Part shown: positions 1 to 64,000 of the stretch, one piece after another
Numbering within the stretch: the first letter of the stretch is position 1
Layout of the letters: every line of letters starts with the position of its first letter
NCBI RefSeq assembly: GCF_020782115.1
Contig: NZ_JAJGMW010000008.1
Coordinates: 62,001-126,000 of the forward strand
DNA from: Leeuwenhoekiella parthenopeia
GTDB lineage: Bacteria; Bacteroidota; Bacteroidia; Flavobacteriales; Flavobacteriaceae
DNA: 64,000 bases
Direction of reading: 5' to 3'
Notes under the pieces: model-generated
The model's database searches: none
Told to the model about the DNA's origin: nothing
The model's input: the letters and a program-made list of their open reading frames with translations, nothing else
Position numbers and translations under genes: made by a program

Positions 1-1401
1 GCCTACAACAGACTCCATAAGAAGGGTCGTTTTATTACCCAATTAAAAATACGCATTCAGGGTCAGGAGACTGTCGCTGAGATCTATGAGGTAGCACCCA
101 AAACGCACTATAACGGGATCACACACTACGTCATACACCATCCACAAATTGTGGAAGGGAATATTGCCCATATCTATAATGATGATCCTGAAGAGCCCTT
201 TTTTACAGATGCGGTAAAGTATTTTATTTTTAATACAGCAGTTGCTCAGGCGGTAAAGCAAAATATTTTTGATCACGTAGATATCGCCCATCTACATGAC
301 TGGCATACGGCACTATTGGTTTTTCATCGCGCATTTAACCCGGCCTATGAGGTCTTAAAGCAAACGCATTTTGTCTATAGTATTCACAATCTGAGTCTTC
401 AGGGTATTCGTCCGCTTCGCAACAATTATGCTTCGGTTGAAGCTTTTTTTCCTGAAATACCATACGACTATCATAAAGTGAGCGATACCCGTTATCCCGA
501 TTGTATCAATCTTATGGCGGTGGGCATACGACTGTGCGATCAGGTGCATACCGTGAGTCCGTCGTATATGCAGGATATTATGAAGCCCAGTAATAAGCCT
601 GAGTTCATTGGCGGGGAGGGACTTGAACATGATCTGATTGCAGCCCATCAGCAGGGCAGGTTGCACGGTATTCTTAACGGGGTGAATTATGCAAATATGC
701 GGGTCGCTCAAAAAGGTAAGCTGTACACAAACATTTTAAAGCAGATTTACCGATGGATTCAAGAGGAGTCTAAAAAATATAAGGCCGATATTTTAGCCAA
801 TACGGGCGAAAAGGTAGTCGAGTTGTTAGATAATCCGCCTTCGTTTATCGCTTCGAGCGTGGCTCGTATGACCGAGCAAAAGTTTTATTTCTTTAAACGG
901 AATCCTTTAGCCCTGAAAACCATTTTAGAGAAGCTGAAGGCCAATAATGCCATTTTCATTTTGTTAGGTACCGGTGAACCGGAATATGAGGTCCTGATGC
1001 GTGAAATAAGCTATCAGCATTCCAATTTTATTTTTATAAACGGGCAGTCTGAAGATATCATTGATTCCATTTACCTGGAGTCTGATTTATATTTTATGCC
1101 CAGCCTTTTTGAGCCTTGTGGCATAAGCCAAATGCTGGCTATGCGCAATGGCGTGCTTTGCCTGGTGCACCATACCGGTGGTCTCATTGATACCGTTCAG
1201 GACGGTGTAGATGGTTTTGCTTTTAAGGGCGAGAGCATCAACGAGACGATTAACAATATGGTAACTGCATTTGACAGGTGTTTAAGCGTTTTTAATGAAG
1301 ATAAGACCACATGGAAGAAGATGCGCAAGAAAGCCAAAGCAGCCCGTTTTTCCTGGGAAGACTCGCTGAATGAATACTATGCAAAGCTTTATACCTATTA
1401 A
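1..1401 (+). CDS. glgA: Glycogen/starch synthase (GT5), 5' end cut by the window
   Basis: Transfers glucose from a nucleotide sugar (ADP- or UDP-glucose) to a growing alpha-1,4-glucan in the cytoplasm. The frame is open from the first base, so 466 residues are visible and the N-terminal part, including the usual KxGGL substrate loop, lies outside. Seen: HDWHTALLVFHRAF, the glucan-synthase helix motif; NGVNYANMR; and the C-terminal GT-B signature FEPCGISQMLAMRNG followed by HHTGGLIDTV, which carries the nucleotide-sugar binding Glu and the TGGL loop. The linker after NGVNY is rather divergent from E. coli GlgA, as in many Bacteroidota enzymes. A GTG at 151 could be mistaken for a start, but homology runs through it. 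A hairpin terminator follows directly. No other glycogen gene is visible on this side. The family call is firm; the choice between glycogen synthase and a specialised relative is inference. Confidence 0.9.
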   Translation, partial: AYNRLHKKGRFITQLKIRIQGQETVAEIYEVAPKTHYNGITHYVIHHPQIVEGNIAHIYNDDPEEPFFTDAVKYFIFNTAVAQAVKQNIFDHVDIAHLHDWHTALLVFHRAFNPAYEVLKQTHFVYSIHNLSLQGIRPLRNNYASVEAFFPEIPYDYHKVSDTRYPDCINLMAVGIRLCDQVHTVSPSYMQDIMKPSNKPEFIGGEGLEHDLIAAHQQGRLHGILNGVNYANMRVAQKGKLYTNILKQIYRWIQEESKKYKADILANTGEKVVELLDNPPSFIASSVARMTEQKFYFFKRNPLALKTILEKLKANNAIFILLGTGEPEYEVLMREISYQHSNFIFINGQSEDIIDSIYLESDLYFMPSLFEPCGISQMLAMRNGVLCLVHHTGGLIDTVQDGVDGFAFKGESINETINNMVTAFDRCLSVFNEDKTTWKKMRKKAKAARFSWEDSLNEYYAKLYTY

Positions 1402-1409
1402 TAAAACTG

Positions 1410-1440
1410 AAATCCCCAAAGCATCAAACTTCGGGGATTT
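1410..1440 (+). terminator. Rho-independent terminator after glgA
   Basis: Two 12-base arms (1410-1421 and 1429-1440), AAATCCCCAAAG and CTTCGGGGATTT, pair with one mismatch and are followed by a T-rich stretch, nine bases after the glgA stop codon. The remaining spacer up to 1566 shows no gene. Confidence 0.8.
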
Positions 1441-1566
1441 TTAAATTTTAAGTTCACCGTTATTATTCTAGCAGTTCAAAGTCATTTTGTAGGATTACCT
1501 ATACACCCGAAGTTTTGGAGTTTTTGTTTAACAAATGCGTTTTATAGCAAGCATTTAATTTTCAAC

Positions 1567-3585
1567 TTAAACAGGAAGACTAATCGCAACAGTTGAACCC
1601 TTGCCGAGTTGCGAAAGAATGGAAAGCTTAGAGCCAATGAGTTTGCTGCGCTCGCGTAAGGTTTTCATGCCAAGACCGCTCGTGAATGTGTCTGAATTCA
1701 GATCAAAACCGGTGCCCTGATCGTGAATAAAAACCTGAATTTCTTTGGCGTTCCGTTTTATAATAACCTGGGCTACCTGAGTATTTGAATACTTCACCAT
1801 ATTATTAATCGATTCCTGAATCATCCGGTAGAGGTGAAGTGCACGATCCCGATCTACCAGATCGTCAACAAAATTGATGTCGGTTTCAAAACGTATTTTG
1901 GTATTTTTTTCTGTTTCCCGGATCAGGGCATTGACCGCTGCGGTAAAACCATTTAAGTCAAGACTTGCGGGATGCAGACTTTTGGTAATTGCCCTAAGTT
2001 CTTTAATCGAATCATCAGCAAGTTGCTCATCGTCTTCATTATCAGACTGGTCTATAAGCCGGCGTTTCAATAAAACCAGTTTTTGGCCTAGACTATCGTG
2101 TAATTCGCGAGCGAGACGTGAGCGCTCTTCTTCCTGAGCGACCAGTAATTTATGAGAAAACTCCTGTTGTGTTCTCTGCTTTTGTTTTGCTCTTCGTCTT
2201 GAATTCCATAAAAACAAAGCCACGATTAGTATTGCGCTTATGAGTATTCCCAAGGTAATCCTTTGCTTCTGCGCCTTATTTTTGGCGTTTAGTAAGTCGA
2301 TGTCTTTTTGTTGCAGAGCGATTTGCTGTTCTTTTTTTTCGGTTTCGTATTGTGTTTGCAGGTAAGTGAAATTCTGTACTTTCTTGACCGAGCTTATAGA
2401 ATCCCGCATTTGGTAATATTCTAGCAGGTAATCCTGCGATTGCCCCGTACGGCCTAATTTTTTAAGTATTTTAGATAGAGCCTTCTTTGCCCGGTAATTT
2501 TCGTAAAATGCACCAGATTTTATAGCAAGACTTTCAAAAGCCTTCCCGGCTTCCAGCGCTTCAGCAAGATTGTTTACCGCAAAATTATAGGACATTTTTG
2601 CGTATAAAAATTCAATTTCATTGGGTTCTTTCCGGTAATAATCTGGGCCGGACATTAACTTATCAAAGTACTTTTTTGCCAGGTCAAGTGAATCGGTTTC
2701 AGCGTATGCTGTAGTAAATGCGGCAAGAAGAGCCGGCTCAAAAACATCGTTGTATTTAGACTTTTTGGCGTAATAAGCGGCTTTTTTAAGGCTGGCAATA
2801 CGCTGTTTATGAAGGTTTAACAAAGAATAGTCATAAGCCTGGTTGAAATACAGCGGCACCAGACTTCCGTAATTTTGGGTTTTTTCAGCCAAAACCTTAG
2901 AGCGCTTGCGGTAAAGATTTGCTTCATCAAAGAAATCATTCTTGGCAAAAATCACAGCCAAAGAATTTAACGAACCCTGAATGTTGAACGTATCCTTTAC
3001 CTGTTCAAAAATATCCAGGCTTTTTTGGTAATTGGTTACCGCGTCATTAAAGTTGCCCAGCTTTTCGAATAACTGACCCCTGTAGAGGTTTACAAAACCA
3101 TTAAGCCTTTGATTCTCCAATTGCCGTGCAAAATATCCCGCAGAATCATAAAGTTTTAAGGCTTCTCCCGTCTCAGACAGGAAGTAGTAACTGTCTGCTG
3201 CATTAAGCAATAAGCGCGCTTTTGCGTGATTATCTGTGACTTTTGGAAAGACCTTGAATGCATTTTGATAAATTGCTTTACCCTGATCAGGAAGAGATAT
3301 GATACTGTTTTTGAAATAGATACGATCTGCGGCAAGCTCTGTAGCTTTGTTAACCGAATCCAATTCTAAAGCCAGCCGGTAAGCCGCATCAGAAATCGAA
3401 TCATATCCTGCTGAAGCATCGTAGTCCAAAGCACCGCTCAGGCTATCCAAAAGGCGCAGGCGTTCTCCGGGCGGAACTGTTTGGAGTTTTTCACGAAACC
3501 CGATACGTTCCTTTTTTCCAGAATCCTGAGCAAAAAATGCAAGAGGTAAGAACAGGAGAAACAGCGTAAAGGCTTTGAAAACCAT
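1567..3585 (-). CDS. TPR sensor histidine kinase, NarL-type (HisKA_3) class
   Basis: Membrane sensor kinase of 672 residues. An N-terminal signal peptide (hydrophobic to about residue 19, ending FFAQ) leads into a periplasmic region of TPR-like helical repeats (about residues 100-410). A coiled coil, one transmembrane segment (ITLGILISAILIVALFLW, around residue 445) and a cytoplasmic kinase core follow. The phosphoacceptor histidine is in ARELHDSLGQKL, the HisKA_3 signature of the NarX/DesK class; the ATPase domain shows SINNMVKY and GLGMKTLRERS. Kinases of this class phosphorylate LuxR/NarL-type regulators, but no such gene is next to it, so it is an orphan here. It is transcribed towards glgA's terminator and away from the Moco operon. 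Signal and partner are unknown. Confidence 0.9.
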   Translation of the reverse strand: MVFKAFTLFLLFLPLAFFAQDSGKKERIGFREKLQTVPPGERLRLLDSLSGALDYDASAGYDSISDAAYRLALELDSVNKATELAADRIYFKNSIISLPDQGKAIYQNAFKVFPKVTDNHAKARLLLNAADSYYFLSETGEALKLYDSAGYFARQLENQRLNGFVNLYRGQLFEKLGNFNDAVTNYQKSLDIFEQVKDTFNIQGSLNSLAVIFAKNDFFDEANLYRKRSKVLAEKTQNYGSLVPLYFNQAYDYSLLNLHKQRIASLKKAAYYAKKSKYNDVFEPALLAAFTTAYAETDSLDLAKKYFDKLMSGPDYYRKEPNEIEFLYAKMSYNFAVNNLAEALEAGKAFESLAIKSGAFYENYRAKKALSKILKKLGRTGQSQDYLLEYYQMRDSISSVKKVQNFTYLQTQYETEKKEQQIALQQKDIDLLNAKNKAQKQRITLGILISAILIVALFLWNSRRRAKQKQRTQQEFSHKLLVAQEEERSRLARELHDSLGQKLVLLKRRLIDQSDNEDDEQLADDSIKELRAITKSLHPASLDLNGFTAAVNALIRETEKNTKIRFETDINFVDDLVDRDRALHLYRMIQESINNMVKYSNTQVAQVIIKRNAKEIQVFIHDQGTGFDLNSDTFTSGLGMKTLRERSKLIGSKLSILSQLGKGSTVAISLPV

Positions 3586-3677
3586 AAACTTATAATTTAC
3601 ACCAAATATAGCATGTTCCTGATAAGGAGAACGATTTAGTGCTCTTTATAAACCTGTTATTATAGCTAAAATCCTGT

Positions 3678-4685
3678 TTAGCCGCCTATGGCAATCATAC
3701 TGCGGTTGTTGTTGTGCAAGTCGGGATTGGTAAGTTGGTCAAAATCGGTCATTCCGGCGCGTACCGCTTTCTTTTTATTTAGGGCTGCATCGATAAGTGT
3801 TTCCAGGTTTTCGCCTGCGCGAAAGGGTTTCAGCAAATTGGTTTCCTCGTTAGAAAACAGGCAGTTTTTGAGTTTGCCATCTGCGGTGAGCCTGATGCGG
3901 TTGCAGCTGTCACAAAACGGATTGGTAACCGAACTGATGATGCCAAAGCTTCCGCGATAGCCTTCAATCCTGAAGTTTCTGGCCGTAAAATTTTGCTCAT
4001 TGGGAAGTGGTTGCAGGGCTTTGACTCCAAAATGATCGTTTACGCGATTTAAAATTTCGGCCTGACTCACGAGCTTGTTTTTGTTCCAAAGGTTTCCGTC
4101 AAAAGGCATAAACTCGATGAAGCGCACATTGATGTTTCGGTCTTTGGTGAGCGCTACGAAGTCCACGATTTCATCTTCATTAAAATCTTTCATCAACACC
4201 GCGTTCAGTTTTACATCAAAACCTTCATCCAGAAGCTGATTGATGTTGTCAAAAGCCTGCTTATACTCATCACGGCGCGTGATAAACTTAAACTTTTCGG
4301 GATTTAAGCTATCAAGACTCACGTTGATCGCGTTGAGTCCAAAACGTTTAAAATCGTCAATAAACCGGTGGGTAAGGAGCGCGTTTGTGGTTATCGATAA
4401 TTTCACCGGAAGCTTTGCGAGCCTTTCAAGAATAGCAGAGAAATCTTTGCGTACCAAAGGTTCACCGCCCGTCAACCGAATTTTGTCAACCCCGTTAGCG
4501 ACAAAGATTTTTGCAATGGCTTCAATCTCGTCTGCCGTCATCAAATGCGCACGCGGTGTTAGTGCAATCCCATCGTGGGGCATGCAATAGGTGCAGCGCA
4601 GGTTACACTTTTCGGTAAGTGAGATGCGCAGGTAATTGTGCGTGCGGCCGTGGGAATCGGTTAGTATGGGAGTTATTTTAGTCAT
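3678..4685 (-). CDS. moaA: GTP 3',8-cyclase MoaA (radical SAM)
   Basis: Catalyses the first step of molybdenum cofactor synthesis, turning GTP into 3',8-cyclo-GTP. It carries the radical SAM cluster motif CNLRCTYC near the N-terminus, LTGGEPLVRKD for S-adenosylmethionine binding, and the C-terminal cluster motif CDSCNRIRL with a third cysteine in KNCLF. It ends in Gly-Gly, as MoaA needs for activity. I chose the ATG at 4685, which overlaps the moaC-mogA stop as ATGACTAA, a typical translational coupling. Upstream in-frame ATG (4691) and GTG (4703) codons are possible and would add two or six residues. It is the last gene of the Moco operon. Confidence 0.95.
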   Translation of the reverse strand: MTKITPILTDSHGRTHNYLRISLTEKCNLRCTYCMPHDGIALTPRAHLMTADEIEAIAKIFVANGVDKIRLTGGEPLVRKDFSAILERLAKLPVKLSITTNALLTHRFIDDFKRFGLNAINVSLDSLNPEKFKFITRRDEYKQAFDNINQLLDEGFDVKLNAVLMKDFNEDEIVDFVALTKDRNINVRFIEFMPFDGNLWNKNKLVSQAEILNRVNDHFGVKALQPLPNEQNFTARNFRIEGYRGSFGIISSVTNPFCDSCNRIRLTADGKLKNCLFSNEETNLLKPFRAGENLETLIDAALNKKKAVRAGMTDFDQLTNPDLHNNNRSMIAIGG

Positions 4686-5595
4686 TGGCATTGTGCTGGG
4701 CACCTCTTAATATTTTAAAAACATGTAATAAATGCGGAAAAACCGCATCCATAGATTCTTTTGCTCCGTTAGTAGAACCGGGCAGGGCAAGCACCAGGCA
4801 ATTGCCCAGCGTACCGGCAACGCTGCGCGAAAGCATCGCGTAGGGCATACGATCCTGACCGTATTTTCGGATGGCTTCTTCAACGCCGGGAATACGCCGT
4901 TCTAAAATAGGCTCCAACGCTTCGGGCGTAACGTCACGCATACTCAAACCCGTACCACCGGTATAAATAAGCAGGTTTACGGTGTCTGAAAGTTCAAAAG
5001 CCTTGCTGCGTATGGTCTCCAGATCATCGGGGATGATCTCATAACCCTGAATCTGCACGTCGTGTTGTTGCAGCTTTTCAATAATGGCCTTGCCTGCGCG
5101 ATCTTCTTTTTTACCCTCAGAAATCGAATCGGAACACACAATAATATGTGCGCTCAACCGGGCCGGATTCTGGTCTTTAAAGCTGCTTTTTCCGCCTTTT
5201 TTATGAAGCAGTTTTACGGTACTTATTTCAATCTCCTTATCGATAGGTTTTAGCATATCGTACATCGTAAGCGCAATAATCGAAGCGCCGTGCATCGCCT
5301 CAACTTCAACCCCGGTTTTATAAACCGTCTTTACCGTGATCTCAATAAAAACCGAAAGACCTTCGATTTTATAATCAACAGCCGTGTACTCAATGGGAAG
5401 GGGATGGCAATCTGGGATGCTGGTGTGCGTATTTTTTACTGCGAAAAGTCCGGCGGTTTTGGCCATTTCAAATACGTTCCCTTTGGGTACCGTATTCTTC
5501 TGAAGCGCCTCAACCGTTTCGGCTTTGCTAAGCTTTACAATTGCCTGAGCTGTCGCGCTGCGTAAGGTGTTTATTTTATGGGTGATGTCAACCAT
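4678..5595 (-). CDS. Fused MoaC (cPMP synthase) and MogA/MoaB (molybdopterin adenylyltransferase)
   Basis: Bifunctional 305-residue protein. Residues 1 to about 145 are MoaC, which with MoaA makes cyclic pyranopterin monophosphate; seen are VFEMAKTAG, the metal or substrate motif SIPDCHPLP and GVEVEAMHGAS. Residues about 150-305 are the MogA/MoaB fold, which adenylates molybdopterin, with the phosphate-binding stretch IYTGGTGLSMRDVTPEA and the end motif LPGSTNGAKES. The fusion joins an early and a late step of one pathway in one polypeptide. Related bifunctional proteins are known in Bacteroidota, so the fusion is unusual but not new. The gene sits between moaE (204 bases upstream) and moaA (8-base overlap). 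Both active-site motifs look intact. Confidence 0.93.
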   Translation of the reverse strand: MVDITHKINTLRSATAQAIVKLSKAETVEALQKNTVPKGNVFEMAKTAGLFAVKNTHTSIPDCHPLPIEYTAVDYKIEGLSVFIEITVKTVYKTGVEVEAMHGASIIALTMYDMLKPIDKEIEISTVKLLHKKGGKSSFKDQNPARLSAHIIVCSDSISEGKKEDRAGKAIIEKLQQHDVQIQGYEIIPDDLETIRSKAFELSDTVNLLIYTGGTGLSMRDVTPEALEPILERRIPGVEEAIRKYGQDRMPYAMLSRSVAGTLGNCLVLALPGSTNGAKESMDAVFPHLLHVFKILRGAQHNAND

Positions 5596-5799
5596 GTTTT
5601 ATTTTTATTGCTATTATTATTTTTATTGGACACTCCGGAAACTGAGACTTCCTACTTGTAACTGTTAATGGTTAAACGTTAATAGATTAATGAGTTATTT
5701 GAAATCACTTATAACTGACTTTTAATCTTTTACTTTTCACTTCTCACCTGCAACTTGTAATCCGCCAACTGCTTACTGAGACTGCCAACTTAGGCTCAA
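5596..5799. repeat. Gene-free spacer with degenerate short repeats
   Basis: This 204-base gap within the moa operon has no open frame of interest. It is A/T-rich with recurring short words: ACTGAGACT occurs at both ends, with related forms such as TAACTGTTAATGG, TAACTGACTTTTAATC and GCCAACTG between. I read it as decayed simple repeats of the kind common between Bacteroidota genes. No hairpin followed by a T-run was seen that would end transcription. Confidence 0.4.
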
Positions 5800-6228
5800 C
5801 TAAGAATTCACTTTCCACTGATGGCTTTGGTCTTCAAAAATCTCTTTTCCGAAGATGGGTGTGCGTTCTTTAACCTGATTAACGATCCACTCTGTGGCAG
5901 AATACACTTCTTTCCGGCGCTTCGCGGAAACAAAAACGAAAAAGCATACTTCCCCGGTTTTGATCGTGCCCAGGCTGTGGTAAATGTGCATACAGATCAG
6001 GTCAAATTTTTGAAAGGCTTCTTCTCGTATTTCGTGTAATTTTTCGTTAGCTAACTCTTCGTAGCAGGAATACTCAATTGCAGCAACGGATTTTCCTTCA
6101 ATTTCATCTGCCCGTACCTGACCCAAAAAGATATTGTGCGCACCAATGCTGGTTTTGCTTTGATGCTTGGCAATAGAATCTCCTATAAATGCACTGCTGA
6201 TGGGCCCTTCTATAAATACTTTTTTCAT
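5800..6228 (-). CDS. moaE: Molybdopterin synthase large subunit MoaE
   Basis: Catalytic subunit of molybdopterin synthase, which uses the thiocarboxylated MoaD tail to place two sulfurs on cyclic pyranopterin monophosphate. Its 142 residues match the family length. The C-terminal KERTPIFGKEIFED with a following QWK holds the conserved lysines of the active site; HNIFLGQVR near the N-terminus (family form GAxxxFxGxVR) and HSLGTIKTGE are also typical. It lies downstream of the moeB-like gene, separated by a tandem 8-base repeat, in the same direction as the whole Moco block, which also supplies its partner moaD. Confidence 0.95.
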   Translation of the reverse strand: MKKVFIEGPISSAFIGDSIAKHQSKTSIGAHNIFLGQVRADEIEGKSVAAIEYSCYEELANEKLHEIREEAFQKFDLICMHIYHSLGTIKTGEVCFFVFVSAKRRKEVYSATEWIVNQVKERTPIFGKEIFEDQSHQWKVNS

Positions 6229-6243
6229 TTTGTAGCTTTTTTT

Positions 6244-6298
6244 GTTTGATCGTTTGATCGTTTAATCGTTGAACTGTTGATGCGTTTAATCGTTAATC
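6244..6298. repeat. Tandem 8-base repeat between moeB-like gene and moaE
   Basis: Seven consecutive units in one phase: GTTTGATC twice, GTTTAATC, GTTGAACT, GTTGATGC, GTTTAATC and a partial GTTAATC. The last unit runs into the stop codon of the moeB-like gene, which begins at 6293. The array fills most of the 64-base gap between the two genes. Confidence 0.85.
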
Positions 6299-7339
6299 TA
6301 CCTGGGATTTGCGGAGGGCGTTGGCCAATTCCCGCGCTCCTTCCTGTAATGCCTTTACTCCGGTAAAACCCCAATCTCTCATCTGTTCCACCGCTATTTT
6401 CGCCCGTTTTCCACTTTGGCAAAACACATAAAAGGTTTCATCAGGATCCAGTTGCTGTTGTGCGGTTTCGAGTTCGCCTAGCGGAATTTCAATAAGCCTG
6501 GGCATTTGCAATCGCGGTTGTTCATCGGGTTGTCGTACATCAATGAAAATACCCATTTCAAGCAGTTCCGGATTAAAATTCAGGGCTTGAATAGCTTCTT
6601 TTAAATGCTTTTCCTTGTAAAAAGCCTCTGTGATCTGTGGCGTTTCTTTTTTTGTAAACTGAAAGCGTTCCTGAGTTGCATTCAGGCAATTGTAAATCAA
6701 TAATTCACCTGAAAGTACCCTTCCGGTTCCTAAAATAATCTTCATCACTTCCTGCGCCTGAAGCATTCCAATCAGACCGACAGCAGTTCCCAATACTCCG
6801 GCTTCAGCGCAACTGGGCGCTTCAACAGCCTGTGGAAATAAACAGCGATAGGTTGGTCCGTTTTGATAATTAAATACCGAAACCTGACCTTCAAAACGGT
6901 GAATGCTTCCGTAAACCACGGGCTTCTGCGTGAGAACTGCCGCATCGTTGATCAGGTAACGCACGCTTATACGATCTGTAGCATCTACAATAACGTCAAA
7001 ATCAGCAAACAAGGCTAACGCATTTTTTCCGCTTAGAAACTCAGTTGTACCTTCAATTACACAGTCCGGATTTTGCTGTTCTAAACGTTCTTTTGCGATT
7101 TCGGCCTTAAACCTTCCTACATCTTTTGCGGAATACAAAACCTGCCGGTGCAGATTGCTTTCTTCAATACGATCGCCGTCTACAATCCCAAGTGTTCCCA
7201 AACCCGAAGCGGCCAGATAGGGCAGGAGTGCACAACCCAGACCCCCGGCGCCAATAACAAGCACGCGGGATTCAGCCAGTCTTTGCTGCCCGTTTTGCCC
7301 GATTTGGGGTAAAATGATTTGACGTTGATAACGACTCAT
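6293..7339 (-). CDS. moeB: MoaD-activating E1-like enzyme with C-terminal rhodanese domain (MoeB/MoeZ type)
   Basis: Adenylates the C-terminal glycine of MoaD and probably delivers sulfur to it. The ThiF/E1 domain (about residues 1-235) shows RYQRQIILPQIG, the nucleotide loop GAGGLGCALLPYLA, the Arg finger in NLHRQVLY and DATDRISVRYLIND. A rhodanese domain (about 260-348) carries the persulfide-forming cysteine in CQSGKRA. This two-domain layout is that of MoeZ or the eukaryotic MOCS3, so one protein can both activate and sulfurate MoaD. It lies 6 bases after moaD. The paired CxxC zinc motifs of E. coli MoeB are not evident: only single cysteines in YRCLFP and PSCAEAG remain. Confidence 0.93.
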   Translation of the reverse strand: MSRYQRQIILPQIGQNGQQRLAESRVLVIGAGGLGCALLPYLAASGLGTLGIVDGDRIEESNLHRQVLYSAKDVGRFKAEIAKERLEQQNPDCVIEGTTEFLSGKNALALFADFDVIVDATDRISVRYLINDAAVLTQKPVVYGSIHRFEGQVSVFNYQNGPTYRCLFPQAVEAPSCAEAGVLGTAVGLIGMLQAQEVMKIILGTGRVLSGELLIYNCLNATQERFQFTKKETPQITEAFYKEKHLKEAIQALNFNPELLEMGIFIDVRQPDEQPRLQMPRLIEIPLGELETAQQQLDPDETFYVFCQSGKRAKIAVEQMRDWGFTGVKALQEGARELANALRKSQVD

Positions 7340-7345
7340 ACGTAT

Positions 7346-7585
7346 TTATCCACCGGCATAAGGTGGAAGCAGGGCTACCACATCGCCTTCATTTAAATTC
7401 ACATTTTCTTCGGCATCCACCAGCTTTTGATTGATCGCAAGCTGAAACGGGATGTGACTTATGGCATATTGCGCCTGTAAGTGTTCCAGTAATTCCTGAG
7501 TGTTTTGAGCTTTGACGCTGCGGACTTCCTCGTGACTGCCCATCACATCAACCAGCTGGCCAAAGTATTTCAGTGTTACTTCCAT
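7346..7585 (-). CDS. moaD: Molybdopterin synthase small subunit MoaD (ubiquitin-like sulfur carrier)
   Basis: Sulfur carrier of 79 residues with a beta-grasp fold. It ends in YAGG; the terminal Gly-Gly is adenylated and thiocarboxylated and then inserts into MoaE. NEGDVVALLPPYAGG is the family tail signature. I chose the ATG at 7585 (MEVTLKYFGQ), where homology begins; the longer frame to 7633 would run back into mobA. The start then lies one base after the mobA stop and the stop 6 bases before the moeB-like gene, which fits tight coupling of carrier and activating enzyme. Confidence 0.93.
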   Translation of the reverse strand: MEVTLKYFGQLVDVMGSHEEVRSVKAQNTQELLEHLQAQYAISHIPFQLAINQKLVDAEENVNLNEGDVVALLPPYAGG

Positions 7586-7586
7586 A

Positions 7587-8165
7587 TTAAATATTCTTTT
7601 GTATTTCAGCCAAAGCTTCGGGCGTATTAACATTGGTCAGGCTACGCGTATCGGCTATGGCTATTTCTTTATAGGTTTGTGTTTTAATAAAATCAATCAG
7701 TTTTAAATGGTTTTGTTGCAAGGCAAGTTCTAAATCGGGTAAAAGTGCTTTAGCATACACTCCTATTAGCGGATGCCAGTTTTCGTTTGCTGTTGCGAAA
7801 TGAATGTTTGCATCGGGATTTGAAAGCGCGGCGTCTACAAGCCGGGTCAGGGTCTGTGAATTGATCAGCGGAATGTCACAACTCAAAATCAAAACACGTT
7901 CTTCCTGTGTATGGTTCAATGCCGCATGAATGCCTCCCAGCGGACCTTTATCTTTATAAATGTCTGCAACCAACGGCAGTCCAAATTGCTCGTAATTCCG
8001 GTTTTCGCTTACCAAACAAATAGCAGTAGTCGTTTTATTTAACGCATTGACAACGTGCTTGATAAATGGTTCTTCCTGAAGCAAAACTAAAGCCTTGTCG
8101 CGCTTCATTCGGGAGCTTTTTCCTCCACAAAGAATGTATGCCGGTATGGTATAATTTGCGCTCAT
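7587..8165 (-). CDS. mobA: Molybdenum cofactor guanylyltransferase MobA
   Basis: Transfers GMP from GTP to Mo-molybdopterin to give the bis-MGD form used by DMSO reductase family enzymes. The nucleotide motif LCGGKSSRMKRDKAL is near the N-terminus, and KDKGPLGGIHAAL and SCDIPLI, with the metal-binding Asp, follow. Its 192 residues are normal for the family. It supports a bis-MGD client, which fits the YdeP-type oxidoreductase encoded divergently. It sits between the ModE-like gene (6 bases) and moaD (1 base). Confidence 0.93.
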   Translation of the reverse strand: MSANYTIPAYILCGGKSSRMKRDKALVLLQEEPFIKHVVNALNKTTTAICLVSENRNYEQFGLPLVADIYKDKGPLGGIHAALNHTQEERVLILSCDIPLINSQTLTRLVDAALSNPDANIHFATANENWHPLIGVYAKALLPDLELALQQNHLKLIDFIKTQTYKEIAIADTRSLTNVNTPEALAEIQKNI

Positions 8166-8171
8166 AAATGT

Positions 8172-8510
8172 TTACAGACTTTGCTTTAAGGCATTAAATT
8201 GTTCGTTTAAAAATGCCTCACAGGCATTATTCAGCGTTTCAAATTTGATGATCATCTGCCTGCCGTATTCGGTCAAAAACGTGCCGCCACCGTCTTTTCC
8301 GCCGGTATTCGTAATTACCAAAGGGATCTCGGAACAGCTGTTCATCGCATTGATCAGCTTCCAGGCCTTCTTATAAGACATCTGCATGGCTTTGGCTGCA
8401 GCGCTTATCGATTGGGTTTCATCTACTTTTTTAAGCAGCTCGATTCGGCCAAAACCCAAAAAGACTTCGCCTTCCTCTTCAATCCAAATTCTGCTTTTTA
8501 CCTGCTGCAT
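8172..8510 (-). CDS. ModE-type molybdate-responsive DNA-binding protein, short form without molybdate domain
   Basis: A 112-residue winged-helix protein resembling the N-terminal domain of ModE. Seen: GRIELLKKVDETQSIS, AAKAMQMSYKKAWKLI (the recognition helix) and the wing GGKDGGGTFLTEYG. There is no room for the molybdate-binding (MOP/TOBE) domains of E. coli ModE, so if it senses molybdate it must do so in another way. It lies in the Moco operon 3 bases after moeA and probably regulates the operon; a ModE-box-like palindrome at 9698-9721 is a candidate site. Family membership is clear, regulation is inferred. Confidence 0.88.
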   Translation of the reverse strand: MQQVKSRIWIEEEGEVFLGFGRIELLKKVDETQSISAAAKAMQMSYKKAWKLINAMNSCSEIPLVITNTGGKDGGGTFLTEYGRQMIIKFETLNNACEAFLNEQFNALKQSL

Positions 8511-8513
8511 GGT

Positions 8514-9689
8514 TTAAAAATTTAAATCGAGATAGGTGACTGTATCCCCTTGTTTTACTCCCGTTTGATGCGGCTCTATAACCAGGAGCGCGTTGCTCAC
8601 CGCATAGGTATTGAGCATCGAACTCGCCTGCCCGGTAAAGGGCATAATGCGATTCTGGTCAACACCGGCTTTGAGAAACAGTGTTTTATCGTGCGGATTG
8701 CGTAAATCCTGCTGTAAAATCGCCTTACGTTCCTCCAGAAAGGGCTTTTTGCTTCCCATTCGTAATCGCAAATGCGGCAGAACATAAACGTAAAAACAAG
8801 TCAGGCTTGAGGCAGGATTACCCGGCAAACCAAAAACCGACTGGTCTGCCTGAGTACCAAACCACAAGGGTTTTCCGGGTTTTTGATTTACTTTATAGAA
8901 ATGTTCCTGCACGCCGTTTTCCCTGAGCGCTTCCTGAACAAAATCATAATCACCCACCGAAATTCCTCCGGAAATCAGCAGCACATCGGCCTGTTCCAAA
9001 GTTTTTTTTACCGCTTTTACTGTGGCTTCCAGCGTATCGGGAACCTTAATTTTTTCAATTTGGCTAATGCCAATGCGCTTTAAAGCCATTTCCAACATAA
9101 TGCCGTTGCTTTCATAAATATGATTGGGCTTGAGCGGAGCTCCGCGTTCCTGAAGTTCGTTTCCGGTAGTCAATAGCGCTACGCGGGGCTTTTTATAAAC
9201 GGGAACGCTGGTAAATCCCAACCCGGCAAGGAAACCTATTGAGGCTTCGTTTATACGATGTCCTTTAGTTAAAGCCAGGTCACCGACCTTCAATTGTTCG
9301 CCCACAGGCCGCACGTTTGCGTTTTTTGCGGGAATTTGATTTAAAATCAGGTTGTCTCCTTCTCGAGTCGTATGTTCCTGAATGATTACGGTATCTGCTA
9401 ACTCAGGGACCGGAGCACCGGTAAAAATACGTATGGCCTCACCGGGATTAAGCGCGGGAACCTGTACATCTCCCGCCTGAACCTGTCCGGTTATTTTCAA
9501 ATTTTTAGCTTCCGAATGTATGATTGCATAACCATCCATCGCCGATTGGCGAAAGGATGGAAGCGAGATCGGAGCGTTTAAATCTTCCGCTAAATAGTGC
9601 CCAAAAGCCTCTTCTAAATTCACTTCGATTACCTGAAGTGTTAGGGAATGGGCTTCAATAAGTTTTTGGGCTTCAGAAACAGCTATCAT
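8514..9689 (-). CDS. moeA: Molybdopterin molybdenumtransferase MoeA
   Basis: Inserts molybdate into adenylated molybdopterin. The 391-residue protein shows FRQSAMDGYAI, the classic MoeA N-terminal motif, IFTGAPVPELADTVI, LLTTGNEL, the catalytic-site stretch ISGGISVGDYDF, and the hallmark FGLPGNPASS. It is the first gene of the minus-strand Moco operon, so the promoter should lie in 9690-9850, where the divergent oxidoreductase gene and a ModE-like palindrome are also found. Full length, no oddities. Confidence 0.95.
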   Translation of the reverse strand: MIAVSEAQKLIEAHSLTLQVIEVNLEEAFGHYLAEDLNAPISLPSFRQSAMDGYAIIHSEAKNLKITGQVQAGDVQVPALNPGEAIRIFTGAPVPELADTVIIQEHTTREGDNLILNQIPAKNANVRPVGEQLKVGDLALTKGHRINEASIGFLAGLGFTSVPVYKKPRVALLTTGNELQERGAPLKPNHIYESNGIMLEMALKRIGISQIEKIKVPDTLEATVKAVKKTLEQADVLLISGGISVGDYDFVQEALRENGVQEHFYKVNQKPGKPLWFGTQADQSVFGLPGNPASSLTCFYVYVLPHLRLRMGSKKPFLEERKAILQQDLRNPHDKTLFLKAGVDQNRIMPFTGQASSMLNTYAVSNALLVIEPHQTGVKQGDTVTYLDLNF

Positions 9690-9697
9690 ACAAAATG

Positions 9698-9721
9698 CGT
9701 TATGTCTTAGCGAATATAGCG
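9698..9721. promoter_or_regulatory. Candidate ModE-type operator upstream of moeA
   Basis: A 24-base imperfect inverted repeat: CGTTATGT, eight bases, ATATAGCG. Each half matches the half-site CGTTATAT of the E. coli ModE box (from memory) in 7 of 8 positions, and the total length is also 24. It lies 9 bases in front of moeA, the first gene of an operon that encodes a ModE-like protein, and could also affect the divergent oxidoreductase. No binding data are available here. Confidence 0.45.
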
Positions 9722-9923
9722 AAATGCAGTCTAAACAGAAGCTTTAAGCACGGCAGATTAACAGCTTTTTAGTCTTTTTAGACCAAATGGAAGATATATA
9801 GCAGTTTTAGATTTTTATTAATAGATGCTGCCTTAAAGTTTCGGTAACTTGACGCTAGAAAATGGAATAACGCCAATTTTCAGTAACGATCACAGTACTA
9901 ATCATCCTAAGATTTTATATACC

Positions 9924-12245
9924 ATGTCTGATTCCTTTAAAAGAAACGTTTCTATAACCGGTGCCGAAGAATTCACCAATATTAAGCTGGGCCCGCGGGT
10001 AACTGATGCCGCGGGGATGCTGGGTGTGAAAGAAGCGCTGAAGCACGGGTTTAAGGAAATGGGCGTGTTGCGCTCTATGGGTGCTTTGCTCAAAATGAAT
10101 CAGAAAGACGGTTTTGACTGTCCCAGTTGTGCCTGGCCAGATCCTGAAGACCGCTCGCCTGTAGCCGAATACTGTGAAAATGGAGCCAAAGCGCTTGCTG
10201 ATGAAGCGACCACGTCTCACGTAGGTTCAATGATGTTTGCTAAATGGACGGTTGAAGAGCTTTCGCATCTTTCTGATTATGAACTCAATAAATTTGGTCG
10301 TCTGGTAGAGCCTTTGGTTTTACGTCCCGGCAGTTTGCATTACGAACCCATTACCTGGCAGGAAGCTTACGGTTTGATCGCTAAGCACCTGCATAAAATG
10401 GATAATCCTAACGAAGCGATTTTCTATACTTCGGGCCGAAGCAGCAACGAAGCCGCCTTTACCTATGGAATGTTTGCCCGTGCTTTGGGAACCAACAATA
10501 TGCCCGATTGCTCCAATATGTGTCATGAGTCGAGTGGGGTAGCTTTGGGCGAGACCCTCGGAATTGGAAAAGGATCAACAGTGCTTGAAGATTTATACGA
10601 AGCCGAAGTCATCATCATCGCAGGCCAAAACCCCGGAACCAATCATCCCCGAATGATGTCTGCACTTGAAAAATGTAAGAATAATGGCGGAAAAATCATC
10701 AGTATTAATCCGCTGGAGGAGCCGGGATTGGTGAATTTCAAGAATCCGCAGCATTTAAGCGGAACTCTTGGGAGCGGTGTACAAATGGCCGATTTACACC
10801 TGCCTGTCAACATCAATCAGGATATCCCTTTGATGAAACTGATTCTGAAAAAACTGGCAACGCTTGATACCATTGATCGTTCGGTTTTTGATCACGAATT
10901 TATAGCCAAATACACTGCGGGTTATGATGCTTTTCTGGAAGATCTGGCGCGTTATGACGAAGGCGATTTGTTGCGCAGGGCAGGAGTTCAGGAGTCTGAC
11001 GTAAATAAAGCTGTGGCGATGCTGCGCAAATCGAATCGTATCATCGTATGCTGGGCTATGGGATTGACGCAGCATAAAAACGGAGTGGAGAACATTCGCG
11101 AGTTTGTGAATTTGTTACTGCTGAAAGGCGCTTTGGGAAAACCCGGCGCCGGGACTTGCCCCGTGCGTGGCCACAGTAATGTACAGGGAGACCGCAGTGT
11201 GGGTATTCAGCACTTTGTGGATGAAGAGATGAATGAACGCATAAAAACCCATTTGCAATTTGATCCACCCACAAAACGCGGGGTAGATGTGGTCGAAGCC
11301 ATGGAAGCAATGCATAATGGAAAAACCAAGGTTTTTATGTGTCTGGGCGGAAATTTCCTGATGGCTGCATCAGATACGCAGTACACGGCAGAAGCGCTAC
11401 AAAACTGCGAACTTACCGTTCAGATAAGCACAAAGCTGAATCGAACGCATCTGGTTACCGGCAAAACGGCTTTGATTTTGCCTACGATAGGACGTTCAGA
11501 AAAAGATGAAATAGATGGTACCAAACGCTATTTTACGGTTGAAAACAGTATGGGTAAAGTAAGCCAGTCTAAAGGAATTTTGAAACCGGCTTCCGATCAG
11601 GTACGCAGCGAACCACAGATTATTGCAGAGATAGCAGATGCGTATTTTGGAGGAAATCATTCAGTAGACTGGAAAACCTGGAGTCGTGATTATGATTTTA
11701 TCCGGGAACATATTGATAAGGTCGCCAAAGGATTTGAGGAAACCAGTAAGCGTTCTGAAGGTCACGGCTATTACCTGCCCAATAATGTGCGTAATCTGGA
11801 CTTTAGCATGTTGCCCCAGGGCAAAGCTCAAATTACGATTAACAAATTGCCTGATCACCAGCTGGCGGAAGATGAGTTTATGCTGATGACCATACGTTCA
11901 CACGATCAGTTTAATACTACGATTTATGGCCTTGACGATCGATACCGCGGGGTTTACAACGAGCGCAGGGTATTGTTTATGAATGAAAAGGACATGCAGG
12001 AATTACAATTGCAAAAACTGGACGTTGTAGACATTACCAGCGAGTACGATGGCAAGATTCGTACTGCGCGTAAGTTTTTGATGATTCCTTATGACATTCC
12101 CCGAGGTAATGTGGCAGCCTATTTCCCGGAAACCAATGTACTGGTACCTTACAATCATTTCGCAGAACGCAGTCAAACACCAATTAGTAAATCGGTTCGG
12201 GTGCGCATACATAAACGACAGGATGCGATTGTAGAAACCGCCTAA
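9924..12245 (+). CDS. YdeP/FdhF-family molybdopterin oxidoreductase
   Basis: Large bis-MGD enzyme of 773 residues from the DMSO reductase superfamily, closest in motifs to E. coli YdeP (FdhF-like alpha subunit). Seen: CPSCAWPDPED at residues 66-76 and YCENGAKA (Cys84), the cysteine pattern of this subfamily; FYTSGRSSNEAAF; the probable molybdenum ligand Cys200 in SNMCHESSG, where formate dehydrogenases carry Cys or Sec; and GKPGAGTCPVRGHSNVQGD. There is no Tat signal, so it should be cytoplasmic. I chose ATG 9924 (MSDSFKRN) because the extension to a TTG at 9849 looks non-coding. It is divergent from the Moco operon, which suggests it is the main local client. Substrate is unknown; YdeP is linked to acid resistance in E. 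coli. Confidence 0.9.
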   Translation: MSDSFKRNVSITGAEEFTNIKLGPRVTDAAGMLGVKEALKHGFKEMGVLRSMGALLKMNQKDGFDCPSCAWPDPEDRSPVAEYCENGAKALADEATTSHVGSMMFAKWTVEELSHLSDYELNKFGRLVEPLVLRPGSLHYEPITWQEAYGLIAKHLHKMDNPNEAIFYTSGRSSNEAAFTYGMFARALGTNNMPDCSNMCHESSGVALGETLGIGKGSTVLEDLYEAEVIIIAGQNPGTNHPRMMSALEKCKNNGGKIISINPLEEPGLVNFKNPQHLSGTLGSGVQMADLHLPVNINQDIPLMKLILKKLATLDTIDRSVFDHEFIAKYTAGYDAFLEDLARYDEGDLLRRAGVQESDVNKAVAMLRKSNRIIVCWAMGLTQHKNGVENIREFVNLLLLKGALGKPGAGTCPVRGHSNVQGDRSVGIQHFVDEEMNERIKTHLQFDPPTKRGVDVVEAMEAMHNGKTKVFMCLGGNFLMAASDTQYTAEALQNCELTVQISTKLNRTHLVTGKTALILPTIGRSEKDEIDGTKRYFTVENSMGKVSQSKGILKPASDQVRSEPQIIAEIADAYFGGNHSVDWKTWSRDYDFIREHIDKVAKGFEETSKRSEGHGYYLPNNVRNLDFSMLPQGKAQITINKLPDHQLAEDEFMLMTIRSHDQFNTTIYGLDDRYRGVYNERRVLFMNEKDMQELQLQKLDVVDITSEYDGKIRTARKFLMIPYDIPRGNVAAYFPETNVLVPYNHFAERSQTPISKSVRVRIHKRQDAIVETA

Positions 12246-12249
12246 AATA

Positions 12250-12282
12250 AAAAACTCCGAAGTCTTAAGCTTCGGAGTTTTT
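12250..12282 (+). terminator. Rho-independent terminator after the YdeP-like gene
   Basis: A perfect 13-base stem (AAAAACTCCGAAG and its complement, 12250-12262 and 12270-12282) with a 7-base loop and a T-run starts 5 bases after the stop codon. Read on the other strand it also ends in T's, so it may serve the convergent genes below 12400 as well. Confidence 0.9.
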
Positions 12283-12307
12283 TTATGTTTTTATTGGTAT
12301 CACCAAT

Positions 12308-12334
12308 GTGTAGTATACCACAAGGCTTGACTCA
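12308..12334. repeat. Dispersed bipartite motif, copy 1
   Basis: GTGTAGTATAC, seven variable bases, CTTGACTCA. The same two blocks with the same spacing occur at 34190-34216; weak similarity extends upstream (GTATC..CCA). This copy lies between two convergent 3' ends, just after a terminator. Confidence 0.7.
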
Positions 12335-12396
12335 CATTCAGGTTATTTTTCCTTTAGATGGCTCGTTGATTTGTACTAAGTCGTTTACATTAAATT

Positions 12397-12696
12397 TTAG
12401 CTTCCGGCTATCGGACTGCCAAAAATACCTACCGCGATTTCGGCCCAAAGCACGAAAAACAGAAACAGGGCAATTCCACAAATCAAAACGCGATTTTTAA
12501 AAGTTTTTACCTTTCGAAGGATAAATTCACACGCCATTGCGGTCCCAAAGAGCAAAACAGCCATAACGGCAAAGTCAAAGCCCGTCCAGTTTACATCTCT
12601 GCTAAACTGCATCGCGACCACCGGAATGAGCAATAACAGTACAACTACACCAAGCAGTATACACAATCTGATGTTTTTAATAATAAGTTGATTCAT
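12397..12696 (-). CDS. Small three-helix membrane protein, unknown function
   Basis: A 99-residue protein with three likely membrane helices: about residues 10-29 (CILLGVVVLLLLIPVVAM), 40-58 (FDFAVMAVLLFGTAMACEF) and 69-93 (VLICGIALFLFFVLWAEIAVGIF). I do not recognise a named family; similar small membrane proteins are common in Flavobacteriia. It follows a 45-residue membrane protein gene by 11 bases and probably shares its transcript. Confidence 0.75.
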   Translation of the reverse strand: MNQLIIKNIRLCILLGVVVLLLLIPVVAMQFSRDVNWTGFDFAVMAVLLFGTAMACEFILRKVKTFKNRVLICGIALFLFFVLWAEIAVGIFGSPIAGS

Positions 12697-12707
12697 AGGT
12701 TATAGGT

Positions 12708-12845
12708 TTAAAAGACCTTAAAAACATAGCCCAGTAGCCAGTAAAGTATCAGAAATACGACTATGGTTCCTATGCAGCCGCAGCGGCCGCCTCCTATTTT
12801 TTTTGCTCCGTATCCCGCCAGGATGGCGCGCAGTAAATTTTTCAT
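12708..12845 (-). CDS. 45-residue Gly/Cys-rich single-pass membrane peptide
   Basis: A short gene with ATG at 12843-12845 and TAA at 12708-12710. The product has an amphipathic basic N-terminus, a glycine-cysteine turn (KKIGGGRCGCIG, about residues 15-26) and one hydrophobic helix (TIVVFLILYWLLGYVF, about 27-42) ending in Lys-Val-Phe. The protein-like composition, the A/T-rich leader before the ATG and the 11-base spacing to the next membrane gene support a real gene. Small peptides of this shape recur in Bacteroidota, as far as I recall, but no function is known to me. Confidence 0.65.
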   Translation of the reverse strand: MKNLLRAILAGYGAKKIGGGRCGCIGTIVVFLILYWLLGYVFKVF

Positions 12846-12975
12846 AGTAATTTGGTTGGTTGTTACAACTAAATTACACCATTTCAATCAAGCGATTTTT
12901 TGATTTTTAACAGCTTAACAGAACTTTAGCTTAGGAATGCTTCAGGACTTGCTTATTGATTTTTTGAGCGCCTAT

Positions 12976-14124
12976 TCAGGATACAGCAGCTATCTGCACG
13001 GGTTGATAGGGCAATATAACCGTAAAAGTTGATCCCTGGCCGGGCTTGCTGCGCGCTTTGATGCTTCCGCCCATAGCTTCGATTTGATTTTTCGAAATAA
13101 ATAAACCTATCCCTTTAGCATCTTTGTTGCCATGAAAGGTTTTATACATTCCGAATAAATTAGTACCCATTTTATCGAGATCCATTCCCAAACCGTTGTC
13201 TTCAAAACTTATGTGAACCGAGTCACTGATTAATGACGAACTAATACGTACATAACTTTCCTTATTCTGAGCGCGGTATTTGATACCATTTGAAATCAGG
13301 TTATAGATGATGGAATCTATATAGGATTGTATTCCCATAACTTCAATATCAGTACTTATTTCATTAATAAGCTGCACCTTCGTGTCCTGAGCCAAAAAAC
13401 TCAGGTTTTTAATAGTCTTCTCTACAGATTCGTGAAGTTTTATGGGATTCAGACAATCTTTAAGTCGGGTTCCGGGCAGGATTACCTGATTTAAATGAGT
13501 GATGGTTTCCATCAGATTTTCAGAGGTGGTCTTGAGATGCTGAAAGAGTTCGTTTTCTTCTATACCCGGAATTTCCTGAGCCGCCATTTGCAAAAGCATC
13601 TCAAAATTTCCTGAATGTGCCCGTAAATTATGAGAGACGATATGGGTAAAATTCTGAAGCTTATCGTTTTGCTCGCGGGTGATCTCGACAATTTTGCGCA
13701 GTTCTTCTTCCTTTTCTTTAAGATCGGTTACTTCGGTATGGGCGCCAAGCATGCGTTTGGGAATACCGTTTTCATCTCTGATGGCGATACCGCGGCAACG
13801 TATCCATACGGTATGTCCCAGCTTGTGCTTGTAACGCACGACCTGATCGTAAGGATAATCAGGTTCATTAAAATGACGTTGGGCGTTTTCGATGGCAAGT
13901 TCCAGATCTTCGGGATCAATAATACCCTGCCAGGCGTTTGCCTTATGCGGCATTTCTGCAGGGTCATAGCCAAGGGTGGTCCAGAATTTGGCGTTCATCC
14001 ACTCTTCTTCGGGATTGTCAAGATCCCAGTACCACATTCCATCAAGAGATGATTCCTGAATAAACTCAAAAATTCGGGGATCATCTGCTACCAATTGGTA
14101 GAGTTCTTTTTTGAGGTAATTCAT
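12976..14124 (-). CDS. PAS-domain sensor histidine kinase
   Basis: Soluble 382-residue sensor kinase. Residues about 15-140 form a PAS domain of the PAS_3 type (SSLDGMWYWDLDNPEEEWMN, ending GAHTEVTDLKEKEEE). A dimerisation and phosphoacceptor region follows with the histidine in FTHIVSHNLRAHSG. The ATPase domain has the N-box ISNGIKYRAQN, the G1 box EDNGLGMDL and the G2 box KGIGLFISKNQIEAMGG. There is no membrane segment and no neighbouring response regulator, so it is an orphan cytoplasmic kinase. Upstream 14125-14307 is the shared gap with the divergent aldo/keto reductase. Confidence 0.9.
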   Translation of the reverse strand: MNYLKKELYQLVADDPRIFEFIQESSLDGMWYWDLDNPEEEWMNAKFWTTLGYDPAEMPHKANAWQGIIDPEDLELAIENAQRHFNEPDYPYDQVVRYKHKLGHTVWIRCRGIAIRDENGIPKRMLGAHTEVTDLKEKEEELRKIVEITREQNDKLQNFTHIVSHNLRAHSGNFEMLLQMAAQEIPGIEENELFQHLKTTSENLMETITHLNQVILPGTRLKDCLNPIKLHESVEKTIKNLSFLAQDTKVQLINEISTDIEVMGIQSYIDSIIYNLISNGIKYRAQNKESYVRISSSLISDSVHISFEDNGLGMDLDKMGTNLFGMYKTFHGNKDAKGIGLFISKNQIEAMGGSIKARSKPGQGSTFTVILPYQPVQIAAVS

Positions 14125-14307
14125 CGATGTTGATTTTGAGGTAACCTAAAGATAATTTAATTTTTAAATGGAATACAAAAAATTTGATAACAGGTTTCAG
14201 GAGTTTCAGGGCGAAAAATCCCCGGGGACTTAACAGAAATTTAGGTGTCGAATAAGCATAGCACCCGTGGTCTTTTGTATTTTAGTAAAACCCGAAAATA
14301 AAAAGAT

Positions 14308-15264
14308 ATGACTACAGATGTGCAAAGCTTTAAAATGCCACCCCTGGTTTTTGGTGGAAATGTTTTTGGCTGGACAGCAGATAAGAAAACCTCCTTCAGA
14401 CTTTTGGATGCCCTTATAGATCGCGGCCTGAATTATATAGACTCAGCTAATGTGTATTCCTATTGGGCCGAAGGGAATAGCGGGGGAGAAAGCGAGACCG
14501 TGCTGGGCGAATGGATGCAGGCACGTAAAAACCGGGATAAGGTTATTATTGCAACCAAAGTAGGAAGCCCGATGGGCAAGGGAAGCCCCGACCTTTCTAT
14601 TCCGTATATAACAGAGCAGCTCGATCTGAGCCTCAAACGCCTGCAAACCGATTATATTGACGTCTATTACAGTCATAAATACGATGACAGCACCCCGCAA
14701 CACGAGACGCTGGCGGTTTATCGCAATGCTATAAAAGCCGGTAAGGTTCGGGAAATAGGAGCTTCAAATTTCCCTCTGGCTATTTTGCGGGAAGCTTTAA
14801 AACTCGCAGAAGAGGAAAATCTGCCCAAATATATTTTTATACAACCCGAATATAACCTGATGGAGCGTGATGGTTTTGAGGGTGCTTACAGGGATTTGTG
14901 TATGGAAAATAATCTTAAGGTGAACAGCTATTTTACCCTTGCCAGTGGTTTTCTTACCGGTAAATACACCGATGCAGCTGATGCCTCAGGTAAAGAACGC
15001 GAGCGATTTGTAAAGAAATATTTTGATGAACGAGGTAAGGCTGTGCTCAAGGCATTAAAACAAACAGCTAAAAAGCACGGTGTTTCACAGGCAGGGATTT
15101 CTATAGCCTGGACGATGGCTCAACCCGGTATTTCAGCACCCATTGTGAGTGCTACCAGTGAGTCTCAGTTAAAAGCTTTTGACGAGGCATTAAAACTTCA
15201 ATTGGATCAGGAAGACTTAGAACGATTAGACGCAGCGAGTCTTGAAAAAAAATCAACGATTTAA
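14308..15264 (+). CDS. Aldo/keto reductase
   Basis: NADPH-dependent TIM-barrel oxidoreductase of 318 residues that reduces carbonyl compounds. The catalytic tetrad can be traced: Asp and Tyr in IDSANVYSYW, Lys in IIATKVG, and His in VYYSHKYDD. The cofactor end shows GISIAWTMAQPGISAPIVSATS. It resembles general-stress or voltage-channel-beta-like reductases rather than a pathway-specific enzyme, and the substrate cannot be named. A strong terminator follows at 15336. Confidence 0.92.
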   Translation: MTTDVQSFKMPPLVFGGNVFGWTADKKTSFRLLDALIDRGLNYIDSANVYSYWAEGNSGGESETVLGEWMQARKNRDKVIIATKVGSPMGKGSPDLSIPYITEQLDLSLKRLQTDYIDVYYSHKYDDSTPQHETLAVYRNAIKAGKVREIGASNFPLAILREALKLAEEENLPKYIFIQPEYNLMERDGFEGAYRDLCMENNLKVNSYFTLASGFLTGKYTDAADASGKERERFVKKYFDERGKAVLKALKQTAKKHGVSQAGISIAWTMAQPGISAPIVSATSESQLKAFDEALKLQLDQEDLERLDAASLEKKSTI

Positions 15265-15335
15265 GCTAAACCTTATCAAATAGTCTGTAAAAACTTTTAA
15301 AAGGCGGTTTGACTTTAGTTTTTCTAAATTTTAAC

Positions 15336-15366
15336 AAAACCTGTTAAGACTTTCTTAACAGGTTTT
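15336..15366 (+). terminator. Rho-independent terminator after the aldo/keto reductase
   Basis: Perfect 13-base arms AAAACCTGTTAAG (15336-15348) and its complement (15354-15366), loop ACTTT, followed by a C/T-rich run. The next gene starts 42 bases later, so its promoter must be very close or overlap. Confidence 0.85.
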
Positions 15367-15408
15367 CTTTTGCGTGTGTTTTAAATTGGGGCATTCTAAA
15401 AATAAACT

Positions 15409-17871
15409 ATGAAGATAAAAATTTACCCGGTTTTTGCTTTTGCGTTCACACTGATGACGGTGGTCTCGTGTGCAACGACCAGGCAAGCTAAAAAAGGAAG
15501 CGCTACGGCTTCTGCTGAGAAAGAAGAAAAATCTAAAAACGGTCTTAAGCCTTACGATAAGGTGATAACCAAAGATGCTGTTTCTGATGAGGGATTGTTT
15601 ACCGTTCACAAGGTAGACGACGATTATTTCTACGAAATTCCTGACAGTTTGTTCAACCGCGAGATGCTGATGGTGAGTCGAATCGCCAAAACAGCCACAG
15701 GACTTGGTTTTGGTGGAGGTAAAGCCAATACCGAGGTATTGCGCTGGGAAAAAAGAGATAAAAAAGTACTGCTTAGAGTTGTATCGCATCAAATTTTTGC
15801 TGCAGACTCGTTACCCATTCACGAGGCGGTGACCAACTCTAACTTTGAGCCCGTACTGTTTTCATTTGATATCAAGACTATTAGTAAAGATTCAACAAAA
15901 ACGGTTATTCAGGTTAATGATCTGTATAGTGATGATGTTCAGTCTTTAGGCTTACCGGGATATTATCGGGAGGAGTATAAAGTTTCTTCTGTAGATAAAG
16001 GCCGAAGCTATATCGAAAGCCTCAAGAGTTATCCGCTGAATATCGAAGCACGTCATGTAAAAACCTATAATTCTAAGAATCCGCCCAGTAACGAAAGCGT
16101 AGGCTCAATTACTGTTGAGATGAATGCCAGTATGGTTTTACTGCCTAAAGAGCCGATGGAGCGACGTTATTTTGACGAGCGCGTAGGCTGGTTTGCCAGA
16201 GGGCAGGTAGATTATGGTCTGGATGCTCAGGAAAGTAAAACTGTGCGTTATCTGGATCGCTGGAGACTTGAGGTTAAACCGGAAGATGTAGAAAAATTCA
16301 AAGCCGGAGAACTGGTAGAGCCTAAAAAGCAAATCGTGTATTATATAGATCGTGCGACTCCTGAAAAATGGAGACCCTATATCAAACAAGGTATTGAAGA
16401 CTGGCAGGTAGCTTTTGAAGCAGCCGGTTTCAAAAATGCGATAATCGCAAAAGATCCCCCATCAAAAGAGGAAGATCCTGAATGGTCTCCGGAAGATGTA
16501 CGGTATTCTGTTGTACGTTATTTAGCTTCTCCAATCCCGAATGCTAACGGACCGCACGTAAGCGACCCTCGTAGTGGTGAGATTTTAGAATCTGATATCA
16601 ACTGGTACCACAACGTAATGACCTTATTACGCAACTGGTATTTTGTACAAACCGCAGCGATCAATCCGGATGCTCGTGGTGTAGCTTTTAAAGATGAGAT
16701 TATGGGGCGTTTAATTCGCTTTGTATCTTCTCACGAAGTAGGTCATACCCTTGGACTACCGCACAATATGGGAAGCAGTGTTGCCTATCCTGTAGATTCG
16801 TTACGTTCTAAGAGCTTTACCGAAAAATACGGTACGGCACCTTCCATAATGGATTATGCCCGTTTTAATTACATTGCTCAGCCGGGTGATGAAGGCGTTT
16901 CTATGATGCCAAATATTGGTATTTACGACAAGTATGCTATCAAATGGGGATACAAACCCATTCTTGATAAGGAAGGAAAAGAGGAGAAAGCTATTCTTGA
17001 TGAGTGGATTTTAGAACACGCCGGTGATCCTATGTATCGTTTTGGAGCACAACAATGGGAGGTTGTTGACCCTAGCGCACAGACCGAAGATCTGGGAGAT
17101 GATGCGGTTAAAGCGAGTCTTTATGGTATCGCAAACTTAAAACGCATCGTACCTAACCTGATCACCTGGACCGCAGAAGATGGCAAGAATTACGACGATT
17201 TAGAAACCTTATACGGTCAGGTTTTAGGACAGTACAACCGTTATATGGGGCACGTAAGCAACAATATAGGCGGCGTCTATGAGTACTACAAAACTTACGA
17301 TCAGGAAGGTCCGGTATTTATTCCGGTGCCAAAGGAGCGTCAAAAGGAAAGCTTAAAATTCTTAAACGATGATCTTTTTGATACTCCGGAATGGATGATC
17401 GATACCGAAATTCTAAACCGAATTGAGCACGACGGTATGGTTGAGCGTATTCGCAGCACACAGTCTCGTACGTTGAATAACGTGCTTGATTTTGGAAGAA
17501 TGGCTCGTATGATAGAGAATGAAACGCTTAACGGGAAAGAAGCATACACGCTGACTTCAATGATGGACGACCTGAGAAACGGAATATTCAGTGAATTGCG
17601 TAGTGGATCTAAAATTGATACCTATAGACGTAATTTACAACGTGCTTATGTTGATCGTCTGGAGTATCTGCTTACCAAAGAGCAGGAGGGACGTCGTAAT
17701 GCGACTGATGTAAACGTGAGTCAATCTGATATCAGAGCGATCGCCCGAGCAGAATTAAACACGCTTCAGCGTTTAACTGCAAGTGCTGCAAACCGTACCG
17801 GTGACAGTTTGAGCCGTTATCACTTACAGGATCTGAATAAGCGTATTGACTTAATTCTTGATCCTCGATAA
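15409..17871 (+). CDS. Zinc-dependent metalloprotease lipoprotein (DUF5117/DUF4953 type)
   Basis: An 820-residue exported protease. The N-terminus has a lipoprotein signal with the lipobox ending VVSC (Cys21), so it is probably anchored to a membrane facing the periplasm or outside. The zinc site HEVGHTLGLPHN matches the extended metzincin motif HExxHxxGxxH, and a Met-turn-like SIMDYARFNY follows about 40 residues later. The N-terminal half (about 45-330) looks like the beta-rich DUF5118/DUF5117 region of Bacteroidota and Gemmatimonadota zinc-dependent metalloproteases. It is a single-gene unit between terminators. Substrate unknown. Confidence 0.88.
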   Translation: MKIKIYPVFAFAFTLMTVVSCATTRQAKKGSATASAEKEEKSKNGLKPYDKVITKDAVSDEGLFTVHKVDDDYFYEIPDSLFNREMLMVSRIAKTATGLGFGGGKANTEVLRWEKRDKKVLLRVVSHQIFAADSLPIHEAVTNSNFEPVLFSFDIKTISKDSTKTVIQVNDLYSDDVQSLGLPGYYREEYKVSSVDKGRSYIESLKSYPLNIEARHVKTYNSKNPPSNESVGSITVEMNASMVLLPKEPMERRYFDERVGWFARGQVDYGLDAQESKTVRYLDRWRLEVKPEDVEKFKAGELVEPKKQIVYYIDRATPEKWRPYIKQGIEDWQVAFEAAGFKNAIIAKDPPSKEEDPEWSPEDVRYSVVRYLASPIPNANGPHVSDPRSGEILESDINWYHNVMTLLRNWYFVQTAAINPDARGVAFKDEIMGRLIRFVSSHEVGHTLGLPHNMGSSVAYPVDSLRSKSFTEKYGTAPSIMDYARFNYIAQPGDEGVSMMPNIGIYDKYAIKWGYKPILDKEGKEEKAILDEWILEHAGDPMYRFGAQQWEVVDPSAQTEDLGDDAVKASLYGIANLKRIVPNLITWTAEDGKNYDDLETLYGQVLGQYNRYMGHVSNNIGGVYEYYKTYDQEGPVFIPVPKERQKESLKFLNDDLFDTPEWMIDTEILNRIEHDGMVERIRSTQSRTLNNVLDFGRMARMIENETLNGKEAYTLTSMMDDLRNGIFSELRSGSKIDTYRRNLQRAYVDRLEYLLTKEQEGRRNATDVNVSQSDIRAIARAELNTLQRLTASAANRTGDSLSRYHLQDLNKRIDLILDPR

Positions 17872-17891
17872 ATCAGGATTTCATTTAAATT

Positions 17892-17919
17892 AAAAAGACC
17901 GGCAATCGCCGGTCTTTTT
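17892..17919 (+). terminator. Bidirectional terminator between the metalloprotease and a small convergent gene
   Basis: Perfect 12-base stem AAAAAGACCGGC / GCCGGTCTTTTT with loop AATC. T-runs lie on both strands, so it can end both the metalloprotease transcript and the minus-strand gene that stops at 17921. Confidence 0.9.
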
Positions 17920-17920
17920 T

Positions 17921-18040
17921 TTAGTCTTTTCTGGGATTAATAGTTACCCCTCCTTTTGGTTTGTCTTTTTTAGGTTTTTGATCTTTACCTGCTTCTGCGC
18001 TTTTGGAAGCTTTGCTTTCTTTCTTTGGATCTTTTGACAT
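17921..18040 (-). CDS. 39-residue lysine-rich small protein
   Basis: ATG at 18038-18040, TAA at 17921-17923, directly followed by the bidirectional terminator. The product is highly charged and disordered: it begins MSKDPKKESKASKSA, has PKKDKPKGG in the middle and ends VTINPRKD. Nearly a third of its residues are lysine. It has no membrane segment or cysteine. Perfect fit to the terminator and a clean A/T-rich leader support a real gene. Small basic proteins of this sort can bind nucleic acids, but that is only a guess. Confidence 0.6.
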   Translation of the reverse strand: MSKDPKKESKASKSAEAGKDQKPKKDKPKGGVTINPRKD

Positions 18041-18082
18041 AGTGTTGGCTTTTAATTGTTATAGCCTGTATAATACTAAATA

Positions 18083-18146
18083 AATTGTTAAAAATCAATA
18101 ATTTAAAGATATATTTTAACAAATCTATTTCCTATTTTTAACAAAT
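18083..18146. repeat. Three copies of TATTTTTAACAAAT in front of the caspase/TIR cluster
   Basis: TATTTTAACAAAT (18112-18124) and TATTTTTAACAAAT (18133-18146) are direct repeats 21 bases apart, and a near-exact reverse copy AATTGTTAAAAAT lies at 18083-18095. The second direct copy runs into the ATG at 18145. Spacing of two helical turns fits a regulator binding one face of the DNA. Confidence 0.55.
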
Positions 18147-20145
18147 GAGGTTCAATGCGTTTTTAAAGGAATGTCAGGATAAGGAAGTTTTCAAGAAGCT
18201 TTCTATTTATGCGGTATTCAGCTGGCTGGCAATTCAGGTCATTTCTACCTTGCAGCAACCTATGGGTTTATCGCCCCGTGTGGTAACCTACGCGCTCATT
18301 CTTTTACTTATAGGGTTTCCGGTGTATATCTTCTACATTTGGAAATTTCAGATTGCTCCCATCCATAAAAAACATATGGCTGAAGCGGGCAGTTTGCCTT
18401 CTAAAAGAGGCTTTTTCGGCAGTAAAACTCCCTTTCAACGCTACTATTTTCTTTCCATCTTTATTGTGAGTTGTTTAATCACACTGGTGTTATTCTTTGT
18501 AGTGCGCAACAATTTCTTTAAAAATCAGGTACCCAATGAGGCAGGCCTGGCCGGTTCTATAACACTTAAAAACACGGATAAAATTGGAGTTTTAAAATTT
18601 GAAAATAATACGGGCAAAGACACGCTTGATATTGTTGGAAAAATGGCGGCAGATTGGATCACCCACGGAATCACCCAAAAAGATATTGCTCAGGTGATAA
18701 CCCCTCAAGTTGTAGAAGATTATTCAAACATTATTAAATCTCAGCTCAGCGGAAGTAAAAAGAATACCGTTCTACAAGATTATTTTAAACCAGCCCAGAT
18801 TATAATTGGTAATTTCTTTCTCAATGGTAACCGGCTCATCTTTCAAAGTAGCATTACAGATGGTAAACTAGATAAAACGCTTATTTCGCTTGACCCTGTT
18901 GAATGCGATAGCAACAATCCCTTGGACTGTATTGAAGAACTCAAGCAACGTTTGTTAGGTTTCCTGATAACTGCGGAAGAAAAAGATACGGATATTGAAG
19001 AAACACCTCCAAAATATGCGGCCTATGAAACTTTTTTGGAGGCAAAGAACGCAGCAGTTTATGACGATAGCACTCTTGAGCTGATTGAAAAAGCCATTGA
19101 AATTGATCCTAAGTACTTTGAACCTCGCCTGTTTCAGCTTACCTATTATTACGATCAGCTTCAATACCGAAAAGCAGATTCCATTTTAAAGATCATTACT
19201 AAAAATTTCAGTTCAAATCCCAGACAGCAGAACATAGTACAAATGTATTCTTCTTTGCTGGAAGGAAATAACCGGGAGGTATACCGGCATTTAAAGCGGG
19301 AGTATGATCTGGCCCCTTTTGAATTGAACACAAATGCGACGATGCTCACCGTAGGTTTGCAGTACATCAATCGTCCTGAAATCATAGATACGGTGTTTCA
19401 GGAAATTGACATGAAAGACTCTGATGCCGAAAATTGCTTTTACTGCTCAAACCGGGTTTATATCAAAACGTACTCCGATCTTGCTTTAAAGCGTTTTGAC
19501 TCCGTCATTAAGTATGCAAGCGCCCTGTACCGGTATAATGATCAGGAATATTTCTTGAAACCTCTGGCCGTCGCATACCTGGCTAAGGGTAAAGATCCGT
19601 TGGAATTATTGACGGCTCCCGGCCTGAGACTCAGTGGGGAGCAAAAAAGTGATTTTCTTTTATACACCGGAATACAGAGTTTGGTGATTCAAGGAGAGGC
19701 TGCATCTTCGGTTTACTTTAAACAGCTTTTAAAAATGCCCGAAGGTGAGGCTGCTGATTTTGATATTGCAAGAGCTTACTACTATTCGAAAGCGTATATT
19801 AAAGCTTTGGAGCAATTTGAAAAACTAAAAGAGAAGGATCCTGAAGATTTAGTAGTCATAGGTTTTTTAGCGAATATTCACGCGTTACAGGACAATCCCG
19901 CAGCTGCAAAAGAGGAGCTGGAATTACTCAACAGTTTAAGAGGCGAGTATCAATTTGGACAAATTGATTACTTATTTTCCAGATACTACGCCGTCATTGG
20001 CGATAAAGATCAGGTATTTAATTACCTGAAACGTGCAGTAGCTGCAGGCTATCTGTATACCTCTTCAAAATATCAATACGATCCCCACTTTAAACCCTAT
20101 CTCAATACCCCCGAATTTAAAGCGATTCTGACCTACTGGCATTAA
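18145..20145 (+). CDS. Membrane protein with TolB-like region and TPR repeats
   Basis: A 666-residue protein and the first gene of the caspase/TIR cluster. The N-terminus has helices at about residues 20-36 and 46-65 (YAVFSWLAIQVISTL; YALILLLIGFPVYIFYIW) and a third at 101-121. This start resembles proteins in which AYAVVAWLLIQV precedes a TolB-like domain and TPRs, often linked to nucleotide cyclases or signalling. Residues about 145-260 have the TolB-like opening IGVLKFENNTGKDTLDIVGKMAADWI. The rest, from about 285, is TPR-like helical repeats, with clear units such as ALEQFEKLKEKDPEDLVVIGFLANI. A sensor or scaffold role is an inference; no enzyme motif was found. Confidence 0.75.
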   Translation: MRFNAFLKECQDKEVFKKLSIYAVFSWLAIQVISTLQQPMGLSPRVVTYALILLLIGFPVYIFYIWKFQIAPIHKKHMAEAGSLPSKRGFFGSKTPFQRYYFLSIFIVSCLITLVLFFVVRNNFFKNQVPNEAGLAGSITLKNTDKIGVLKFENNTGKDTLDIVGKMAADWITHGITQKDIAQVITPQVVEDYSNIIKSQLSGSKKNTVLQDYFKPAQIIIGNFFLNGNRLIFQSSITDGKLDKTLISLDPVECDSNNPLDCIEELKQRLLGFLITAEEKDTDIEETPPKYAAYETFLEAKNAAVYDDSTLELIEKAIEIDPKYFEPRLFQLTYYYDQLQYRKADSILKIITKNFSSNPRQQNIVQMYSSLLEGNNREVYRHLKREYDLAPFELNTNATMLTVGLQYINRPEIIDTVFQEIDMKDSDAENCFYCSNRVYIKTYSDLALKRFDSVIKYASALYRYNDQEYFLKPLAVAYLAKGKDPLELLTAPGLRLSGEQKSDFLLYTGIQSLVIQGEAASSVYFKQLLKMPEGEAADFDIARAYYYSKAYIKALEQFEKLKEKDPEDLVVIGFLANIHALQDNPAAAKEELELLNSLRGEYQFGQIDYLFSRYYAVIGDKDQVFNYLKRAVAAGYLYTSSKYQYDPHFKPYLNTPEFKAILTYWH

Positions 20146-20198
20146 ACCGGCTAAACCGGAATAGAAAACAAGTCAAAAAATTAAAAACCAACTTTAGT

Positions 20199-20705
20199 AT
20201 GACTGTGACTTTTGGAGATTTGGTACAGCTGATTAGTGTAATCATCTGGCCACTAACGCTTTTGATAATCGTTTTTAAGTTTAAAAGCTTTTTTGGCGGG
20301 GCGATCAACCGGATGCAATCGCTTGACGCCAGTGCCTCGGGAATCTCGATGACCTTTCAAAATAAACTAGATGAGGCAAAAGCACTTTTAAGCAAGATGG
20401 CGCCACAACTGCGAGATTCTGCAAAGTCTGTGACAGTTTCAGCACAGGGATCTCCATACGAGCGGGTGCTTAAAGTTAAAAAAGAGCTTGAGGAGTTTTT
20501 AAATCAAAAAGCCCGTAATCACGGCATTGAGGCCTCAAACCATAACCCGAGTAACCTCTCTTCGCAATTGTCTGAAATAGGCTTAATTACCTTTCAGCAA
20601 CAAAAAGTGATTAACGCGGCCCTTGATCTGGCAAATTCTGCAAACCCCGCAATAACCGATGAACAGGCACAGGTAATTGAACAACTGTACGCCACTGTAA
20701 AATAA
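20199..20705 (+). CDS. Small membrane-anchored protein of the caspase/TIR cluster, possibly HEPN-like C-terminus
   Basis: A 168-residue protein. One N-terminal membrane helix (about 8-28, LVQLISVIIWPLTLLIIVF) is followed by a cytoplasmic helical part with a basic, charged region (RVLKVKKELEEFLNQKA). The C-terminus reads LSEIGLITFQQQKVINAALDLAN, which resembles helical domains of the form L-x3-GlIs-x2-Q-x3-ld-x-Lr-x-lRN seen in HEPN-like and DUF4145-like proteins. The Arg-Asn and His expected in an active HEPN RNase are not present. It ends 6 bases before the caspase gene, so the two are probably translated together. Function unknown. Confidence 0.6.
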   Translation: MTVTFGDLVQLISVIIWPLTLLIIVFKFKSFFGGAINRMQSLDASASGISMTFQNKLDEAKALLSKMAPQLRDSAKSVTVSAQGSPYERVLKVKKELEEFLNQKARNHGIEASNHNPSNLSSQLSEIGLITFQQQKVINAALDLANSANPAITDEQAQVIEQLYATVK

Positions 20706-20711
20706 GCAGCT

Positions 20712-22898
20712 ATGAGTAAACTTTCTAAAGCCTACGCGTTACTCATAGGAGTAGGTAATGATTTACCTACCACCGTTCTTGATGCCACAGCTATTTATAA
20801 TATTCTGGTAGATGAGGAACTGGCGGGGTATCCTGAAGAAAATATCATTTTACTCACCGAAAAAAATGCAACGCGTGAGGGCATTCTTAAAGGCTTCGAT
20901 GAACTGATTGGGAAGATTGATGAAGATTCTTCGGTGATGCTGTTTTACTCCGGTCACGGAGGTTTTTACGAACCCTGGAATCAATTTTATTTGGTTCCCA
21001 ATGATTTTGACCCGGATAACTACGATACGACCTGGGTAAAGGCAGAAGAACTCAAAGAAAAAATAAATAAGATAAACTCCCGCAGGCTTATATTCTTTTT
21101 AGACAGTTGTCACGCGGCCGGAATGACCCGGGGAGAGGTGGGTAGTGGAGTGTCTAATACCGTTAGCAAACTTCAAAATCCGGAAGGTCTGGCTCAGGAG
21201 GTTGACGACGGTAAAGGCATGTCTATCTTATCTTCCTGCCGCGAAGATCAGCTTTCATGGATTTTGGATGGGGATCATAACAGTTTGTTTACCAAATGTT
21301 TAATCGAAGTTCTAAAAGGAAGACATAAAGAATCTTTTGAGGAAGAATTTGTGCGTATCTCTGAAGTCTTTCAATACATATTTAAAAAAGTGCCTGAGCG
21401 CAAGCCCGAACAACGACCTTATGCCAATCTTCAGATTTACGATGATTTTGTATTGAGTTACATTCCTCAGGAGCTGCGAACTAAAGTAAATAGGGAGGCT
21501 GCTTTACAGAAGCGTACCGTAGACAAATCGCACAAACCTGAGGTAATTACCGCTTTTAGAAAACGGGAGGATGCCCGGGCTGCGATGCTCTTTGTTCACG
21601 GTTTTGTTGGCGAAGGTGCTTCAAGTTTTGGCGAAATGCCTCAGTTTTTGATGCAGGATGCGCGTTTTGAAGAATGGGATTTGTTTCCTTTTGGTTTTTC
21701 AGAATATGTAGCTCCGCATTTAGGCAAAAGCATTTGGGCAGATGCTGATGATATTGAAAAGCTTGCCGATTATTTAGCCACCTGCCTCAAATTCCGCTTT
21801 AGACAATACGGGAAAATAGCGATTTTGGCTCACGGCACCGGCGGACTCGTCGTGCAAAAGGCCCTGATTGATTTAAAGGAAAACAGACTCAAAGATATTA
21901 GTCACGTCTTGCTTTTTGGCACGCCCAGCGCAGGATTGAAATCGGGCTTTCTCGACCGAATCTTCAATAAAAAATACAGGGATCTGGATGCTTCAGGCGA
22001 ATTTATAACGGGTTTACGAGCAGATTGGTCCCGGCGTTTTGAAGAATATCCTTTTGATTTTAAGGTGATTGCCGCAGTTAACGATGAGTATGTTACAAAC
22101 GAATCTGTTTTCGGTCCTTTTCCGGAAGAGAATACCCTGATGATTCAGGGTTCACACTTTTCTATGATTAAGCCGAAATCTCAAGACGACGAGGTGATGA
22201 GTCTCGTGACTAGTCTTTTTACGGCAGATGCCACTTCTGATCAAACCGATGCTATTGATAAAAATCTGGTGACGGGCGAGTTTCAGGCTGTAGTTGAGAA
22301 ATTTGAACTCAAAGCACAGGAACTCGATAAGCGCGGCCTGGAGCAATTGGTTTACGCTTTAGAAGAATTGGGAAGGACAGACGATGCCATTTCCATTTTG
22401 AGTAAACATCCCCTGTCTCAGGCAGATTCTGATGTTATGGGCGTTTTAGGAGGTCGCTTTAAACGTAAGTATTTGAAGGAATTTAAAACGGCTGACGGCG
22501 AAGCTGCAACCAAATATTATAAAAAAGCATTGGAGCTCGCGGAAGCCAATCAGGATTGCCGTCAGATTTATTACCACGCGATCAATCTGGCATTTTTAAG
22601 TCTTATTGTTAATGACGATCATACAAAAATGACAGATTATGCCCGGAAGGCTCTAAACTCCTGCGATGAAGACCATTTTGACAGTCTTTGGAAACTTGCC
22701 ACTCTAGGTGAAGCGCATATTTATTTAGGGAATTTTGAAGAGTCCAGAAGTTTTTATGAAAAGGCTGTGGTGTTGGCAGGTCCGCGCGAAAAACATTCCA
22801 TTTACACCAATGCGTATGCGGCCTATACCCAGCTTATGGAAACGAATAATCCGAAAGACCCGTTTATTCAATTCCTGGATACAAATTTTTTATTGTAA
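20712..22898 (+). CDS. Caspase-like protease fused to a degenerate alpha/beta hydrolase and a TRAF-binding-like TPR region
   Basis: A 728-residue multidomain protein. Residues 1 to about 250 are a peptidase C14 (caspase/metacaspase) domain: YALLIGVG opens the fold, His82 sits in FYSGHGG and Cys133 in LDSCHAAG, so the catalytic dyad is complete. Residues about 290-500 are an alpha/beta hydrolase (AMLFVHGFVGE, then ILAHGTGGLVVQKAL), but the nucleophile serine of the usual HSxGG elbow is Gly375, so it is probably inactive and may bind ligand. The C-terminus (about 510-728) is TPR-like and resembles the MAP3K TRAFs-binding (DUF4071) region of bacterial conflict proteins. Likely an effector or adaptor in a cell-death system. 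Confidence 0.85.
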   Translation: MSKLSKAYALLIGVGNDLPTTVLDATAIYNILVDEELAGYPEENIILLTEKNATREGILKGFDELIGKIDEDSSVMLFYSGHGGFYEPWNQFYLVPNDFDPDNYDTTWVKAEELKEKINKINSRRLIFFLDSCHAAGMTRGEVGSGVSNTVSKLQNPEGLAQEVDDGKGMSILSSCREDQLSWILDGDHNSLFTKCLIEVLKGRHKESFEEEFVRISEVFQYIFKKVPERKPEQRPYANLQIYDDFVLSYIPQELRTKVNREAALQKRTVDKSHKPEVITAFRKREDARAAMLFVHGFVGEGASSFGEMPQFLMQDARFEEWDLFPFGFSEYVAPHLGKSIWADADDIEKLADYLATCLKFRFRQYGKIAILAHGTGGLVVQKALIDLKENRLKDISHVLLFGTPSAGLKSGFLDRIFNKKYRDLDASGEFITGLRADWSRRFEEYPFDFKVIAAVNDEYVTNESVFGPFPEENTLMIQGSHFSMIKPKSQDDEVMSLVTSLFTADATSDQTDAIDKNLVTGEFQAVVEKFELKAQELDKRGLEQLVYALEELGRTDDAISILSKHPLSQADSDVMGVLGGRFKRKYLKEFKTADGEAATKYYKKALELAEANQDCRQIYYHAINLAFLSLIVNDDHTKMTDYARKALNSCDEDHFDSLWKLATLGEAHIYLGNFEESRSFYEKAVVLAGPREKHSIYTNAYAAYTQLMETNNPKDPFIQFLDTNFLL

Positions 22899-22957
22899 TT
22901 TACTAGTGCCTAAATTTTTATGAACTTGTAGGCGAGAACATCAGTCTTAATCTAATA

Positions 22958-23191
22958 ATGGAATATCTAATGAAAACCTTCAGTAAAAAGTCTGATGTTG
23001 CTGGGAACTGGCAAAAAGCGGTTAAAAAACCCATACCGGTAAACTGCGTGCAGATTCACGAAGCGTTTCAGGTTAAAACCCTTGAAGGAATGATGCAGGG
23101 CAAACCAGGCGACTGGCTGATGGAAGGCATTCAGGGTGAGCTCTATGCCTGTGATGACGCCATTTTTAAGAAAAGCTATGATTTAAAATAA
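22958..23191 (+). CDS. PGDYG-like small protein
   Basis: A 77-residue protein with the pattern KPIPVxxxQ, VKTLEGMMQGKPGDWLMEGIQGELYA and IFKKSY. This is the signature of the PGDYG family (PGDYx, then GxxGELYP and IFxxTY), also known in phage-related proteins. Here the motif reads PGDWL. The family has no known activity; members are small single-domain proteins or fused modules. It stands between the caspase gene and the first TIR gene in the same direction. A second ATG at 22970 would give a protein four residues shorter and is equally likely as the start. Confidence 0.7.
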   Translation: MEYLMKTFSKKSDVAGNWQKAVKKPIPVNCVQIHEAFQVKTLEGMMQGKPGDWLMEGIQGELYACDDAIFKKSYDLK

Positions 23192-23228
23192 AAGAGTACC
23201 TCTAAATCAGATAATCAAAATAATAAAT

Positions 23229-23250
23229 ACGTGTCTCCCTATAAACACGT
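23229..23250. promoter_or_regulatory. Inverted repeat ACGTGT-N10-ACACGT upstream of the first TIR gene
   Basis: Six-base perfect arms, with partial extension to AAA and TTT outside a single mismatch, lie in the 110-base gap before the TIR gene start at 23302. It could be an operator or a weak terminator for the preceding transcript; the sequence alone does not decide. Confidence 0.4.
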
Positions 23251-23301
23251 GTTTTCGGAATGCGCTCATTAAACCTGAAGCATTCTTTAAAATAGACGAT
23301 T

Positions 23302-24561
23302 ATGAATACCGGTACTATTTTTTTTAGTTATTCAAGGCAGGACTCCGATTTTGTGATTCATCTTGCTCAAAGCCTTCGCGAAGCAGGAGCAAAGGTCTGG
23401 CTCGATCAGTTGGATATTCAGCCCGGTTCGCGCTGGGATAAAAGCATCGAGCAGGCTCTTTTTAAGAGCGATACGCTGTTGGTGATACTCTCCAGGACTT
23501 CTGTAGAATCTGCAAATGTAATGGATGAAGTTTCATTTGCCTTAGAAGAAAATAAACGGGTAGTACCCATTCTGCTGGAAGAATGTGATATTCCGTTTAG
23601 ACTGCGAAGGCTCCAATTTGCTGATTTTACAGGAAACCGAAATCAGGCTTTGAATACGCTCGTTGCATCTTTGGGGCTTGAAGAGCGGGTGGCTTCTAAA
23701 CTTTCAGATACCGCAGCAGACCATAAACTTATTGAAAAAGCGGAAAACACCACTGGGTTTAAAAGCACGACGCATAAAAGTGTTGAAGAAAAGAATCAGG
23801 AAATACCCTCTTCGACAGCTCAGACTTCGACTTCTGCAGCTCAAAAAACATCAAAAAACACCATCTTCTACAGCATAGCGGCAGTTTTTGCCATTGGGAT
23901 TGCGATTTGGTCTTTAGTGCAATTTCAATCACCGCCTGATGAAAATACCCAGATTGCCGAAACCGCAGATGAAACCGACTGGAAACTGATTCAAAACCAA
24001 AGCGATGCGCGACTTTTTGAAGCACATATTGCAAATTTTGATTCCTGTCAACATATGGCTTTGGTACAAACTAAGCTGGATAGTCTTAAACCCACGCCCG
24101 ATGTAGCGCTTATTGATGAACCTGAGCCCGAGCCCGAACCGGAACCAACACCCGAAGAACTGGCACTGGCTCAGCAACAAAAAGAGTGGGAAGCGGTAAA
24201 ACTGCTTAATCATTATGCTAATTATCTCAATTTCTATAAAACCCATACCGAATCTGAATTTAGAGAAGCAGCAAAGACAAAATTGATAGATTATCTGGAC
24301 CAGACCGGCTATGTGTACTACGGCAGTAAGTATAGTAACTATTTTGATTTGGCATTTGAACCTCCGGGAGACGGTGTGCCGGTGGCTGATAAATTTTATG
24401 TTGCGACGCAGGCAAGAACCATAAGAGGCGGGAGTAAGTCTAATTCTCCTGTAGTGGGTTCTACAAAATCAAAATCATTAGTCCTGGTTGAAGAAGTTAT
24501 CGAGAGTGGCAGCTCGTACTGGATTAAAATTAAATTTTCAAATGAACATGTTGTTAATTAA
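23302..24561 (+). CDS. TIR-domain membrane protein with C-terminal SH3-like region
   Basis: A 419-residue protein. Residues 1 to about 130 form a TIR domain: FFSYSRQDSDFV, KVWLDQLDIQPGSRW and the helix MDEVSFALE with Glu76 at the place of the NADase glutamate. A Ser/Thr-rich linker leads to one membrane helix (about 187-208), followed by an outside or periplasmic part with a Glu-Pro repeat (about residues 273-284) and a C-terminal bacterial SH3-like region (from about 365: YVATQARTIRGG and SYWIKIKF). The SH3 ends abruptly; in another frame the sequence continues WPTYLNEF and stops at 24589, inside the next gene, so a recent frameshift may have shortened it. Probably an NAD-cleaving or signalling membrane effector. 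Confidence 0.85.
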   Translation: MNTGTIFFSYSRQDSDFVIHLAQSLREAGAKVWLDQLDIQPGSRWDKSIEQALFKSDTLLVILSRTSVESANVMDEVSFALEENKRVVPILLEECDIPFRLRRLQFADFTGNRNQALNTLVASLGLEERVASKLSDTAADHKLIEKAENTTGFKSTTHKSVEEKNQEIPSSTAQTSTSAAQKTSKNTIFYSIAAVFAIGIAIWSLVQFQSPPDENTQIAETADETDWKLIQNQSDARLFEAHIANFDSCQHMALVQTKLDSLKPTPDVALIDEPEPEPEPEPTPEELALAQQQKEWEAVKLLNHYANYLNFYKTHTESEFREAAKTKLIDYLDQTGYVYYGSKYSNYFDLAFEPPGDGVPVADKFYVATQARTIRGGSKSNSPVVGSTKSKSLVLVEEVIESGSSYWIKIKFSNEHVVN

Positions 24562-24578
24562 TTGGCCTACTTATTTAA

Positions 24579-25418
24579 ATGAATTCTAAAACGCTTTTTA
24601 TAAGCTATTCGCGTAAGAATAAAGAGATTGCTCTCGATTTGGCGCAACGCCTTCAGGGACAGGGCGTGGCGGTCTGGCTTGATCTGCTCAATCTCGAGCC
24701 GGGTACGCATTGGGACATTGCGATCCAAAATGCCCTGGAAGAAGCTAACGCTGTACTGGTGCTTTTATCCCCGCCTGCTGTGGCCTCTACCTATGTTTTG
24801 AGCGAAATAGACTGCGCGCTTGAACAGAAGAAAAAGATAGTGCCGCTTTTGCTTGAAGACTGCCGCATTCCCTTATTGCTTCGCAGGGTACAATATATAG
24901 ACTGCAGTAAATCTCTGGAAGAAGGATTTTTGATATTACTTCAGGATTTAAAGGAAAGCAGGGAGGTAGATACAGATCGTTTGGAAGGAACAGCCGAAGC
25001 AGTAACTTCTATTTTTCAATCGCCTTCAGAGTCTGACTTTTTAGAGGAGCGCCTCATTTCACCGGAAGAGATCGCCAAGGCAAAGAGCCTTCACCTGTCC
25101 CGGGTAAAACGTTTGTACCATTTGCTCATTGGTCTTGGGGTATTGAGCCTTGGAGTTAGTGCAATCTTTATGATCAATTTTTTAACCAAAAATCTTGATT
25201 TTCAGGATACACAGCAGCAGATTTTAATAAGCGTGTTGGCCATTTTAGCAATGCTTGGTTTATTTGTCTATCGAAAAATAGGGGACAGGGACAGTCGCAT
25301 TCAGCTTATTGAACTTTTTGAACTGAAAAGAAACCGTCTGGAGCGGGCCATTTCAAAGCTTACCGAAGCCGATATTGAGAATATGAATTCCGATTTTATT
25401 AGACTAGCCAGCATTTAA
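24579..25418 (+). CDS. Second TIR-domain membrane protein (two C-terminal helices)
   Basis: A 279-residue paralogue of the preceding TIR protein. The TIR domain (1 to about 130) shows LFISYSRKNKEIALDLA, VAVWLDLLNLEPGTHW and YVLSEIDCALE, with Glu76 at the same residue number as in the neighbour. After a linker it has two membrane helices (about 181-202 and 214-232) and a cytoplasmic tail rich in charged residues. It starts 17 bases after the first TIR gene and ends 3 bases before the next, so it is in the middle of a tight unit. Close similarity to its neighbour points to duplication followed by divergence of the membrane part. Confidence 0.85.
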   Translation: MNSKTLFISYSRKNKEIALDLAQRLQGQGVAVWLDLLNLEPGTHWDIAIQNALEEANAVLVLLSPPAVASTYVLSEIDCALEQKKKIVPLLLEDCRIPLLLRRVQYIDCSKSLEEGFLILLQDLKESREVDTDRLEGTAEAVTSIFQSPSESDFLEERLISPEEIAKAKSLHLSRVKRLYHLLIGLGVLSLGVSAIFMINFLTKNLDFQDTQQQILISVLAILAMLGLFVYRKIGDRDSRIQLIELFELKRNRLERAISKLTEADIENMNSDFIRLASI

Positions 25419-25421
25419 ACT

Positions 25422-26105
25422 ATGAAAACACTAGACCAGGCCATTGCCGAAGTAGAAAGAAGAGATAAGAAAAGCAAGATTTTCTACATCATCGCTGGTA
25501 TTATTATCGCTTTGTTACTAGCGCTCACTTTTAGTTTGAATCATAAGCTTTCTAGATCGAATGAACGATTGGAGCGTACTAAAGACAGTTTGCAAATTAT
25601 AGATAATCAGACCATAGGTTATGTGTCTATGATTGATACCATTTACGATTCGATTAGTGAAATGGAGCTTAACAACACCCGATTAACCCGTAATCTCGAC
25701 GCTATAGGGCTGTATTTTGACAGCATTTCCCGATTGCGTCAATTGCCATTAGACACCCTGAGAAAGCTCGATAACTGGAAAATAAAAGCCAACGAATTAG
25801 GGTTAGATTTTAAAAAGGATCGGGATTTTCAGGTGGTCTTTTTATTTGATAAAAAGAATGCTTCACAGGAATTGAAACTTTTAAATCCTGTAGAAGAAGA
25901 TACGTTAATACGCGCTAATCCCGTGTATTTAGATAGTCAAAACCGAACGCTTTATTATTACGACGACGATTTAAAATCCAGGGCAGATAGTTTGGCAAAC
26001 CGAATTCGAAATGTTATTGACCTGAAAGTTGCTCGTGGAAGAGACTCAAATCTGGCTAAAGAATACAGGTCGAGTAGGTTTGATATTTATATTACCCAGG
26101 ATTAA
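25422..26105 (+). CDS. Membrane-anchored coiled-coil protein, unknown function
   Basis: A 227-residue protein with a charged N-terminus, one membrane helix (about 20-42, IFYIIAGIIIALLLALTF) and a long heptad-like coiled coil (about 43-110, rich in Leu, Ile, Asn and Asp). The C-terminal part (from about 130) is mixed alpha/beta in appearance and unrecognised. The gene begins 3 bases after the second TIR gene, so it very likely works with it. Its stop codon overlaps that of the convergent permease within TTAA (26102-26105). Confidence 0.7.
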   Translation: MKTLDQAIAEVERRDKKSKIFYIIAGIIIALLLALTFSLNHKLSRSNERLERTKDSLQIIDNQTIGYVSMIDTIYDSISEMELNNTRLTRNLDAIGLYFDSISRLRQLPLDTLRKLDNWKIKANELGLDFKKDRDFQVVFLFDKKNASQELKLLNPVEEDTLIRANPVYLDSQNRTLYYYDDDLKSRADSLANRIRNVIDLKVARGRDSNLAKEYRSSRFDIYITQD

Positions 26106-27256
26106 TTCTCGTGGATTTGTCTAACGCGTATAGAAGGTTTTTTGGGAACTGAAATTTCGATTTCTGAGTTGCTGTATTTTCGTTTACGGTAGAAATACCG
26201 CGCGACAGGATAAGCAGAACCGCACAGCACAAGACTTGACCCCAATACCAACAGGCTTGATAAGCCTGCAAATTGAGTTCCTGTAGCTAAGATCCCCAGA
26301 ATAAGCACCACCGAAAGCGGAAAGGAAATCGCCAAAATATTAATCGCATAATTTTGGTTGAAGGTTTTTCGCAAATTATTGAGCTCTTTCTCCTGATAAG
26401 CGACAGCTGCGATGTGTGCAAAAGGCCAGAAACTACAGGCACTTAGTCCAAAAGCCAGAAGCAACAGGCGATCTTCGGCAATTGAAATGTTGCCCAAATA
26501 ACAAACAGCAAGTGCAAAAAAGGTTACGATTCCGGCGCGTATTAAGAGAAGCGAAAGAATTTGTAAAAACTGATTGCGTTTCACACTTACCGAAAGCCCT
26601 ATAAACAATAAGACCAGTGGGGTCATCAACAAACTGAGCTTCGATAATCCTTCCGAAAAGACAAAAGGTAACGTGTCTAGTCTAAATCCTGCAAACAACA
26701 GTATTAAGGCCGCAGCGATAAAGAGATTAACCGGTTCGGTGGCCATAGCAAGCATTAAATTCTTCAGTTTACTGCTATTAGATGTCCCTTTTACTTCCTG
26801 GGTTTTATAATGCCAGCGCATAGCGACCAGATATAAAATGAGAAGTACAAAAACCTTATTCCCTAAATCGGCCATCGCTGCTTTGGCCAGATAGCTTTCG
26901 CCCAGATACTCGAGAATAAAAGGAAAACAGCTCAATCCCGGCGCCAGAGAAGGAATAAGCAAATGGGCGGTCCTAAAGTTTGCCGTACCGCGCTTAAGCC
27001 CTGTAAAGCTCAAAATACCCGGAGCAACAGCAAACAGCACAACATTTAGCGCTAAAGCCATTACGGGTAAAATGAGCAGGGATAACTCGACGTCTATACT
27101 CAGGAGCGCTATAAATATGGTAGCAGGAAGCGCAAGATTGAGAATGATCATCTTGATCCCGGCGAGTTCCTGCTTGTTTTTAAGTTTTACCTTAAGCAGT
27201 AATCCCAATAGAATAAAAACCAGAAACAATACGGTTTTTTGCAGATTGTGATCCAT
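26102..27256 (-). CDS. AEC-family (auxin efflux carrier-like) permease
   Basis: A 384-residue polytopic membrane protein with about ten helices in two halves, as in AEC/bile-acid symporter-like transporters. The first helix pair reads VLFLVFILLGLLLKVKLKNKQELAGIK... and then LNLALPATIFIALLSI, the characteristic N-P-A loop of the family. The C-terminal tail after the last helix is basic and long (KRKYSNSEIEISVPKK). Substrates of this family are usually organic acids or amino acids; none can be named. It ends 2 bases after, and is probably co-transcribed with, the Tat aminotransferase gene upstream. Confidence 0.8.
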   Translation of the reverse strand: MDHNLQKTVLFLVFILLGLLLKVKLKNKQELAGIKMIILNLALPATIFIALLSIDVELSLLILPVMALALNVVLFAVAPGILSFTGLKRGTANFRTAHLLIPSLAPGLSCFPFILEYLGESYLAKAAMADLGNKVFVLLILYLVAMRWHYKTQEVKGTSNSSKLKNLMLAMATEPVNLFIAAALILLFAGFRLDTLPFVFSEGLSKLSLLMTPLVLLFIGLSVSVKRNQFLQILSLLLIRAGIVTFFALAVCYLGNISIAEDRLLLLAFGLSACSFWPFAHIAAVAYQEKELNNLRKTFNQNYAINILAISFPLSVVLILGILATGTQFAGLSSLLVLGSSLVLCGSAYPVARYFYRKRKYSNSEIEISVPKKPSIRVRQIHEN

Positions 27257-27258
27257 AC

Positions 27259-28449
27259 TTAAACCAAAATTTCATCAATGGCATCTGTAAAATGCTTCAT
27301 TTCTTCCATCGTGCCCAAACTTACCCGACACCAGTTCTGATCCCAGAATTTAAAGGCCCTGACGACTACTTTGCGTTCGTAAATTTGCTCCAGAAAAGCA
27401 TCACCTTCCATCTCGATGGGGAAAATGATAAAGTTTGTGGTAGAAGGCATAGGAGTAATTCCCTTTTTATCAAGAAACGCCATGGTGTAATTTCGGGCTT
27501 CATCAAATTTGGTTTTACACATTTCCAGATACTCGCTATCGTCCATACTGGCAGAAGCAGCGGCAATTGTGGGACCGCTAATGCCCATCCCGCCACGGGT
27601 AATTTCGTTTATGGCCGCCAGAGAGTCTTTATGCCCCAGCATATAGCCCATACGCAAGCCGGCCATGCCGTGAATTTTAGAAAAAGTACGCGTCACAAAA
27701 ACGTTTTTACCTTCGGCAACCAGGGGAGCCATACTGCCTTCGAGTCCGCCCGGAGCCAGTTCCAGATAGGCTTCATCTACAAAAACCGGTACCCGTTCTG
27801 AAACACGGGAGCAAAAGTCTTTGAGTTTTTCGGTATTGGTGATTGTGGCTGTGGGATTATTCGGGTTTGTGATGTAAACGAGTTTAGTATCGGCATCTAT
27901 CGCAGCTTCCATCGCATCGAGATCATGCTGATAATCATCGGTAAGTTTTATCGCTTTCCAGGAACCGCCGGCAGCTTTGGCCACGCTCACTAAAGACATA
28001 TAACTGGGGTCTGCACTGATGACATTTCCTCCATCCTGAAATAGCACTAAAGCGGTCTTTTCAAGAAGGTCTGAAGAACCGGGACCCATCATAATCTGAT
28101 CTGGGCTTACCCCTTCAAAAACTGCAATTTTTTCAACCAAATCATTCAGGGTAGACCATGAGTAATGATTACCGTCCCAGACTGCTTTCTGAAATGCTTC
28201 AGCCGCCATTTTAGAGGGGCCGTGCGGATTTTCATTCCAAACTAAACGGGCTTTAACTGTGCTTAGGTCGGGGATTTTTGGAGGTGTAAATTCGTCAAAA
28301 ACCGGATTGCGGTATAAGAATTTTTGGTTGTTGCGTCTTGCTGTTTCAACGGTATCTGCCCAAAGCGCTGTGGGTGCTACGGCTACTGCTCCTATAGACA
28401 GAGCCAATTTTTTGATCCAGTCTCTTCTGGGAAGTTGTGAAGATGTCAT
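27259..28449 (-). CDS. Histidinol-phosphate aminotransferase-like PLP enzyme with Tat signal
   Basis: A 396-residue fold-type I aminotransferase. The N-terminus PRRDWIKKLALSIGAVAVAP followed by ALWADT is a twin-arginine signal, so the enzyme is probably exported folded with its cofactor. The catalytic core shows NENPHGPS (substrate end), ITNPNNPTATI, VDEAYLELAPG and the PLP lysine in TRTFSKIHGMAGLRMGY. This is the HisC/Cobc-like class, but a periplasmic location argues against a role in histidine synthesis; amino acid scavenging or modification is possible. It is followed by a permease gene 2 bases downstream. A terminator-like hairpin lies directly before its ATG. Confidence 0.85.
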   Translation of the reverse strand: MTSSQLPRRDWIKKLALSIGAVAVAPTALWADTVETARRNNQKFLYRNPVFDEFTPPKIPDLSTVKARLVWNENPHGPSKMAAEAFQKAVWDGNHYSWSTLNDLVEKIAVFEGVSPDQIMMGPGSSDLLEKTALVLFQDGGNVISADPSYMSLVSVAKAAGGSWKAIKLTDDYQHDLDAMEAAIDADTKLVYITNPNNPTATITNTEKLKDFCSRVSERVPVFVDEAYLELAPGGLEGSMAPLVAEGKNVFVTRTFSKIHGMAGLRMGYMLGHKDSLAAINEITRGGMGISGPTIAAASASMDDSEYLEMCKTKFDEARNYTMAFLDKKGITPMPSTTNFIIFPIEMEGDAFLEQIYERKVVVRAFKFWDQNWCRVSLGTMEEMKHFTDAIDEILV

Positions 28450-28493
28450 AAAAAACGATTTGATTTCTTTAAATTTATGAAAATCAAATCGTT
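28450..28493 (-). promoter_or_regulatory. Terminator-like hairpin touching the start codon of the Tat aminotransferase gene
   Basis: On the minus strand a perfect 13-base inverted repeat (AACGATTTGATTT, 28481-28493, and AAATCAAATCGTT, 28454-28466, loop 14) is followed by T's that run into the ATG at 28447-28449. It may be the terminator of the upstream DUF2383 gene (which ends at 28591) or an attenuator/leader hairpin of this gene. Confidence 0.65.
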
Positions 28494-28590
28494 GTTATGG
28501 TGTGGACTTGCTAAAAAACAACTCAATAAAGTAATTATCTGGTAATTTTTTAGCCCAAATTTTACGCAATTCGAAACCCTTTTTGGGAAT

Positions 28591-29055
28591 TTATTGCAGT
28601 TTGGTAATGTCTTCGAGTTGATGAAGATCTTCTATAGTCCTGTAAATTTTTGAGAGCTGATTATTGATGACCGTGCGTAAATGCTGCGGAAACTGAATAT
28701 CCTCAAGCACCTGCTCGTATTCTTTGGCACTGGTTTCTTCCCCACGCAGGCACTCTTCAAGAATAGCCGATTTATCATTGAGGTTGAGTACATCGCGCAA
28801 ATCCATCCAGGTGCGGTGTAGATCGCCGGCTAAACTCCCGTCAGACTTTGGTTTTTCATTGATTAAATGCAACTCGTGATCCAATTCGGTAGCAAAACCA
28901 TTCCGCTTTGCGGCCTGTCTTTGCATAAAGCCGCGCAAAGCTGCGTGATCAATATCCTGCATCGCTTTAATGTATCCTTTCTCTGCATCATAGTTTTTTA
29001 CCAAAAGGCGTTGCAAACCTTCGGTAATTGTGTCGTGACTTGAAGTCTTTTCCAT
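28591..29055 (-). CDS. DUF2383/PA2169-type four-helix bundle protein
   Basis: A 154-residue helical protein of the ferritin-like DUF2383 family. Seen: two long helical pairs with GLQRLLVKNYDAEKGYIKA, LRGFMQRQAAKRNGFATELDHEL and ILEECLRGEETSAKEYEQVLED. Glutamate and histidine residues are placed as in these bundles, but no complete di-iron EX2H pair can be asserted. Proteins of this family are often stress-induced. It is separated from the gene downstream by a 141-base gap that contains a long hairpin, so it may be a single-gene unit. Confidence 0.8.
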   Translation of the reverse strand: MEKTSSHDTITEGLQRLLVKNYDAEKGYIKAMQDIDHAALRGFMQRQAAKRNGFATELDHELHLINEKPKSDGSLAGDLHRTWMDLRDVLNLNDKSAILEECLRGEETSAKEYEQVLEDIQFPQHLRTVINNQLSKIYRTIEDLHQLEDITKLQ

Positions 29056-29187
29056 AGTGTATAAACTGAATTAAACATGCTGATCAGTTTTGTAAAGTTA
29101 GTTTTCCTTTAGCGTATGTGGTAGATATACAGGGGCTTTTAGTACGAGGTTAACATTTTTATTCGAAGAGAATTGTCAGGTTTATTT

Positions 29188-29211
29188 ATTAATCGTAATA
29201 TTGCGATTAAT
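29188..29211. promoter_or_regulatory. Probable ArsR operator
   Basis: A perfect inverted repeat ATTAATCG, eight bases, CGATTAAT ends 3 bases before the ATG of the arsR-like gene. Size, A/T-rich arms and place match operators of autoregulating ArsR/SmtB proteins. Confidence 0.65.
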
Positions 29212-29214
29212 ATT

Positions 29215-29550
29215 ATGGGAGCAACTAAAGAACAATTATTTACAGATCATCAGACCAGGCTTGCGGCTTATGCCAAGGCGCTTGCGCACCCGGCTCGTAT
29301 TGCCATATTACAGCAACTTTCAAAGTTAGACAGTTGTGTTTGCGGCGATTTGGTAACCGATATTGGTCTGGCTCAGGCCACCGTTTCCCAACATTTAAAG
29401 GAATTGAAGAAAGCCGGTTTAATTCAGGGAACCATTGAAGGTGTGCGAGTCTGTTACTGTATTGACCCCGAAGCTCTAACCATTTTAAAAAAGGAATTGA
29501 ATCTGTTATTTGATTCGCTGCAAAGTTGCAAATCAACCGAATGCTGCTAA
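29215..29550 (+). CDS. arsR: ArsR/SmtB-family metalloregulator with C-terminal Cys-Cys
   Basis: A winged-helix repressor of 111 residues. The helix-turn-helix is LDSCVCGDLVTDIGLAQATVSQHLKELKKAG; the CxC in CVCGDLV is the arsenic-sensing motif of ArsR (ELCVCDL type). The protein ends LQSCKSTECC, which adds three more cysteines for thiol or metal binding. I chose the ATG at 29215 (MGATKEQ); a TTG at 29173 would extend it through the operator. It leads a three-gene unit with DUF6428 (11 bases later) and an ArsC-like gene. Confidence 0.9.
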   Translation: MGATKEQLFTDHQTRLAAYAKALAHPARIAILQQLSKLDSCVCGDLVTDIGLAQATVSQHLKELKKAGLIQGTIEGVRVCYCIDPEALTILKKELNLLFDSLQSCKSTECC

Positions 29551-29561
29551 AACGAACTACT

Positions 29562-30023
29562 ATGAAACTATCTGAACTAAAAAAAATCATTACCAAAGCT
29601 CATAAAATAGGCTTTGAATTGCCTGACGGAAAACTGGTGCCTGCGCACTTTCACGTGACCGAAGTAGGGCAGAGCACTAAACGATTTATCGATTGTGGCG
29701 GGACCTTACGCACTAAAGAAACAATCGTTATGCAATTGTGGAATGCACAGGATTACAACCACCGTTTACACCCGGAGAAACTTTTAAGCATTCTTGAGCT
29801 TTCTGAAAAGGCGCTTGATTTGGAAGATTTAGAACTTGAGGTTGAGTATCAGGCAGAAACTATTGCAATTTATGGTCTTGATTACGACGGGAAATATTTT
29901 AAACTAACTTCTTTACAAACAGACTGTTTGGCGAAAGATGCCTGTGGAGTGCCACAGCGTCAAACCACACCGCTTATTAATGCAGCCTCAGATCCCTGTA
30001 TACCGGGAAACGGTTGTTGCTAA
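29562..30023 (+). CDS. DUF6428 family protein, ars operon
   Basis: A 153-residue cytoplasmic protein starting MKLSELKKIITKAHKIGFELPDG... and containing VPAHFHVTEVGQSTKRFIDCGG, the recognisable core of the family. The tail is cysteine-rich and ends GNGCC, like the ArsR before it. It is regularly found with ArsR and ArsC-like genes in Bacteroidota. Function is not established; the thiol tail hints at metalloid handling. The upstream alternative start at 29526 would overlap the arsR stop and lacks homology. Confidence 0.8.
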   Translation: MKLSELKKIITKAHKIGFELPDGKLVPAHFHVTEVGQSTKRFIDCGGTLRTKETIVMQLWNAQDYNHRLHPEKLLSILELSEKALDLEDLELEVEYQAETIAIYGLDYDGKYFKLTSLQTDCLAKDACGVPQRQTTPLINAASDPCIPGNGCC

Positions 30024-30048
30024 TCAGATAATTAATTTGTCTAACTAT

Positions 30049-30654
30049 ATGTATACCGATTTAAAGGCATTTATTGATGCTTTGCAACTGGAAACTATTG
30101 CAGAATCCCGGAAAGAAGAGCTTCAGACTCTTATTGATTATCTCCTGGCTAAAAAAGCTCAGGCTTTACCGATACAGCTTAACTTTATTTGTACTCACAA
30201 TTCCAGACGCAGCCAGCTTTCTCAGATTTGGGCTCAGGCGATGGCCGTATATTTTGATGTTGAGGCGAAAACTTTTTCTGGTGGAGTAGAAGTTACGGTT
30301 TTTAATAAAACCGCGGTAAATACTTTAATTAAACAAGGTTTTAAGGCTGAAAATGAAGGTGCTGAAAATCCGGTTTACAGCTTAAGTCTTGCCGATAATC
30401 TGCCGGAGATTAAAGCTTTCTCAAAACTGTATGATCATCCTGATAATCCTTCCAAAAACTTCGCGGCAATAATGACCTGTTCGCACGCAGATGAAAACTG
30501 CCCGTTTATTCCGGGAGCTGAAGCGCGTATTCCGGTGCGTTATGAAGATCCTAAAATTGCAGATGGCACACCACAGGAAGCGGAAGTTTATGCCGCGCGG
30601 AGTAAGGAGATCGCGACCGAAATGAAATATGTTTTTAGCCAGGTGCAAGGCTGA
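30049..30654 (+). CDS. ArsC-like low-molecular-weight phosphatase/arsenate reductase
   Basis: A 201-residue protein of the low-molecular-weight tyrosine phosphatase fold. The catalytic P-loop CTHNSRRSQ fits CX5R-S (nucleophile Cys, then Arg). Downstream are SGGVEVTVFNKTAV and the MTCSHADENCPFIPG region with cysteines as in thioredoxin-linked arsenate reductases, and YEDPKIADGTPQEAE. I chose ATG 30049 (MYTDLKAF); the longer frame to 29938 overlaps DUF6428. It belongs to the arsR unit. Whether it reduces arsenate or acts on phosphoproteins cannot be decided. Confidence 0.82.
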   Translation: MYTDLKAFIDALQLETIAESRKEELQTLIDYLLAKKAQALPIQLNFICTHNSRRSQLSQIWAQAMAVYFDVEAKTFSGGVEVTVFNKTAVNTLIKQGFKAENEGAENPVYSLSLADNLPEIKAFSKLYDHPDNPSKNFAAIMTCSHADENCPFIPGAEARIPVRYEDPKIADGTPQEAEVYAARSKEIATEMKYVFSQVQG

Positions 30655-30719
30655 TCTTTTTAAAAGCAACACCAGCATATATTCCTTTCTATTTTTAAAA
30701 GAAAAGCGGTCCAAAAACT

Positions 30720-30727
30720 TACTTTTG
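30720..30727 (+). promoter_or_regulatory. Bacteroidota -7 element before the MFS gene
   Basis: TACTTTTG fits TAnnTTTG and lies 35 bases before the ATG at 30762. No clear -33 TTG was found at normal spacing, so the call is tentative; it would make the MFS gene independent of the ars unit. Confidence 0.4.
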
Positions 30728-30761
30728 CAGCGGAAACCAAATCTGTTTTAGGCATTATTCT

Positions 30762-32030
30762 ATGGCAAAAAATGATCCGTATGCAGCCCTGAGGTACAGG
30801 GAATTTAACCTATTTCTTTTGGTGCGCTTTGCTATGGTTTTTGCCTGGTCTATGCAATTTGTGGTCATCGAGTGGGAGGTATACAGCATAACCAAGAATC
30901 CCTTATCGCTGGGGATTATAGGTCTTATGGAGGTAATTCCGGCGGTTTCGCTGGCACTCTTTGCAGGTCATATCGTTGACCAGCGCGAAAAGCGCAGTTT
31001 GCTCTTTAAGTGCATATTTGGGTTTTCGGTAGTGAGCGTGGGTCTGTTTTTATTGACCTGGCCCGTGGTAACCCAACACATTACTACCTCACTAACCTTA
31101 TATTTTATTTATGCTTTGGTATTTATAGGCGGTATCGTTAGGGCGTTTCTTGGTCCTACCATATTCTCTTTATTTGCGCTCATCGTACCAAAAAAAATAT
31201 ACCCTAATGCTGCGACCTGGAGTAGCAGCGTTTGGCAAATGGGCGGAGTGGTAGGTCCGGCCGTTGGAGGTTTTTTAATACATCTTATAGGGGTTCACTG
31301 GTCTATGTGCGTGATTTTTGGTTTTTCATTAATGGCGCTGGGTGTTTTGACTCAAATTAAGCGCAAACCTATTATGAATCCTAAAATTGGAGAACCCGTA
31401 TTGCAGAGTTTAAAAGAGGGTATTCAATTTGTGCGGAACAGCAAGGCAGTATTAGGGGCCTTAAGTCTTGATATGATTGCGGTGCTCTTTGGTGGAGCAG
31501 TAGCCTTACTGCCTATTTACGCTCAGGATATTTTAAAAGTGGGGCCACAGGGCTTTGGGATTTTGCGTGCGGCTCCTGCAGTTGGAGCTTTGATTACGAT
31601 GTTTACTTCTGCTTATTTTCCGCTGTACAAAGCCGCGGGGATGAAATTGCTGGCGGCAGTTTTCGGTTTTGGGGTTTGTATTATTGTTTTCGGACTCTCA
31701 ACGAGTTTTTGGCTTTCGGTTTTTGCTTTATTTATGAGTGGTGTCACCGATGGTGTTTCTATGATTATCAGACAAACCATTCTTCAATTAAAAACGCCAG
31801 ATTCTATGCGGGGCAGGGTAGCTTCGGTAAATTCTATGTTTGTGGGTAGTTCTAATGAACTGGGGGCTTTTGAAAGCGGCTTAACAGCAAAACTTATGGG
31901 AACGGTTACTGCCGTGGTTTTTGGCGGAAGTATGACGCTGATCACAGTAGTCGCAACCGGAATCCTTTCGCCTAAATTCAGAAAACTAGATCTTAGAAAA
32001 GATCTGGAAGAGCACGAGAAAGAAGATTGA
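30762..32030 (+). CDS. MFS transporter, EntS-like
   Basis: A 422-residue major facilitator with 12 predicted helices. The cytoplasmic loop 2-3 motif reads GHIVDQREKRSLL, the family form GxxxDRxgRR. Helix-rich blocks such as WQMGGVVGPAVGGFLI and GAVALLPIYAQDILKVG resemble enterobactin-exporter (EntS) or multidrug efflux members. It follows the arsenic-type genes by 107 bases; a promoter-like TAnnTTTG lies in that gap, so a functional link with arsenic is possible but not shown. It stops 2 bases before the convergent VGIGT gene. Confidence 0.85.
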   Translation: MAKNDPYAALRYREFNLFLLVRFAMVFAWSMQFVVIEWEVYSITKNPLSLGIIGLMEVIPAVSLALFAGHIVDQREKRSLLFKCIFGFSVVSVGLFLLTWPVVTQHITTSLTLYFIYALVFIGGIVRAFLGPTIFSLFALIVPKKIYPNAATWSSSVWQMGGVVGPAVGGFLIHLIGVHWSMCVIFGFSLMALGVLTQIKRKPIMNPKIGEPVLQSLKEGIQFVRNSKAVLGALSLDMIAVLFGGAVALLPIYAQDILKVGPQGFGILRAAPAVGALITMFTSAYFPLYKAAGMKLLAAVFGFGVCIIVFGLSTSFWLSVFALFMSGVTDGVSMIIRQTILQLKTPDSMRGRVASVNSMFVGSSNELGAFESGLTAKLMGTVTAVVFGGSMTLITVVATGILSPKFRKLDLRKDLEEHEKED

Positions 32031-32032
32031 TT

Positions 32033-32686
32033 TTAGAACCCGGGGGGTTTGCCTAAAGTACCAACTTCTATTCTGTTCATATTAATATAATAGCTATTTA
32101 CTTCTTTAGCAATAAAGCGCTTTCTATATATGATTAAATTCATATAGATATCAATATTAGCGTTGGTATTTCGTCCTTCAAAGATGCCGTCGTTAACCAG
32201 ACATTTTATAAACCAGGTATTTGTACCTGTGTTTTTATAAGCATATACCTGAAAACCTTCTACTACACTGTTACCTTTATTACTTACCACGTGTACATTG
32301 GTACTGTTTGAACCATTCTCTCTAAAGTAATATCCCTGTACCGATACGGTGTAGTCTGCGGTACTGATTTTTGTGTCATAATCAGCAATGCCGGCTCTTG
32401 GGGAATTACGAAATACAAATTCGGCATAATTAATAGGTCCGTACTTACTGATATTAATGTCATATTGAACAATAGAACGATCTGTTTTTTCAATAATCAA
32501 TTTTGATCCGCGTATTACGGTAGAATTTCCGGGATTTTCCAAAAACAGACGTTCATCGGTTTTGCTGCTTCCGTTTACATCTAATGCTGCAGCCGGTGTT
32601 GTCGTGTTTATACCAACCTGAGCACTCAATTTGAAATTAAGAGCTATTAAAAAAAGAGTCCAGAAAAATATCTTTGGAGTTTTCAT
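32033..32686 (-). CDS. Secreted VGIGT-type protein, copy 3 of a tandem
   Basis: A 217-residue exported protein: signal peptide (MKTPKIFFWTLFLIALNF, cleavage near LSAQ), then VGINTTTPAAALDVNG, a short repeat-like motif at the start of many Bacteroidota surface proteins and of trimeric tail-fibre-like folds. The rest is beta-rich and unrecognised, with a C-terminal sheet pattern shared with its two upstream neighbours. Its ATG overlaps the upstream stop as TGATG, so it is translationally coupled. Function unknown; the common start motif suggests an extracellular, probably trimeric protein. Confidence 0.75.
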   Translation of the reverse strand: MKTPKIFFWTLFLIALNFKLSAQVGINTTTPAAALDVNGSSKTDERLFLENPGNSTVIRGSKLIIEKTDRSIVQYDINISKYGPINYAEFVFRNSPRAGIADYDTKISTADYTVSVQGYYFRENGSNSTNVHVVSNKGNSVVEGFQVYAYKNTGTNTWFIKCLVNDGIFEGRNTNANIDIYMNLIIYRKRFIAKEVNSYYINMNRIEVGTLGKPPGF

Positions 32687-33321
32687 CAGTATAAATCGGG
32701 TATTGTAGATGCAGTACCTACATTACTTCCTCCAAGATTGGTTGTAATGGTTGGCAATTGCCTGTAAAAGCTGGTATCGTAAATAATAAAAGTTACTTCA
32801 TAATTTACCTGATTTGTGCTGCCTGTGGTATTTAAAAATCTATTTCTAATTTCAAGATGCCAGGTACCACCACTTTGAAAAGTGCGTACAACAAAAGCTC
32901 CGATGGAATCATCTGCATTATTGATCAGAACCTTGTTGACAGGAGCCCCGATATATCTAAAATCTGCGATTCCTACAATGTATCTTGAGGTTTCAAAGCC
33001 TAAATTAAGGTCTGTAATATTGTCGTAATTGATATTGCCGAAATAATACTTGAATACATTTATGGGAGCTACTGTAAGTTCATCTACATCAAGCCTGGTT
33101 ATTTCCCCGTTTATGGGTGTTGAATTGGTCTGGCGCGTCAGTAGTTTAAAATCCTCGTCGGTATTATTAACCGAAGGTAAAATCCCAAACTCAACCTCCT
33201 GCTGAATAATCATATCACCTGCAACGTGCAAATCAGCTTCAGGAGTAACTGTACCTATCCCTACCTGTGTAAATGCAGGCATTGATATCAGGAAAGCAAA
33301 AAGTAATAGACGCGTTTTCAT
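32686..33321 (-). CDS. Secreted VGIGT-type protein, copy 2
   Basis: About 211 residues. The signal peptide starts MKTRLLLFAFLISMPAF and ends FTQ; the mature part begins VGIGTVTPEADLHVAGD. The rest is beta-rich, with terms such as NTTGSTNQVNYEVTFIIYD near the end. I chose the ATG at 33321; the longer frame to 33351 overlaps the upstream gene. It ends one base into the start codon of copy 3 and begins one base after copy 1. It has the same architecture as its neighbours but low sequence identity, so these are old duplicates. Confidence 0.75.
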   Translation of the reverse strand: MKTRLLLFAFLISMPAFTQVGIGTVTPEADLHVAGDMIIQQEVEFGILPSVNNTDEDFKLLTRQTNSTPINGEITRLDVDELTVAPINVFKYYFGNINYDNITDLNLGFETSRYIVGIADFRYIGAPVNKVLINNADDSIGAFVVRTFQSGGTWHLEIRNRFLNTTGSTNQVNYEVTFIIYDTSFYRQLPTITTNLGGSNVGTASTIPDLY

Positions 33322-33322
33322 A

Positions 33323-33964
33323 TTAATCAACAATAGGATTTGCCGCAGCACCTGTAGTGTTGCCTGCCATTGGTATTTCTACTCGTCCAAACTGCTTGGA
33401 TAAATCTTTAGAATAAATAAGACAGGTTACTGTCCACGTTCCTAACTCGGCAGGATTGCGGTTATTAGCTTCGGGAAAGTCTGCTGTAATATGCCAGGTT
33501 CCGTTACTTATAAATGCAGAATAATAAGGGATTGTCGAATTAAATCCCATATCGAGCTCCCGGTCGTAGGAGGCCGATATTGCATTAAGTACAAAATCGT
33601 TGGCATTTACCCGTGTGTCAAAATCTAAAACCCAGTCTTCATTGGGATTATATATTTCGTAAACCTGAATATAACCCAAAGCAGCACCCGTAGGATTACT
33701 CACGTCAAGTGTTTTTATTTTATTGGATTGTTCCTGGATGAGAAAGGTAGAAGTATCATTGTCTTCCAGGTTATCGATAATGCCTATTGAAATCCCTTCC
33801 GAAAGCCGTGCATCGCCGGCAACTTCTAACTTCGCTCTGGGTTGAGTAGTACCAATACCAACTCCATCAGTTTGACTGAAAGCTGTAAAGCTCAAGGCAT
33901 AAAAAAAGAGGAGTATTGTTGTTTTCAACTTGTTGGGGTTTATTTCCACGGCAAATGTAATCAT
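33323..33964 (-). CDS. Secreted VGIGT-type protein, copy 1
   Basis: First gene of the tandem. It has a hydrophobic signal (LKTTILLFFYALSFTAFSQ), VGIGTTQPRAKLEVAGDARL and a beta-rich remainder that ends with a strand pattern like its neighbours. The start is uncertain: ATG 33964 leaves a long N-terminal tail before the signal; a TTG near the KTTILL segment would give a normal signal peptide. ATG codons further up (to 34087) are unlikely. Confidence 0.65.
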   Translation of the reverse strand: MITFAVEINPNKLKTTILLFFYALSFTAFSQTDGVGIGTTQPRAKLEVAGDARLSEGISIGIIDNLEDNDTSTFLIQEQSNKIKTLDVSNPTGAALGYIQVYEIYNPNEDWVLDFDTRVNANDFVLNAISASYDRELDMGFNSTIPYYSAFISNGTWHITADFPEANNRNPAELGTWTVTCLIYSKDLSKQFGRVEIPMAGNTTGAAANPIVD

Positions 33965-34189
33965 TAATCGGTTAAAATACACATATTTAAGACTTGTATT
34001 TAGTGTTGTAAGAATATATTTTTTAGGTACAATGAACTTACCGATGAAGTGCATTGGGTTGGAGCAAGAATTATGCTGATTATCCATTACAAATGCGTAC
34101 CTTTACAGCAGTCTAGTCAAAGCCACCCGCTTAAGCCGTACTCGAAACGCCTGATATAAGATAAGCTTCTCCATTTCTTCGTATCCCAC

Positions 34190-34216
34190 GTGTAGTATAC
34201 TTCTGATCTTGACTCA
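34190..34216. repeat. Dispersed bipartite motif, copy 2
   Basis: GTGTAGTATAC, seven variable bases, CTTGACTCA, identical in both blocks and in spacing to 12308-12334. This copy lies between divergent genes, 30 bases before the cold-shock gene. On the minus strand the surrounding bases (about 34117-34225) are open for some 35 codons, reading ESRSEVYYTWDTKKW, so it may be a decayed gene fragment. Confidence 0.7.
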
Positions 34217-34246
34217 GGCGCAGTATCTATTCACTTAAAACATTAA

Positions 34247-34711
34247 ATGGGAAAATCACAACAAACTTATAGTAAGACTGAACGCGAAAAAAAGCGCATA
34301 AAAAAACGAGAAGAAAAGCAAAAACGAAAAGAAGCCCGTAAGGCGAATTCTACCGGTGGAAATTTTGAAGATATGATCGCTTATGTTGATCATAATGGAA
34401 ATCTTACCGATACCCCGCCAGATCCTTCTATGAAGGTTGAAATTGACATTGAAGATATTCAAATCAGTGTTCCCAAGACCACGGAAGCAGATAAACTGGC
34501 AGCTGAAGAGGCTAAATTCAGAAACGGAAAAGTTTCGTTTTTTGACCATTCTAAAGGATTTGGTTTTATAATCGATTCAGAAAACCAGGAAAAATACTTC
34601 GTTCACGTAAGCGGAATTCTTGAAGGTGAACTCAATGAAAACGATAAGGTTTCATTTGAACTCGAGCGTGGTCAAAAAGGGATGAACGCCGTGCGCGTTA
34701 GTAAGATCTAA
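34247..34711 (+). CDS. Cold-shock-domain protein with basic N-terminal extension
   Basis: A 154-residue nucleic-acid-binding protein. Residues 1 to about 35 are strongly charged (KTEREKKRIKKREEKQKRKEA), followed by an acidic linker. The C-terminal cold-shock domain (about 92-154) shows GKVSFFDHSKGFGFI and EKYFVHVSGI, the RNP1 and RNP2 motifs. Such long-tail versions are common in Bacteroidota and probably act as RNA chaperones. It is convergent with the DUF1853 gene, with a 5-base gap. Confidence 0.9.
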   Translation: MGKSQQTYSKTEREKKRIKKREEKQKRKEARKANSTGGNFEDMIAYVDHNGNLTDTPPDPSMKVEIDIEDIQISVPKTTEADKLAAEEAKFRNGKVSFFDHSKGFGFIIDSENQEKYFVHVSGILEGELNENDKVSFELERGQKGMNAVRVSKI

Positions 34712-34716
34712 GGCAA

Positions 34717-35586
34717 TTACAACCAGCTGGCAAAATGCCTCTGAAACACTACTGTTTCAGAATTGAAAATCCAAAACAGGGAAGAGCGTTGTTCACGTAG
34801 AGCAACGCTTATTTTTTTATAAAAACTGTCGAAGTCTTCAAAGCCAGCTGCAGAATCAGGTATTGCAACCCAATCATTTTTAAACGGAATGTAGAAGCGG
34901 TTAACCGGTTTGTTTAGCAGGTAAAGTTGTTCCTGCGTATAGTAATTACCCTGTATTGTATTTACAAAAGCCTCATCTGCCCGTTCTTTCTCAAAACCGG
35001 CAGGAATATAAACCTGAGCCTTAAAAAACAGATGTTGCTTCATACGTTGAGCTTTAATCCCCAGGTTATTAAGGTAAGCTTGTGTTTCGGTTTTGTAAAG
35101 TAAGGGAAACTGCTGATCACGCATTTTCTTGAGTTTCAGCTTCAGGTGATCTTTACCGTTAGGCCCCTGTAACCTGTCTATCCAATAATCTCCGCTTTCG
35201 GGTCTCAGGAAATAAAATTTATAAACCATTTCCAGATGAATAACATCGGCACTGTTTTTTGGCTTTAGAATAAAGTCAAATTCTCCAAGGGTGCGCTTAT
35301 GATCAATTATCTGAAGGTTTTTGGCGAGAATTTCAAAATCCTGTTGCAGGGCTGTTTCCATAAAAATTTCCATGCGTTGCCCTAAACGAATGGGATGCGG
35401 CATCTCAAAATCTTCGGGTAGTTGCCGGGAAGCTCCCGATAGCTCAAAGCAAGCGTACTCAAAATCAAGAGGAGCAAAATGCAATTGCGGGGTTTCCAGA
35501 AAACCCAGATACTGCCTTTGCAGACTAGTATGACTATTTAAATTAATCAAAGAGATCTGATGATAGGTAGCGATCTCCCCGGTCAC
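34717..35586 (-). CDS. DUF1853 family protein
   Basis: A 289-residue protein. The family core LGEFDFILKPKNSADVIHLEMVYKFYF is seen near residue 100, with the pattern G-E-x-D...H-L-E-x-V-x-K that resembles the active site of PD-(D/E)XK nucleases. No activity is established for the family. Starts are uncertain: GTG at 35586 overlaps the end of cysM by 44 bases, and TTG at 35550 would overlap by 8. It is the last gene of the cysE-cysM unit. Confidence 0.7.
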   Translation of the reverse strand: MTGEIATYHQISLINLNSHTSLQRQYLGFLETPQLHFAPLDFEYACFELSGASRQLPEDFEMPHPIRLGQRMEIFMETALQQDFEILAKNLQIIDHKRTLGEFDFILKPKNSADVIHLEMVYKFYFLRPESGDYWIDRLQGPNGKDHLKLKLKKMRDQQFPLLYKTETQAYLNNLGIKAQRMKQHLFFKAQVYIPAGFEKERADEAFVNTIQGNYYTQEQLYLLNKPVNRFYIPFKNDWVAIPDSAAGFEDFDSFYKKISVALREQRSSLFWIFNSETVVFQRHFASWL

Positions 35587-36427
35587 AAATAATAGAAACG
35601 ACTATACCTTCTTTCAGTTTTTCGCAAAGACGTAAGGCTGCTACAGTTGCTCCGCCACTGCTCATACCGCTAAAAATACCTTCTTCTTCTGCCAGTCTTT
35701 TGGCCATCACCCGGGCATCAGCCTCACTAACTTCGAGAATCTGATCTACTTTTGTAGCATCAAAAATTTTGGGCAGATATTCCTGCGGCCATTTGCGTAT
35801 TCCGGGAATACTGGATTCGTCGGTGGGTTGTACGCCTACAATCTGAACATTTGAACTTTGCTCTTTTAAATAGGTTGAAGTTCCCATAATGGTGCCCGTA
35901 GTACCCATTGATGAGACAAAGTGCGTTACTTTTCCTTCGGTATCTCTCCATATTTCAGGACCTGTGGTTTTGTAGTGGGCTTCCCAGTTATCAGGATTTC
36001 CAAACTGATTAAACATAAAGTAGCCTTCGTTTTTCACTTTAGCCTCAGCAAAATCGCGGGCACCTTCTATGCCTACTTCTGTAGGTGTGAGGATGACGGT
36101 AGCTCCATAAGCCCGCATGGTTTGTACGCGTTCTTTTGTGGCATTTTCGGGCATAACAATCTCCAGGTCCAGTTTGTACATCGCTGCAATCATAGCCAAA
36201 GCTATACCCGTGTTTCCGCTGGTCGCTTCAATCAATTTGGTGTCTTTGGTTATTTCACCCCGTTCCAGGGCTGCCGTAATCATATTATACGCAGCGCGAT
36301 CTTTAACACTACCGCCGGGATTTTGGCCTTCAAGCTTAAAGAGCAGTTTTACGTTAGGATTGGTATTTAAAACTTTTGATTCAACAAGTGGCGTATTACC
36401 TATGAGGCGTTCTATAGAAAAATTCAT
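35543..36427 (-). CDS. cysM: Cysteine synthase B (O-acetylserine sulfhydrylase)
   Basis: A 294-residue PLP enzyme that joins sulfide, or in CysM enzymes thiosulfate, to O-acetylserine. Seen: IGNTPLVE at the start, the PLP lysine in NPGGSVKDRAA, the substrate loop EATSGNTGIALA, and GTTGTIMG for phosphate binding. Residues in the C-terminal part (GVQPTDESSIPGI, IVSIICDRGDRYLS) also fit. Immediately downstream of cysE (19 bases), which makes its substrate, so the two form one pathway unit. Confidence 0.92.
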   Translation of the reverse strand: MNFSIERLIGNTPLVESKVLNTNPNVKLLFKLEGQNPGGSVKDRAAYNMITAALERGEITKDTKLIEATSGNTGIALAMIAAMYKLDLEIVMPENATKERVQTMRAYGATVILTPTEVGIEGARDFAEAKVKNEGYFMFNQFGNPDNWEAHYKTTGPEIWRDTEGKVTHFVSSMGTTGTIMGTSTYLKEQSSNVQIVGVQPTDESSIPGIRKWPQEYLPKIFDATKVDQILEVSEADARVMAKRLAEEEGIFSGMSSGGATVAALRLCEKLKEGIVVSIICDRGDRYLSSDLFD

Positions 36428-36446
36428 GAGTTTTTTTGATTGCAGA

Positions 36447-37238
36447 TTATTTTTCGAGTTCTCTGATGAGTATCTCGGGCTTGTGGGATACCAGAGAATA
36501 GGGTGGGACCGACTTTGTTAACCAGACGTTACCGCCTATAATACTGTTAGATCCTATTACCGTTTCACCGCCTAAAATGGTTGCGTTTGCGTAAATTGTC
36601 ACGTGATCTTCAATGGTAGGATGACGTTTAACCGACTCCAGCTCTTTGGTCACGCTTAAGGCTCCAAGTGTTACACCCTGATACAGTTTTACGTGATTTT
36701 TGATGACAGCTGTCTCTCCAATTACAATACCCGTGGCGTGATCCATAAAAAAATGTTCTCCAATGGTTGCTCCGGGGTTGATATCAACACCGGTAACGTG
36801 ATGGGCATATTCGGTCATCAGTCGGGGTACAATAGGAAAGCCCTTTTGGTAGAGGGCGTGACTTAGCCTGTAAATGGCTACTGCATAAAAACCGGGATAT
36901 GCCAGGTAAACTTCTTCGATACTTTCTGCGGCAGGATCGTTTTTATATATCGCCTCAGCATCGAGGTTGAGCATACGCAGGATCTCCGGAAGTTCTGCGA
37001 CATAGTCATCCCAGACCTTGCTGCATTTTTTATCAATTTCCCAGCAGGCCAGCTCTACTAAATCTTCAAATAACTTCTCAAGCCTGTCTAGATCAGCATC
37101 CAGATTGTTAGGATAGTTAAATAAGGTGTTGAAGAGTTCTTTGGTAAAGAGCTGTGCGTCTTGCTTTAATTTATAATTGAGCTTGGCATTTTTTTTATGT
37201 GCCTTTATTTGCTGAATGATGGTGAGTTTATTTACCAT
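36447..37238 (-). CDS. cysE: Serine O-acetyltransferase
   Basis: Acetylates serine with acetyl-CoA to give O-acetylserine. The 263-residue protein has an N-terminal helical domain (to about 140) and a left-handed beta-helix built from hexapeptide repeats, with the catalytic-site stretch HHVTGVDINPGATIG, FMDHATGIVIGETA and RHPTIEDHVTIYANATILGG. It has a longer helical N-terminus than E. coli CysE, closer to the EpsC-type Bacteroidota form. A putative promoter lies in 37239-37476, the shared gap with truA. Cysteine feedback is family knowledge, not seen here. Confidence 0.92.
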   Translation of the reverse strand: MVNKLTIIQQIKAHKKNAKLNYKLKQDAQLFTKELFNTLFNYPNNLDADLDRLEKLFEDLVELACWEIDKKCSKVWDDYVAELPEILRMLNLDAEAIYKNDPAAESIEEVYLAYPGFYAVAIYRLSHALYQKGFPIVPRLMTEYAHHVTGVDINPGATIGEHFFMDHATGIVIGETAVIKNHVKLYQGVTLGALSVTKELESVKRHPTIEDHVTIYANATILGGETVIGSNSIIGGNVWLTKSVPPYSLVSHKPEILIRELEK

Positions 37239-37444
37239 AAATAGGTCTAAGCTTTTTTGGGTTTATGCAACCCTTTTTAAAGACTATTCGAGCGTTGTTT
37301 GTCGTCTTAACTTTGAGACATTTCAAATTTAGATAAATGTTGTTGTAATACTTCCCCTTTTCGGCAGGGAAATTCCCTAAATTCACATCGGCGATTTAAT
37401 CCCTCAATTTAATTTTTCGATGATCTATATACAGCCAGATAGTA

Positions 37445-37472
37445 TTTGCCTGTTCTAAGATTACTATTTTTG
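37445..37472 (+). promoter_or_regulatory. Promoter of the TruA-like gene, close to the start codon
   Basis: TTTG (37445-37448), 16 bases, TATTTTTG (37465-37472), then the ATG at 37477. A -7 element at this distance puts the start point at or next to the ATG, so the mRNA may be leaderless. Confidence 0.55.
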
Positions 37473-37476
37473 AAGC

Positions 37477-38262
37477 ATGTTTAAAAATGAATATTACTAC
37501 CTTTTAAAAATACAATACCTGGGTTTTAGGTATCACGGCTGGCAGAAACAGCCAGAGCTGCTTACGGTAGAGCGGATGATGCAGCGCACCTTAAAGTATG
37601 TGCTCAATCACGGCAATTTTAAATTTATTGCCGCCGGTCGTACTGACGCGAAGGTTTCGGTCAACGAAACGTATGTCGAGCTGATTTTGCGTGACGAAGC
37701 ATTAAATCTGGAAACGTTTTTTGACCTCTTCAATGTCAACCTTCCGCAGGATATACGCCTGCTTGAAATCGCCGAACTCGAAGAGCAAACCAATATTATT
37801 CAGGCTCCAAAGCTGAAAGAATACATCTATCTTTTTTCCTTTGGCTCAAAAAACCATCCTTTTTGTGCTCCGTATATGATTAATTTTCGGGAGGATTTAG
37901 ACATCCCTTTGATGCAGGAAGGCGCAAAGCTGATGGAAGGGTCGCACGATTTTAGAAATTATGCCTACAAGGCAAATCCCGAGACTCAAACCCTGATGAC
38001 TGTTGAGAAGGCTGTGGTCGAGGTCAATACACTTTATTCGGCCAGCTTTTTTCCGGATCAATCGTATGTTTTTCGGGTTGTGGGCGAAGGTTTTAAACGG
38101 CATCAGGTGCGCTTAATGATGGGAGCTTTATTTGATCTCGGGTCGGGGGTACTTAGTATGGAAGATTTTAAACGCAGTCTCGATGGTAGCCGGGAGTTTA
38201 AATTAACTCATATCGCTCAGGCTTCGGGACTTATTCTCCAGAGTATTTTTTTGAAAGACTAA
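37477..38262 (+). CDS. TruA-family tRNA pseudouridine synthase
   Basis: A 261-residue pseudouridine synthase of the TruA family. LKIQYLGFRYHGWQKQPE is the N-terminal motif and the catalytic aspartate is in AAGRTDAKVSV, where classical TruA reads GRTDAGVHA. The C-terminal half has GSHDFRNYA and FRVVGEGFKRHQVRLMMG. It may be the tRNA U38-40 enzyme or a divergent paralogue; the Lys in place of Gly and Ser in place of His in the catalytic loop are unusual. It faces cysE divergently. Confidence 0.8.
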   Translation: MFKNEYYYLLKIQYLGFRYHGWQKQPELLTVERMMQRTLKYVLNHGNFKFIAAGRTDAKVSVNETYVELILRDEALNLETFFDLFNVNLPQDIRLLEIAELEEQTNIIQAPKLKEYIYLFSFGSKNHPFCAPYMINFREDLDIPLMQEGAKLMEGSHDFRNYAYKANPETQTLMTVEKAVVEVNTLYSASFFPDQSYVFRVVGEGFKRHQVRLMMGALFDLGSGVLSMEDFKRSLDGSREFKLTHIAQASGLILQSIFLKD

Positions 38263-38411
38263 AACCTGTGCTAAATTAACTTAAAGCATCCTTCATTTAA
38301 CAAAGATTAACCATCTTCCTCAAAGGTTTAACCCGACCTTAACCCCGATAAACAGGGGTGTCTGTTATCTTTACTTCAGTATAAATTAATAACCGAAAAA
38401 TTTAATCAGAT

Positions 38412-38957
38412 ATGAAAAAGATAGCAATATTAGCCACAAACGGATTTGAAGAAGTAGAATTAACTTCTCCATTGGAAGCGATGAAAAAAGAAGGTTTTGA
38501 AGTACATATTATAAGTGAAGAAGCCGGAAAAATCAGAGCCTGGGCATCCACAGACTGGGGAGATGAATATAAAGTAGATAAAACCTTGTCTGAAGTACGT
38601 GCAAGTGAATATAACGCACTGGTACTTCCGGGCGGAGTAATAAATCCAGATAAGTTACGAAGAAATGAAGATGCCTTATCATTTGTAAGGGATTTTTTCG
38701 AGCAACACAAGCCCGTAGCAGCTATTTGCCACGCACCCTGGACATTAATTAGTGCCGGAGTGGTAAAAGGCAGAAAAATGACCTCTTTCAACTCTATTAA
38801 AGATGATCTCATCAATGCAGGAGCTGAATGGGTAGATGAAGAAGTTGTTGTAGATCAGGGCTTTGTAACCAGTAGAAATCCTGATGATTTACCGGCATTT
38901 AATGCCAAATTAATCGAAGAGATTAAAGAAGGTAAGCACGAGTTACAACATGCCTAA
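38412..38957 (+). CDS. DJ-1/PfpI family protein (class I amidotransferase-like fold)
   Basis: A 181-residue protein. The start ILATNGFEEVELTSPLEA carries the conserved Glu, and AAICHAPWTLISAG holds the nucleophile Cys and the following His of the elbow. The closest group is PfpI-type protease or glyoxalase/deglycase-like proteins. Substrate cannot be named. Strong terminator at 38980. Upstream, 38263-38411 holds a TATCTTTA resembling a -7 element. Confidence 0.85.
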   Translation: MKKIAILATNGFEEVELTSPLEAMKKEGFEVHIISEEAGKIRAWASTDWGDEYKVDKTLSEVRASEYNALVLPGGVINPDKLRRNEDALSFVRDFFEQHKPVAAICHAPWTLISAGVVKGRKMTSFNSIKDDLINAGAEWVDEEVVVDQGFVTSRNPDDLPAFNAKLIEEIKEGKHELQHA

Positions 38958-38979
38958 ATTGATTTAAAATAGTATTGGG

Positions 38980-39004
38980 AAAGTCCGTCTTTGACGGACT
39001 TTTT
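38980..39004 (+). terminator. Rho-independent terminator after the DJ-1/PfpI gene
   Basis: Perfect 10-base stem AAAGTCCGTC / GACGGACTTT with a three-base loop and T-run, 23 bases after the stop codon. Confidence 0.9.
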
Positions 39005-39032
39005 CTATTTTTAAATTTATTAGAATCTAAAT

Positions 39033-40148
39033 ATGGCCAAAAACATAAAACTGAAGAAACCAAAACTTCCCAGACTACCCAGAATCCCTAAAATTAAGAG
39101 TGCACACAAGTTGCTGAAGAATGATGTGCCGGGCACGCTTACCTATACCGGGAGTAAAGAGCAGAAGCACGTGTCTGTTGAGCTTATAGAATACACACCA
39201 GATACTTATAAAGTAGAGCAGGGCAGTGATGTCTCGATAGCTTTTGATAAACACAATCCCGGCGAGATTTCATGGATCAATGTTAATGGTCTTGCACTTA
39301 CCGATCAGATCGAGAAACTCGGGCAGCATTATGATCTGCATCCGCTTATTCTTGAAGACATTGTAGACACCAACCAGCGTCCCAAAATTGACGAGTATCC
39401 CAATTATTTGTTTGTGGTATTTAAGATGCTCTATTTTAATGAGAAGGGAGAATTTATGAATGAACACATCAGTCTGGTGCTGGGCGAAAACTACCTGATT
39501 ACCTTTCAGGAAGCAGACGGAGACGTGCTCGATTCCCTGCGTACGCGTATAACAAACGGTAAAGGCCGCGTGCGTAACGCGGGTGCAGACTACCTGATGT
39601 TTGCAATCATGGATGCTGTGGTGGATCATTATTTTACGTTGATTGAAAATATGAGCGATCGTATCGAAACGCTGGAGGATGTTTTATTTGCGAACCAGGC
39701 CGAACAAGACATTACACAGGATATTCAGGATTTAAAACGCGAGGTATTACGTCTTAGAAAGGCGGTTTTTCCGTTTAGAGAAGTCGTAAACCGTCTGGAA
39801 AAAATGGATAGTCAGCTTATAGACCAGCGCACGGTAACCTACATCCGGGATTTATACGATCACGTCACTCAGGTTTCTGATAGTATTGATATCTATCGGG
39901 AGATGACCTGGGGACTTATGGATATGTATATGACTACCATCAGCAACCGTATGAATGAGGTTATGAAAGTACTTACCATCATCTCCAGTATATTCATACC
40001 GCTTACGTTTATGGCAGGAATTTATGGGATGAATTTTGAATACATCCCGGAGTTAAGCTGGCGCTATGGTTATTTTTACCTGTGGGGTCTAATGATCGTC
40101 ATATTTTTTCTGCTGCTCTATTATTTTAAGCGGAAAAAATGGCTATGA
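39033..40148 (+). CDS. corA: CorA-type magnesium/cobalt channel
   Basis: A 371-residue channel protein. The N-terminal cytoplasmic alpha/beta part (to about 290) shows HPLILEDIVDTNQRPKID, and the two C-terminal helices carry the YGMN signature in IYGMNFEYIPE between them. A basic, Pro-Lys-rich N-terminal tail (KLKKPKLPRLPRIPK) is an extra feature. It ends 6 bases into the convergent frameshifted gene. Mg2+ is the usual ion; Co2+ or Zn2+ is possible. Confidence 0.93.
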   Translation: MAKNIKLKKPKLPRLPRIPKIKSAHKLLKNDVPGTLTYTGSKEQKHVSVELIEYTPDTYKVEQGSDVSIAFDKHNPGEISWINVNGLALTDQIEKLGQHYDLHPLILEDIVDTNQRPKIDEYPNYLFVVFKMLYFNEKGEFMNEHISLVLGENYLITFQEADGDVLDSLRTRITNGKGRVRNAGADYLMFAIMDAVVDHYFTLIENMSDRIETLEDVLFANQAEQDITQDIQDLKREVLRLRKAVFPFREVVNRLEKMDSQLIDQRTVTYIRDLYDHVTQVSDSIDIYREMTWGLMDMYMTTISNRMNEVMKVLTIISSIFIPLTFMAGIYGMNFEYIPELSWRYGYFYLWGLMIVIFFLLLYYFKRKKWL

Positions 40149-40581
40149 TGCGGGAATCAAATAGCCCTTTTGAGCACTTCTTTTGCTGAATATTACCAGA
40201 AAAACAGATACACCCAATTGTAAAACAGGAATTATAAGGCCCTGTACCATTCCATACACCTCTATGGAATCCATGCTAAAAAGGGAGTATCCCATTTGAA
40301 CAAGTATCGCAAGTAAAGAGATTCCAAATAAAGTAACAGCAGTACCCCGGCGTATAATTAAGAAAACACTCCCCAACAATCCGGTAATTACAGCTACGGT
40401 ATAAATGCCGTTTACCCATTGCGGGATTTCGGTAATCAACTGAGCCTCTTGCAGGTAATTCGGCAAGGTGCTTATTGCTCATAAAGACCTGATTGGTATA
40501 CCTAAAAAAGCCGATCAAATTCCACAAAAAAGCCAATACGGTAATAATCCAATAACGTTGGGAGGGTCGTGTTGTACCCAT
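40143..40581 (-). pseudogene. Small membrane gene broken by a frameshift
   Basis: The N-terminal part (MGTTRPSQRYWIITVLAF... through MSNKHLAELP) is in one frame and the C-terminal part (QEAQLITEIPQWVNGIYTVAVITGLLG...) in another. Together they match a family of four-helix membrane proteins with the pattern MSxExLAxLPxxQxxLYxxxPxWV, often called sugar-transporter-like. The break lies at about 40459-40466; loss of two bases after the Pro codon restores both register and length. It may be a real pseudogene or a sequencing error. It is convergent with corA and overlaps its 3' end by 6 bases. Confidence 0.65.
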
Positions 40582-40683
40582 AATTAGGTTATATTTGAGT
40601 AGTACTAAAAATACCAATTTTAAAACTAAATGTTTAAAAAGCATTGTTTAGACCCTAAAATAAACACCTAAAAAATACAAGTT

Positions 40684-41361
40684 ATGGCAAAGCAGCTACC
40701 TGCCGCCTATTTTGAATTTCTAAACGAGTTAAAACAAAACAACAACCGCGAGTGGTTTGACGAGCACAAAAGCCGTTTTAAAAAACTGGAGCAGGAGTTT
40801 AAAGCCTTTTGTAAGGACACGCGGGAGCGCATGCAGCAGTTTGATGGGATCGAGCGCGAAAAGGTGTTTCGTATTTACAGAGATGTGCGCTTCAGTAAAA
40901 ATAAACAGCCTTACAAAACAAATCGAAGCGTAATTTTCTACCGGGAAGGCGTGACGCGAAGAGGAAGTTATTACTTGCAGATCGCACCCGGAAAAAGTTT
41001 TGTAGGAGGTGGCTTTTTCGCTCCTCAACCGGCAGATTTATTGCGTATTCGTAAAGAATTTGAAGTTGACGCGCAGCCCATACGCGATATACTTTCACAA
41101 AAGGAGTTTAAAAAAGCATTTGGAGGTTTTATGGAGGATGATGTGGTAAAAACCGCTCCAAAAGGCTTTAGCAAGGAAGATCCCAATATCGACCTGATAC
41201 GAAACAAGAAATTTGCCATAAAGCACGATTTTACAGATGAGGAAGTGCTTCACCCTGATTTTCAGGATCAGGTGCTGAGCTATTTCCGGTTAATGCTTCC
41301 TTTTTTTGATTATATGACCGAAGTTCTAACCACTGATCTTAACGGCGAACCTATTATCTGA
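40684..41361 (+). CDS. DUF2461 (TIGR02453) family protein
   Basis: A 225-residue protein with the conserved ELKQNNNREWFDEHKSRFK near the start, FRIYRDVRFSKNKQPYKTN, and APGKSFVGGGFFAPQP. It is soluble and has no signal peptide. The family is widespread and uncharacterised as far as I know. A TATATTTG (40590-40597) fits a -7 promoter element. Confidence 0.85.
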   Translation: MAKQLPAAYFEFLNELKQNNNREWFDEHKSRFKKLEQEFKAFCKDTRERMQQFDGIEREKVFRIYRDVRFSKNKQPYKTNRSVIFYREGVTRRGSYYLQIAPGKSFVGGGFFAPQPADLLRIRKEFEVDAQPIRDILSQKEFKKAFGGFMEDDVVKTAPKGFSKEDPNIDLIRNKKFAIKHDFTDEEVLHPDFQDQVLSYFRLMLPFFDYMTEVLTTDLNGEPII

Positions 41362-41472
41362 TTTTCAATCCATAAGAAGTCATTTTTCAATTCTTGAAAA
41401 CTTTGTTAATTACTTTGATTTTTTCGGCTTTAAAAACCGTCGTTGAAGTCCTATATTAGCAATCATCCCGCT

Positions 41473-41511
41473 TCTCGATAATCGAGACTAAACAGGTTGA
41501 GGTACACCTCA
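41473..41511. promoter_or_regulatory. Two adjacent palindromes in the parE leader
   Basis: TCTCGAT-A-ATCGAGA (41473-41487) and TGAGGT-AC-ACCTCA (41498-41511), 60-100 bases before the parE start. The second is flanked by copies of CAGGTT. The rest of the 41362-41570 gap shows no gene. They could be regulator sites or leader RNA structures. Confidence 0.45.
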
Positions 41512-41570
41512 CCAGGTTTAACTTAATGCATTTTTAACGCCTTACAACCGGCTTTTAAGGCAATACACGT

Positions 41571-43427
41571 ATGTCAGAAGAAACTAAATATACCGAAGAT
41601 AATATCAGATCCCTTGACTGGAAGGAACACATTCGTATGCGTCCCGGTATGTACATTGGGAAACTGGGAGATGGTTCAAGCGCCGATGACGGGATTTACA
41701 TTCTGCTAAAAGAAGTGCTTGACAACTCGATTGACGAGTATGTGATGGGTGCCGGTAAAACCATAGAGGTGAGTATTCAGGGAACCCGGGTAATCATACG
41801 CGATTACGGTCGTGGGATTCCGCTGGGTAAGGTGGTTGATGTGGTTTCTAAAATGAATACCGGAGGTAAATACGATTCCCGGGCCTTTAAAAAATCGGTT
41901 GGTCTTAACGGGGTAGGTACCAAAGCGGTTAATGCTCTTTCTGAATATTTCAGGGTAGAATCTACCCGCGATGGTAAATCGGCAGCTGCAGAGTTTGAAC
42001 GCGGAAACCTCAAAGACGAGGAGTTTTTAGAGGAAACCTCACGCAGAAAGGGAACCAAAGTAACCTTTGTGCCTGATGAAACCATTTTTAAAAACTACAA
42101 ATACCGTAACGAGTATGTGGCGCGTATGCTTAAAAACTACGTTTATCTCAATCCCGGACTTACCATTGTGTTTAACGGTGAAAAGTTTTACTCCGAAAAC
42201 GGTCTTAAAGATTTATTGGGAGACCGTATTGCCGAGAACGATGTTCTCTACCCCATAATTCACTTGCGCGGTGACGATATTGAAGTGGCGATGACCCACA
42301 GCCGCACACAATATTCTGAAGAATACCACTCTTTTGTTAACGGTCAAAATACTACTCAGGGAGGAACGCATCTGGCAGCTTTTCGCGAAGCGGTAGTAAA
42401 AACCATACGGGAATTCTTCAATAAAAACTACGATGCTTCAGACATCAGAAAATCTATTGTCTCGGCGATAAGCATCAAGGTTATGGAGCCTGTTTTTGAG
42501 TCGCAGACCAAAACCAAACTGGGCTCAACCGATATGGGCGGCGACCTTCCAACGGTGCGTACCTATATCAACGATTTTTTGAAAACCAATCTTGATAATT
42601 ACCTGCATAAAAATCCCGAAACCGCAGATAAGATTCAACGCAAGATTTTACAGGCAGAACGGGAGCGCACCGAACTTAGCGGAATACGTAAACTGGCCAA
42701 AGAACGGGCTAAAAAAGCAAGTCTGCATAACAAAAAACTACGCGATTGCCGCATCCATTTAACAGATAGTAAAAAGGAACGCAACCTCGAGAGCACTTTG
42801 TTTATTACAGAGGGGGATTCGGCTTCTGGATCGATTACCAAATCCCGTGATGTAAATACGCAGGCGGTGTTCAGCTTACGCGGAAAGCCGCTCAACTCGT
42901 ACAATATGACCAAGAAAATCGTGTATGAGAATGAAGAATTTAACCTGTTACAATCGGCACTCAACATTGAAGAGTCTATGGAAGACCTGCGGTATAACAA
43001 TATTGTGATCGCTACCGATGCCGATGTTGACGGGATGCACATCCGGTTACTGCTCATTACCTTTTTCCTGCAGTTTTTCCCGGAATTGATTAAAGAAGGG
43101 CATCTCTATATTTTAGAAACGCCTTTATTTCGGGTACGTAACAAGAAAAAAACCATTTACTGTTACAGCGAGCAGGAGCGCCGGGATGCGATTGAGGAGT
43201 TGAACGGTAAACCTGAAATTACACGATTTAAAGGTTTGGGTGAAATTTCCCCAGATGAGTTTAAACATTTCATTGGCGATAGTATTCGTCTGGCGCCTAT
43301 TATGCTTGACGAGACCATGTCTATCGAAGAAATCCTCGAATTCTATATGGGCAAAAACACCCCGGACCGTCAAAAGTTTATCATCAATAACCTGAAAGTA
43401 GAACTCGATCCGGTTTTAGAGAATTAA
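41571..43427 (+). CDS. parE: DNA topoisomerase IV subunit B
   Basis: ATPase subunit of topoisomerase IV, needed to separate daughter chromosomes. The 618-residue protein shows the GHKL ATPase motifs [20 protein letters not shown] and [15 protein letters not shown], the TOPRIM metal site ITEGDSASG and [11 protein letters not shown], and RFKGLGE near the end. The length and its pairing with parC argue for ParE rather than GyrB. ParC begins 35 bases downstream. Confidence 0.94.
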
Positions 43428-43462
43428 ACGATAATCCCCAATATTCTGCCAGTCAGATCACT

Positions 43463-46102
43463 ATGAGCGAAGAAAATTACGAAGATCCTAATTTAGACCC
43501 ATCTGAAGAGCTTAATTCAGGAGAGACCATCACCCGTGTTACCGGGATGTTTAAAGACTGGTTTCTCGATTATGCCTCGTATGTAATTCTGGAGCGTGCG
43601 GTTCCTGCAATTGAAGACGGTTTTAAACCGGTGCAGCGGCGTATTATGCATTCGATGAAAGATCTGGATGACGGGCGTTACAACAAGGTTGCCAATATCG
43701 TAGGGCATACCATGCAGTACCATCCCCACGGAGATGCGAGTATTGCCGATGCGATGGTGCAAATGGGGCAAAAAGATTTGCTCATTGATACTCAGGGTAA
43801 CTGGGGGAATACCCTTACCGGCGATAGTGCTGCGGCATCACGATATATTGAAGCACGGCTCTCAAAATTTGCGCTGGAAGTACTTTTTAGCCCTAAAATC
43901 ACAAGCTGGCAGGCCTCTTATGACGGGCGGCGTAAAGAACCCATAAATCTTCCGGTTAAATTCCCATTATTGCTCGCTCAGGGAGCCGAAGGTATTGCGG
44001 TAGGTTTGAGTACCAAAGTTTTACCCCATAATTTTATTGAACTCATCGACGGTTCCATCAGGCATTTACAGGGGAAAAAATTCAAGCTTTTACCCGATTT
44101 TCCCTCTGCCGGTGAAGCCGATTTCAGCGATTACAGAGACGGAAAACGTGGCGGAAGAGTACGGGTCAGAGCCAAAATCAATCAGCTGGATAAGAATACT
44201 TTAGTTGTTACCGAAATACCGTTTAGCACCACCACCACATCGCTGATAGACAGTATTTTAAAAGCAAATGATAAAGGAAAGATTAAAATAAAAAAGATTG
44301 AGGATAATACCTCTTCCGAGGTTGAAATCCTTATTCACCTGCCACCCGGCCTTTCTCCCGACAAGACTATAGGTGCATTGTTTGCGTTTACCAATTGCGA
44401 AGTTTCCATTTCGCCATTGGGTTGTGTTATTGAAGACAACAAGCCGCTCTTTGTTGGGGTAAGCGAAATGTTGCGTATTTCAACCGAACGCACCAAAGAT
44501 TTGCTGCGTCAGGAACTCGAGATTCAGCTGGAAGAGCTGGAGAATCAATGGCATTACGCGTCACTTGAGCGTATTTTTATTGAAAACCGCATCTACCGGG
44601 AAATTGAAGAAGAAGAAACCTGGGAAGGAGTACTTAAAGCCATTGATGAAGGTTTAAAACCTCATATCGCACACTTAAAGCGTCCTGTTGTAGAGGAAGA
44701 TCTCGTGCGCCTTACCGAAATACGTATCAAACGTATCTCTAAATTTGATATTGATAAAGCGCAGCAAAAAATTGAAGCGCTTGAAGATCAGATCGCTCAG
44801 GTAAAACATCATTTGGCTCATCTCACCGAGTTTGCCATCGATTACTTTAAGCGTTTAAAAAAGGAATACGGCGCAGGTCGCGAGCGTAAAACCGAAATTA
44901 AACTCTTTGATGATATTGAAGCCTCTAAAGTGGTCATTCGCAATACCAAACTCTATGTAAATCGTAAAGAAGGTTTTGTGGGTACAGCACTTAAAAAGGA
45001 CGAATATGTTACAGATTGTGCAGATATAGACGACATTATTGTTTTTACCAAAGAGGGTAAAATGATGGTGACCAAGGTAGACAGCAAAACCTTTATAGGT
45101 AAAGACATTATTCATGTTGCCGTTTATAAGAAAAAAGACAAGCGCACCATTTACAATATGATTTACCGGGACGGAAAAGGGGGCGCGACCTATGTAAAAC
45201 GGTTCAACGTTACCAGTACGACGCGGGATCGAGAGTACGATATGACCAAAGGTAAAAAAGGTTCGCATGTCTGGTATTTTTCGGCAAACCCCAATGGAGA
45301 AGCGGAAGTTGTTTCGGTGTATTTACGATCAATAGGAAATGTCAAAAAACTCAAATTTGATCTGGATTTTTCAGAAATTCTCATCAAAGGGCGCAATGCC
45401 AATGGTAATATTGTAACGAAGCATGCCGTACGTACCATTGAGCTTAAAGAAAAGGGAGTTTCAACCTTAAAACCGCGCAAAGTCTGGTTTGACGATTCGG
45501 TACAGCGTCTTAATGTAGACGGCCGGGGTGAACTTTTAGGCGAGTTTAAAGGAGAAGACCGCCTGTTAATCGTAACTCAGGATGGGGTTGCCAAAACTAT
45601 TGTGCCCGAACTCACCACGCGATTTGATGACAAAATCATCGTTCTTGAAAAATGGATTCCCGAAAAACCCATATCGGCAATTTACTGGGACGGGAACCGG
45701 GAGCGCTATTATGTTAAACGCTTTTTAATTGAAAATCCGGAGAAGGAAGAAAGTTTTGTTTCTGAACATAAAGATACCCAGCTCGAGATTGTTTCTACAG
45801 ATTACAGACCGGTGGTCGAAATGGTCTTTTATAAAGAACGCGGCAAAGATCAAAAGCCCAATGAAACCGTAAATATTGAAGACTTTATAGCTGTTAAGGG
45901 TATTACCGCTCTTGGAAACCAATTTTACACCGAAAAACTCAAACAAATCAATTTACTGGAACCCTTACCTTACGAGGAAGAGCAGGAAGAAGAGGTGGAG
46001 ACCTACGATGCTGCAGATGATCATTCAGAGACTGATACAGACGCAGATACGACTGATCCTGATTCACCTAAAGGCGACGGCACACAGGGATCTCTTTTTT
46101 AA
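43463..46102 (+). CDS. parC: DNA topoisomerase IV subunit A
   Basis: DNA-cleaving subunit. The 879-residue protein carries the active-site tyrosine in AAASRYIEARLS (Tyr128). The quinolone-determining stretch reads YHPHGDASIADAMV, with Ala where E. coli ParC has Ser80, which is usual in Bacteroidota. The C-terminal propeller is followed by an acidic tail (EEEQEEEVETYDAADD... ending GSLF). The stop is 3 bases before mscL. Confidence 0.94.
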   Translation: MSEENYEDPNLDPSEELNSGETITRVTGMFKDWFLDYASYVILERAVPAIEDGFKPVQRRIMHSMKDLDDGRYNKVANIVGHTMQYHPHGDASIADAMVQMGQKDLLIDTQGNWGNTLTGDSAAASRYIEARLSKFALEVLFSPKITSWQASYDGRRKEPINLPVKFPLLLAQGAEGIAVGLSTKVLPHNFIELIDGSIRHLQGKKFKLLPDFPSAGEADFSDYRDGKRGGRVRVRAKINQLDKNTLVVTEIPFSTTTTSLIDSILKANDKGKIKIKKIEDNTSSEVEILIHLPPGLSPDKTIGALFAFTNCEVSISPLGCVIEDNKPLFVGVSEMLRISTERTKDLLRQELEIQLEELENQWHYASLERIFIENRIYREIEEEETWEGVLKAIDEGLKPHIAHLKRPVVEEDLVRLTEIRIKRISKFDIDKAQQKIEALEDQIAQVKHHLAHLTEFAIDYFKRLKKEYGAGRERKTEIKLFDDIEASKVVIRNTKLYVNRKEGFVGTALKKDEYVTDCADIDDIIVFTKEGKMMVTKVDSKTFIGKDIIHVAVYKKKDKRTIYNMIYRDGKGGATYVKRFNVTSTTRDREYDMTKGKKGSHVWYFSANPNGEAEVVSVYLRSIGNVKKLKFDLDFSEILIKGRNANGNIVTKHAVRTIELKEKGVSTLKPRKVWFDDSVQRLNVDGRGELLGEFKGEDRLLIVTQDGVAKTIVPELTTRFDDKIIVLEKWIPEKPISAIYWDGNRERYYVKRFLIENPEKEESFVSEHKDTQLEIVSTDYRPVVEMVFYKERGKDQKPNETVNIEDFIAVKGITALGNQFYTEKLKQINLLEPLPYEEEQEEEVETYDAADDHSETDTDADTTDPDSPKGDGTQGSLF

Positions 46103-46105
46103 ACT

Positions 46106-46558
46106 ATGGGATTAATTCAGGAATTTAAAAAGTTTGCCGTAAAAGGCAATATGGTAGACATCGCCATTGGGGTGATTATTGGTGCTGCATTTCAAAAAGT
46201 CATTGACGTTTTAGTCAAACAGGTTATGATGCCCCCGTTAACTTTACTCACCGATGGGGTCAATTTTGAAGATAAACAAATTGTTTTAAGAGAAGCCTAT
46301 ACACAGGCCGATGGTACAAACGTAGAAGTCGTGTCTATTGGTTATGGAGAGCTTATAAGTGTATTTATAGACTTTTTCATAATAGCTTTGGTCGTTTTTA
46401 TCGTTATGAAATTAATGAATGCCCTAAAGGCTAAAAGCGAGGACGAAAACAACCCTACGGTTGAGACTCCTAAAGAGATTCAGCTTATGGCGCGAATGAA
46501 TGAATTGCTTGAAGAACAAAACCGCATGCTAAAAGAAAAGACCATCCGCAGGGAATAA
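46106..46558 (+). CDS. mscL: Large-conductance mechanosensitive channel
   Basis: A 150-residue channel that opens under membrane tension. The N-terminal helix KKFAVKGNMVDIAIGVIIGAAF is the diagnostic MscL motif, followed by the second helix (SVFIDFFIIALVVFIVMK) and a C-terminal coiled coil. Pairs with parE-parC by position only (3 bases), which suggests a shared transcript. Confidence 0.95.
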   Translation: MGLIQEFKKFAVKGNMVDIAIGVIIGAAFQKVIDVLVKQVMMPPLTLLTDGVNFEDKQIVLREAYTQADGTNVEVVSIGYGELISVFIDFFIIALVVFIVMKLMNALKAKSEDENNPTVETPKEIQLMARMNELLEEQNRMLKEKTIRRE

Positions 46559-46649
46559 AAGCCTTCCAATTTCTCCAAAAACTCCCTTTTATACTTTTTT
46601 TTACTTGGAAATTTCAATTAGTTGTGTAGTTCATCGGTAAATGACAGAT

Positions 46650-46657
46650 TATTTTTG
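46650..46657 (+). promoter_or_regulatory. -7 element before the hybrid kinase gene
   Basis: TATTTTTG fits TAnnTTTG and lies 53 bases before the ATG. The nearest TTG upstream is at an unusually long spacing, so confidence is low. Confidence 0.35.
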
Positions 46658-46710
46658 CTAAAATGCGTTAAAATTCAATATTTTAGTAAGCCTAAACTAT
46701 ACATGTTTTT

Positions 46711-48777
46711 ATGACCACACCCAAACCTTCATTAAGATCATACTGGTTGGCGGGTGTTTTCTTTTTAATACCTGCATTAATTTGCCTTACGCTATACAGC
46801 TATTTCAAAAAGCAACTGCCCGAACGCCTTACAAATCAGATTCAATTAAGCGGTAGTCTTGCAGCTCAGGATTTTAAACGTACGGTTGAAAAAAATGTTC
46901 AGTCATTGCGGGACATTGCACAGCGTATTGAAGAAACAGAAGGTTTGTACTTTGATTACTGGAAAGATGATGCACAGCGATTACTCATTCAAAACGAATC
47001 GCTTGAATTTGTAGAATTCATAAACAATAATGGGATCATTGAAGAGGTCGTCCCTCTAAACGAAAATAAAGCGGTTAAGGGGCTTGATATCAAAAATCTT
47101 GACTGGCGGTATGAAGACTGGCGAAATATGGGTAATGCGCACAAGATTAACATTTCTCAGTGGACCAGTCTTACCCAGGGTGGGTTCTCGTTCCTAATCG
47201 ATGTCCCCGTATTTTATAATGGTGAATTTCAGGGAACCATAACCGGAGGGATGGATTTTAATGATGAGTTTAACAGGCTCAGTTCGTATCTGGGAGATTA
47301 TTCCATAAAAATTGAGGACGAGCAGGGGACGCGCTTCTACGATTTTAATAATTACGATTTAGCGCAGAAGGACCCGGAGTATATCTTTGAAACCAATCTT
47401 GTATTAGATGCAGATCAAAATGAATCCTGGAGTTTCAACCTCACGTTTGCCAATCCGGATGTCGTTGCAGATTCTTCGAGGGTGGCCAACTATGCATTGA
47501 TATGTGGTATTTTTCTCTCTTTAGCGATTGGATTACTCAAATTTTTACACAGCAAGTCGCGTCGTGCAACCAGGATTGCACTTGAGGCCAACCAAAACTT
47601 AATGATACTCAACCGGGAGTTTCAGCAGCAAACCGAAATTGCACAAAACGCCGTTGAAGCAAAGGCTTCGTTTCTTTCAAATATGAGTCACGAAATACGC
47701 ACCCCGCTCAATGCTATTGTTGGGATTGCAGACCTTATGGAAACCGATCCCGAAAAAGCTGAGGATCCAAGATATAAAGCTCTGTTACGCGAAAATTCAA
47801 GGAAATTATTGGGCTTGATAAACGATTTACTGCGTATGGACAAGCTCGAATCGGGTTCTTCGGGCATTTACAGCGTTGAGTTTTCTCCGGTATCGGTGAT
47901 CGCCAATGTCACCTCCTTCAACCGTAAGGCGATTGAGGAAAAGGGACTGAAATTTATTGTAGATGTACAGACCAAAGCAAAAAACTATGTAAATGGCGAT
48001 CGCAGTAAATTTGAGCAAATAATAGGCAATATCCTGCTCAACGCCATAAAATTTACGCAAAGCGGAAACATAACACTTACCTATTCGGAACACGAACAGG
48101 GAGAGCAGTTATATGTGGCGATAAGCATAAAAGATACCGGAATTGGAATCCCGAAAGACAAAATAGACACCATTTTTGACCGCTTTACACAGCTGGATTC
48201 AGGAATTCGTAAAAAGCATTCCGGTGGCGGACTCGGGTTGGCTATTTCAGGGAAACTGGTACAGCTTTTAGGTGGCAATATTGAAGTGATGAGCGAAGAA
48301 GGAACGGGTTCAGAGTTTATAATTCATTTGGCTTTTAATGGCCTTCACAAAAAAGAAGAGATTCACCTGAGCAGCAAGCTTTTGGCAGATTTACCCCCTT
48401 TAGATGTGCTTATCGTTGATGACAATAAACTGAATATTATAATACTCAGTGAGTTGCTAAAGCGTTTGGGGCTTCATTCCGACAGTGCTAAAAATGGGCT
48501 CGAAGCGGTTCAGAAATGCCAGACCAAAACCTACGACCTCATTTTTATGGATGTGCATATGCCCGAAATGGATGGTTTTGAGGCTACGCGCAAAATTAAG
48601 GAAGATCATCCTGATGTAGTGGTTTTAGGACTTTCGGCAGATACAACATCACTTTCCATATCAGAAGGTCTAGAAAGCGGAATGGATAACTACCTAACCA
48701 AACCCATAGACAAAACCAAGTTGCTTGCGATCCTCAGGGAGAAATTTCAAAAACCACCTTCCCGTACCGCGATTTAA
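46711..48777 (+). CDS. Hybrid histidine kinase with periplasmic sensor domain
   Basis: A 688-residue membrane kinase. Two helices (about 12-31 and 255-275) enclose a periplasmic sensor region. The phosphoacceptor is in FLSNMSHEIRTPLNA; ATPase boxes are NAIKFTQSG, KDTGIGIP and GGLGLAISGKL. A receiver domain at the C-terminus (about 570-680) carries the phosphate Asp in IFMDVHMPEMDGFEA. No output domain follows, so it should pass phosphate to an Hpt or another regulator not seen nearby. Its stop overlaps that of the convergent LytS-like gene in TTAA (48774-48777). Confidence 0.92.
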   Translation: MTTPKPSLRSYWLAGVFFLIPALICLTLYSYFKKQLPERLTNQIQLSGSLAAQDFKRTVEKNVQSLRDIAQRIEETEGLYFDYWKDDAQRLLIQNESLEFVEFINNNGIIEEVVPLNENKAVKGLDIKNLDWRYEDWRNMGNAHKINISQWTSLTQGGFSFLIDVPVFYNGEFQGTITGGMDFNDEFNRLSSYLGDYSIKIEDEQGTRFYDFNNYDLAQKDPEYIFETNLVLDADQNESWSFNLTFANPDVVADSSRVANYALICGIFLSLAIGLLKFLHSKSRRATRIALEANQNLMILNREFQQQTEIAQNAVEAKASFLSNMSHEIRTPLNAIVGIADLMETDPEKAEDPRYKALLRENSRKLLGLINDLLRMDKLESGSSGIYSVEFSPVSVIANVTSFNRKAIEEKGLKFIVDVQTKAKNYVNGDRSKFEQIIGNILLNAIKFTQSGNITLTYSEHEQGEQLYVAISIKDTGIGIPKDKIDTIFDRFTQLDSGIRKKHSGGGLGLAISGKLVQLLGGNIEVMSEEGTGSEFIIHLAFNGLHKKEEIHLSSKLLADLPPLDVLIVDDNKLNIIILSELLKRLGLHSDSAKNGLEAVQKCQTKTYDLIFMDVHMPEMDGFEATRKIKEDHPDVVVLGLSADTTSLSISEGLESGMDNYLTKPIDKTKLLAILREKFQKPPSRTAI

Positions 48778-50723
48778 CGTAAGGGTAAATCTAAAAGCAC
48801 CCGGGTTCCCAGAGCCTGCTGTTGATCATTATATAAATCGACGATGTGCAGTTTATAGTTGTTGTCCAAATTTTTGGAAAAAGACTGTAATCTGCTTAAC
48901 GTAAGATCAATACCAATAGACTTTTTCTGAGTGTTGCGTTTGTCTTTGAGGATTTCCATAGTTTTGGCGCGACCTATACCATTGTCGGTAATACTGATGT
49001 TTACATACTTATCATTTTTTCTGGTCACATCAATAGCGAGCTCCTTTTTGCCCTCTTTGGGCTGTAAGCCATGCCACAATGCATTTTCTACAAAAGGCTG
49101 TAAGATTAGAGCAGGTATTTTTACCTCTTCCAGATTAATGGAATCATCAATATGAAGCTTTGTTTCTATTTCATTACAAAATCTAATGTTTTCGATATTG
49201 ATGTACAATTGCATGGTTTCCAGTTCTTCCTGAAGCGTGTTTTCTTTTGCCAGAGAACTCGATAAAATAGAGCGTATAAGCTTTGCAAACTGCCCCAGAT
49301 AATCAATGGCTTCTTCAACGTTATGATTCTGCAGGTAGATGCGTATAGATAACAAGGCATTAAAGATAAAATGCGGATTCATCTGAGAACGCATCAGCTT
49401 TTGTTCGGCCTTGAGTTGCTCTTTTTGATTCTTTAAGCGGTATTGCCTGTACCCAAAAAACAGGAGCAGAAAAATCAGGGAAAAAAGCACCAAAATAAAA
49501 ATATTGTTCTTTCGGGCCTGATTGAGTTTTACTTCCGCAAGCTTATTCTTTTGCTCCAGAAGGCTTATCATATTGCGCTTTTGCTCACTATCGTATTTTA
49601 AATTGAGATCAGAAACGTATTTATGGTTAGCCTCATTTAGATATTCGGCCTGCACGTCCTGAGATAAACGCTGAAACTCAAGAGCCTGCTCATAATTAAG
49701 ACGAGCCTCGTTAAGCTGGGACAGGTGCATGTAAGCCATACTTAAAAATTGCTTGTAGTTTTTTTCTTTTGACAGCTCCATTCCCTTAAGCAGGAAACGT
49801 TCGGCTTCCGGATAATTTTTGAGTTCGCTATGAGCCCAACCCAGATTTATATTTGCCAGAGCGATATAAAACTGATCGCCTATAGTGTTTACATCATCCA
49901 TAGATGCCTCAATGAGATCCAGGGCTTCCCGGGCTCTGCCTTGTTTGAGATAAACCTGAGCAATGCTGTTGTTGCAAATGACCCGACCCAGATCGCTGTT
50001 GATTTTATTGTTGTATGCAAGCGATTTGCGGTAATTCACTAAGGCTTCATCAAATTGTTCACGCTCTTCGTAGGCAATGCCCAAATTGGCAAAATTAATA
50101 GCGAGTCCCAGATCACTTCCCAGCTCTTCTTCCCGTATAATGGCTCTTTTAAAATAGGACTCAGCCATATCGTAGTCGCGCAGCAGCAGGTAAATATTGC
50201 CTATACTGTTAAGGGAAATGGCGATACCCTTGAGCAGTGTTTTAGAAGGGTTTTCTTCACGTTCTGCAAGCTCGAGTGCCGCATTATGCTTATCCAGGGC
50301 AGAACGCACGGCATCGATGCGCCGGTAAACCACCCCCGTCATATTAAGAGCAGAAACTTCAAGCTCAACATCATCAAGTTCACGGGCGATTTCCAGAGCC
50401 TTATCATGATGATTTAAGGCAAGATTGTATTTGGAAATATCACGGTACAGAACACCCAGGCTATTTTCGGCGAAAGCTTCACCGTACGCATAATTTATTT
50501 GTCTGCTGTTCTGAATAAATTGTTTGAGCGCAACAGAGTCTCTAGCAAAAGTGCGCAGGTAGTTCTGGACGGAATCATAGTGGGTAAACCGCTTTTCTAA
50601 AAGGTAATTAGCGGGATCTTTTGTGCCGGAAGGCTGTTGAGCCTTAATTTCTAAAGCGAAAAGGGCTATTGAACTGAAAAGTACGGTAAAGAGAATAGAG
50701 CAGATTGATGTATTCCGGAACAT
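48774..50723 (-). CDS. TPR histidine kinase of the LytS/YehU class
   Basis: A 649-residue sensor kinase. Signal peptide, TPR repeats (about 60-390: SLGVLYRDIS, SALNMTGVVYRRID, NSIGNIYLLLRDYDMAESYFKRAI), coiled coil, one membrane helix (ILVLFSLIFLLLFFGYRQ) and a His_kinase domain with the phosphoacceptor in QMNPHFIFNALLS. The ATPase part has QPFVENALWHGL and DNGIGR. The class usually works with a LytTR regulator; none is encoded nearby, so it is an orphan. Confidence 0.9.
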   Translation of the reverse strand: MFRNTSICSILFTVLFSSIALFALEIKAQQPSGTKDPANYLLEKRFTHYDSVQNYLRTFARDSVALKQFIQNSRQINYAYGEAFAENSLGVLYRDISKYNLALNHHDKALEIARELDDVELEVSALNMTGVVYRRIDAVRSALDKHNAALELAEREENPSKTLLKGIAISLNSIGNIYLLLRDYDMAESYFKRAIIREEELGSDLGLAINFANLGIAYEEREQFDEALVNYRKSLAYNNKINSDLGRVICNNSIAQVYLKQGRAREALDLIEASMDDVNTIGDQFYIALANINLGWAHSELKNYPEAERFLLKGMELSKEKNYKQFLSMAYMHLSQLNEARLNYEQALEFQRLSQDVQAEYLNEANHKYVSDLNLKYDSEQKRNMISLLEQKNKLAEVKLNQARKNNIFILVLFSLIFLLLFFGYRQYRLKNQKEQLKAEQKLMRSQMNPHFIFNALLSIRIYLQNHNVEEAIDYLGQFAKLIRSILSSSLAKENTLQEELETMQLYINIENIRFCNEIETKLHIDDSINLEEVKIPALILQPFVENALWHGLQPKEGKKELAIDVTRKNDKYVNISITDNGIGRAKTMEILKDKRNTQKKSIGIDLTLSRLQSFSKNLDNNYKLHIVDLYNDQQQALGTRVLLDLPLR

Positions 50724-50801
50724 AAAAATCTGATTGAAGTTCTAAATATACTGATATTGAATCACCTACACGAAGATGGTTGATTTAAATCAAAATTCAC
50801 T

Positions 50802-51179
50802 TCAATTGGAAACTTTTTTTACCGAACCCTTCTGTTTTTTGCTTTCGCCCACAATCCCGTATTCAAATGTATAAGAATCTTCAGAAGTAGTGATAATCTT
50901 AAAATGCAGCGCTTTACGCTCCATCATACTGTTGGGGTTGAGTTTATTTGCGATGTACTCGCAATCATTAATCCAGCGAATACTTGAACTATCAGCCTTT
51001 CCTTCAAAAAAATCAACTTCTAAAGTGTCGTTGCGAACAAACGTGGTTTTTACAAGCTCACCATTTAAATACGTCTCAAATTCGAAAGTACCATTTTGAA
51101 AAGAAGTGCAATCCCTCGTGGTATCGTAACAGGAGGAGAAAAGAAAGCAAATGAATAAATAAAACAGGCTACGACTCAT
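50802..51179 (-). CDS. Small lipoprotein, unknown function
   Basis: A 125-residue protein with a lipoprotein signal whose lipobox is LFSSC (Cys17), and a small beta-rich domain containing DCTSFQNGTFEFETY and RWINDCEYIA. I recognise the pattern as a common Flavobacteriia family of small lipoproteins without assigned function. It lies alone between the LytS-like and XRE genes. Confidence 0.65.
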   Translation of the reverse strand: MSRSLFYLFICFLFSSCYDTTRDCTSFQNGTFEFETYLNGELVKTTFVRNDTLEVDFFEGKADSSSIRWINDCEYIANKLNPNSMMERKALHFKIITTSEDSYTFEYGIVGESKKQKGSVKKVSN

Positions 51180-51218
51180 AATACGTAAAATTACAACTAT
51201 TCATTCAAAGCATTTATT

Positions 51219-51641
51219 TTAGGGTAAAAAGCTTTTGAACGTCCCGTCTTTATAAAAGATAACAATACGTTCAATTTCAAGGTCGGCAGAAGAGGCTTCG
51301 GGAATTGTTTTCTCCAAAACAGGTTTGGGCGGGATACTCTCTGTATTTGCAGCCTGATCAAAATCGATCTCATAATTTGTTTTTGCAGGGGGAGCTTTCA
51401 TCTGCACAGCAGCCTTTTTTGGGAAACTGCCCTTACCGTTGAGCAACCAGTACAGTTCTACTTCGGGGAATGCTTCCACAATTTTCATCACAAATTCCAG
51501 GCTGGGTTTGTTTCTTCCGGATACGATATGGGAAATGGAAGAGCGGCCTACATCAATAGCATCTGCAAATGAAGTAGCGTTTAAATCGTATTCATCCATT
51601 ATTTTCTGAAGTCGCTCTGCGAATTTCTCACTGTTTACCAT
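51219..51641 (-). CDS. XRE-family transcriptional regulator
   Basis: A 140-residue protein. The helix-turn-helix is ATSFADAIDVGRSSISHIVSGRNKPSLEFVMKI (about 20-55). The C-terminal half is a variable linker and a short beta-strand region (IERIVIFYKDGTFKSFLP). I chose ATG 51641 over a TTG at 51656. Two copies of a TTTACA-N2-TGTAAA palindrome lie just upstream of its start and two more before the divergent carboxypeptidase gene, which suggests autoregulation and control of that gene. Confidence 0.87.
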   Translation of the reverse strand: MVNSEKFAERLQKIMDEYDLNATSFADAIDVGRSSISHIVSGRNKPSLEFVMKIVEAFPEVELYWLLNGKGSFPKKAAVQMKAPPAKTNYEIDFDQAANTESIPPKPVLEKTIPEASSADLEIERIVIFYKDGTFKSFLP

Positions 51642-51667
51642 TGTAACATCTGTCAATTCCCTTTGAA

Positions 51668-51716
51668 GTTACAAATGTAACAAATAAAAAGGAGAATCGG
51701 TTTTTACAAATGTAAA
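51668..51716. promoter_or_regulatory. Operator pair near the XRE gene: TTACA-N2-TGTAA palindromes
   Basis: GTTACAAATGTAAC (51668-51681) and TTTACAAATGTAAA (51703-51716) lie 27 and 62 bases before the XRE ATG. They share the palindrome seen twice more at 51882-51919. Confidence 0.7.
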
Positions 51717-51881
51717 CAAGTCGATTTAGTATTAAACTTAGGATTGATATAAATATATCTAAATACCTGTAAAATAAACAATTAATTACCGAAAGGAAGG
51801 AGTGAGGAATCTTTCCAAAGCGTGAGTTTACAATAGAAAATAAGTGTTTACATCAATAAACAACTTGATTCCAAAAACCTG

Positions 51882-51919
51882 TTTACATTTGTAAATATTG
51901 CATTGTTTACATTTGTAAT
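51882..51919. promoter_or_regulatory. Operator pair before the carboxypeptidase gene
   Basis: TTTACATTTGTAAA (51882-51895) and TTTACATTTGTAAT (51906-51919), exactly 24 bases apart, end 12 bases before the ATG at 51932. A related but imperfect TGTTTA-N6-TAAACA lies at 51845-51862. The spacer between the operator pairs (51717-51881) holds no gene. Confidence 0.7.
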
Positions 51920-51931
51920 TCAATAGCTACT

Positions 51932-53095
51932 ATGGATTATTCACATTTGAAAACCTGGCATACCAACGCCAGGGAAAAAACACTTCACGGGAGATATATA
52001 ACCCAGTCACATATACTTCCCTTAATTCAAAATCTCTCCGGCGATTTCCAGGTTGACCTTTTAGGGGATTCTGTTCAGGGTCGCCCTGTGCATGCTGTGA
52101 CCTGGGGAAAAGGTGCTTTTAAAATTTTGGGCTGGTCTCAAATGCATGGTAATGAGAGTACCACTACAAAGGCTGTATTTGATCTTTTTAAGTGGTTAAG
52201 CGATAATAGCGAAGTGAAGGAGCATGCTAACCTGAGTTCTAAAATCACATTAAAGCTTGTTCCCATGCTTAATCCGGACGGGGCAGAGGCTTATACGCGC
52301 GTAAATGCCAATAAGGTTGACCTCAATCGCGATGCTCAGGACCGTACTCAGCCCGAAAGCCGTATCCTACATCAGTTATATACCGGCTTTAAACCGGATC
52401 TATGCCTCAATTTACACGGGCAGCGTACAATTTTTGGGGTGGGTAATCCTGCCAGAAGTGCCACGGTATCGTTTCTATCACCGTCTCAGGATGAGCTGCG
52501 CACCGTAAACCAATCCCGTAAAAAAGGTATGGCGATTATAGCACGACTTGCTGAAATTCTCAATACGTTTATACCGGGTCAAATAGGACGTTATGACGAC
52601 GGATTTAATATTAATTGTGTCGGAGATACGCTTCAACAGCTTAACATTCCTACGCTATTATTTGAAGCCGGGCATTTTCATGAAGATTATGACCGGGAAG
52701 AAACCAGAGCCTTTATGTTTTTATCACTTTTAGGCGTTTTGGAATCGGCAATATTGAAGAATTGGGAAGAAAACGATGCTTATAAACCGTATTTTTCGAT
52801 TCCAGAGAATGAAAAATGCTTTTACGATATCATTTTAAGAGGTCTTAAGCTGCCTGAAAAAGGGATTGAAGATCTGGCGATTCAATATGAAGAGCAGTTG
52901 CACAATTCTGCAATACATTTTGTGCCTAAAATTGCTCAAATAGCTGATTTAGAAAAATATACAGGTCATAAGGAGTTCGATTTTCAAGGTGCTGAACCTG
53001 TTTTTTCTTCCGATTTTGTACTTCAGGAAGGGGCAATTCTTGAAGAATTAGAAGTAAATGGCAAATTACCTACAACGTTTTCGCTAAAATCCTAA
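51932..53095 (+). CDS. M14 zinc carboxypeptidase, no signal peptide
   Basis: A 387-residue M14-family metallocarboxypeptidase. Zinc ligands are His72 and Glu75 in QMHGNES and His162 in LNLHGQ; Arg133 in VDLNRD binds the substrate carboxylate side and Glu245 in LLFEAGHFHED is the catalytic base. It lacks a signal peptide, so it should be cytoplasmic, unlike most members. It is expressed divergently from an XRE regulator whose probable operators lie in front of it. Substrate might be murein-derived or other peptides. Confidence 0.88.
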   Translation: MDYSHLKTWHTNAREKTLHGRYITQSHILPLIQNLSGDFQVDLLGDSVQGRPVHAVTWGKGAFKILGWSQMHGNESTTTKAVFDLFKWLSDNSEVKEHANLSSKITLKLVPMLNPDGAEAYTRVNANKVDLNRDAQDRTQPESRILHQLYTGFKPDLCLNLHGQRTIFGVGNPARSATVSFLSPSQDELRTVNQSRKKGMAIIARLAEILNTFIPGQIGRYDDGFNINCVGDTLQQLNIPTLLFEAGHFHEDYDREETRAFMFLSLLGVLESAILKNWEENDAYKPYFSIPENEKCFYDIILRGLKLPEKGIEDLAIQYEEQLHNSAIHFVPKIAQIADLEKYTGHKEFDFQGAEPVFSSDFVLQEGAILEELEVNGKLPTTFSLKS

Positions 53096-53127
53096 GATTT
53101 ATTGTGAATTATTCAGTGATTTTGTGT

Positions 53128-53135
53128 TATTTTTG
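53128..53135 (+). promoter_or_regulatory. Promoter -7 element of the lrp gene
   Basis: TATTTTTG fits TAnnTTTG and lies 27 bases before the lrp ATG; a TTG at 53102-53104 may be the -33 element with 23 bases between. Confidence 0.45.
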
Positions 53136-53162
53136 ATTTATATATAATTAAATTAACTAATA

Positions 53163-53642
53163 ATGGCAAAATTCAAATTAGACGAGGTTGATCATCAGAT
53201 CTTGGATATGTTGATCGAAAACACACGCACACCATTTACCGATATCGCAAAAAAATTGCTTATTTCTGCAGGTACCGTTCACGTACGTGTTAAGAAGATG
53301 GAAGAAGCCGGCATTATCGTTGGGTCCTCGTTGACACTTGACTATGCTAAACTAGGCTACTCTTTTATAGCTTACGTAGGTATCTATATCAATAAAACAA
53401 GTCAAACTACATTTGTTTTGGAGCGTATCAACCAAATTCCTTATGTTACTGTAGCTCACGTTACGACCGGAAAATTCAATATTTTCTGTAAAGTGCGTGC
53501 TAAGAATACCGAGCATGCTAAAAACATCATCTTTATGCTTGATGATATCGAAGGAGTATATCGTACCGAAACCATGATTTCTCTTGACGAGAGCATAAAC
53601 GATAAAAAACGTTTAATGCACAGTATTTTTCAAGATCTATAA
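53163..53642 (+). CDS. Lrp/AsnC-family regulator
   Basis: A 159-residue regulator. The N-terminal helix-turn-helix (DEVDHQILDMLIENTRTPFTDIAKKLLISAGTVHVRVKKMEEAGII) and the C-terminal RAM effector domain (VAHVTTGKFNIFCKVRAKN) are both seen. Typically controls amino acid metabolism. A terminator at 53675 separates it from ppc. Confidence 0.92.
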   Translation: MAKFKLDEVDHQILDMLIENTRTPFTDIAKKLLISAGTVHVRVKKMEEAGIIVGSSLTLDYAKLGYSFIAYVGIYINKTSQTTFVLERINQIPYVTVAHVTTGKFNIFCKVRAKNTEHAKNIIFMLDDIEGVYRTETMISLDESINDKKRLMHSIFQDL

Positions 53643-53674
53643 TGAAGACCAAAGAACTATTGTAAAATAATATG

Positions 53675-53702
53675 AACCCTTTGGCAATTTTGTTAAAGGG
53701 TT
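53675..53702 (+). terminator. Rho-independent terminator after the lrp gene
   Basis: Stem AACCCTTT (53675-53682) and its complement (53695-53702), loop of 12, followed by a T-run. Confidence 0.7.
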
Positions 53703-53727
53703 TTTTATTCTAAATACCAACTAACTT

Positions 53728-56313
53728 ATGTCAAGACAACCGAAACTTGAACGTTTTAATAATCTTGTAAAGTCAAAATACCAGGTTTATAATAGCCTGT
53801 TTATGACTTTACCTTTTAATGGAATAACCGATACCGGTGTGCTTTTACCGCTTTTTGACCGTATTTGCATACGTGGTTATGACAAAAAATACAATCCCGA
53901 AAAAATTGTAAACTACTTTTTTGAAAAGTATCAGCGCGACGTTACCGAGTCTGAGCGCTATGATTTGCTGTTTCGTTTTATTCAATACATCGAGCGCCAG
54001 GTGGTTTTATTTGATGCTATTGAAGATTCTGCATATCGTATCGTAAATAATATGGACGGTAGGGGTACGCTGCGTAACATCAAGGAAGAAGCTGAGGCGC
54101 AATCTAAAACGGAAGAACTCAAGGCTTATCTGGAAAATTTTAAAATTCGTCCCGTACTTACTGCGCATCCTACCCAATTTTATCCGGGTGCTGTTTTGGG
54201 GATCATCAATGACCTGAGCAAGGCGATAAATGACAATGATCTCGAAATGATCAAAAAACTCCTTTCTCAGCTGGGTAAAACTCCTTTTTATAAAAAGGAA
54301 AAACCCACACCGTACGATGAGGCTGTGAGTTTAATCTGGTATCTGGAAAATGTGTTCTACAAGTCGGCCAGCTTTATTTATAACTATTTACAACAAAATA
54401 TCTACAAAGGTGAAACCCTCGATAATCATGTGATTGATTTAGGCTTTTGGCCGGGGGGAGACCGTGATGGAAATCCATTTGTAACAACAGAGATCACTCT
54501 AAAAGTGGCTTCTCGTTTGCGTAACACCATCATCAAAAATTATTACCGCGATATTCGCAATCTGCGTCGTCGTATCACTTTTGTAGGTACCGAAGCGCCG
54601 CTCTCAGATCTCGAACGTCGTCTTTACGACAGTATTTTCCTGGAGGGCGATCAGCTTAAGATTTCGCTTGAAGAGCTTGAGTCTACCCTTAGACGCATCC
54701 GCAATTTAGTGGTAGAACGACACGAAGGCTTGTTTGTGGAGGATATAGATGATTTGCTGAACAAAATACGCATGTTTGGTTATCATTTCGCAGTGCTTGA
54801 CATCCGCCAGGACAGTCGGGTTCACATGCACGTGATGGAGGAAATCGTTAAGCAAAGCCAAAAAGATAATTTGGGCATCTTCCCGGATAATTATTTAGAG
54901 TTGGATGAAGCCGAACAAATTGAAATTCTTGCAAAAGTACGCGGCACTGTAGATCCTGCGACTTTAGAAGACGATATTGCCCGTAAAACTCTTGAAAGCA
55001 TCTATGCGATGCGCGATATTCAGAAATACAATGGCGAGCGTGGCTGTAACCGCTACATCATCAGTAATAATCAGACCGGTCTTAACGTGATGCAGGCTTT
55101 CTCCATGTTCCATCTTGCCGGTTGGGATAATCCTACAGTTGATATTGTGCCGCTATTTGAAACCGTACCCGATTTAAAAATTGCAGGCGAGGTGATGCGT
55201 AAGTTGTATTCCAATCCGGTTTATGCAGCGCATCTTAAAGAGCGTGGAATGAAACAAACCATTATGCTCGGCTTTAGTGATGGTACTAAAGATGGAGGTT
55301 ATTTAATGGCTAACTGGAGTATTTTCAAGGCTAAAGAAGAGCTAACTAAAGTATCTCGCGAATTTGGTATCAAAGTTATTTTCTTTGACGGTCGTGGAGG
55401 ACCTCCGGCTCGTGGTGGTGGTAAAACGCATCAATTCTATGCTTCTTTGGGTGAAACCATTGAAGACGAGGAAATTCAGCTTACAGTTCAGGGGCAAACC
55501 ATCAGTTCTAACTTTGGAACAACAGATTCCTGCCAGTACAACCTGGAGCAGTTGTTGAGTTCGGGTATTGTAAATGGGGTTTTCCATCCAAAGAAAAAGG
55601 CATTTCCTGATGCCGATCGCAAGACGATGGAGGATCTGGCTGAAATAAGTTATAAAACCTATTCAGACTTTAAGGCTCATCCTAACTTTTTAGGTTATCT
55701 GGAGCGTATGAGTACGCTGAAATTTTATGCGAAAACCAATATTGGTAGCCGCCCCAGCAAGCGTGGAGGTAGCGATAAGCTCAATTTCTCTGATCTGCGT
55801 GCGATTCCTTTTGTAGGATCATGGTCGCAACTTAAGCAAAATGTTCCCGGATTTTATGGTGTAGGTACCGCTATTGAAGCCTTTGAACAAAAAGGTGAAT
55901 TCGACAAGGTTAAATCGTTGTATGACAACAGTTTGTTTTTTAGAACGCTGCTTGAAAACAGTATGATGAGCCTCACTAAATCGTTCTTTGGACTTACAGC
56001 GTATATGCAGGACGATCCGGAGTTTGGAGCCTTCTGGGATTTGATTCACGAAGAATTTGAGCGCACCAAACGTGTTTTATTAAAACTTACCGGTTATGAC
56101 GAACTGATGCAGGAAGAACCGGCAGGTAAAGCTTCCATTCAGGAGCGTGAACGTATTGTGTTACCGCTTTTAACGATTCAGCAGTTTGCTTTGAAGAAAA
56201 TTCAGGAAATGCAGCGTGAAGAGAATCCTGACCAGAAAAAGCTGGAGATGTTTGAAAAAATGGTGACTCGCTCGCTGTTTGGTAATATCAACGCCAGTAG
56301 AAATTCTGCTTAA
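53728..56313 (+). CDS. ppc: Phosphoenolpyruvate carboxylase
   Basis: Converts phosphoenolpyruvate and bicarbonate to oxaloacetate, replenishing the citric acid cycle. The 861-residue enzyme shows TAHPTQFYPG with the catalytic His, FWPGGDRDGNPFVTTE, LDIRQDSRVH, IMLGFSDGTKDGGY and the substrate loop FDGRGGPPARGGGKTH. Length is on the family norm. It follows the lrp terminator and is co-linear with a DinB-type gene 1 base downstream. Confidence 0.94.
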   Translation: MSRQPKLERFNNLVKSKYQVYNSLFMTLPFNGITDTGVLLPLFDRICIRGYDKKYNPEKIVNYFFEKYQRDVTESERYDLLFRFIQYIERQVVLFDAIEDSAYRIVNNMDGRGTLRNIKEEAEAQSKTEELKAYLENFKIRPVLTAHPTQFYPGAVLGIINDLSKAINDNDLEMIKKLLSQLGKTPFYKKEKPTPYDEAVSLIWYLENVFYKSASFIYNYLQQNIYKGETLDNHVIDLGFWPGGDRDGNPFVTTEITLKVASRLRNTIIKNYYRDIRNLRRRITFVGTEAPLSDLERRLYDSIFLEGDQLKISLEELESTLRRIRNLVVERHEGLFVEDIDDLLNKIRMFGYHFAVLDIRQDSRVHMHVMEEIVKQSQKDNLGIFPDNYLELDEAEQIEILAKVRGTVDPATLEDDIARKTLESIYAMRDIQKYNGERGCNRYIISNNQTGLNVMQAFSMFHLAGWDNPTVDIVPLFETVPDLKIAGEVMRKLYSNPVYAAHLKERGMKQTIMLGFSDGTKDGGYLMANWSIFKAKEELTKVSREFGIKVIFFDGRGGPPARGGGKTHQFYASLGETIEDEEIQLTVQGQTISSNFGTTDSCQYNLEQLLSSGIVNGVFHPKKKAFPDADRKTMEDLAEISYKTYSDFKAHPNFLGYLERMSTLKFYAKTNIGSRPSKRGGSDKLNFSDLRAIPFVGSWSQLKQNVPGFYGVGTAIEAFEQKGEFDKVKSLYDNSLFFRTLLENSMMSLTKSFFGLTAYMQDDPEFGAFWDLIHEEFERTKRVLLKLTGYDELMQEEPAGKASIQERERIVLPLLTIQQFALKKIQEMQREENPDQKKLEMFEKMVTRSLFGNINASRNSA

Positions 56314-56314
56314 T

Positions 56315-56833
56315 ATGACGCGCGAAGACCTGGATCATAACGAGTATAATGCCTATCACCGGAATTATATTGAGCTGCTTCAGCCTGATTTAAATCTTAC
56401 CGGTGCTTTAGAAACGGGACTGGTTAAAAGCCTGTCTTTTTACAGTGCGATTCCTAAACAAAAATGGAATTATGCGTATGCTTCGGGTAAATGGACGATT
56501 TTAGAGATTCTACAGCATGTGATGGATACCGAACGTATTTTCGGTTACCGGGCATTATGCATCGGTCGTCGAGATCAGACTCCCTTACCGGGATTTGAGC
56601 AGGACGATTACGTATTGCCTTCCAATGCAAACGCAAGGGACTTGACCGATATGCTCGAAGAGTATGAGTCTATTCGAAAAGCAACGTTGAGTCTCTTCAA
56701 AAGTTTGAGCGACGAGGCATTGCTTACTAAAGGTATGGCAAGCGGTAGCGGTCTTTCTGCACGTGCAGCGGGATTCATTATTTGCGGTCACGACCAGCAT
56801 CACGCTAATGTTATTCAGGAGCGCTATTTATAG
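56315..56833 (+). CDS. DinB-family four-helix protein
   Basis: A 172-residue protein of the DinB/YfiT metal-binding bundle group. HVMDTERIFGYRAL and CGHDQHHANVIQERY contain the conserved histidines of the metal site. I chose ATG 56315 (MTREDLDHN); the longer frame starting 56279 lies inside ppc. It probably shares ppc's transcript. Enzymatic role unknown; family members include bacillithiol transferases. Confidence 0.83.
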   Translation: MTREDLDHNEYNAYHRNYIELLQPDLNLTGALETGLVKSLSFYSAIPKQKWNYAYASGKWTILEILQHVMDTERIFGYRALCIGRRDQTPLPGFEQDDYVLPSNANARDLTDMLEEYESIRKATLSLFKSLSDEALLTKGMASGSGLSARAAGFIICGHDQHHANVIQERYL

Positions 56834-56856
56834 CCTAAACATCAATATTTTAAAGT

Positions 56857-56886
56857 AAAGGCCGCAATTTAAATGCGGCCTTTTTT
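56857..56886 (+). terminator. Rho-independent terminator after the ppc-DinB unit
   Basis: Stem AAAGGCCGCA / TGCGGCCTTT with a 7-base loop and T-run, starting 23 bases after the DinB-type stop codon. Confidence 0.88.
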
Positions 56887-56966
56887 ATTGCATTTCCTGG
56901 AGGCGCTGATTTTTCGTTCTGCATAACCATATAAAATTGGTATTTTAGAACTTTAAAATCCCAAAT

Positions 56967-58058
56967 ATGCACGATCATTCGTTTTTAATTCCACCGGCTT
57001 TCCCTGAAGTTTTTACAAACGGAATAGCTCATCCGCTTTTATATTTATGGGACTCCTGGTCCTATTTTGAAGATGGAACTTACCATCTGTACTGCCTGGC
57101 TTTATCGCGGGCAAAAGCCGATGGGATGCCTCTCGAAAGCAGTGATCGTAACGTGTATCCCTTTCACATACGTCATTTTACGTCAACAGATGAAGGTGTG
57201 AGCTGGAAGGATGAAGGCTGCTTTTTAAGTCCGGAAGACTGGCGGAACGTATCTGAATCCTATACCGTTTGGAGCGGCGGGATTGAATTATTGCCTGACG
57301 GAAACAAATTGGCGGCATTTACTGCTCTCGACAAAACCGATGCTAAGCATCCGTTTATTCAGAATATTGGATTGGTTGTTTCTGCTGATGGGTTTCAACA
57401 GGATTCTGAGATTAAAACTAAAATTTCTTCGCCGGTAAAAGATCGCGAGGAAATCCTTGACAAAGGATATTATCTAGGTCCGGAAGCAGAGCTGGGAAAT
57501 GATGAAGGCGAGGAGGGAGGCCCTATTTTGGCATGGAGAGATCCTTTTGTATTTGTACACGAAGATGAAACGGTCAGTTTGTTGTGGGCAGCAAAAATAA
57601 GTCCCCTGCGTGGTGCGGTTGCACGAGCGAAGCTTAAAAAAGCCGGTAATTCTTATGAACTGGATGAGTTGATGCCCGCTGTGGCTATGCCGGACAAAGA
57701 GTCTTTTACCCAACTCGAATGTCCTAAAGTGGTTTTTGATAAAAACTCAAATACCTATTACCTGCTTATTTCGGTTTGCAATCGCGTCGATGAAAGTCAG
57801 CCGGAGTCTGAGGTGGGCAAAGGAATCAATGTCTATAAATCAAAATCTATTGACGGACCCTGGGAATCCTGCGGACCCAAAATTCTGGGAGACCGTAATC
57901 TTTTTGGTCCCACAGTCTTAAAAACCGATTTTGAAAATGACAGGCTTCTGTGTATTGCGCCCTACACCGAAGTTGCCGGACCTGTTAAAGCTTTGACTTT
58001 TGCTCCTGTATTTTATATTTACCTGAATCCGTTGTGGGTAGTTTATGATGTTGAGTAA
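56967..58058 (+). CDS. Cytoplasmic five-bladed propeller protein of clan GH-J type (GH32/GH68-like)
   Basis: A 363-residue protein without a signal peptide. Three acidic residues fall in the right order for a GH-J enzyme: Asp29 in LWDSW, Asp192 in AWRDPF (RDP motif of the transition-state stabiliser) and Glu251 in LECPKV (EC motif of the acid/base). The WDSW start resembles GH68 and the EC motif GH32. It may act on a fructoside or related sugar, but neither substrate nor direction can be read. It is a single gene between two terminators or convergent ends. Confidence 0.7.
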   Translation: MHDHSFLIPPAFPEVFTNGIAHPLLYLWDSWSYFEDGTYHLYCLALSRAKADGMPLESSDRNVYPFHIRHFTSTDEGVSWKDEGCFLSPEDWRNVSESYTVWSGGIELLPDGNKLAAFTALDKTDAKHPFIQNIGLVVSADGFQQDSEIKTKISSPVKDREEILDKGYYLGPEAELGNDEGEEGGPILAWRDPFVFVHEDETVSLLWAAKISPLRGAVARAKLKKAGNSYELDELMPAVAMPDKESFTQLECPKVVFDKNSNTYYLLISVCNRVDESQPESEVGKGINVYKSKSIDGPWESCGPKILGDRNLFGPTVLKTDFENDRLLCIAPYTEVAGPVKALTFAPVFYIYLNPLWVVYDVE

Positions 58059-58062
58059 GTAA

Positions 58063-58596
58063 TTATTTTTTTAAAGCAGCATCAAAATCCTGCATCCATT
58101 TACCCTGTACCTTAAGTACCTGCTCAATAACATCGCGTACGCAGCCTTTCCCGCCTTTTTTGTGTGAAACGTATTTGGCAACTTCCTTGATTTCCTTAAC
58201 CGCATCCTGAGGGCAACAGGGGAGACCTACCAATTGCATAACCGGATAATCGGGGATGTCGTCGCCCATGTAGAGTACATTTTCGGCCTTTATGTTATTT
58301 TTAGCCAGATACTCGTTGAGAAATTCAATTTTAGCGTGTGCGCCCAGATGGATATCGCTTACACCAAGCGCTTCCAGGCGACTGCGCACTCCTTCATTGG
58401 TTCCGCCGCTTATGATGCACATATTAAAACCTTTGTTGATCGCTGTTTTGAGAGCGTAACCATCTTTTACATTCATGGTGCGCAGCATTTCGCCCTGCGA
58501 ATCAATAAGGAGGGAGCCGTCTGTCATCACGCCATCCACATCAAAAATAAAGGTGGTAATCTGATTGAGGTATTCTTTATAACTTTTATCGCTCAT
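58063..58596 (-). CDS. kdsC: 3-deoxy-D-manno-octulosonate 8-phosphate phosphatase
   Basis: HAD-family phosphatase of 177 residues in the KDO branch of lipopolysaccharide synthesis. The motif FIFDVDGVMTDG has both Asp residues; IISGGTNEGV and YMGDDIPDYPVM supply motifs II and IV. Its start overlaps the DUF2520 gene by 11 bases; the pairing is common in Bacteroidota as I recall. Confidence 0.9.
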   Translation of the reverse strand: MSDKSYKEYLNQITTFIFDVDGVMTDGSLLIDSQGEMLRTMNVKDGYALKTAINKGFNMCIISGGTNEGVRSRLEALGVSDIHLGAHAKIEFLNEYLAKNNIKAENVLYMGDDIPDYPVMQLVGLPCCPQDAVKEIKEVAKYVSHKKGGKGCVRDVIEQVLKVQGKWMQDFDAALKK

Positions 58597-59344
58597 AATG
58601 TTTTAATAAGGCCTCGGTAAGGCTGGTGTATAGTTTTTTTTGTTCGGGATCGTGCAGGGCATTCAATTGCTTTTCAATAGTACTGGTGTCTCTGCGTTTA
58701 GCCGGACCGGTTTGGGCTGCTTCGGGGCCAATGCTAAATGCCTTTCGAATGGTTTCTTCCATCAACGGTTTTAATAATTCAAAGGAAACCTTGCGCTCTT
58801 CACAAATCTGCTGAGCTTCGGTTAAAATATGATTTCCAAAATTATTAGCGAATACGGCTGCCAGATGTAAAGCAGCTCTTTGGTCTGAATTTACAGAATA
58901 GGATGTGGCACCTAATGCTGAAGTCAGATCTTCAAGGGTTTGGAAATCGGCTTCAAGCTTTGCTTCAATGCAGAAAGGTATTTCTCTGTAATTCAATTCA
59001 CTATATTTAGAAAAGGTTTGCAAGGGATAGAATACGCCGTGATGTTTATGTGGTTCCAAAACCTGCATAGAGCTGCTTCCCGAAGTGTGTACAATGAGGC
59101 CTGTATAACCCGATAACTGGCGCGATACTTCGGCAATCGCTGCATCACTTACTGCGATGACTACTATATCTACCTGTGGCAGGTGTTTAAGGTCTGTAAT
59201 ACGATGAGGGATAGTCGAAAAGACTTCGAGCTTTTCGGGGCTTCTGCCTGCAACAGCTTCTAAATGAATATTTTCAGAATTTTGGAAGGCTTTTGCCACA
59301 TGAAAAGCCACATTTCCGGTACCTATGATTGCCAGTTTTATCAC
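58586..59344 (-). CDS. Rossmann-fold DUF2520 oxidoreductase-like protein
   Basis: A 252-residue protein with an NAD(P)-binding Rossmann start (LAIIGTGNVAFHVAKAF), the sequence VIAVSDAAIAEVSRQL, and the C-terminal DUF2520 helical domain (HLAAVFANNFGNHILTEAQ). It resembles ketopantoate reductase-like or F420 proteins, but substrate is unknown. Overlaps kdsC by 11 bases. Confidence 0.82.
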   Translation of the reverse strand: MIKLAIIGTGNVAFHVAKAFQNSENIHLEAVAGRSPEKLEVFSTIPHRITDLKHLPQVDIVVIAVSDAAIAEVSRQLSGYTGLIVHTSGSSSMQVLEPHKHHGVFYPLQTFSKYSELNYREIPFCIEAKLEADFQTLEDLTSALGATSYSVNSDQRAALHLAAVFANNFGNHILTEAQQICEERKVSFELLKPLMEETIRKAFSIGPEAAQTGPAKRRDTSTIEKQLNALHDPEQKKLYTSLTEALLKHYER

Positions 59345-59457
59345 GATTCAAAAGTAAACAAAAACATCATATTCTCTGGGCAATAGAAGTCGTTAAAGCT
59401 TTATTAATGGGCTTTTGTTTCGTAACTTCGCGCCATAAAAAAATTGCAATACGTATC

Positions 59458-62400
59458 ATGCAAAAACGCATCGCAGATTTCCTGTTTTCTACCCGATTAA
59501 TGGCCGTTTTATTTATTGTTTATGCTGTAGCCATGGCTACAGGTACCATACTCGATGCCGGCCAGGAAACTTCCCCAACACCTTACACCCGAGAACTGGT
59601 TTACGAAGCCTGGTGGTTTGAACTCATTCATCTCCTCTTTATAGTAAACTTTGTGGGTAATATCTGGCGCTTTAAACTTTGGCGCAAAGAAAAATGGTCT
59701 ACACTGGTTTTTCATCTTTCTTTTATTCTGATCATTTTTGGTGCCGCGTGGACGCGTTATATGGGTTTTGAAGGGGTAATGCCCATTCGCGAAGGCGAGA
59801 CTCAAAATACCTTTTTAAGTGAAAAAACCTATCTGCAGGTGTTTATTGACGGGGAACGCAATGGTGAACCGATGCGCCGCAAGCTTGAACCCAAACGTTT
59901 AAATCTTTCTACACGTCTCGATAACAGCTTTGACTGGGAAACTGATTTTGACGGAAAACCCGTGACTATATCGTTCGCTAAGTTTATTGACGGGGCAGAA
60001 GAGGGGCTTATTGAAGATCCTGACGGAATTGCCCAATTGAAAATCGTAGAAGCCGGTGATGGTACGCGCCATGAGCACTATATCGAGGAGGGTCAGGTTG
60101 CCAGTATTCACAATGTACTTTTTGCCCTAAATAACCCTACAGAAGGAGCCATTAACATTGGTTACGATGGTGAAAACTATACCATTAAAACGCCATTTGC
60201 CGGTTCTACACGGGTAATGGCTACTCAGGAAGATTTTGAAGTGGTCAAAGACAGCGTGCAGGAATTAAAACTGCGTGCTTTATATCAGGTTGCCGGGATG
60301 CAGTTTGTATTTCCTGAACCGGTGCTAAAGGGTAAAAATGGGATTGTTGAGGCATTTCCAAAACAGAAAGGACAGCAGGATGCTTTGTTTGTAAACATTA
60401 AAACGCCAGACGGGGAAGAGACCGTAGGCCTGTTAGGCGGTAAAGGCTATAATAATCAAATGGTTGATGCCGAAATAGGCGATCTTAAGTTTCACCTGGC
60501 TTATGGTAGTCAGGCGGTAGAGCTGCCCTTTGCGATCAAACTGAATGATTTTATTGCCGAGCGCTATCCGGGTACCACCAATGCGTATTCTTCTTATGAA
60601 AGCGAAATTACCGTAATCGACACTCCCGAAGAGCAGTTTGATTACGAGATTTATATGAACCATGTGTTAGATCACAAAGGCTATAGGTTCTTCCAGGCCA
60701 GTTTTGATCCCGACGAGCTCGGTACCATACTCTCTGTAAATCACGATGCAGTGGGCACCTGGATTACGTACATCGGGTATTTTCTGCTGTATCTGGGTCT
60801 GATGATTATTTTGTTTGATAAAGGAAGCCGTTTTGGTGACTTGAAAGTGCGTTTAGATAAGGTTAAAGCTAAAAAAGCTAAACTTAGCGTGCTCGCGGTT
60901 CTTTTTGCTTTGGGCGGAACGCTTAATGCGCAGGAACAAAAAGTAATCGTTGAAAATGGAAATACCAAGGTTGTTGATGAGCAGCCAAAGGATTTTATAC
61001 CGGGTACCGCGACTCTGGCAGAGGAAGAAGAAGCGCATCAATTGCCTACAAAGGCAGAGATTGACTCGGTTTTGATGGCCAATAAAGTACCGGCGGAAGA
61101 AGCGGCCAAATTTGGTAAACTGGTTATTCAGGATGATGGCGGGCGTATGATGCCGGTAAACACCTTTTCCAGTCTCCTGCTGCGTAAACTAAGCCGAAGC
61201 GACAAGTACGAAGGGCTTACCGCAGATCAGGTTTTCCTCTCTATGGTTGAGACTCCGTTTTTTTGGTACAACGTAGATTTTATTTACCTGAAACCTGCTA
61301 ATGATAGTATTCGTGGGATCATTGGGGTGCCAAAAGATCAAAAGTATGTAAGTGCCTTAGATTTTATTGATGAAATGGGGCGCAACAAATTAGATCCCTA
61401 TATCACCAGCGCGTATCAGGCCGAAGTCAAAAACAGTTTCGATAAAGATTTTATTGACATCGCAGAACGTTTAGGCTTATTAAATCGTGCAGTAAGTGGT
61501 GAAATCCTGAAAATTTTCCCATTAATCGGCGATGAAAACAACAAATGGGTTTCCTATCCCGAACTCAACGAAGCCGGGTTTAAGGGTATGGATTCGCTGT
61601 ATACCAAACAAATTCTTCCGCTGTATTTTTCCGCTTTGCGGGAAGGAAACCAAACCGGAGACTTTTCTAAAGCAGATACCTTTATCAAGAGTATTAAGAG
61701 CTTTCAGCAGAAATACGGGAGCGAGGTCATGCCTTCTGAAGATAAAATTGATGCCGAAGTATTCTACAACGAACACGATATTTTTACCAAGCTGTATTGG
61801 ATGTACCTGTTGGCCAGTGTGTTTATGTTTGTTTTCGTTATCGTACGCATATTTAAAGACAATCGCTTTATTAAAAGTATGGTGGGTGTGGGCGCCGTGG
61901 CGATTCTTATTTTATTTGGTCTGCACACACTGGGTCTCATCTGGCGCTGGTATATCTCGGGTCATGCGCCCTGGAGTAACGCTTATGAATCGGTTTTGTA
62001 TGTGGGTTGGGCAACCATGTTTTTTGGTTTGGCCTTCGGCCGAAAAAGTTCGCTTACCATCGCGAGTACGGCTTTTGTAGCCGGTTTTATTTTATGGGGA
62101 GCGAGTATGAACTGGCTAAATCCTGCAATTTCAAACCTGCAACCGGTTCTTGACAGTTACTGGCTGATGATACACGTGGCAGTGATTGTTGGAAGTTACG
62201 GACCCCTAACACTCGGAATGATTCTGGGGCTGGTGTCTTTACTTTTGATTTTGCTTACCAATACTAAAAACAAAACCCGGATGGATCTCAATATCAGGGA
62301 GCTTACCATCATCAATGAGATGTCTCTCACGGTAGGTCTTGTGATGCTGACCATCGGGAATTTCCTGGGTGGACAGTGGGCCAATGAGAGTTGGGGACGT

Positions 62401-62703
62401 TACTGGGGCTGGGATCCTAAAGAAACCTGGGCGCTCATCAGTATTATGATCTACGCTTTTGTCATTCACATGCGACTGGTACCCGGCTTACGTGGAAAAT
62501 GGTTGTTTAACCTGATGTCTGTTTTAGCCTACGGCAGTATTTTAATGACCTATTTTGGGGTAAACTTCTGGTTGGCAGGTCTGCACAGTTATGCCAGTGG
62601 GGACAATATTTTAAACCTGAACCGGGCGCTGATGATTTTTGGAGGAGTGATTCTGTTTGCCTTAATCGCCTATCCTAAATACAAGAAATTTTATAAGAAG
62701 TAG
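59458..62703 (+). CDS. Fused cytochrome c biogenesis protein (CcsB-CcsA, ResB-ResC type)
   Basis: System II haem export and cytochrome c ligation protein of 1081 residues. The ResB/CcsB part (to about 470) has four helices and a large periplasmic region. The CcsA part, with about eight helices, carries the WWD-type motif WGRYWGWDPKETWALISI and conserved histidines including HAPWSNAYES. The start at 59458 (MQKRIADFLF) is the natural one; a frame extending to 59329 lies in the divergent gene. It is a complete one-gene system. Confidence 0.92.
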   Translation: MQKRIADFLFSTRLMAVLFIVYAVAMATGTILDAGQETSPTPYTRELVYEAWWFELIHLLFIVNFVGNIWRFKLWRKEKWSTLVFHLSFILIIFGAAWTRYMGFEGVMPIREGETQNTFLSEKTYLQVFIDGERNGEPMRRKLEPKRLNLSTRLDNSFDWETDFDGKPVTISFAKFIDGAEEGLIEDPDGIAQLKIVEAGDGTRHEHYIEEGQVASIHNVLFALNNPTEGAINIGYDGENYTIKTPFAGSTRVMATQEDFEVVKDSVQELKLRALYQVAGMQFVFPEPVLKGKNGIVEAFPKQKGQQDALFVNIKTPDGEETVGLLGGKGYNNQMVDAEIGDLKFHLAYGSQAVELPFAIKLNDFIAERYPGTTNAYSSYESEITVIDTPEEQFDYEIYMNHVLDHKGYRFFQASFDPDELGTILSVNHDAVGTWITYIGYFLLYLGLMIILFDKGSRFGDLKVRLDKVKAKKAKLSVLAVLFALGGTLNAQEQKVIVENGNTKVVDEQPKDFIPGTATLAEEEEAHQLPTKAEIDSVLMANKVPAEEAAKFGKLVIQDDGGRMMPVNTFSSLLLRKLSRSDKYEGLTADQVFLSMVETPFFWYNVDFIYLKPANDSIRGIIGVPKDQKYVSALDFIDEMGRNKLDPYITSAYQAEVKNSFDKDFIDIAERLGLLNRAVSGEILKIFPLIGDENNKWVSYPELNEAGFKGMDSLYTKQILPLYFSALREGNQTGDFSKADTFIKSIKSFQQKYGSEVMPSEDKIDAEVFYNEHDIFTKLYWMYLLASVFMFVFVIVRIFKDNRFIKSMVGVGAVAILILFGLHTLGLIWRWYISGHAPWSNAYESVLYVGWATMFFGLAFGRKSSLTIASTAFVAGFILWGASMNWLNPAISNLQPVLDSYWLMIHVAVIVGSYGPLTLGMILGLVSLLLILLTNTKNKTRMDLNIRELTIINEMSLTVGLVMLTIGNFLGGQWANESWGRYWGWDPKETWALISIMIYAFVIHMRLVPGLRGKWLFNLMSVLAYGSILMTYFGVNFWLAGLHSYASGDNILNLNRALMIFGGVILFALIAYPKYKKFYKK

Positions 62704-62762
62704 GTAGTTTATTGGTTATTACTATTGTTATTATTATTTGATTACCTGGAAATATTTAGTCA

Positions 62763-63221
62763 ATGAATATCAGTTTTGATCTTGATAGTACATTAATTCC
62801 TAATGGAATAGAGTTTAAAACTGAAAAATGCAGCAGATTAGCCAAAATCTTTGGAATTGAAGAAATACGGGAAGGAGCTCCTAAATTAATTAACGACTTA
62901 AAAAATCAGGGTCACAGTGTGCACATTTATACAACGTCATTTCGAACAAAAAGAAGAATAAGGCGGACTTTAAAATATTATGGTATTACAGTTGACCGAA
63001 TTGTTAATCAAACTGAAAATCAGCTTTTATTAAAGAGTCGAAAAATAAACTCATCCAAGTTTCCGCCAATTTTTGGATTTGACGTTCATATTGACGATTC
63101 AAAAGGTGTTGGAATAGAATCGGAACAACATAATTTTAAAGCAATTATAATAGAACCGAATGATAAAAATTGGATTGAAAAAATTGTTAAGGAGCTAAAT
63201 ACTCTATGTAGCTATTGTTGA
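62763..63221 (+). CDS. HAD-like hydrolase, A/T-rich
   Basis: A 152-residue HAD-superfamily protein: FDLDSTLI (motif I, both Asp), YTTSFRT (motif II) and HIDDSKG (motif IV). It is noticeably more A/T-rich than its neighbours and has no linked operon partner. Substrate unknown; small phosphatases of this type occur in stress and nucleotide pools. Possibly recently acquired. Confidence 0.8.
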   Translation: MNISFDLDSTLIPNGIEFKTEKCSRLAKIFGIEEIREGAPKLINDLKNQGHSVHIYTTSFRTKRRIRRTLKYYGITVDRIVNQTENQLLLKSRKINSSKFPPIFGFDVHIDDSKGVGIESEQHNFKAIIIEPNDKNWIEKIVKELNTLCSYC

Positions 63222-63335
63222 TAGTGCTGTTTGTGGTTTGGTCTTGTTTCGACGGGCTCGAAATCCAAATGTTTCATCTTGGAAGCTTGTTTCAAATAAC
63301 CTAATAACTTTTTAACCACTAACAAATACCCCAAC

Positions 63336-63893
63336 TCACACCCGGACGACACACCTGAAGCCGCGTCCGGCATAGTAGGATTCTGCGCCGTTGTGGTAGA
63401 AAAATATACGCCCGAAGCGGTTATCCCCAAATAAGGCTCCGCCCAGTTTACGCATTTCGCCAGGCGTGTTGATCCAGCTTGAGGTTTTGATATCGACTGC
63501 CTGTATACCTTGCAGTTTCAGGTATTCCTGTTCGCTGATCAATTCGGCACCCATTTCTTCAGCTTTCGCTTTAGCGCTTCCGGCTGGTTTAAATTTCTTC
63601 CGGGATTCGAGAGCTTCGTCATCGTAGCACAGACTGCGACGCTCTACCGGACTTTCCGCAGCAAAATCGCAAAAAGTGCAGATGTCCTTTTTAGAATCGT
63701 ATTCCAGCAGGGAAGGTTCGCCGCCGGTTTGCTCCAGTTGGAAAATACAGTTTAGTTTTTCGGGACTCTGAAGCAGTCGATTTTCAATTTTATTCCATTC
63801 AATCCCTTCAAAATGTGAGGAATTACGTTCAAAGCGCTTTTGCAGAAGCTCCAGAAACGAATTGGTATCGCTAAGAATCTTTGGTGATGCCAT
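63336..63893 (-). CDS. DUF4256 family protein
   Basis: A 185-residue protein with the family core CIFQLEQTGGEPSLLEYDS, TFCDFAAESPVERRSLCYDDEAL, SWINTPGEMRKLGGALFGDNR and YYAGRGFRCVV. No function is known to me. The 63222-63335 gap to the HAD gene holds nothing recognisable. Confidence 0.85.
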   Translation of the reverse strand: MASPKILSDTNSFLELLQKRFERNSSHFEGIEWNKIENRLLQSPEKLNCIFQLEQTGGEPSLLEYDSKKDICTFCDFAAESPVERRSLCYDDEALESRKKFKPAGSAKAKAEEMGAELISEQEYLKLQGIQAVDIKTSSWINTPGEMRKLGGALFGDNRFGRIFFYHNGAESYYAGRGFRCVVRV

Positions 63894-63898
63894 AGTTG

Positions 63899-64000
63899 TT
63901 ACTTTTTAAACATGAAATATACTGCCCCAATCAAAAACAGAAAAGAAATAATGTGATTAAGGCGGAAGGTTTCCGTCTTAAAAACAAGCAGGGTGAATAC
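63899..64000 (-). CDS. DMT-type (DUF486) membrane protein, C-terminal fragment at window end
   Basis: On the minus strand 33 residues are visible: VFTLLVFKTETFRLNHII, a last membrane helix SFLFLIGAVYFMF and the end KK, with TAA at 63899-63901. The pattern matches the end of small four-helix DMT proteins of the DUF486 type. The start lies outside. It runs 5 bases before the DUF4256 start, so the two are likely in one unit. Confidence 0.6.
   Translation of the reverse strand, partial: VFTLLVFKTETFRLNHIISFLFLIGAVYFMFKK

Follow-up and report, generated by a model that had tools for sequence, protein, structure and literature searches.

The regulator ModE of Escherichia coli is described as repressing modABCD and activating the moa operon (PMC11980592), and the ModE box has been given the consensus ATCGCTATATANNNNNNTATATAACGAT (PMC2700814). 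Scanning the K-12 genome (NC_000913), we located the modA site as CGTTATAT-TGTCGCCT-ACATAACG, starting 43 bp before modA. Full-length ModE joins an N-terminal winged-helix domain to a tandem C-terminal TOBE (Mop) sensor, and the E. coli protein carries an SYK-AW helix that we take to be the recognition helix, as in the short protein described here. Parts of this arrangement occur separately elsewhere. ModG is described as having two TOBE domains (PMC11980592), and Gmet_0511 of Geobacter metallireducens is reported to have lost the DNA-binding half while its sites decay (PMC2700814). A putative ModE from Agrobacterium (PDB 2ijl), which we compared as a structure alone, is HTH-only. Among the matches listed in a search of the open-licence literature, in which ModE collides with the word "mode", no title or abstract dealt with HTH-only ModE or with ModE boxes in Bacteroidetes. 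Studholme and Pau reportedly published the main ModE-box survey in 2003.

A ModE-type palindrome and a short ModE in a Moco cluster

We analyzed a 64-kb stretch of the Leeuwenhoekiella parthenopeia genome, hereafter the window, in which a molybdenum cofactor (Moco) gene cluster is preceded by a palindrome of the ModE type. The features are as follows.

9698-9721, minus strand: predicted ModE-type operator of 24 bp, CGCTATAT-N8-ACATAACG read towards moeA
9711-9718, minus strand: TATATTCG, predicted -7 promoter element in the distal operator half, one mismatch to TAnnTTTG
8514-9689, minus strand: moeA, molybdopterin molybdenumtransferase, cluster gene 1
8172-8510, minus strand: HTH-only ModE of 112 aa, no TOBE, predicted reader of the operator, cluster gene 2
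7587-8165, minus strand: mobA
7346-7633, minus strand: moaD
6293-7339, minus strand: moeB-like gene, ThiF domain plus C-terminal rhodanese domain
5800-6228, minus strand: moaE
4678-5595, minus strand: moaC/moaB fusion (moaCB)
3678-4703, minus strand: moaA
9924-12245, plus strand: FdhF/YdeP-family molybdopterin oxidoreductase, divergent

The genes from moeA through moeB are almost contiguous, with mobA starting 6 bp past the end of modE, and are followed by 64 bp ahead of moaE. The 204-bp gap between moaE and moaCB (5596-5799) holds no listed ORF and no known RNA; a separate promoter for moaCB may lie inside it. A Moco riboswitch (Moco RNA motif) was also considered and gave no Rfam match at the gathering score in the window. 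The divergent oxidoreductase gene starts about 200 bp from the operator, and control of this gene by the operator is not indicated.

The plus-strand letters of 9698-9721 are CGTTATGTCTTAGCGAATATAGCG, and the minus-strand reading is CGCTATAT-TCGCTAAG-ACATAACG. Its proximal end is separated by 8 bp from the moeA ATG at 9687-9689. The preliminary description had likened the palindrome to the E. coli ModE box, and the comparison bears this out: both sites are 24 bp long with CGNTATAT-type arms around an 8-bp spacer, and 15 of the 16 arm bases are identical to those at E. coli modA. The E. coli site stands on a transporter operon, whereas the Leeuwenhoekiella site stands on a Moco-synthesis operon. 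When the whole genome (4.42 Mb) was scanned with up to two mismatches, 9698-9721 was the sole match, with no second operator elsewhere, and the box was absent from the 6 kb upstream of the mod operon (locus L105). With up to three mismatches it was still the sole match in the window, a level at which shuffled windows contained 0.39 matches on average and at least one match in 30 of 100 cases. The genome as a whole then contained 28 matches. The other 27 all have three mismatches, fewer than the 45 matches of the reversed-pattern control, so the exact site alone stands above chance.

The ModE-like ORF matches TIGR00637 with 86.9 bits (7.5e-25), under the curated cut-off of 98.5, and its domain shares 48% identity with E. 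coli ModE over 77 aa. Its predicted fold (mean pLDDT 91.2) matches both E. coli ModE (1b9m) and HTH-only 2ijl, the latter of similar length and with a TM-score of 0.80 by query length, identifying an N-terminal ModE winged-helix domain. It is 96% identical to its L. nanhaiensis counterpart, and the closest named genomes are those of Leeuwenhoekiella. The tandem TOBE sensor of the E. coli protein is missing: no TOBE domain was matched in the 112 aa, in agreement with the earlier statement that this short protein lacks a molybdate-binding domain. Because of this, and because the genome contains a single ModE match, the conditional claim that molybdate sensing must differ from the E. coli case if the site is used also stands. 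As in Gmet_0511, the two halves of ModE are separated, but in Leeuwenhoekiella it is the sensor half that is missing while the sites are kept.

Linkage of the box to short ModE proteins

The preliminary description had proposed looking for the palindrome before moeA in relatives, counting lack of conservation against it. We searched 119 genomes, our own included, and found ModE in 36 (37 matches); the matches of the best 30 genomes were followed to their loci. The moeA start is visible in 28 of these 30 loci, ten of them from the window's genus. All 28 evaluable loci, which include the window and span 18 genera, have the box before moeA at two mismatches or fewer, and 27 of them at one or none. 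At L028 an exact box lies further off (L103), and at L037 the moeA region is cut by a contig end. By comparison, among 26 moeA loci from 24 ModE-negative genomes (80 of the 83 such genomes were searched), none carried the box at up to two mismatches and two did so at three. This control is imperfect: the scanned stretch was shorter (330 nt, versus 400 nt at the ModE-positive loci), and for 16 of the 26 genes identity to the moeA of the window is no more than 30-38%. Single-base shuffling of the regions gave a box in 1 of 5600 cases at up to one mismatch and in 12 of 5600 at up to two.

Across whole genomes, the exact box occurs in 26 of the 36 ModE-positive and in 0 of the 83 ModE-negative genomes (Fisher 2e-18). 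The relatives are not independent, and we therefore also counted by genus, which gave 17/25 versus 0/63 (2e-12). Box and ModE gene thus co-occur in the relatives, and they are also lost together: neither of the two congeners lacking a ModE match, G007 and G012 (the latter 81% complete), carries the box ahead of moeA. When one mismatch is allowed genome-wide, matches appear in 49 of the 119 genomes (16 ModE-negative), and the reversed control at the same setting matches at least 37 of the 83 ModE-negative genomes.

Individual genomes depart from the common arrangement in several ways. G031, one of the six ModE-positive genomes beyond the best 30, has an exact box; G013 has a box with one mismatch about 170 bp before moeA; in G102 the exact box lies ahead of modE and not of moeA; and in G006 a one-mismatch box before moeA is on a different contig from ModE. 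No box with up to two mismatches was found in G094, where ModE lies beside moeA, nor was a box found at the second ModE of G071 (L101). The ModE of G043 lies outside a Moco operon, and a two-mismatch box precedes a class-V aminotransferase gene in this genome. At L095 (2796-4359) and L096 (2772-4356), an HTH-only modE is situated between genes that look molybdoenzyme-like by eye and a class-V aminotransferase gene (the latter tested in L095 only), with a two-mismatch box between modE and the aminotransferase gene. Further box-like sites in relatives lie inside open frames (L090, L093, and L094) or are intergenic (L091 and L092); the analysis of L106-L109 was a scan for the box.

In a wider sample of 395 genomes of the phylum, ModE was matched in 103. 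Open frames of 113-150 aa were found in 13 genomes of the window's family (our own included), in 10 others of its class, and in the further phylum members G176 and G283. Nearly all the remaining ModE genomes belong to one other family, whose frames mostly reach about 270-350 aa. Full-length ModEs of the phylum (families f32 and f30, which we take to be green sulfur bacteria) have the same DNA-binding domain in frames mostly of this length, and the three tested (G123, G169, and G230) each showed two in-frame TOBE stretches.

This sample provided 24 short-ModE loci from 23 genomes. The six that lie in Moco clusters all have the box at one mismatch or none, and the 18 outside Moco clusters fall into six with a canonical box (up to two mismatches) after modE, six with a variant site, and six with neither. 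Six ModE loci, all from a single genus, have the recognition helix AYRQAW instead of SYKKAW. Each of these six has CAGTATTC-N8-ACATACTG or a sequence close to it beside modE, in four cases before a TonB-dependent receptor gene, and none has the canonical box at up to one mismatch. In the other 57 of the 63 loci readable by script (some were missed, for example L023, L141, and L145), the variant pattern gave two one-mismatch matches, both within moeA (L031 and L103). Over 30 genomes, the variant pattern had five zero-mismatch matches, all in genomes with an AYRQAW-type ModE: four adjoin this ModE (G285, G427, G316, and G335), and the one in G138 immediately follows the receptor. Allowing one mismatch, 9 of the 30 genomes matched. 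G316 encodes two ModEs, one of each helix kind, and each is paired with its own box type. This co-variation of helix and operator is the best sequence evidence that short ModEs would read these sites.

Ten distant loci (L141, L143, L145, L148, L153, L158, L160, L163, L178, and L181) have an HTH-only modE followed by a gene for a TonB-dependent receptor of 851-891 aa. The box before the receptor gene is of the canonical type (up to two mismatches) in six and of the variant type in four. These receptors are candidates for recognizing molybdate or a molybdenum carrier at the outer membrane.

Overlap with a predicted promoter element and probable repression

The sigma-A -7 box of Flavobacterium psychrophilum is reported as TAnnTTTG at -12 to -5 (PMC9723704). 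Of 39 sites oriented relative to their genes, 33 have TATATT[TC]G across the distal half of the palindrome and the spacer, and one has it in the proximal half; with one site per genus, the values are 21/26 and 1/26. Transcription is predicted to start near 9706, corresponding to box position 16, which is a purine in 36 of the 39 sites, a figure to be read with the equal purine-richness of positions 15, 17, and 19. TTG at a fixed -33 spacing was not found in the 39 oriented sites. With this start, the operator would extend from about -15 to +9, where a repressor site is expected, and because the distal half carries a -7-like element, self-repression of the Moco operon is likely. In Azotobacter, the anfA start site is reported to lie within a putative ModE site (PMC9542535). 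Activation from a different promoter would also be compatible with a site that overlaps the start. The position of the Leeuwenhoekiella site predicts repression of Moco synthesis, unlike the activation of moa in E. coli.

We consider it probable that the HTH-only ModE uses the palindrome as its operator. A ModE dimer bound to it would lie over both the -7 element and the transcription start and, by occluding the start, would repress moeA-modE-mobA-moaD-moeB-moaE and perhaps moaCB-moaA too, resulting in negative autoregulation of Moco synthesis. Here ModE binding, repression, and the start site are what we infer from sequence. Since this ModE has no molybdate-binding domain, it would be either a free-running autorepressor that sets the level of the pathway by its own dose, or a repressor adjusted by an outside factor. 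The overlap with a -7-like element was absent from the preliminary description, as were a separate di-Mop protein and the 26 of 36 ModE-positive genomes without a TOBE match.

Sources of a molybdenum signal and competing explanations

The sole TOBE match in the L. parthenopeia genome is a ModG-like di-Mop protein of 134 aa with, as in ModG, two TOBE stretches. It is encoded inside the modABC operon, between modA and modB.

L009, 1489-1893: free-standing gene for the ModG-like di-Mop, overlapping both modA and modB

It aligns with the sensor half of E. coli ModE (27% over 63 aa), and the regulator might thus be a split one, in which di-Mop binds molybdate and acts in trans on the HTH-only ModE, rebuilding the E. 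coli sensor. G285 has modA, di-Mop, modB, an ATPase-like ORF, and HTH-only modE consecutively on the same strand, and modE of G504 is directly adjoined by a Mop ORF of 72 aa. Such a scheme would call for a Mop protein in every HTH-only ModE genome, but TOBE was matched in just 10 of the 36 ModE-positive genomes (our own included) and also in 6 of the 83 ModE-negative ones, and a Mop protein was found in 4 of the 23 further HTH-only ModE genomes. Since 26 of the 36 have no TOBE match, this distribution rules out di-Mop as the general sensor. Within the genus, where 11 of 13 searched genomes have a TOBE match, neither ModB nor TOBE is matched in G002, which has ModE and the box, and di-Mop is present in G007 and G012, where no ModE is matched; di-Mop tracks ModABC and not ModE. 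We therefore regard a split ModE as decidedly unlikely. A second reading is that the HTH-only ModE senses molybdenum or Moco status itself, or via a partner such as MoeA, the molybdenum-inserting enzyme, using Cys97, which lies within the last helix (81-111) of the predicted model. A cysteine at this position is present in 29 of the 30 ModEs of L010-L039 and in further Moco-cluster ModEs (L099, L100, L102, L154-L156, L159, L161, L162, L176, and L177); 23 ModEs encoded outside Moco clusters lack it. Of the 29 L010-L039 loci in which moeA can be seen, 28 have it immediately ahead of modE. Against this, conservation within a single clade may reflect structure, the cysteine is missing from L033 and L098, both of which have boxes, and L101, outside a Moco cluster, has the cysteine without a box. 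We regard this reading as unlikely. The last-helix cysteine marks the Moco-linked ModE subfamily, with these three exceptions, and is a candidate sensing or contact site.

The palindrome might also be no more than an AT-rich promoter region whose dyad symmetry arose by chance, with ModE a passenger gene, and three-mismatch sites are indeed common by chance. The contrast of 28/28 versus 0/26 moeA loci, the joint absence of box and ModE from two congeners, and the helix-operator co-variation make such a coincidence highly improbable. A TauE/SafE-family permease gene is found in the modE locus of 23 genomes, none of which has ModB above the curated cut-off, and in the 17 ModE-positive genomes with ModB above the cut-off no such permease was present in the modE loci seen (ModB was searched in 61 genomes).

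L020-L031, L033, L035-L039, L098, L102, L155, L156, L161: loci with a TauE/SafE permease

The permease is a candidate replacement for the ModABC molybdate transporter, and uptake may be exchangeable while the box and ModE stay. It is conceivable, if rather improbable, that throughout much of the class Bacteroidia a sensorless ModE governs Moco synthesis, reading cofactor or molybdenum status through its C-terminal cysteine or contact with MoeA.

An HTH-only ModE acting on this operator would mean that a textbook metal regulator has been rewired across a whole lineage, with the operator almost unchanged in sequence, the sensor half missing, and control passed from uptake to the making of the cofactor. 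The natural helix-operator pairs offer ready specificity tests, and the missing sensor half raises the question of how flavobacteria sense molybdenum and match Moco synthesis to its supply.
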